A stretch of DNA of 21,775 bases. Origin: a virus. Where the stretch lies: positions 1 to 21,775 of IMG/VR virus record IMGVR_UViG_3300028809_000079. One strand, given 5' to 3'. Numbering within the stretch: the stretch's first letter is position 1; the number at the start of each line of letters is the position of its first letter. The translations under genes and the position numbers were made by a program. The notes beneath the pieces were generated by a model that was not told where the DNA came from, made no database searches, and saw nothing but the letters and a program-made list of their open reading frames with translations. This document shows, one piece after another, positions 1 through 21,775 of this stretch.

Positions 1-43
1 ACTTTTCTCCCCGCACGTGAACGGCTGAGCCTCGGAGGTCGTG

Positions 44-304
44 ATGGCGAACCTCGTGTCGACGGTGGAAGCGGGTGACCGGCGGGCGTCGCTCGAAGCG
101 CTTCGGGACGTGCTCGCCGAGACGATCGCCGATGCGGAGCCGTCGAACGTGGCGTCGCTGGCGAAGCAGCTGCGGGAGACGTTGGCCGAGCTCGACGGAC
201 TCGAAGGCGGCGAGGAGGACGACGCTGTTGACGAACTCGCAGCTCGACGCCCCGGCTCGTCCGAGGTTCCAGCACGCACCGCCCGCGGAGGCAAACGACG
301 CTGA
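44..304 (+). CDS. putative terminase small subunit
   Basis: Encodes an 86-residue, mostly helical, acidic protein with a short basic tail (GGKRR at the end). Its position directly before the large terminase gene and its helical 'RRASLEALRDVLAETI' core followed by 'ASLAKQLRETLAELD' match the short small-terminase-like proteins of actinophages, which would recognise phage DNA and load the large subunit. The start is ATG at 44, because GGAGG at 34-38 leaves a 5-base spacer. The GTG directly before it at 41 would leave only 2 bases. It overlaps the proposed terL start by 77 bases. It has no catalytic motif, so the call rests on context and general shape. An unrelated small packaging accessory protein is the alternative. 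Confidence 0.65.
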   Translation: MANLVSTVEAGDRRASLEALRDVLAETIADAEPSNVASLAKQLRETLAELDGLEGGEEDDAVDELAARRPGSSEVPARTARGGKRR

Positions 305-1661
305 ACGGTGCATCGACCTAGCCGCAGCTGCCGGCCTGGTCCTGTACGAGTGGCAGAAGGCGGCGATCTACGTCGCACTCGGGATCCGGTCCGATGGCCG
401 GTGGGCGTCGCGGATCTTCACGCTGATCTGCCCCCGGCAGAACGGCAAGGGCGGAGTGCTCGAGGCGCTCGAGCTGTACTGGCTGTTCCTCTGCCCGACC
501 GACCGGTTGATCGTCCACACGGCCCACCGGTTCGACACCGCACAAGAGCACTTCCTGCGGATCCGGTCGCTGGTCGAGAACACCCCTGCGCTGATGAAGC
601 GGGTCCAGGCGATCCGCACCGCCAACGGGTCCGAGGGCATCGTGCTCAAGGACGAGTCGAGGCTGCTGTTCAAGGCCCGCAGCAAGGGCAGTCTGCGCGG
701 CCCGTCGCCTGACAAGATCGTCCTCGACGAGGCGTACTACCTGTGGGACGACTCGCTCTCGGCGATCCTCCCGTCGATGGGCGCCCGGCCCAACCCGCAG
801 ACGGTCTACGCCTCGTCGTCTCCGATCCCCGGCGCCGAGTCGGACGTGCTGCGCCGCCTGTGCAAGCGGGGCCGTGAAGGCGACCCGTCGATGGGGTACA
901 TCGAGTACAGCCAGCCTCCAGGTGTCGACATCGACGACGAGGCCAACTGGTACGACCCGAACCCGTCGCTTCCAGGCGGGTTCCTCGACATCGAGACGCT
1001 CCGGTCCGACCGGGCGACGATGACCGCCGAGGCGTTCGGCGCCGAGCACCTCGGCGTCTGGTCCGAGGCTGATGCTGAGGCCGGGGCGATCGACCTCGCG
1101 AAGTGGCGAACCCACCAGGTCGCCATGGCAGACGAGTCGTGGCTGTCCGACCCGGTGTGCTTCGGGGTCGAAGGCAATGCAGCCGGCGACACGTTCTCCG
1201 TGGTCGCCGCCGGCCACACACCGGACGGGCGGATCGGGCTGGACCTCGTCAAGCACGACGCCGGCACGGGCTGGCTGCTCGAGTGGGCCATCGGAGTAGA
1301 CGGGCGGCAGCAGCCCAAGGGGTGGGTGTTCGACCCGAAGTCGTCCACCGCCGACCTGTTCATGGCCGACTTCAAGGCCGCCGGTCTCAACGTGATCGAG
1401 TGCGGCATGACCGACCGGGCGCTGCCCCGGGCGACCGCCGGGATGCACGACGACATCCACAACGGCCGGGTCGAGCCGCTCGAGCATCCAGCGCTCGACG
1501 CCGCGGTGACCGGTGCGACGTGGCGGTACGTGGGTGAGTCCCGGCTGTGGGACCGGCGTGCCGGTGTCGCCCTCGCCCCGCTCGTCGCCGCGACGCTCGC
1601 CCGCTTCGGTCTCCTCGAGGCTCCCGCCGCTGCGCCGGCACCGTTCCTGATCCGCCGCTGA
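228..1661 (+). CDS. terL: terminase large subunit (packaging ATPase/nuclease)
   Basis: This is the motor that pumps DNA into the prohead and cuts it. In the 477-residue product the ATPase Walker A is CPRQNGKGG at about 68-76, Walker B with the catalytic Glu is IVLDEA at about 164-169, and the coupling motif is YASSSP at about 194-199. The C-terminal half resembles an RNase H-like nuclease: FGVEGN at about 312-317, an acidic Asp at about 369 in WVFDPKSS, and Asp at about 424. The first acidic site reads Glu where Asp is commoner. Start choice: no ATG or GTG lies near the family-like N-terminus. TTG at 228 has a strong AGGAGGA at 213-219 with an 8-base spacer. The ATG at 75 would add an Arg-rich stretch that looks like a shadow of the small subunit's frame. 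Function is certain; the start is likely. Confidence 0.95.
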   Translation: MTNSQLDAPARPRFQHAPPAEANDAERCIDLAAAAGLVLYEWQKAAIYVALGIRSDGRWASRIFTLICPRQNGKGGVLEALELYWLFLCPTDRLIVHTAHRFDTAQEHFLRIRSLVENTPALMKRVQAIRTANGSEGIVLKDESRLLFKARSKGSLRGPSPDKIVLDEAYYLWDDSLSAILPSMGARPNPQTVYASSSPIPGAESDVLRRLCKRGREGDPSMGYIEYSQPPGVDIDDEANWYDPNPSLPGGFLDIETLRSDRATMTAEAFGAEHLGVWSEADAEAGAIDLAKWRTHQVAMADESWLSDPVCFGVEGNAAGDTFSVVAAGHTPDGRIGLDLVKHDAGTGWLLEWAIGVDGRQQPKGWVFDPKSSTADLFMADFKAAGLNVIECGMTDRALPRATAGMHDDIHNGRVEPLEHPALDAAVTGATWRYVGESRLWDRRAGVALAPLVAATLARFGLLEAPAAAPAPFLIRR

Positions 1662-1671
1662 AGGAGGCCGA

Positions 1672-3033
1672 ATGAAGCTGTTCTCCCGGCGGCGCGCCGA
1701 ACCCGAAGCGCAGCGGTTCTCCCTCGACGACCTCTCGGCCGCGCTGACGACGCAGTTCCGGTACGGCGGCCTCGGCTACACCGCCGGGCTCAACACGACG
1801 ATGGGCACTCGCGAGCAGGAGCCGATCGGGAACAGCTACGAGGCCTACGCACGGTCGGCGTACATGGCGAACGGGATCATCTTCGCCCTCGTCGGCGTGC
1901 GGATGCGGCTGTTCTCTGAGGTGCGGTTCCAGTGGCAGGACATGGCCCGCGGTCCCGGGAAGCTGTTCGGCACAACGGATCTGGCGCTGCTGGAGCAGCC
2001 GTGGCCTGGCGCCACGACCGGTGACCTGCTCGCCCGCATCGAGCAGCACGTGTCGCTGGCCGGCAACGCCTACGTGTACCGCGACGACCGCCGCAACCGG
2101 CTCAAGGTGCTGCGCCCCGATTGGGTGACCATCGTGATCGGCTCGCACGTCCAGGGCGAGCAGTGGACCCCGTACGACCTCGACGCCGAGGTGATCGGCT
2201 ACATCTACCAGCCCGGCGGCGCAGGGGCCGGCGGCAGGGCCGTCACGCTCCTGCCGGAGCAGGTCGCCCACATCGCCCCGCAGCCCGACCCGATGGCGGA
2301 GTACCGGGGCATGTCGTGGATGACCCCCGTGCTCACGGAGATCACCGCCGACAAGGCCGCCACCGAGCACAAGCTGAAGTTCTTCGAGAACGCCGCCACG
2401 CCGAACCTCGCGGTCACGTACCCGAAGGAGATCACCGCCGACCAGCTCGAGGAGTACCTGAAGCTGGTCGAGGAGGACCACCAGGGCGTGGTCAACGCCT
2501 ACAAGACCCTCCACTTCGGCGGCGGCGCCGACCCGAAGGTCATCGGCGCCGACATGAAGCAGCTCGACTTCAAGGTCACGCAGGGCGCGGGGGAGACCCG
2601 CATGGCCGCAGCGTCGGGGATCGCCCCGATCGTCGCCGGCCTGTCCGAGGGCCTCGACGCCTCCACCTACTCGAACATGGCGCAGGCCCGCCGTGCCGTC
2701 GGTGACCAGTGGGCCCGGCCCGCGTGGCGCAACACAGCCGGGTCGCTCCAGCAGATCCTCCCTCCGCCGAACGGGTCCCGCCTCTGGTACGACGCCTCCG
2801 ACGTGGCGTTCCTCCAAGAGGACGAGAAGGACGCCTCGGAGATCATGGGCAAGGACGCCCAGACGGTCCGCAACCTGGTCGACGCCGGGTTCAAGCCGGA
2901 GACCGTGAAGTCCGCCGTGAAGGCGCAGGACCTCGAACTGCTCGAGCACTCGGGCCTCTACTCCGTCCAGCTCCAGAAGCCGGGCGCCCAGGGCGCCCCG
3001 GTCGAGCCTGCCCCGCAGGAGGCACCCGCATGA
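1672..3033 (+). CDS. HK97-type portal protein
   Basis: The 453-residue product fits the HK97-family portal, the dodecameric ring at one head vertex through which DNA is packaged and to which the tail attaches. Family-like segments are SYEAYARSAYMANGIIFALV at about 55-74, LAGNAYVYRDD at about 129-139 and GMSWMTPVLTEI in the stem region. A late segment, GAGETRMAAASGIAPIVAGL, precedes the clip/crown part. The last 60 residues are charged and end in a Pro/Ala-rich tail. AAGGAGG at 1661-1667 sits 4 bases before the ATG. The gene lies between terL and the protease, the standard order, and its stop overlaps the protease start (ATGA at 3030). Confidence 0.93.
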   Translation: MKLFSRRRAEPEAQRFSLDDLSAALTTQFRYGGLGYTAGLNTTMGTREQEPIGNSYEAYARSAYMANGIIFALVGVRMRLFSEVRFQWQDMARGPGKLFGTTDLALLEQPWPGATTGDLLARIEQHVSLAGNAYVYRDDRRNRLKVLRPDWVTIVIGSHVQGEQWTPYDLDAEVIGYIYQPGGAGAGGRAVTLLPEQVAHIAPQPDPMAEYRGMSWMTPVLTEITADKAATEHKLKFFENAATPNLAVTYPKEITADQLEEYLKLVEEDHQGVVNAYKTLHFGGGADPKVIGADMKQLDFKVTQGAGETRMAAASGIAPIVAGLSEGLDASTYSNMAQARRAVGDQWARPAWRNTAGSLQQILPPPNGSRLWYDASDVAFLQEDEKDASEIMGKDAQTVRNLVDAGFKPETVKSAVKAQDLELLEHSGLYSVQLQKPGAQGAPVEPAPQEAPA

Positions 3034-3692
3034 TCCTCCGATCCGCCGACAGCGAGCTTGCGGTCGTCCGCTTCGCCCCTGACATCGAGGTCCAGCGAGG
3101 CGGTGACGGCCGCACCGTCCACGGCATCCTCGTCCCGTGGGACACGCCGGCGCAGGTGTTCGACCACCTCGGCCCCAGCGGGCGCCCTGCCCCGTACCAG
3201 GAGGCCGTCGCCCGGGGTGCGTTCCCTGAGGCGGTCGCCAACCCGCAGGCCGTCAAGCTGCTCGGCCACCACAACAAGCAGGTCAACCCGCTCGGCCGCG
3301 GTTCGCTCATCCGTGACGACGCCGCCGGCCTCTACGGCGAGTTCCGCGTGTCGAAGACCCAGGCGGGCGACGAAGCCCTCGAACTGGTCCGCGACCTCGC
3401 CCTCGACGCCTTCTCGGTCGGGTTCGTCCCGATCGAGTCCGTCGAGCGCGGCGACGTCTACGTGCGCACCCGCGGCCGCCTGAACGAGACCTCGCTGGTC
3501 ACGTTCGGCGCCTACGCCGGCGCCCTCGTCGGCGGCGTGCGCACCCAAGAACTCCCACCCGAAGGTCAGGACCCAGGTGTCGGTGAACCGCCCGCGGAGG
3601 GCGGTTCCGGCGACCTCCAGACCGAACGGACCGGGATGACCACCCAAGAACGATCCAGGGCGATCGCCCTGATGAACCTCCCCAGGAGCTGA
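3030..3692 (+). CDS. HK97-type prohead maturation protease
   Basis: This serine protease matures the capsid by cutting the scaffold or delta region from the major capsid protein inside the prohead. In the 220-residue product the likely catalytic residues are His80 in LLGHHN, followed by the NPLGRG loop, Ser129 in DAFSVGF, and an acidic residue in LNETSLV (about Glu153). This is the pattern of the HK97 protease family (S78/U35). The start is the ATG overlapping the portal stop, with AGGAGG at 3017-3022 and 7 bases of spacing. A longer open frame upstream lies inside the portal gene and is a shadow. The last 45 residues (Pro/Gly/Glu-rich, then Met-Thr-Thr-Gln-Glu) look disordered and may be trimmed or act in scaffolding. 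The capsid gene starts 2 bases later. Confidence 0.92.
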   Translation: MILRSADSELAVVRFAPDIEVQRGGDGRTVHGILVPWDTPAQVFDHLGPSGRPAPYQEAVARGAFPEAVANPQAVKLLGHHNKQVNPLGRGSLIRDDAAGLYGEFRVSKTQAGDEALELVRDLALDAFSVGFVPIESVERGDVYVRTRGRLNETSLVTFGAYAGALVGGVRTQELPPEGQDPGVGEPPAEGGSGDLQTERTGMTTQERSRAIALMNLPRS

Positions 3693-3694
3693 CC

Positions 3695-5245
3695 ATGAAG
3701 ACCATCCCCGGCGCCATCGAAGGCGTCCACTACTTCGTCCAGAACGGCCGGGTGTTCCCGATCGTCCGAGGCGGCGACGGCCCCCTGTCGCCTGCCGCCG
3801 AGGCCGAGCGCGATGCCCGGTACCTGGCCGACTGCCTCGCCGAGATCCACGACGGCGCGGTCGCCCGCGGCGCCGCCCTCACCGACCCCGCCGAGCGGGC
3901 CGCCGCCACCGCCCTCACCGAGGACGAGCAGCGCCGCTGGGAGGAGGGCGAGGCCGAGCGCGCCCGTCTCGTCGCCATCGTCGAGCGTCACAACCAGGTT
4001 GCCCGGGCGGCCGAGATCCCGGCCGCCGTCGAGCGCGGCGACGGCAACGGCTTCCACCCCGTCGACCACATCGTCCGCGACGCCAACCCCTACGACCTGT
4101 CGAGCGTCCGGTTCGGTGACGTCGAGGCCGTTCGGTCCAAGGCGCTCGGCGCCATCGAGGCCGCCTCGTCCGCCTTCCCCGAGGACCGCCACCGCGAGGA
4201 GGCGGAGCGTGTCGTCCGGTCGCTCGACCCGAGCATCGCCGCCCGCATCGCCGCCACCTCGTCCCCCGAGTACGGCCGGGCCTTCATGAAGGCCGCCGCC
4301 GGCCGCGAGCACCTGTTCACCGAGGCGGAGCGCGCCGCGGTCGAGCGGGCCGTGTCCCTCGGCGGCACCGCCGGCTACGCCGTGCCCGCCCCGATCGACA
4401 CCACGATCATCGACACCGGCTCCCACTCGACCAACCCGTTCCGGCAGATCTGCACGGTGAAGAAGATCACCGGCACCTACTGGACCGGCGTGTCGTCCAC
4501 CGGCGTGTCGGCCTCGTGGGACGGTGAAGGCGCCGAGGTGTCCGACGACGCCCCGACCCTCGCGCAGCCCCAGATCGGGACCGCCAAGGGCCAGGTGTGG
4601 GTGCCGTTCTCCCTGGAGGCCGAGGATTGGGCCAACCTGGCGTCCGACGTCTACCAGATGATCACCGTCGCCAAGGACGACCTCGAGGGTGCCGGCTTCG
4701 CCACCGGCGCCACCGCCCCGCAGGGCGTGGTCACCGGCCTCGACGGGACCAGCTCGGAGATCGCCCCGACGGTCGCCGAGACCTTCACCCCGAAGGCCGA
4801 CGTCGACAAGCTGATCGCCTCCCTCCCGGCCCGGTTCCGCCGGTCCGGCCGGGCCGCGTTCGTCGGCAACATGGTCTGGTACAACGCGGTCATGGCGGCT
4901 GAGACCACGATCGCCGTCGGGTCGCTCATCTCGACCAACCCGGCGTCGATCAACGGCGACTTCCAGCTCCGCGGCTACACCGCCTACGAGTCGTCCGACA
5001 TGGACGCCGTGCTGCCCAACTCGGCGGCCACGGCCGACAACTTCGGGCTCGTCTTCGGCGACTTCGCCCAGGGCTACTACATCGTCGACCGCGTCGGCCT
5101 CAACGTCGAGCTCGTCCCGACGGTGTTCCACACCGGCAACAACCGCCCGTCGGGCCAGCGTGGCTTCCACGCCTGGTTCCGCACCGGCGGCGAGGTCGTC
5201 AACCCCAACGCCCTCGTGATGCTGTCGATCCCGACGGCCGCCTGA
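3695..5245 (+). CDS. major capsid protein, HK97 fold, with long N-terminal scaffold-like region
   Basis: The 516-residue shell protein has two parts. Residues about 30-215 are rich in Ala, Glu and Arg and predicted coiled or helical, fitting a fused delta/scaffold domain removed by the protease upstream. The mature part probably begins near SLGGTAGYAVP at about 221-231. It then shows an E-loop-like segment (SASWDGEGAEVSDDAP), the helix/strand core and a closing stretch, GFHAWFRTGGEVVNPNAL, typical of phage capsid family proteins. At 516 residues it is longer than many HK97-type capsids of about 300-420, which the large N-terminal region explains. The exact cleavage site is not visible from sequence alone. 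A perfect hairpin follows 12 bases after the stop. Confidence 0.93.
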   Translation: MKTIPGAIEGVHYFVQNGRVFPIVRGGDGPLSPAAEAERDARYLADCLAEIHDGAVARGAALTDPAERAAATALTEDEQRRWEEGEAERARLVAIVERHNQVARAAEIPAAVERGDGNGFHPVDHIVRDANPYDLSSVRFGDVEAVRSKALGAIEAASSAFPEDRHREEAERVVRSLDPSIAARIAATSSPEYGRAFMKAAAGREHLFTEAERAAVERAVSLGGTAGYAVPAPIDTTIIDTGSHSTNPFRQICTVKKITGTYWTGVSSTGVSASWDGEGAEVSDDAPTLAQPQIGTAKGQVWVPFSLEAEDWANLASDVYQMITVAKDDLEGAGFATGATAPQGVVTGLDGTSSEIAPTVAETFTPKADVDKLIASLPARFRRSGRAAFVGNMVWYNAVMAAETTIAVGSLISTNPASINGDFQLRGYTAYESSDMDAVLPNSAATADNFGLVFGDFAQGYYIVDRVGLNVELVPTVFHTGNNRPSGQRGFHAWFRTGGEVVNPNALVMLSIPTAA

Positions 5246-5257
5246 GCGAACCCCCGA

Positions 5258-5291
5258 GACCAGCCCCCGCCCTCCGGGGCGGGGGCTGGTC
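5258..5291 (+). terminator. perfect 15-bp hairpin with UCCG tetraloop after the capsid gene
   Basis: Arms 5258-5272 and 5277-5291 pair perfectly over 15 bp, almost all G:C. They close on C(TCCG)G, a member of the very stable UNCG tetraloop class. No clear T-tract follows (CCTTCCACC). It may stop part of the transcription after the abundantly needed capsid gene, or protect the 3' end of the upstream mRNA. The operon continues downstream on the same strand. Confidence 0.7.
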
Positions 5292-5318
5292 CCTTCCACC
5301 TGACCTGAAGGAGCCGTC

Positions 5319-5519
5319 ATGGCGAACCTCCGCGCAACTCAGTCCTTCCACGCCTGCGGCCGCATGGTCCTCGCCGGCGAGGAGGTCGACGCCGACGACC
5401 CGATCGTGACGGGCCGCGAGGTCCTGTTCGAGCAGGTCGACGCGGGGCCGTCCAAGCCGGCGCCCGCCAAGAAGGCGACGGCGAAGAAGGCCGCCGCCAA
5501 GAAGTCCGCCGATGCCTGA
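5319..5519 (+). CDS. small head/connector-region protein with Lys/Ala-rich tail
   Basis: The product has 66 residues. Residues 1-43 look like a small beta-containing unit (MVLAGEEVDADDPIVTG). The C-terminus (about 45-66) is a low-complexity Pro/Ala/Lys tail with repeated AKK triplets, similar in composition to histone H1-type tails. Short proteins of this sort commonly follow the capsid gene in actinophages, but I cannot assign a function. A capsid-associated or DNA-contacting accessory role is an inference from the basic tail and position. A good ribosome site (AAGGAG) lies before the ATG, and the last 8 bases overlap the next gene. It resembles the 66-residue protein at 6838 in size, hairpin-like core and a PAKK motif. 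Confidence 0.7.
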   Translation: MANLRATQSFHACGRMVLAGEEVDADDPIVTGREVLFEQVDAGPSKPAPAKKATAKKAAAKKSADA

Positions 5520-6369
5520 CCGGGTTCTCGTCGACTCCGACGCGATCCTGCCCGGCCCGGTGTTCACCGGCCCCGACGAGGAAGCCGTCGCGCCCGACGA
5601 CCCGCCCGACGTCACCGCCGTCTCCCGAGTGACCGGCGAGACCCTCGAACCCCCGATCGCCGTCGCCGTCGAAGACGCCGTGGGCCAGTACACGGTGATG
5701 CTCACCGCAGCCGACCACACGGCCGAACTCGACATCATCGACCTCACCTGGTCCGGCGAAGCCGGCGGGAAGCTGCGCACCTACACGCAGACCGTCGAGG
5801 TCGTCGGCGGGTTCTACAACTCGATCCCCTCCCTGCGCACCGTCTCGTCGCTGGCGGCGCGGCCGATCGAGCAGCTGCGCAAGTACCGCACCGAGATCGA
5901 GGACATCTGCGAGGAAGCACGCGGCACCGCCTACGTGCCCCGGGTGGCGATCGACCGGTTCACCGGCGGCCTGATCCGGCTCAAGCACCGCCACGTCCAG
6001 CGCATCCTCTCCGTGACGGTCGACGGCACCGCCCAGGACGCCGCCCGCTACGAGGTCGACCCGGTGACCCGCACCGTCACCACGTCGAACGGCGGCATCT
6101 GGTTCTCGAGCGACGTGGCGATCGCCTACGTCCACGGCTACCCGTCACCGCCTGCGGCGCTGGTCGAGGCCGAGCGCATCTTCATCCGGGCGAAGTGCAC
6201 CCGCGACGCCTCCGACTCCAACCGCAACCCGTCGTCGGTGACGAACCTCGCCACCCAGGAGGTGTACCGGTACACCACCGCCGACCCGCGTTTCGGCCGG
6301 TGGACCGACATCGACGAGGTGAACGAGAAGATCAACGCCGTGCCCGACGAGCGGGTGCTGGTCCGGTGA
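5512..6369 (+). CDS. putative head-to-tail adaptor (connector) protein
   Basis: The product has 285 residues. Residues 1-100 form a beta-rich region (VTGETLEPPIAVAVED... YTQTVEVVGG) that may be an Ig-like or carbohydrate-type decoration. Residues about 105-285 are helical then beta-rich (RTVSSLAARPIEQLRKYRTEIEDICEEARG, then IRLKHRHVQRILSVTVDG), the layout of gp6-like adaptor proteins that dock under the portal ring. It sits after the capsid and before the tail terminator-like gene, where the adaptor is expected. The start overlaps the previous gene by 8 bases and the stop overlaps the next start (GTGA at 6366). The specific role comes from position and helix pattern, with no catalytic motif to confirm it. 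Confidence 0.65.
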   Translation: MPDRVLVDSDAILPGPVFTGPDEEAVAPDDPPDVTAVSRVTGETLEPPIAVAVEDAVGQYTVMLTAADHTAELDIIDLTWSGEAGGKLRTYTQTVEVVGGFYNSIPSLRTVSSLAARPIEQLRKYRTEIEDICEEARGTAYVPRVAIDRFTGGLIRLKHRHVQRILSVTVDGTAQDAARYEVDPVTRTVTTSNGGIWFSSDVAIAYVHGYPSPPAALVEAERIFIRAKCTRDASDSNRNPSSVTNLATQEVYRYTTADPRFGRWTDIDEVNEKINAVPDERVLVR

Positions 6370-6821
6370 CCGGCGTCTCCGACCGAGTCGCGTTCAAGGA
6401 GCTGTGCATCGCCACGCTCCAAGCCCACTTCGCCGGCACGGAGGACCACCAGGGCGTGACCGTCCACTACGACTGGTGGGGCGAGGTGCCGTCGGACCAC
6501 ATGGTCGTCCTCGGCGCGATCAAGGGGAACAGCGAGGCAGTCGTGTTCGGCCCCGCCGGCTCGGACGACGAGTTCACGATCGACTCTTTCCTCCTCACCA
6601 GCGGCGGCGACACCGTCGAGGAAGCGGACCGGCGGGCCCAGGCGATCCTCAACGAGGTCAACGCCGCCCTGTTCCAGTCCCGCTTCGCAGCGTCGCTCCA
6701 GGGGCGGGCGTTCCCCGGCACCCAGGACGGGCCCAACGGCACCGATCCGCAGGACGGCAACCCGGCGGCGTCGGTCGTCGAGTTCTCCATCGGCTGCTCG
6801 ATCTCCCTGCGGGGAGCCTGA
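6366..6821 (+). CDS. putative tail terminator / tail completion protein
   Basis: The 151-residue product starts at a GTG overlapping the previous stop (GTGA). The layout is an N-terminal helix (RVAFKELCIATLQAHF), a beta strand run (VTVHYDWWGEVPSDHMVVLGAI), a second strand pair (DDEFTIDSFLLTS) and a helix (TVEEADRRAQAILNEVNAAL). That alpha-beta-beta-alpha order and size fit the ring-forming terminator/neck proteins that cap the tail tube and join it to the head. Its place just before the tail tube gene agrees. A head-completion (stopper) protein is the main alternative. Sequence alone does not separate these two. Confidence 0.6.
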   Translation: MTGVSDRVAFKELCIATLQAHFAGTEDHQGVTVHYDWWGEVPSDHMVVLGAIKGNSEAVVFGPAGSDDEFTIDSFLLTSGGDTVEEADRRAQAILNEVNAALFQSRFAASLQGRAFPGTQDGPNGTDPQDGNPAASVVEFSIGCSISLRGA

Positions 6822-6837
6822 TCCAAGGAGGCCAGTG

Positions 6838-7038
6838 ATGGCCGGCAAGTCCACCCACACGTACGCCGGGAACCCCGGCTACGTCCACAACCTCGCCTCC
6901 GGCGTCGTCACCCTCTACCCGGGCGACGCGGTGACCCTCACCGACGAGGAGGCCGAGAGCTACGGCGACACGTTCGCCCCGGCGAAGAAGCAGACAAGCG
7001 CCGCGCCTGCGGCTGATCCCGAAGGGGCCACGTCATGA
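6838..7038 (+). CDS. small protein before the tail tube gene, function unknown
   Basis: The product has 66 residues, starting at ATG 6838 with AAGGAGG at 6825-6831 and a 6-base spacer. GTG at 6835 is possible but would leave only 3 bases. The core (VHNLASGVVTLYPGDAVTLTDEEAESYG) suggests a small beta unit, followed by an unstructured Ala/Pro-rich tail containing PAKK. Its last 4 bases overlap the tail tube start. It has no recognised family, but it resembles the other 66-residue protein at 5319 in size, layout and tail. Either could be a small decoration or assembly factor. Confidence 0.65.
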   Translation: MAGKSTHTYAGNPGYVHNLASGVVTLYPGDAVTLTDEEAESYGDTFAPAKKQTSAAPAADPEGATS

Positions 7039-8009
7039 GCGGCATCTCCGACCAGTTCACCACCATCGGCGTCGAGGCGGTGGCCTGGGGCACCAAGGCC
7101 GCGACGCTCACTCGCGGCATCGAAGCGGAGACGTCGTCGAAGCCGTCGCCCGCCGTCGAGCAGCGTCCGTCGACCGGCATGCGCCCCGGGTTCCTCGGTG
7201 ACCCGTCGGACCGCCACGTCGTGGACGTCCGCGGCGGCACCTACTCGCTGGCGTGCGACCTCCTGTCGAAGTCGCACAGCATGCTCCTCGGCGGGCTCAA
7301 CACGCCGGTGATCACCACGCCGGGCGGGGCGACGAACGCCCGCCTCCACACGATCACCCCGTCGGACCACGACCTGCCGTCCCAGACGATCCACGACGGC
7401 ATCGCCCTCGACTCGGGGACGATCGACCACATCAACGCGCTCGGCGCCAAGATGACGTCGCTCAAGCTGGCCGTGTCGCCGAAGGGCAACGTCAAGGTCA
7501 CTGCGGACTACTCGTACCGGACCCTCGACACCGCGGCCGCCTCGGTCACCCCGGTGTACGCCTCGGCCCCGTACCCGTTCCGTGACCGCGACGTGACCAC
7601 CACGCTCGGCGGGACCCCGATCTGCCAGCGCGGCATCGACCTCACCATCCCCACCGGCGCCAAGGTCGACCGCGACATGGTGTGCCCCGGCGGCCGCGAG
7701 GAGCCGTTCGTGCTCGGCCGGGTCCAGCCCACCGGCACCCTGAACCAGGACCTCCCGTCGTTCGACTACCTCGACGCCTGGCTCAACGGCACCCCGCTCT
7801 CGCTCGTCTTCTACATCGAGGGACCCGAGATCGAGGAGGGGTTCCCCTACTTCCTGCGGGTGACCTACGCCGCCGTCCGCTTCACCGGTGAAGCCCCGGA
7901 CCGGTCCATGACCGAGCTGTCCGGGCAGACGCTCCCGTGGCAGGCGTTCGACAACGGCACCGACCCGCTCTGGAAGATCGAGTACCAGACCACCGACACC
8001 GCCCTCTGA
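7035..8009 (+). CDS. major tail (tail tube) protein
   Basis: The product has 324 residues and is beta-rich throughout, from SDQFTTIGVEAVAWGTKAATLTRGIEAETS at the start to YFLRVTYAAVRFTGEAP and the closing WKIEYQTTD. The opening segment resembles tail tube proteins of actinophages, and the gene sits before the chaperone and tape-measure genes, the canonical place. It would form the hexameric stacked rings of the non-contractile tail. No sheath or baseplate genes are present, which supports a siphovirus. It is somewhat long for a tube protein, so an added surface domain is possible. The ATG overlaps the previous stop (ATGA). Confidence 0.8.
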   Translation: MSGISDQFTTIGVEAVAWGTKAATLTRGIEAETSSKPSPAVEQRPSTGMRPGFLGDPSDRHVVDVRGGTYSLACDLLSKSHSMLLGGLNTPVITTPGGATNARLHTITPSDHDLPSQTIHDGIALDSGTIDHINALGAKMTSLKLAVSPKGNVKVTADYSYRTLDTAAASVTPVYASAPYPFRDRDVTTTLGGTPICQRGIDLTIPTGAKVDRDMVCPGGREEPFVLGRVQPTGTLNQDLPSFDYLDAWLNGTPLSLVFYIEGPEIEEGFPYFLRVTYAAVRFTGEAPDRSMTELSGQTLPWQAFDNGTDPLWKIEYQTTDTAL

Positions 8010-8013
8010 TCCG

Positions 8014-8538
8014 GTGGCCCGGCCCGGTCTCGACGTCAGGGCACCCGAAGTCGCAGCGGTCGTCCGCGAGTTCAACGAGTCCCGCAAGCTGCTGGACAAG
8101 GAGATCCGCCGAGAGCACAAGGCGATCGCAGACGACCTCGCCGGCAAGATCAACCAGAGGTCGTCGGGCCGCAAAGGGTTCCGCACCTACGGCGGGGCAT
8201 GGGCCGGCACCGGGACGATCGCCGGGGCGAAGCTCTACCTGCGGTCCCGTGCCGGCGGCGGCGGTGCGCTCTCAGCCTTCGCCGGACGCCGCCCCCTGTC
8301 CCGCTCCGGCTGGAACAAGTCCGTCTACGTCGACGGCGTCCGCAAGCGGACCCGCCGCCTGATCCTCCCCGACAAGCCCCAGGCCCGGGAGTGGATCGGC
8401 AAGACCTACATCGTCGGCCTTCCCGGTGAAGGCCCCCACATCGTCCGAGAAGTCGCCCCCGCGGAATCGCACTCCATGGGCGAGCGGTACCTGGACGCCT
8501 ACGAACGCGCCTTGGCGAAAGTCGGGAGGGGCAAGTGA
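8014..8538 (+). CDS. basic tail-assembly-region protein, possibly HK97 gp10-like
   Basis: The 174-residue product starts at GTG 8014, with no strong ribosome site and only 4 bases after the tail tube stop. The first 50 residues form a charged helix (VVREFNESRKLLDKEIRREHKAIADDLAGKI). A Gly/Arg/Lys-rich part follows, with a C-terminal helix (GERYLDAYERALAKVGRGK). The helix-then-basic layout resembles HK97 gp10-type neck proteins. Those usually lie before the tail tube gene, however, so the position here is unusual. An unrelated minor tail protein is equally possible. The stop overlaps the next start (GTGA at 8535). Confidence 0.55.
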   Translation: MARPGLDVRAPEVAAVVREFNESRKLLDKEIRREHKAIADDLAGKINQRSSGRKGFRTYGGAWAGTGTIAGAKLYLRSRAGGGGALSAFAGRRPLSRSGWNKSVYVDGVRKRTRRLILPDKPQAREWIGKTYIVGLPGEGPHIVREVAPAESHSMGERYLDAYERALAKVGRGK

Positions 8539-8852
8539 CCGCACAGCTCACCGCCACCATCGAAGGCCAGGTGTTCCCGGTCGACGTCCTCGCCGTCACC
8601 GCACTCGACGCCCTCGTCTACGAACGGGCCACAGGCGGCATGCTCGAGGCGAAGATCGCGGAGCTCACCGAGGCGGCCAGCACCGAGGGTGCGATGCTGC
8701 GCTCGACGGACATCGCGGTCGTGAAGTGGCTGTGGGTCCGCCAGCACGTCGACCGCGACGCCGGCTTCGCGGCGGTTGTCGCCTCCGTGCCCCTGTTCCC
8801 CGTCGACCCCGCCCCTGAGACGGGGGATCCCGTCGCGCCCGGAGCCGGCTGA
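8535..8852 (+). CDS. putative tail assembly chaperone
   Basis: This is a 105-residue protein between the tube-associated genes and the tape measure, where the gpG-type chaperone is normally found. The layout is an N-terminal beta hairpin (QLTATIEGQVFPVDVLAVTALDALVYERATG), a helical middle and a Pro-rich tail. Such chaperones coat the tape measure protein during tail assembly. GGAGGG at 8525-8530 precedes the GTG start. Unlike many siphoviruses, no second, frameshift-joined extension is seen: the stop (8850-8852) directly overlaps the tape-measure ATG at 8852. The assignment rests on position and size. Confidence 0.55.
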   Translation: MTAQLTATIEGQVFPVDVLAVTALDALVYERATGGMLEAKIAELTEAASTEGAMLRSTDIAVVKWLWVRQHVDRDAGFAAVVASVPLFPVDPAPETGDPVAPGAG

Positions 8853-11086
8853 TGGCAGCGCAGAACCGGGCGCTCTCGTTCACGTTCACCACTGAAGACC
8901 AGCAGGCGCTCGCTGCGCTGCGCCGGATGGAGAAGGGGTTCAAGGGCCTCGACGTCGAGGTGGAGCGGACCCGCAAGCGGGGTCTGGACTTCGGCAACAC
9001 GATGGCCGGCCTGGCGCTCGGCGGCGCTGCGATCTTCTCGGTCAACGAGTTCGAGGAGGCCGAGGCTGGGATGCGGGCCACGGAGGCGGTGATCCGCTCC
9101 ACCGGCAACGCTGCCGAGGTCTCAGCCGAGCAGCAGGCCAAGTACGTGGACGAGCTGTCGCGCATGGCCGGCGTGGACGACGACGTCGTGAACGCCGGGG
9201 CGAACATGCTCCGCACCTTCACCGAGATCAAGGGCGAGAACTTCGGCCTCGCCCTCGGCGCCTCGCTCGACTACGCAGCGTTCAAGGGGCAGGACCTCGC
9301 CACTTCGGCGGAGATGGTCGGCAAGGCGCTGAACAACCCGCTCACCGGCATGACCAAGCTCGCGAAGGCGGGCGTCGTCTTCAACGACGAGCAGAAGGAG
9401 ACCATCAAGAACTTCATGGAGGTCGGCGACGTCGCCTCCGCGCAGAAGGTCATCCTCGACGAGCTGGAGAAGGAGTACGGCGGCCAGGCGGAGGCGGCCG
9501 CCACCGCCTCCGGCCGGATGAAGGTCGCCTTCGGTGAAGCGGGCGAAGCGGCCGGCGAGGTGCTGGCCCCGGCCCTGGAGCTGGGCGCCGACGTCGCCAC
9601 CAAGGCTGCTGCCGCCTTCGGCTCACTGCCGGCCCCCCTGCGGACCGCGACGGTCGGCGCAGTCGGCCTGGCCTACGCCGGCCCCAAGATGGCCGAAGGA
9701 CTCGGCACCGCCAAGACGATGGCGGTCGAAGCTGCGTCCACCCTCAAGGACTTGGCGCTCCAGGGGCGCGAGGCTGCCAAGAACCTCATCGTCCCGAAGT
9801 CTGCGGTCGAGGGGCTCGGCAGTGCCGACGTCGCCACGACCAACCTGAGTTCGTCGCTCGCCACCACGGTCGGGACCACCGCCGCGGCAGGTGGAGCGCT
9901 GGTCGCGCTCGGCGCCGTCACGTTTGCCTGGGCCGAGAAGCAGCAGAAGGCCGCAGCTGAGGCAGCACGGCTCGACGCTGCGATCCAGTCCCTTCGCGAT
10001 ACGGCGGTGCAGACGAACCGGAGCGTGTCCGAGGTGTTCCGGGACACGCTCGCTGAGCGGATCTCGTCGAACTCGATGGCGACCGAGCAGTGGGAGATCA
10101 ACGCCGCAGAACTCACGCGGGCCATCGAAGGCGGGAGCGACTCGTTCGACCGCTACCAGATGGCGATGGTCGACGCCGAGGTGGCGAGCGGCGGAGGTGC
10201 CCGCAGCGCCGTCGAGCTCGGAGGGTTCCTCAAGCAGCTGCAGAAGGAGTACCTCGGTGCGGCCGACTCGGTGACCGAGTACCGCAACGTCGAGGAGGAC
10301 CTCGAGGCCGATCGGAACGTCACGATTGCGTCGATCGGCGACCAGACCCGCAGCGTCGGCGACCTGACCGACGAGATCATGGACCAGGTCGACGCCACCC
10401 GCGACCTGAACGACGAGATGCAGGAGACCATCGACCTCACCTACTCGTCGATTGACGCTCGCCTCGCTGCGATGTCGGCGAACGATGCGGTGCGCGACGC
10501 CCAGCAGGCGCTCACCGACGCCCGGAAGGAGGGCGACCCGCTCCAGATCGAGCGTCGCGAGCGGGATCTGACCGAGGCGATCCTGCGCGGCGTCCAAGCA
10601 ACCGACGAAGCCGCCCGGAGCGCGGCCGAGCTGCGGGGTGAGACCTACGGCGCGGCCGAGTCGACGCTGATCCAGAAGCAGCGGCTCGAAGAACTGATGC
10701 GTCAGACCGGCTTCACGTCGGATGAGCTCGAGTACCTCGGCGCCATGCTCGACAACGCCGCCACCGAGCGGACCGTGACGCTCAACACGGCTGAGGCTCA
10801 GGCGAACATCGACAAGCTGCTCGCCTCGATCAACGCCACGATCGAGGGCATCGGCCTGCTCTCCGGGATCGGCGGCGATCTGATCGCCCAGGGCGTCGAA
10901 GGCGTCCTCGCCAACCTCAACCCGGACCGGCCGAACGGGGGCGGCAACGTCCGCACCTCGAACGCCCGTGGCCCGGTCATGCAGGTCGAGAACCTCAACG
11001 TGGGCAACGGCGTCGGCCTGCGGGACCTCCAGATGGAGATGCGCCGGGCCGAGCAGCGAGCCGCCAGGAAGGTGCTGGCGGCATGA
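8852..11086 (+). CDS. tape measure protein
   Basis: The 744-residue product sets tail length and probably helps DNA entry. The N-terminus is a coiled-coil start with a hydrophobic segment at about 47-64 (GNTMAGLALGGAAIFSV). The conserved tape-measure core follows at about 70-215 (EAGMRATEAVIRSTGN, then AMVGKAL-like and LNNPLTGMTKLAKAGV). Further membrane-type segments lie at about 265-280 and 340-360 (AAAGGALVALGAVTFAWAE). Long heptad-like helices occupy about 360-640, and a last hydrophobic stretch lies near 655-690. By the usual rule of about 1.5 angstrom per residue the tail would be around 110 nm. It is joined to the chaperone by TGATG and to the next gene by ATGA. Confidence 0.92.
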   Translation: MAAQNRALSFTFTTEDQQALAALRRMEKGFKGLDVEVERTRKRGLDFGNTMAGLALGGAAIFSVNEFEEAEAGMRATEAVIRSTGNAAEVSAEQQAKYVDELSRMAGVDDDVVNAGANMLRTFTEIKGENFGLALGASLDYAAFKGQDLATSAEMVGKALNNPLTGMTKLAKAGVVFNDEQKETIKNFMEVGDVASAQKVILDELEKEYGGQAEAAATASGRMKVAFGEAGEAAGEVLAPALELGADVATKAAAAFGSLPAPLRTATVGAVGLAYAGPKMAEGLGTAKTMAVEAASTLKDLALQGREAAKNLIVPKSAVEGLGSADVATTNLSSSLATTVGTTAAAGGALVALGAVTFAWAEKQQKAAAEAARLDAAIQSLRDTAVQTNRSVSEVFRDTLAERISSNSMATEQWEINAAELTRAIEGGSDSFDRYQMAMVDAEVASGGGARSAVELGGFLKQLQKEYLGAADSVTEYRNVEEDLEADRNVTIASIGDQTRSVGDLTDEIMDQVDATRDLNDEMQETIDLTYSSIDARLAAMSANDAVRDAQQALTDARKEGDPLQIERRERDLTEAILRGVQATDEAARSAAELRGETYGAAESTLIQKQRLEELMRQTGFTSDELEYLGAMLDNAATERTVTLNTAEAQANIDKLLASINATIEGIGLLSGIGGDLIAQGVEGVLANLNPDRPNGGGNVRTSNARGPVMQVENLNVGNGVGLRDLQMEMRRAEQRAARKVLAA

Positions 11087-11907
11087 CCGAGCAGATCTAC
11101 CACCAGTTCAACGGCCTGGTGTTCGGCTACAAGCCGGGCGACCCGTACGCCTTCGGGCTGTCTGGCGGCGACGGTCTCGAGGACACGTCCATGACCGACG
11201 GGATCCTCCCTCCACGGGGTGCCGATGGGCGTGGCATCGCTCCGATGTGGGCGGACCCGGGCGGGTGGGTCACGGAACTGACGATCCATGAAGGCGACCC
11301 CGGGGTGTGGGCGGAACGCCGCGACGCCCTCCGCGCCGGGACGTCGCCGGTGCTCGACCGGTCCACCGAACTGCCCTACGACATGGTCTACAACGACGAG
11401 GACGTGCGGACCCGGTTCGGGCGCCCCGGCCGCCGGATCATCCCGACGAACGAGCAGTACCTAGTGCGCCGGGTCCTCGACGCACAGATCGCGTTCACCG
11501 CGTCGGACCCGTACACCTACGGCCCCGACACCGAGTCCGACCCGCTCAGTGCAGGCGACACGCTCCCCATGGACTCCACCGGCTGGGCGTTCTCGCAGCG
11601 GTGGACGTGGGTGGTCCAAGGGCCGGCGACCCGGCCGCAGATCGCCCTCACCGTGGACGGGTTCGACGACCAGATCCTCCGCTACAACGGCACCGTCTCC
11701 GGCGGGTCGGAACTGCGGGTGGAGTCCACGCCGAACGGGCTCGTCACCACGCTCGACGGGGTCAACGTCTTCGGCTCGTTCGACGGCGGCACCGGAGTCG
11801 AACTGCCCGGGTTCTTCTCGATCCCGCCCGGTGAGCAGGTCCTCCTCTACGACAACGCCGGTGGTGCTGGGACCAGCGTGTTCACCTGGCGGACGGCGAT
11901 GTACTGA
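11083..11907 (+). CDS. putative distal tail (Dit-like) protein
   Basis: The 274-residue product directly follows the tape measure, the usual place for Dit. It starts with a short strand pair (IYHQFNGLVFGYKPGDPYAFGL), then an acidic and Gly-rich belt. A Dit-like hinge (PYDMVYNDEDVRTRFGRPG and VRRVLDAQIAFTASDPYTYG) precedes a beta-sandwich C-terminal part (about 180-274). The phrase 'aDPYtYg' and the C-terminal galectin-like sandwich are typical of siphovirus tail components. Dit forms a hexamer that joins the tube to the Tal hub. Start and stop overlap neighbours by 4 bases and 1 base. The broad role is likely; the exact family was not testable. Confidence 0.7.
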   Translation: MTEQIYHQFNGLVFGYKPGDPYAFGLSGGDGLEDTSMTDGILPPRGADGRGIAPMWADPGGWVTELTIHEGDPGVWAERRDALRAGTSPVLDRSTELPYDMVYNDEDVRTRFGRPGRRIIPTNEQYLVRRVLDAQIAFTASDPYTYGPDTESDPLSAGDTLPMDSTGWAFSQRWTWVVQGPATRPQIALTVDGFDDQILRYNGTVSGGSELRVESTPNGLVTTLDGVNVFGSFDGGTGVELPGFFSIPPGEQVLLYDNAGGAGTSVFTWRTAMY

Positions 11908-13541
11908 TGGTCGACCCGCTGATCCCCGACGCACCAGCACGGGTTCTGCTCCCGGCCCGGGCCCGCATCCGCGTCGTCCCCGGTGCAGCGCGGATCCTGG
12001 CCCGGCCGTCGATCCCGGTGGTGTACCCGCAGGGCCACGACGATCGGCTCCTGATCGTCGAGGCCGTCACCGAACGGCGGCTCGCGGAGGTGCGCGGGGC
12101 GTCGGTCGAGAAGCCGTCGTGGGTTCTCAACGGCGTCGGGTCGCTCGACTTCACCTGCTCGGCGTGGGACGACGCCATGGACCAGCTCGTCACCCCCGAC
12201 ACCGTCGTGGACGGCGCCGGCGTGATGCGGCTCATCGGCCGCGAGGTCCAGTTCTGGCGTGACGGCGTCCTGCGCTGGGCCGGTCCGCCCATCACCGGGA
12301 ACCCGGTCATGGACGGAACCGTGTCGTTCGCGTGCAAGGACCTCGGCTGGCACATCTACCGCAAGTTCTTCGGTGCAGCCGAGCGGCGCGACCAACTGCA
12401 CGGGATCGGGTCGATGGACGTCTCCGGTCTGCCTGGGTGGACGCTCGCCGGGTCGGCGTCGAAGGCACGGGACACGGTCGACAAGGCCCGCGGTGCCGGG
12501 TCGATGGTGCTCTCCGGCAACGGGGCGGTGACCGCATCGTTCTCGCTGCCCGCCCGCCCGATCGCCCCACCCGTCCACCTCACCGCTATGGCGAAGATCC
12601 CCGCCGGGACCAGCACCGGGACCGGGATCATGACGATCGCCGTCTACACCTCCACCGGGGAACTGGTCGACCAGGCCTCCGCTGTGGTGGACGAGTCCAC
12701 CGAGTTCGGCGGCTGGCAGCGGTTCTCCACCTACGCCGGATCACGCAACGGCGTTGACCTGACCGTGACGGTCACGCTCTGGTCGCCCGGTGACCACGGG
12801 GCCACCAAGTTCGACGACGTCCGGGCGCTCGAGAACAACACCACCGGCTCGCCGGTCGGAGGCGACGACCTGGTCCGCCACATCGAGTCCGGCCTGCGCC
12901 ACGTCCAGTCCGGCGAAGGGCAGGGGCCGGGGTTCGGGTTCGGGTTCCGCATCATCGACTTCACCGGCAAGGTCGAGGTCCTCGGCGAGCGGCACCTGAA
13001 CCACGCTCAGTTCTCCGACTTCCTCTCCCGGTACACGTCCCGCGAGGACGGGTTGGACTGGAAGATCGACCCGCTCACCCGGGAGATGGTGGTCGGCCCG
13101 CGGATCGGTGTCGACCACCAGCACGTCACCCTCCACGACCGCAGCGTCCAGGCCGGCGGGTGGACGCACGACGAGTCGAAGATCGCCGCCAAGGTGGTCG
13201 TCCCCGGCGACTCGGACGGCAACGGCGTCGACCGGCCCGAGGGCGGTTACCTCGACGCGTCGAACACGGCCGGGCTGGTCTACGACGAGTTCTTCCAGCC
13301 GCCCGACGGGACCCCGCTGTCCGCCCTGGATCCGATGGCGAAGCAGCGGCACGCAACGGTCTCGCAGCCGCAGGTGTCCCTCGACTCGATGGCGGTCTCC
13401 GATGACCTGCTCGGCATCGTCAACCCGGGCGACACCGTGCCGTCGACGCTGCGGATCGGGAAGTTCCGGCTTCCCGGCAACCGTGTCCGCATCGGGGAGG
13501 TCGCCTTGGACATCGAGGCCGGTCAGCTGGAGCTCGTCTGA
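11907..13541 (+). CDS. putative tail-tip hub (Tal-like) protein with inserted sugar-binding-type domain
   Basis: The product has 544 residues. Residues 45-165 have the hub-type opening (VEAVTERRLAEV, LDFTCSAWDDA, REVQFWRDGVLRWAGPP), seen in tail-tip hub/Gp37-like proteins. Residues about 170-310 read as a separate jelly-roll, carbohydrate-binding-like insert: MTIAVYTSTGELV, GGWQRFSTY, then VTVTLWSPGD and TKFDDVRAL, a common carbohydrate-binding-module pattern. The hub fold resumes at about 315-544 (GGDDLVRHIESGL, FSDFLSRYTSREDGLDWKID). The C-terminus ends in strands. It would sit at the tail end and may bind host wall sugars through the insert. The hub and the insert are both pattern-based calls, not family searches. 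Confidence 0.7.
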   Translation: MVDPLIPDAPARVLLPARARIRVVPGAARILARPSIPVVYPQGHDDRLLIVEAVTERRLAEVRGASVEKPSWVLNGVGSLDFTCSAWDDAMDQLVTPDTVVDGAGVMRLIGREVQFWRDGVLRWAGPPITGNPVMDGTVSFACKDLGWHIYRKFFGAAERRDQLHGIGSMDVSGLPGWTLAGSASKARDTVDKARGAGSMVLSGNGAVTASFSLPARPIAPPVHLTAMAKIPAGTSTGTGIMTIAVYTSTGELVDQASAVVDESTEFGGWQRFSTYAGSRNGVDLTVTVTLWSPGDHGATKFDDVRALENNTTGSPVGGDDLVRHIESGLRHVQSGEGQGPGFGFGFRIIDFTGKVEVLGERHLNHAQFSDFLSRYTSREDGLDWKIDPLTREMVVGPRIGVDHQHVTLHDRSVQAGGWTHDESKIAAKVVVPGDSDGNGVDRPEGGYLDASNTAGLVYDEFFQPPDGTPLSALDPMAKQRHATVSQPQVSLDSMAVSDDLLGIVNPGDTVPSTLRIGKFRLPGNRVRIGEVALDIEAGQLELV

Positions 13542-14056
13542 TGGCGCCGCGCATCCCGATGCCGCCGAAGCCGAGCGACCGTGACGACCTACTCGCCGAC
13601 CACGAGAGGGAGAAGCGCCGGCAGCAGCGGCCCGTTGCCCCGAAGGGACAGGACCGGCCGCTGATCCTGCCGACTGTCCGGGTCTCGGGCACCGTCGCCA
13701 ACAACGGCACGATGGACGTCGACGGCCTGCAGCCCGGTCACCTCTACGCCATCCACATCAACGTGCACTGGGAGGGGACCCAGACCCCGCACACGTACGG
13801 CACCACCACCGGCGGGGTGGCTGTGCCGCCGGTGTTCTACGGCGAGATCACGTTCGGATCCGGTGCCCACGTGAGGGACAAGCGGATCGTGTCCTACGCC
13901 GGGGCCTCGTCGATCGACGGCTACACGGTGTCCGGCTTCTACGAGGCCGGCGAAGGCCTGTACGTCCAGGCTCGGGCGTTCCCGCCCACCTTCTACCCGA
14001 CGACCATCACCTGCGACCTGAACTTCACCGCCCACCACCTGCGGCCGCTCGCATGA
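13541..14056 (+). CDS. tail-tip associated beta-sandwich protein, unknown function
   Basis: The product has 171 residues. Residues 1-45 are a charged, basic, probably flexible N-terminus (MAPRIPMPPKPSDRDDLLADHEREKRRQQ). Residues 50-171 alternate strands and turns with many aromatics (HLYAIHINVHWEG, PPVFYGEITFG, SGFYEAGEGLYVQARAFPPTFYPT), which suggests a beta-sandwich. It is joined to the hub gene by TGATG and lies before the putative receptor-binding protein, so a minor tail or fibre-anchoring role is likely. I do not recognise a family. Confidence 0.6.
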   Translation: MAPRIPMPPKPSDRDDLLADHEREKRRQQRPVAPKGQDRPLILPTVRVSGTVANNGTMDVDGLQPGHLYAIHINVHWEGTQTPHTYGTTTGGVAVPPVFYGEITFGSGAHVRDKRIVSYAGASSIDGYTVSGFYEAGEGLYVQARAFPPTFYPTTITCDLNFTAHHLRPLA

Positions 14057-14071
14057 TCCCCGGAGGCACGC

Positions 14072-15091
14072 ATGCCTGACGTCGAGATGTTCACCTTCCG
14101 CGCCACCGAGGGCGGCTTGCAGGGCTTCGGCGCCTCCACGCTCAAGGTCGCCGTGTTCGACGCCACGGTGATCGACAACGACAACCCGGCCATCACCGTG
14201 ATCGGCGACCTCACCGGCGAGATCACCGGCGGCACCTACGCCCGAACCGGGCTCACCGGAGTCTCCTGGGACACGTCCGGCGCAGTCCCAGGCCTGCGAG
14301 CCGACAACGTCACGATCGAAGGCATCGACACCGCCGAGGCCGCCCACATCGTGGTCTACGAGGACGCCACCGACGCAGTGGTGAGCGGGCTCCGCTTCAC
14401 GCCCGTGGCGATCACCGGCGACCTCCCGGTCCAGTGGCCCGGCGGGTACATCGCCACCGTGGAGAAGGGCGGCGAGATCCCCGACCCCACCGTGGGCGAC
14501 GCCGGCAAGGTCATCACGGTCGGCGATGATGGCAGCTACGAATTGGCGGAACCCTCCGGCGGCGGGTCCAGCGGTGAGATCCTCGACTTCGAGCCCGTCC
14601 TGCTCAACGGCTGGGGTAGCCCGGTCGACCTGAACGGCGGTTACACCTACGGCCGCTACCAGATGGTCACCGAGTCGCTGTGCTGGTTCGAGGCGTGGGT
14701 CGACATCAACGCCGGAGGCACCCCCGCCACCGGGACGGGGCCGTTCATCTTCCTGCTGCCCAAGCCCGTGAAGCAGGAGCCGCCCATCGGCGGCCGCCCA
14801 GTGCTGCGGACCGTCGGCGACGTCGTGGCCGTGCGGGGCACGCCGACGTCGAACACCGGAAAGTGCCGGGGCGCGGTCACCGGCGGCGACCTGTCCACGG
14901 CGTTCGGTGCACCTCCCGGGACCGTCGCCCCCCAGGCGTGCATCTTCGACAACGTCACCTCCGACATCGACGAGGAGGCCCAGTCGTTCGGGTGGACGAC
15001 CCCGCCCTCGGGCGACGGGTTCCCGTTCGACTGGTGCGTCGACGCCACGTTCCTGAAGTTCACCGGCACGTACGAGATCGAACCCGACTGA
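14072..15091 (+). CDS. putative receptor-binding / tail fibre protein
   Basis: The product has 339 residues. Residues 1-130 are strand-rich with acidic turns, a repeated-looking fibre shoulder. Residues 140-160 (DPTVGDAGKVITVGDDGSYEL) match the short peptide pattern that often precedes fibre tip domains. A Gly/Ser linker follows at 162-168. The C-terminal domain at 170-339 (LNGWGSPVDLNGGYTYGRYQM...WFEAWVDINAGG... GPFIFLLPKPV) is a beta-sandwich of the sort that ends phage fibres and binds host surface. GGAGG at 14062-14066 precedes the ATG by 5 bases. It is the last tail gene before the lysis cassette, a typical position. The host ligand is unknown. Confidence 0.68.
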   Translation: MPDVEMFTFRATEGGLQGFGASTLKVAVFDATVIDNDNPAITVIGDLTGEITGGTYARTGLTGVSWDTSGAVPGLRADNVTIEGIDTAEAAHIVVYEDATDAVVSGLRFTPVAITGDLPVQWPGGYIATVEKGGEIPDPTVGDAGKVITVGDDGSYELAEPSGGGSSGEILDFEPVLLNGWGSPVDLNGGYTYGRYQMVTESLCWFEAWVDINAGGTPATGTGPFIFLLPKPVKQEPPIGGRPVLRTVGDVVAVRGTPTSNTGKCRGAVTGGDLSTAFGAPPGTVAPQACIFDNVTSDIDEEAQSFGWTTPPSGDGFPFDWCVDATFLKFTGTYEIEPD

Positions 15092-15116
15092 TCCCACCCG
15101 ACCTGAGGAGGTCGCC

Positions 15117-15299
15117 ATGCTCACCCCCGAGATCCGCAAGGCCATCTACGCCCTCGTCGCCGCCGTACTGGTGCTGCTGTCCGTCTTCCAACTGGTGGAC
15201 GACTCGCAGTCCGCAGCGGTGCTGGACGTGGTCGACAAGCTGCTCGCCGCGCTGGCGCTCCTGCTCGCCTTCCGCAACGTCAAGCCCGCCGAGGGCTGA
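15117..15299 (+). CDS. holin-like membrane protein
   Basis: The product has 60 residues and two hydrophobic helices: about 9-26 (AIYALVAAVLVLLSVFQL) and about 34-52 (AVLDVVDKLLAALALLLAF). A short polar loop separates them, and it ends in a short charged tail (RNVKPAEG). That size and pattern fit small class II holins, which open the host membrane so that the amidase can reach the wall. The opening TPEIRKAIYALVAA is of a type found in actinophage holins. GAGGAGG at 15105-15111 precedes the ATG by 5 bases. It is the first gene of the lysis cassette and lies 204 bases before the following gene's stop region. Another membrane protein of the cassette could be the true holin. Confidence 0.7.
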   Translation: MLTPEIRKAIYALVAAVLVLLSVFQLVDDSQSAAVLDVVDKLLAALALLLAFRNVKPAEG

Positions 15300-15302
15300 C
15301 CA

Positions 15303-15512
15303 GTGGACGCGCTGCCGCCCGGCGCCCAGGTGGCTCTGTACCTCGACGGCCAGATGATGTATCGGGGCGTGTTCATCGGCGCTGACGCCGCCACAGGCGA
15401 GTGGTCGATGGAGGTGTGGCCCCGTCCCGCCAAGGCGCCCGTGCGCCCGGCATCGGACCACTGGTCCATCGGCTGGCGCTGGCGCCTCCGCCTGTGGGGG
15501 TGGTGGCGATGA
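15303..15512 (+). CDS. small lysis-cassette protein with a Trp/Arg-rich C-terminus
   Basis: The product has 69 residues, starting at GTG 15303, with GAGGG at 15291-15295 and a 7-base spacer. The first 45 residues are beta-like (AQVALYLDGQMMYRGVFIG). The last 16 residues (WSIGWRWRLRLWGWWR) hold six Trp and four Arg, an unusual membrane-interface composition. The stop overlaps the amidase ATG (ATGA), so the two are probably co-translated. It resembles no family I know. Because it fills the gap between holin-like and amidase genes exactly, it is more likely real than chance. A membrane-active helper of lysis is an inference only. Confidence 0.6.
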   Translation: MDALPPGAQVALYLDGQMMYRGVFIGADAATGEWSMEVWPRPAKAPVRPASDHWSIGWRWRLRLWGWWR

Positions 15513-16273
15513 CCCTCTGCCCGTTCGCCACACACCGGCTCCTCCCCGAGTCCACGACGCAGCCGCACATCACCCCGCGCATCGCGATCCTCCACTCCGC
15601 CGCAGGGCGCGGCTCCCTCTACGGCTGGTTCAAGGACAACTCGTCGCTCGAGTCCCACTTCTGGGTCTCCGACGAGGGCCTGATCGAGCAGTACATGGAC
15701 ACCAACCGGCGAGCCGACGCCAACCGGAACGCCAACGCCTACGCCGTGTCGATCGAGACCGAGTCGTCCCCGCAAGCCACCGAGCGGTGGACCCCAGCGC
15801 AGGCCGCAGCGATCACCCGGCTCCTCGACTGGCTCTGCCGCGAGCACCCCGACATCGAGCGCCAGCAGTGCGACCGCCCCGACGGATCGGGGATCGGCTG
15901 GCACACGATGTGGGGGTCGCCCTCGCCGTGGACGCCGGTCGCCAAGTCGTGCCCGGGCCCGGCCCGGATCCCGCAGGCCCGAGACGAGATCATCCCCGCC
16001 GTCATCGCGGCGGGTTCCCCTTCCGAACCCAAGGAGTGGTCCGACATGGCTACCGAAGCAGAGGTGAAGGCCGCCGTGAAGGCCGGCGTCAAGGAGGCGC
16101 TGGCCGAGGAGGCGAAGAACAAGACCAAGGGGTCGCTCGGCTACATGCTGCGCGGCATCAGCCGCGCCGTCCTCGAACCGGTCGAGCCGAAGGAAGGCTC
16201 CAAGCCCAACGCCTTCCAGCAGCTCCGCGAGCAGGGCCGGCAGATCAAGTCCGCCATCGGCAACAAGGGCTGA
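15509..16273 (+). CDS. N-acetylmuramoyl-L-alanine amidase endolysin
   Basis: The 254-residue product cuts the amide bond between muramic acid and the stem peptide of host peptidoglycan. The amidase_2-type domain covers about 1-160. Likely zinc ligands are His29 (AILHSAAG), His132 (GWHTMWG) and Cys148 (KSCPGPARIPQA), the T7-lysozyme-type triad. ESHFWV at 48-53 is another family block. After a Pro/Ser/Glu linker (about 165-178), residues 180-254 form a charged helical tail (ATEAEVKAAVKAGVKEALAEEAKNK, then GYMLRGISRAVLEP), a candidate wall-targeting part. It has no signal peptide, so release depends on the holin. The start overlaps the previous stop. An in-frame internal start is described separately. 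Confidence 0.93.
   Translation: MTLCPFATHRLLPESTTQPHITPRIAILHSAAGRGSLYGWFKDNSSLESHFWVSDEGLIEQYMDTNRRADANRNANAYAVSIETESSPQATERWTPAQAAAITRLLDWLCREHPDIERQQCDRPDGSGIGWHTMWGSPSPWTPVAKSCPGPARIPQARDEIIPAVIAAGSPSEPKEWSDMATEAEVKAAVKAGVKEALAEEAKNKTKGSLGYMLRGISRAVLEPVEPKEGSKPNAFQQLREQGRQIKSAIGNKG
16031..16048 (+). promoter_or_regulatory. possible internal ribosome site and start inside the endolysin
   Basis: AAGGAG at 16031-16036 lies 9 bases before an in-frame ATG at 16046 (residue 180), exactly where the linker ends and the C-terminal helical part begins. It could yield a separate 75-residue product of that part, as some endolysins are known to do. This is an inference from sequence only. Confidence 0.35.
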
Positions 16274-16278
16274 CGTGG

Positions 16279-16494
16279 GTGGCGAAGCTGCGGTGGAACG
16301 ACACGGTATGGACCCGAACCCAAGCCGTCGTCCTCTGGTCAGTTGGCATCGGGGCGCTCGTCAACGAGCTGTTCTTCCAGCCGCAGCCGCGCCCGCTCGC
16401 GTTCCCGCTGATCGCCGGGATCCTCGGGTTCCCGCTCGCCCAAGCAGCCGACAAGCGCCGCTCAGGATCGTCCGACCAGACGAGCGAACCGTGA
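16279..16494 (+). CDS. small two-helix membrane protein of the lysis cassette
   Basis: The product has 71 residues, starting at GTG 16279 with AAGGG at 16265-16269 (9-base spacer). Two hydrophobic segments lie at about 16-36 (AVVLWSVGIGALVNELFF) and 43-58 (PLAFPLIAGILGFPLAQAA), followed by a charged tail (ADKRRSGSSDQTSEP). It lies 5 bases after the amidase stop and its own stop overlaps a 30-residue membrane peptide. Second holin, antiholin or other lysis regulator are all possible. A similar 'LAFPLIAGILG' protein after the lysin is a recurring actinophage arrangement as I recall it, which I could not check here. Confidence 0.6.
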   Translation: MAKLRWNDTVWTRTQAVVLWSVGIGALVNELFFQPQPRPLAFPLIAGILGFPLAQAADKRRSGSSDQTSEP

Positions 16495-16583
16495 TCCGCT
16501 GGCCGCACTTCCACACGGTCGCCCACCTCCTCGTCGTGACGGCCGCCGAGCTAGCCGTCCTCGCATGGTGGCTGGCACGGTGA
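16491..16583 (+). CDS. 30-residue single-helix membrane peptide
   Basis: The GTG at 16491 overlaps the previous stop (GTGA), and the frame runs 30 residues to a stop overlapping the next gene. After a short basic/aromatic start (MIRWPHFHTVAH), residues 13-29 form one hydrophobic stretch (LLVVTAAELAVLAWWLA) with a final Arg. It is below usual annotation length. Tight overlap on both sides and a clean transmembrane pattern argue for a real coupled gene. It has no known family. Confidence 0.45.
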   Translation: MIRWPHFHTVAHLLVVTAAELAVLAWWLAR

Positions 16584-16834
16584 AGTGGGTCGACCGGCAC
16601 CTCGCCAAACTGGCGCTGCTGGTCGCGTGCCTCGCCATGGCGGGAGGCCTCTGGTCCTACGGGTCAACGCTCCGCCAGGCATGCGAAGACCGCAACCGGC
16701 GCGACGCACAGATCCTCGCCGGAGTGGAGATCATCGCCGATGACCTGGGAGCGGATCCGCACACGATCGACCCGCTCCGCAAGGCGCTCGCACCACGCAA
16801 CTGCGAAGCCCTCTACCCGCTGCTGCCCTTGTAG
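16565..16834 (+). CDS. membrane-anchored lysis-cassette protein, last gene of the late operon
   Basis: The product has 89 residues with one hydrophobic helix at about 15-33 (KLALLVACLAMAGGLWSY). A polar outside part follows, with Cys40 and Cys83 and the charged run CEDRNRRDAQILAGVEIIADD. This is the layout of many small actinophage envelope proteins close to the lysin (spanin-like or holin-accessory). The ATG at 16565 has no clear ribosome site. A GTG at 16580 overlapping the previous stop (GTGA, TGG-rich upstream) is equally possible and would drop 5 residues. It is followed after 34 bases by a terminator hairpin. The function is not defined by sequence. Confidence 0.6.
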   Translation: MVAGTVKWVDRHLAKLALLVACLAMAGGLWSYGSTLRQACEDRNRRDAQILAGVEIIADDLGADPHTIDPLRKALAPRNCEALYPLLPL

Positions 16835-16989
16835 CTAGGCCCCCCGCCGTCACGAACCGATACGTCTGCCGCCGGCCCTTCGGGGTCGGCGGCTTTCGCC
16901 GTTTTCGGGTCGTCGTCTGAGTGGTCGCCCGCCATGATGCGGGAGCGTCTCGCCTGCTCGGCGAACGCCTCCTCGAGCGGATCAGCCAC
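16813..16989 (-). CDS. possible small acidic protein downstream of the lipoprotein gene
   Basis: A leftward 58-codon frame starts at GTG 16989 and overlaps the lipoprotein stop by 8 bases. The first 45 residues (ADPLEEAFAEQARRSRI, then GDHSDDDPKTAKAAD) look plausible for a short acidic, helical protein. The frame then runs through the hairpin at 16868-16893, and its last 22 bases are antisense to the end of the lysis operon. The composition of its second half looks like a by-product of that hairpin. It is listed as a weak candidate; it could be only an open frame by chance in GC-rich DNA. Confidence 0.25.
   Translation of the reverse strand: MADPLEEAFAEQARRSRIMAGDHSDDDPKTAKAADPEGPAADVSVRDGGGPSYKGSSG
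16868..16893 (+). terminator. rightward terminator ending the late operon
   Basis: An 11-bp hairpin (16868-16878 with 16883-16893, one G:T pair) closes on a TTCG loop and is followed by TTTCGCCGTTTTC. A T-rich run after a stem of this strength fits an intrinsic terminator for the operon ending at 16834. It faces the leftward genes, so it also lies between two converging transcripts. Confidence 0.75.
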
Positions 16990-17389
16990 AGGCCTTCGGG
17001 AACCGCACGTAGTAGTCGTTGCTGACGTAGCCGCCGCCATCCGACCGCACCCGGAAGTGGACCACCCCGGATAGCTTCTTCAAGCCCAGCCAGTTCGGGT
17101 TGTAGCCGATCGTGTACTCGCCGCGGGCGTTGGGCTTCGCGGTCAGGACACTCGGGGTCTCGCCTGAGTCGGACGTCTTGTACCACTTCCAGTCGACCCA
17201 CTTGCCGCCGGCGGTGCGCTGCGCGACGAGCTTCGCCGTCGCAGACGCAGGCGAGACCTTGCCGGTGATGGCGTCGGCGGAGCAGCCGCCGTCCTTCGCC
17301 GTGATCGTCATGGCGGTCTCCGGCGGCAGGCACGCACCGAGCCCGACCACGACCGCCACCGCTGCCACCAGTACGAGAACACGCCTCAT
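16982..17389 (-). CDS. secreted lipoprotein, possibly for superinfection exclusion
   Basis: The 135-residue product starts with a basic n-region (MRR), a hydrophobic core (VLVLVAAVAVVVG) and a lipobox, LGAC, with the modified Cys at about 20. That is a type II lipoprotein signal. The rest is a single small beta-rich domain (AMTITAKDGGCSADAITGKV... YTIGYNPNWLGLKKLSGVVHFRVRSDGGG) with Cys pairs that may bond. It is leftward, convergent with the late operon and has a promoter-like site upstream, so it is probably transcribed separately, including from the prophage. Phage lipoproteins in such positions often block infection by related phages. That role, and the host partner, are inference. The RBS GGGGAGG lies before the ATG at 17389. 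Confidence 0.7.
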   Translation of the reverse strand: MRRVLVLVAAVAVVVGLGACLPPETAMTITAKDGGCSADAITGKVSPASATAKLVAQRTAGGKWVDWKWYKTSDSGETPSVLTAKPNARGEYTIGYNPNWLGLKKLSGVVHFRVRSDGGGYVSNDYYVRFPKACG

Positions 17390-17436
17390 CGGTCCACCCT
17401 CCCCAGGGGGCGACCGGTCGGCCGCCGAGGCGCGAC

Positions 17437-17466
17437 AGCGTACTACCGCAGGGCGCCGGTTGTCAG
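17437..17466 (-). promoter_or_regulatory. putative promoter of the lipoprotein gene
   Basis: Reading leftward, CTGACA (17461-17466) is followed 18 bases later by TACGCT (17437-17442), a TANNNT-type -10 typical of actinobacterial promoters. The same hexamer forms the -10 proposed for the repressor gene. The transcript would have a leader of about 40 bases, including the 10-base palindrome CGACCGGTCG at 17411-17420. It overlaps the end of the zinc-ribbon gene. Pattern only. Confidence 0.4.
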
Positions 17467-17897
17467 TCCGTCACGGCCGCGGTGGCCGTGTACGTTCCGC
17501 CGTCGCCGACCGGTTCAGCAACGCAGGTGAAGTCGCTGCGGAGACTGGCCCCGAAGCTGTTCTCGGCATCGACCTGTCCGGTGATCGAGTAGACGTCGTT
17601 CGTCTCCCGGTACTGCTCGCCGCTGAAGCTGGCCGACCCGGGCGACTTGAGCTGCGCCCGCACCGACTCCCGGCACGCCTCGACAGCCGCCGACTGCCGG
17701 TCGTCGGCGGTCGGGTCACTGCCGTGGAAGAACGTCGTGTTCACCCACCCGATGATCAGCAGCACGACCACCAGCGCCAGACAGGCACCGACGCCGAGCG
17801 CAGCGTTCTTGTCGGGCACCGGCTTCCCGCAGGATGGGCACGCCTTGGCGTCGTCTGACACCTGAGCTCCGCACTCCGGGCACGGCTTGAGCGCCAC
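17463..17897 (-). CDS. zinc-ribbon, single transmembrane, extracellular-domain protein
   Basis: The 144-residue product starts at GTG 17897. Residues 6-23 form a zinc ribbon (CPECGAQVSDDAKACPSC: two CxxC pairs). A transmembrane helix lies at about 33-52 (ALGVGACLALVVVLLIIGWV). The outside domain at about 65-144 has two Cys (ACRESVRAQLKSPGSASFSG, then SFGASLRSDFTCVAE), the LKSPxSAxF...VdaeNsFGa pattern of a small widespread secreted domain. The zinc ribbon faces the cytoplasm, the domain the outside. It lies between integrase and lipoprotein on the same strand. A prophage-expressed envelope protein (immunity or fitness) is likely, but the reaction is unknown. Its ribosome site GGGGGAGG overlaps a perfect inverted repeat. 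Confidence 0.75.
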   Translation of the reverse strand: MALKPCPECGAQVSDDAKACPSCGKPVPDKNAALGVGACLALVVVLLIIGWVNTTFFHGSDPTADDRQSAAVEACRESVRAQLKSPGSASFSGEQYRETNDVYSITGQVDAENSFGASLRSDFTCVAEPVGDGGTYTATAAVTD

Positions 17898-17905
17898 CGT
17901 TCGCC

Positions 17906-17940
17906 TCCCCCAGGGCAGTCCACCTGACTGCCCTGGGGGA
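17906..17940. repeat. perfect 15-bp inverted repeat between integrase and zinc-ribbon genes
   Basis: Arms 17906-17920 and 17926-17940 (TCCCCCAGGGCAGTC and its complement) flank the 5-base loop CACCT. It begins 6 bases beyond the integrase stop, and its left arm overlaps the ribosome site of the next leftward gene. There is no T-tract on either side. It may be a terminator for the integrase, a translation-blocking hairpin, or a core-type recombination site for the integrase. Confidence 0.75.
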
Positions 17941-17945
17941 AGATG

Positions 17946-18875
17946 CTAGACGCCCCTGGCGTAGCTCCGCCGGTTCGCCACGTCACGAGTTCGATTCAGG
18001 TCCACATTGCGCTGGTACTTCATCGTGGTCTCCACTGACGCGTGACCCATGAGGTCCGCCACCTCGGGAATCGTGAGGCCCTCATCCACCAAGTCCGAGC
18101 CGTACGTGTGGCGGAAGGCGTGCGGCGACTTGCCGTCGCGAGGAGCGTCCTTTACGCCCTCGTCCGCCATGTGGGCAGTGACCACCCGGCCGAGCCGATT
18201 GGGGCCGACCGGTGTGACGCCATCGTGCTGCGACCGGATGAGCGGGCCAGACGACGCAGGCCACTCTGCCAGGTACGCCTTGGCGGCGATCTTCGTGGAG
18301 GGGGAGAGGTGGACGGTGCGCTGTTTGTCGCCTTTGCCAATGACCGTGATGTTCTCGCGGCGCCAGTCGATGTCTCCGACCTGGAGGCTGCACACTTCAC
18401 TGATCCGCAGCCCCTCGCAGGCCATGAGGGCAACCGCGAGGCGGGTTCGCGTGTCCGGCGCTGTCGCCAGCAAGAGGCTCACCTCCTCGGGGTCGAGTGC
18501 TCGAGGTTGCCGCCTCGGCCGTTCCGGTCCCTTGATGCCGAGGCTCGGGTCCTTCGTCATGCGGCCGGTTGCGTTCGCCCAGCGGAGGAAAGCGCGCACC
18601 GTTCCGTACCGGCTGGCGACAGTCGAGGTCCTGCACTTCGACTGTCGCTCGATCCACCGGATGACGTGGCTCGGCTTGATCTTGTTGATGTCGTCGGGGC
18701 ACGCCTCAGCGAACCCCCTCAGCACGTAGCCCACCGTGCGCGCCGTCGTCGCCGCGAATTCTCGCGTCGCCGTTCGTTCGTGCATGTAGCAGGCCACGAC
18801 GTCCCCTGTCGTCGATCCCATGCTCCTCACGGTCGGCTCGTGCGCGCCCGGTTTGAGTGAGTCCGCCGGATTCAT
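17946..18875 (-). CDS. int: tyrosine recombinase integrase
   Basis: The 309-residue enzyme integrates and, with help, excises the phage. The N-terminal part (about 22-115) is a SAM-like core-binding domain (ATREFAATTARTVGYVLRGFAEAC). The catalytic domain covers about 125-309. Visible catalytic residues are Arg157 (EGLRISE), Lys181 (GKGDKQR), His252 and Arg255 (HAFRHTY), His278 (GHAS) and nucleophile Tyr287 (MKYQRN). It is short, Xer-like, with only about 20 residues before the core-binding domain, so no classic arm-binding domain is visible. It starts 5 bases after the repressor stop and is probably co-transcribed with it. Which DNA site it uses is not established by sequence. Confidence 0.95.
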   Translation of the reverse strand: MNPADSLKPGAHEPTVRSMGSTTGDVVACYMHERTATREFAATTARTVGYVLRGFAEACPDDINKIKPSHVIRWIERQSKCRTSTVASRYGTVRAFLRWANATGRMTKDPSLGIKGPERPRRQPRALDPEEVSLLLATAPDTRTRLAVALMACEGLRISEVCSLQVGDIDWRRENITVIGKGDKQRTVHLSPSTKIAAKAYLAEWPASSGPLIRSQHDGVTPVGPNRLGRVVTAHMADEGVKDAPRDGKSPHAFRHTYGSDLVDEGLTIPEVADLMGHASVETTMKYQRNVDLNRTRDVANRRSYARGV

Positions 18876-18880
18876 CGCGG

Positions 18881-19237
18881 TCAGCGGGCCGAGGCGAGTT
18901 CACGCCGCGCAGGAATGCATGGCCAGGCATGTTCGAGCAGGTCACGCATGGTGTCCAGCTCGTTAGCCACCTCCTGGGACAGCTCGGAGACGCGGCACTC
19001 GTAGACCTTCGACATGCCGTAGATCACGATGGCGTCGACGGTGGCTTCGTCGGTGTCGCCGGTCTCCATGCGGGAGAGGGTGGCGACGCTGGGGACGTAG
19101 CGGCGGGGGATGCCGGAGAGCAGCAGGCCGTCGCGCAGGTCGGCGAGGGAGAACTTGCGGCCGAGCTTCTCGGCGTGGGCTTCGCGCCGACTTCGGAGCG
19201 TCTTGGCGAAGGGGCTGGTCTTGGCGGCTGAGGGCAT
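18881..19237 (-). CDS. putative immunity repressor (XRE-type HTH)
   Basis: The 118-residue product starts at ATG 19237. Residues about 28-60 form a Cro/CI-type HTH: FSLADLRDGLLLSG, then VPSVATLSRMETG, the 'SVATLSRMETG' being a classic recognition-helix/turn ending. Residues about 62-87 (VDAIVIYGMSKVYECRVSELS) match the tail of such repressor domains. The last 30 residues form a helix, likely for dimerising. A longer reading from ATG 19270 exists. I chose 19237 because the promoter's -10 (19244-19249) would lie inside the longer gene and places the transcript start on this ATG. Without a Shine-Dalgarno it is probably leaderless. It is followed by integrase and faces the early rightward operon, the usual switch arrangement. 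Confidence 0.75.
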   Translation of the reverse strand: MPSAAKTSPFAKTLRSRREAHAEKLGRKFSLADLRDGLLLSGIPRRYVPSVATLSRMETGDTDEATVDAIVIYGMSKVYECRVSELSQEVANELDTMRDLLEHAWPCIPARRELASAR

Positions 19238-19243
19238 GTGTTC

Positions 19244-19272
19244 AGCGTATTGCATTGCAAAAAGAAACACAA
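19244..19272 (-). promoter_or_regulatory. leftward (repressor) promoter
   Basis: Reading leftward, TTGTGT (19267-19272), a 17-base spacer and TACGCT (19244-19249) form a -35/-10 pair. Seven bases past the -10 is the A of the repressor ATG at 19237. An 11-base palindrome lies in the spacer, immediately before the -10. Confidence 0.5.
19250..19260. promoter_or_regulatory. palindromic operator candidate O1
   Basis: TTGCA-T-TGCAA, a perfect 5-bp inverted pair with one central base, overlaps the spacer of the leftward promoter. The half-site is the same as in the second palindrome at 19301-19315. The centres are 53 bp apart, close to five helical turns, so proteins on both could lie on the same face. 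Confidence 0.5.
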
Positions 19273-19280
19273 GGGTGGGG

Positions 19281-19310
19281 TTGACGGCTCCACGATCTGC
19301 GTTGCACTAT
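19281..19310 (+). promoter_or_regulatory. rightward early promoter
   Basis: TTGACG (19281-19286), an 18-base spacer and CACTAT (19305-19310) form a plausible -35/-10. The expected transcript start falls within a few bases of ATG 19321, where no Shine-Dalgarno is present, so the early mRNA is probably leaderless or nearly so. The -10 lies within palindrome O2. Confidence 0.5.
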
Positions 19311-19315
19311 GCAAC
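19301..19315. promoter_or_regulatory. palindromic operator candidate O2
   Basis: GTTGCA-CTA-TGCAAC, a perfect 6-bp inverted pair with three central bases, covers the -10 of the rightward promoter. A repressor bound here would block early transcription. It shares the half-site TTGCA with O1 but differs in spacing, which may give different affinities. Confidence 0.55.
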
Positions 19316-19320
19316 ACGCC

Positions 19321-19548
19321 ATGAGAACCTCAACCTTCCCCCTCACGGACCGTGCACTCGGCGGCAAGCTCAAAGGGCTGCTCACCGGCTGGCGAGGCGA
19401 GGGCCTCTCGCTCGAAGAGATCACCTTCCGACTCCGCTCCGAGTACGACGTCACCGTCTCCGCTGCGACCGTGCACCGCTGGTGCGCCTCGCTCAACATC
19501 GAGAAGCCCGACCCCGCTCCTTCTGAGTCTTCGGAGACCGGACGATGA
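19321..19548 (+). CDS. small HTH protein, Cro/excisionase-like
   Basis: The 75-residue product is the first gene of the early operon. Residues about 27-60 form a helix-turn-helix (GEGLSLEEITFRLRSEYDVTVSAATVHRWCASLNI). The recognition helix 'SAATVHRWCASL' is typical of this fold. The basic N-terminus (KLKGLLTGWRG) may contact DNA. Facing the repressor across the switch, it fits a Cro-type regulator; an excisionase for the adjacent integrase is the main alternative. The start at 19321 is favoured over ATG 19309, because the latter overlaps the proposed -10 and operator O2. Its C-terminus (SSETGR, then stop) is encoded by the first copy of a 27-bp repeat. Confidence 0.65.
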   Translation: MRTSTFPLTDRALGGKLKGLLTGWRGEGLSLEEITFRLRSEYDVTVSAATVHRWCASLNIEKPDPAPSESSETGR

Positions 19549-19554
19549 GCGTCG
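19528..19554. repeat. 27-bp direct repeat, copy 1, over a gene junction
   Basis: The same 27 bases occur here and at 19761-19787. Each copy holds the stop of one gene, a GGAG ribosome site and the overlapping ATGAGC start of the next. The bases on both sides differ, so the match is exactly 27 bp. Confidence 0.9.
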
Positions 19555-19781
19555 AGGTGATCGAGACGGGCACCTTCGGGACGAGCACTCCGTCTGCCAC
19601 GGTCTGGTGCCGGGTGTGCGGGCAGGAGCAGTGGTTCCTGAACCCGACGGCCGCCCGGATCCGCTGGTACAAGGACTCACACCGCTGCGGCGGCGCTGGG
19701 TGGCAGGAGGCGTCGATCATCCGCGAGGACGACGCTGCCCCGGCCGCTCGTGACGCCCTCTCTTCGGAGACCGGACGATGA
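19545..19781 (+). CDS. small putative zinc-binding early protein
   Basis: The product has 78 residues. A likely metal site is Cys22 and Cys25 (WCRVCGQ) with His46 and Cys48 (SHRCGG), a CxxC-x20-HxC pattern. The middle (WFLNPTAARIRWYKDSH) is aromatic and basic. The start overlaps the previous stop, and the coding unit is bracketed by two copies of a 27-bp repeat 233 bp apart, one at each end. Its tail (LSSETGR) repeats the last six residues of the previous protein. I do not recognise a family; nucleic-acid or protein binding is likely from the metal site. Confidence 0.6.
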   Translation: MSVEVIETGTFGTSTPSATVWCRVCGQEQWFLNPTAARIRWYKDSHRCGGAGWQEASIIREDDAAPAARDALSSETGR

Positions 19782-19787
19782 GCGTCG
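19761..19787. repeat. 27-bp direct repeat, copy 2, over a gene junction
   Basis: Identical to the copy at 19528-19554. It holds the end of the small zinc-binding gene and the ribosome site and start of the RNA-ligase-like gene. The spacing of 233 bp defines a unit of one gene. Confidence 0.9.
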
Positions 19788-20434
19788 CCCTGAGCGTTCC
19801 CTTCGACGAGTTCCAGGGCTTCGGCAAGATCCCCCGGCTCCGGCGTTCGTGCCTCATCACCGAGAAGATCGACGGCACCAACGCCGCCGTCACCATCGAA
19901 CGGATCGGCTCGCTCGACTCCGAACTGCCCCGCGACGACAGCGTCACGATCTACACCCGGGACACCGGCGGCGACCTGTTCGCCGTCCGGGCGCAGAGCC
20001 GCAAGCGGTTCGTCACTCCAGGCGCCGACAACTACGGCTTCGCCCGCTGGGTCCGCGACAACGCCGATGAACTCGTCATGCTCGGCGAGGGCCGGCACTA
20101 CGGCGAGTGGTGGGGGCAGGGCATCCAGCGGACCTACGGCCTCGACGCCAAGCGGTTCTCGCTGTTCAACGCCGCCCGGTGGGGCGACGAGACCGGCAAC
20201 GAGCGGCCCGCCTGCTGCGGAGTGGTCCCGATTCTCTACTCGGGCATCTTCACGACCGACGCAGTGGACGACGCGGTCGACCGACTGCGCTCGGGTGGCT
20301 CCCTTGCTGCTCCGGGCTGGGACCGGCCGGAGGGCGTGATCGTCTACCAGGTCGCCGCCGGAACGTACGGCAAGGTGCTGCTGGAGAACGACGACATCCC
20401 GAAGTCGGTCGCTGACGAACTGGACCGGGCGTGA
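19778..20434 (+). CDS. RNA ligase family protein
   Basis: The product has 218 residues. Nucleotidyltransferase motif I is EKIDGTN with the adenylated Lys at 30. A basic block (RAQSRKRFVTPG, about 71-82) fits motif Ia. GEGRHYGEWWGQG (about 103-115) fits motif III, with Glu110 in the family YGEWWG block. EGVIVY (about 185-190) is motif IV, and GKVLLEND (about 198-205) motif V, with Lys199. This is the core of T4 Rnl2-like enzymes, which use ATP to seal RNA nicks. The C-terminal Rnl2 domain is absent, so it is a core-only form of about family minimum length. It is early expressed. Repair of host-cleaved tRNA or joining of RNA ends is an inference; an unrelated nucleotidyltransferase use is possible. 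Confidence 0.8.
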   Translation: MSVALSVPFDEFQGFGKIPRLRRSCLITEKIDGTNAAVTIERIGSLDSELPRDDSVTIYTRDTGGDLFAVRAQSRKRFVTPGADNYGFARWVRDNADELVMLGEGRHYGEWWGQGIQRTYGLDAKRFSLFNAARWGDETGNERPACCGVVPILYSGIFTTDAVDDAVDRLRSGGSLAAPGWDRPEGVIVYQVAAGTYGKVLLENDDIPKSVADELDRA

Positions 20435-20703
20435 ACGGGGCTACGGCCCTCGCCGGCCTGTACCTGGTCAACGCCGAAGGGCTCACCGAAGGCGACCTCG
20501 CCGCGGTGGTCGGTGACGGCTCGCAGCTGACGCTCACTGACCGGGCCTGCTCGGAGAACTGGATCCGGGTGACCGGGTGCCGGGTGATCTCGGAGAACGT
20601 GTGCCGGGTCGAGGGGGAGCGGCACGACGGGAAGCTGTTCACGCAGATCCTCGATCGCGACACGCCGGTGATCGCTCGGGAGCCGGAAGGGACCGGATCG
20701 TGA
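20431..20703 (+). CDS. early protein of unknown function
   Basis: The product has 90 residues, starting at GTG 20431, overlapping the RNA ligase stop (GTGA). The layout is a helical start (LAGLYLVNAEGLTEGDLAAVV), then strands (SQLTLTDRACSENWIRVTGCRVI) with Cys40, Cys50 and Cys58, and a charged end (ERHDGKLFTQILDRD). No family is recognised. Tight coupling on both sides suggests a shared job with the ligase-like protein, such as substrate binding, but that is not shown by sequence. Confidence 0.55.
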   Translation: MNGATALAGLYLVNAEGLTEGDLAAVVGDGSQLTLTDRACSENWIRVTGCRVISENVCRVEGERHDGKLFTQILDRDTPVIAREPEGTGS

Positions 20704-21161
20704 GCGGCGACGAAGCGTGGCTGCACGTGGGCGCCGAGGTCGCGGAGGTCTCCTCGCCTGGCGGCATCGGTGCCCGCCGGACCGTCCGCACCTCCACGAT
20801 CACGAAGATCGGCAAGCGGGACGTCGTCCTCGCCAACGGCAACCGGTACAACGTCACCCAGGTTGGACGGTCCGGGTGGGATCGGACCGGTTCCCCGTGC
20901 ATCCGCTTCCGAGGCGGCGACACCTGGGATCGGAGCATCCGCCTGCTGTTCCCCGCCGACGCTCCCGAGGTTGCCGAGGCCAGGAACGCGGCGACCGTCG
21001 CCGCGGCCATTGGCCGGGCGCGGGGACTGTGCGAGGTGATCGACAAGGGCCTCCGTGGCGTGGTCGATGCAGCGACCCTCGACGCTGCTGTGGTCACCGC
21101 CGAGGACCTCGCATCCGAGATGCGCAAGGCGGCGGAGCTCCAGCGGGAGATCGACCGATGA
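20700..21161 (+). CDS. early protein of unknown function with small beta-barrel-like start
   Basis: The product has 153 residues, starting at GTG 20700 and overlapping the previous stop. Residues about 8-70 alternate strands with turns (RRTVRTSTITKIGKRDVVLANGNRYNV), an arrangement of small beta barrels often found in phage proteins. Residues 85-153 are helical (AEARNAATVAAAIGRARGLCEVIDKGL, then LASEMRKAAELQREIDR). Its start lies in GACCGGATC-GTGAGCGGCG, similar to the other early junctions. The frame upstream of 20700 is open but antisense-like in composition. No function can be named. Confidence 0.55.
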   Translation: MSGDEAWLHVGAEVAEVSSPGGIGARRTVRTSTITKIGKRDVVLANGNRYNVTQVGRSGWDRTGSPCIRFRGGDTWDRSIRLLFPADAPEVAEARNAATVAAAIGRARGLCEVIDKGLRGVVDAATLDAAVVTAEDLASEMRKAAELQREIDR

Positions 21162-21775
21162 GCGGCGACACCCTGGTGAACGCCGAGACCGGCGAGGTCA
21201 TCGCGCAGTGCACCCCGACCGAGGCACGGTGGATCACCAACCGCCTCCGCACCGCCATCGGCGTCGCCACCGAGCTGTACGTCGAAGCGTACGAACGCCG
21301 TGCCTGGGCAGCCCTCGGCCACGCATCGTGGGACGCCTACTGCGCCGCCGAGTTCGGCGACTTCCAGCTCCGCCTCCCTCGTGAGGAGCGCGACGAGACG
21401 ATCGTGTCGCTGCGTGAAGCGGGCCTGTCGATCCGTGCCATCGCCGCCACCCGGGTCGCATCGAAGAAGACGGTGGAGCGCACCATCGCAGCGTCAGGTG
21501 TCGCCAATGACGACACCTGCGTGACCGGCACCGACGGCAAAACCTACTCGGCCGTGGACGCCGCTCGAGCCCGGCGTGAGGCTAAGGAGCCTGAGGCGGA
21601 GCGGCCGACGAAGTGCACCGACGGGTTCGACTGCCCGTCCACGCCCGGGCCGGACGGGCTGTGCGTGTGGCACCGCGGCCGCCGCAAGGCCAATCAGACC
21701 TCGGAGCAGGGTCCCCCCACCCACCCTGGCTCCGACGCACCGGGACAGGATCCCGCCCCTGTCCCGGTGCGTCGG
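21158..21775 (+). CDS. HTH DNA-binding protein with possible zinc knuckle, cut by the window edge
   Basis: It starts at ATG 21158, overlapping the previous stop (ATGA). The frame stays open for 206 codons to the edge, so the 3' end is missing. Residues about 45-75 (RRAWAALGHASWDAYCAAEFGD) and 76-115 (REERDETIVSLREAGLSIRAIA, then SKKTVERTIAAS) match a common actinobacterial/actinophage DNA-binding pattern: a conserved aromatic block, then an HTH, then VTGTDGKTY (about 122-130). Cys153, Cys159, Cys169 and His172 could bind zinc. A segregation-protein-like or regulatory role is likely, with phage early expression. The last 44 bases form a perfect 18-bp inverted repeat. Confidence 0.65.
   Translation, partial: MSGDTLVNAETGEVIAQCTPTEARWITNRLRTAIGVATELYVEAYERRAWAALGHASWDAYCAAEFGDFQLRLPREERDETIVSLREAGLSIRAIAATRVASKKTVERTIAASGVANDDTCVTGTDGKTYSAVDAARARREAKEPEAERPTKCTDGFDCPSTPGPDGLCVWHRGRRKANQTSEQGPPTHPGSDAPGQDPAPVPVRR
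21732..21775. repeat. perfect 18-bp inverted repeat at the window edge
   Basis: Arms 21732-21749 and 21758-21775 pair perfectly over 18 bp around an 8-base loop (ATCCCGCC). It lies inside the open frame of the partial HTH gene and touches the last base of the window, so it may continue. It could be a terminator, a protein site or a coding coincidence. Confidence 0.7.

What the first reader, a model, noticed from the sequence alone, without database searches (positions are those of the whole stretch)
19238..19320. Compact genetic switch with leaderless divergent transcripts and two TTGCA palindromes
Seen: two palindromes (19250-19260, 19301-19315) share the half-site TTGCA/TGCAA. Their centres are 53 bp apart, near five helical turns. 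One lies in the spacer of the leftward promoter, the other covers the rightward -10. The leftward promoter's -10 (TACGCT) places the transcript start on the A of the repressor ATG, and the rightward one within a few bases of ATG 19321. Neither start codon has a Shine-Dalgarno. Known: actinobacteria translate many leaderless mRNAs. Inference: both arms of the lysis/lysogeny choice use leaderless mRNA, and the repressor may act on both sites from one face of the helix. The unequal half-site spacing (1 and 3 bases) may tune affinity.
Basis: partly seen in the sequence, partly recalled or inferred. Interest (0 to 1): 0.68.

Follow-up and report, generated by a model that had tools for sequence, protein, structure and literature searches.

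The report
Actinophage lysogeny switch with leaderless genes
This 83-base stretch is very probably the on/off switch that decides whether an actinobacterial virus stays dormant or grows; it has two matching candidate control sites and two promoters so close to the genes that the messages carry almost no leader, a design this survey finds in many related phages and that has been shown by experiment once before in a very different phage.

Summary
The sequence claims hold. TTGCATTGCAA (19250-19260) and GTTGCACTATGCAAC (19301-19315) are the only exact TTGCA-N1-3-TGCAA sites in the 21,775-bp virus record. Five of its eight TTGCA/TGCAA words lie in the 83-bp gap, and 2 of 20,000 shuffles of the gap give such a pair. 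Neither start codon has a Shine-Dalgarno. The leftward -10 (TACGCT) puts +1 on the A of the repressor ATG. The rightward -10 (CACTAT) is not TANNNT and predicts a 3-5 nt leader, so that arm is "near-leaderless".

In 15 actinophage int-rep-divergent-HTH modules, 12 repressor genes have an ATG with TANNNT 5-9 nt upstream (shuffles 1.3, 0/2000; control genes 20/141). Seven of the 15 facing genes do, and five phages on both arms (shuffles 0.2). It is not new in kind: PY54 cI and cro were both shown leaderless by RACE, and lambda cI is a classic case.

"One face of the helix" and "spacing tunes affinity" are untested; a 1- versus 3-base gap argues against identical binding by one rigid dimer. Repressor and Cro-position protein have no detectable relatives, so footprinting by homologues was impossible.

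The parts
18881..19237 (-). repressor-position gene (118 aa, P0001), ATG at 19237; in-frame GTG at 19270 is the alternative start
   Evidence: ORF and position next to integrase; no hit in Pfam, PHROGs or NCBIfam, no relative in the collections searched; AlphaFold model poor (pLDDT 52). Repressor role inferred from gene order shared with Dogfish, EricDab, Charlie etc.
19244..19249 (-). leftward -10 TACGCT (TANNNT), 6 nt before ATG 19237
19267..19272 (-). leftward -35 TTGTGT, 17-bp spacer
   Evidence: sequence
19250..19260 (.). palindrome TTGCA-T-TGCAA, fills most of the leftward spacer (candidate operator 1); also contains TTGCA-TTGCA direct repeat
19281..19286 (+). rightward -35 TTGACG
   Evidence: sequence
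19305..19310 (+). rightward -10 CACTAT (NANNNT only), 18-bp spacer, 10 nt before ATG 19321
   Evidence: sequence
19301..19315 (.). palindrome GTTGCA-CTA-TGCAAC over the rightward -10 (candidate operator 2)
19321..19548 (+). Cro-position gene (75 aa), three-helix HTH-like protein; alternative ATG 19309
   Evidence: AlphaFold model helices 11-27, 31-42, 48-57, pLDDT 75-81 in core; weak HTH_32/IS630 HTH hits; no relative found
17946..18875 (-). tyrosine integrase, downstream of the repressor on the same strand (true start uncertain)
   Evidence: PF00589 E 5e-26, phrog_1 E 9e-48
17906..17940 (.). 15-bp perfect hairpin just past the integrase stop, candidate terminator without a T run
   Evidence: RNA fold

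Best explanation
The 83 bp are the immunity switch of a temperate actinobacterial siphovirus. The leftward promoter makes a leaderless mRNA for the repressor (probably running on into the integrase). The rightward promoter makes a near-leaderless mRNA (3-5 nt) for a small HTH protein in the Cro position and the early operon. A DNA-binding protein, most likely the repressor and possibly also the Cro-position protein, reads the TTGCA half-site. Bound at 19301-19315 it covers the rightward -10 and shuts off lytic expression. Bound at 19250-19260, in the leftward spacer, it lowers repressor synthesis (autoregulation, or Cro-type shut-off). Shown here: the genes, palindromes, promoter-like elements, absent Shine-Dalgarno, and recurrence of the leaderless layout in like phages. 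Inferred: transcript starts, who binds, direction of regulation, host phylum.
For: Gene order int-rep-divergent HTH matches annotated temperate actinophages. Both palindromes share a half-site otherwise scarce in the record and sit on the two promoters. SD pairing is absent at both starts, while many other genes here have strong SDs. TANNNT lies 5-9 nt before an ATG of 12/15 repressors and 7/15 facing genes, both arms in 5/15, against shuffle means 1.3, 3.1 and 0.2. Actinobacterial context: about 70% GC, capsid and portal nearest Gordonia/Mycobacterium/Rhodococcus phages.
Against: The repressor has no recognisable HTH family or good model. The rightward -10 is weak and 10 nt from the ATG. Unequal half-site gaps (1 and 3) do not fit one rigid dimer. 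The paired arrangement was not found in a comparable place in IMG/VR (3 hits, all inside crude ORFs). Comparators in the survey are partly related, so not independent.
Confidence: 0.68

Rival explanations
1. The two palindromes belong to two different proteins: the 3-base-gap site (19301-19315) is the repressor operator on the lytic promoter and the 1-base-gap site (19250-19260) is read by the Cro-position protein to shut off the repressor promoter.
For: The gap differs by 2 bp (about 70 degrees of helix), awkward for one dimer; in PY54, Cro binds only one operator, upstream of the repressor gene (PMC4488713). Two DNA-binding candidates flank the gap.
Against: Two unrelated proteins would have to share the same 5-bp half-site.
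Confidence: 0.25
2. Only the 15-bp site is a true operator; the 11-bp palindrome is a by-product of an A/T-rich promoter spacer (TTGCATTGCAAAAAG) and has no role, or the real second site is the imperfect TTGCAAAAAGAAA at 19255-19267.
For: The 15-bp site is longer and symmetrical; the imperfect 3-gap site has 2 mismatches.
Against: Sharing of the half-site by two palindromes arises in only 2/20,000 shuffles.
Confidence: 0.2
3. The starts are not leaderless: translation uses the in-frame starts further up (GTG 19270 for rep, ATG 19309 for the rightward gene) from longer transcripts.
For: Both in-frame codons exist.
Against: Neither has a Shine-Dalgarno (-3.4 and -4.5 kcal/mol, weaker than the window median of -4.9); both lie inside or upstream of the promoter elements; TACGCT sits exactly where a leaderless -10 should.
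Confidence: 0.1

Closest known systems
Telomere phage PY54 cI/cro switch (PMC4488713)
   Same: Divergent repressor and cro; both mRNAs leaderless by RACE; palindromic operator upstream of the repressor gene
   Different: Lambda-related phage of Yersinia; one Cro operator; unrelated host translation context; experimentally shown
Mycobacteriophage BPs int-rep-cro immunity cassette (PMC4557955)
   Same: int-rep order with a divergent cro-like gene, P_rep and P_R in one gap, one operator in a promoter spacer (at P_R) and one near rep, half-sites with variable spacing
   Different: BPs operator half-site is the 12-bp palindrome CGACATATGTCG; attP lies inside rep and the viral repressor carries an ssrA-like tag, neither seen here; P_rep not regulated in the lysogen
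Lambda cI from P_RM (classic leaderless repressor mRNA; cited in PMC4488713, otherwise own knowledge)
   Same: Leaderless repressor message, divergent cro
   Different: Three tandem operators; cro mRNA has a leader with Shine-Dalgarno
Actinophage switches of Dogfish, IdentityCrisis, SallySpecial, Spartoi, Charlie, Coeur, Gudmit and others (this survey)
   Same: int-rep-divergent HTH, TANNNT 5-9 nt before the repressor ATG, short gap
   Different: Repressors and HTH proteins are not detectably related to those here; different half-sites; many end in AA tags

Membership tests
Temperate-phage divergent repressor/cro switch | repressor gene next to integrase, divergent from an early DNA-binding gene | tested here: met
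   ORFs and integrase family; same order in annotated phages
Temperate-phage divergent repressor/cro switch | both regulators are DNA-binding proteins | tested here: inconclusive
   Rightward protein modelled as three helices with HTH-like end, weak HTH hits; repressor without family or reliable model
Temperate-phage divergent repressor/cro switch | operators overlapping both promoters | tested here: met
   Sequence only: palindromes on the leftward spacer and rightward -10; binding not shown
Temperate-phage divergent repressor/cro switch | repressor binds operators and silences the lytic promoter | not testable with these tools
   needs binding and reporter assays
Leaderless gene (5' UTR within 5 nt of the start codon, definition of PMC3898074) | -10 TANNNT placed so that +1 falls on the start codon | tested here: met
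   Repressor: TACGCT 6 nt before ATG
Leaderless gene (5' UTR within 5 nt of the start codon, definition of PMC3898074) | same for the rightward gene | tested here: inconclusive
   CACTAT, not TANNNT, 10 nt before ATG; predicted leader 3-5 nt
Leaderless gene (5' UTR within 5 nt of the start codon, definition of PMC3898074) | mapped transcript 5' end | not testable with these tools
   no RNA data
BPs-type integration-dependent immunity | attP core inside the repressor gene | tested here: inconclusive
   No tRNA or tRNA-like stretch found in the window or in 16800-19600; a non-tRNA attP cannot be excluded
BPs-type integration-dependent immunity | C-terminal ssrA-like tag on the viral repressor | tested here: not met
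   Ends ELASAR; 11 of 14 comparators end in AA
XRE/HTH_3 (PF01381) repressors | profile match | tested here: not met
   profile of actinophage repressors also fails
Lambda-type tripartite operator | three like operators in the gap | tested here: not met
   two exact sites only

The most novel reading that the evidence does not exclude
Actinobacteriophages as a class run the lysis/lysogeny decision on leaderless or near-leaderless mRNAs, often on both arms, so the decision is read out by the leaderless initiation pathway of the host and may respond to growth state or ribosome changes; here the two arms also share one half-site at two different spacings that sets different affinities.
Probability: 0.3. 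Interest if true: 0.6.

Novelty: new member of a known kind. Interest (0 to 1): 0.36.

Why it matters
The single switch is ordinary in kind. What is useful is the general pattern it led to: most actinophage repressor genes examined appear to be leaderless, and many database start codons for them look mis-called (Dogfish, EricDab, SallySpecial, phiGD21-1 and Walrus have a better-placed upstream ATG). If transcript mapping bears this out, actinophage immunity depends on leaderless initiation, which is testable in M. smegmatis, and repressor start sites need re-annotation.

Tried and rejected
Relatives of repressor, Cro-position protein and integrase in IMG/VR, and of repressor and integrase in GTDB contigs: none. 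Terminase in IMG/VR: none. RNA-ligase neighbours gave 80 loci, but none with a convincing relative of the switch proteins and only two with a TTGCA palindrome. IMG/VR scan for the paired palindromes: 3 mixed-spacing hits, all in crude ORFs; 48 equal-spacing hits mostly in ORFs or repeat arrays, not informative. AlphaFold/Foldseek on the repressor: model too poor; on the rightward protein no significant fold match. Rfam: no RNA element, no tRNA-like attP. Strict sigma-70 scan: nothing. Rejected: 'same helix face' as evidence (one distance). Rejected: BPs-type integration-dependent immunity (no AA tag). BPs itself was not in the phage collection under the two accessions tried.

Full report
What the window is. 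The window is one whole IMG/VR virus record of 21,775 bp, about 70% GC. It holds terminase, portal, capsid, tail and tape-measure genes, then on the minus strand a tyrosine integrase and a 118-aa gene, then rightward a 75-aa gene, a 78-aa gene and an RNA ligase. Portal and capsid genes are nearest to Gordonia, Mycobacterium and Rhodococcus phages, so an actinobacterial host is likely but not proven.

The observation. TTGCATTGCAA lies at 19250-19260 and GTTGCACTATGCAAC at 19301-19315; they are the only exact TTGCA-N1-3-TGCAA sites in the record. Five of the eight TTGCA/TGCAA words of the record lie in this 83-bp gap. Dinucleotide shuffles of the gap produce two palindromes with the same half-site in 2 of 20,000 trials. 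Whole-window shuffles give such a pair somewhere in 20 of 60 trials, so the weight rests on the place, the gap between the divergent regulators.

Promoters and starts. Leftward: TTGTGT, 17 bp, TACGCT, six bases, ATG 19237; +1 falls on the A of the ATG. Rightward: TTGACG, 18 bp, CACTAT, ten bases, ATG 19321; +1 is expected at 19316-19318, a 3-5 nt leader. CACTAT keeps only A2 and T6 of TANNNT, and a strict sigma-70 scan reports no promoter. Neither start pairs with the anti-Shine-Dalgarno (-1.1 and +1.0 kcal/mol; window median -4.9; many structural genes -8 to -13). The M. tuberculosis start-site map classed 5' UTRs within 5 nt as leaderless, found 26% of genes with a primary start to be so, and found TANNNT to be the main promoter signal (PMC3898074).

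Is the leaderless layout real? This phage alone cannot tell: TANNNT at the right place upstream of one gene is expected by chance a few percent of the time. I therefore fetched annotated actinophages with the same int-rep-divergent-HTH order, found through the integrase. In 15 non-redundant switches (the window included) I looked for TANNNT 5-9 nt before an in-frame ATG. Twelve of 15 repressor genes have it, against 1.3 on average in shuffled gaps (0 of 2000 reach 12) and 20 of 141 other genes in the same loci (Fisher 2e-7). Seven of 15 facing genes have it (shuffles 3.1; 1 of 2000). Five phages have it on both arms (shuffles 0.2; 0 of 2000). At annotated starts the distance shows a clear peak at 6-8 nt. 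In Dogfish, EricDab, SallySpecial, phiGD21-1 and Walrus the fitting ATG lies upstream of the annotated start, which suggests mis-called starts. Limits: some of the repressors are related to one another, I chose the set through one integrase, and some control genes may be truly leaderless.

What the proteins are. Neither the repressor nor the Cro-position protein has a detectable relative in IMG/VR or GenBank phages; the repressor was also sought without success in PLSDB plasmids and GTDB contigs. Neither has a family above threshold. The rightward protein models as three helices with an HTH-like end at moderate confidence, with weak similarity to IS630/IS481 HTH regions; 'Cro-like' is by position only. 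The repressor model is too poor to use. A profile of the comparators' repressors does not match it.

How it most likely works. A protein reading TTGCA binds the right-hand palindrome, covers the rightward -10 and blocks lytic transcription. The same protein, or the product of the facing gene, binds the left-hand palindrome in the spacer of the repressor promoter and limits repressor synthesis. The half-site gaps differ by 2 bp, about 70 degrees of helix, so one rigid dimer should not bind both equally. BPs offers a precedent for operators with variable spacing (PMC4557955) and PY54 for a Cro that binds a single site at the repressor promoter (PMC4488713). The 53-bp distance is one number near five turns and is no evidence of phasing.

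What is known. In PY54 both cI and cro mRNAs start at the AUG by RACE, so a doubly leaderless switch is established, though in a lambda-related phage. Lambda cI is the classic leaderless repressor mRNA. In the held literature I found no report of the pattern for actinophages as a class; this is a limited library. The case is a new member of a known kind. The survey is the more interesting product.

Membership. BPs-type integration-dependent immunity is not met in one defining feature (no AA tag at the C terminus) and inconclusive in another (no tRNA-like attP). Lambda's tripartite operator is not met.

Noticed in passing
19528-19554 and 19761-19787: A 27-bp exact direct repeat (TCTTCGGAGACCGGACGATGAGCGTCG) spans the stop/start junction of two consecutive small genes, so both end in SSETGR and both next genes begin MSV; perhaps a start-associated or recombination sequence.
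   Followed up: partly
17906-17940: A perfect 15-bp hairpin with 5-base loop just past the integrase stop, without a T run on either side; possible two-way terminator.
   Followed up: partly
19545-19781: 78-aa protein with CxxC ... HxC pattern, possible zinc finger, no family match.
   Followed up: no
L082, L081, L089, L091, L090 repressor genes: Annotated repressor starts in Dogfish, EricDab, SallySpecial, phiGD21-1 and Walrus lie downstream of an ATG that sits 6-8 nt after a TANNNT; likely wrong starts.
   Followed up: partly
L092 (Eyes) 1263-1364: CGTGA/TCACG half-sites repeated with gaps of 1, 3, 5 and 7 in the switch gap, another case of one half-site at mixed spacings.
   Followed up: no
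L110 2816-2990; L116 2670-2772: Arrays of GTTGCA-N3-TGCAAC palindromes in unrelated viral contigs, iteron- or operator-like.
   Followed up: no
18819-18875: Integrase start is uncertain: the first ATG (18875) has no Shine-Dalgarno, and GAGGAG lies only 1 nt before ATG 18821.
   Followed up: partly
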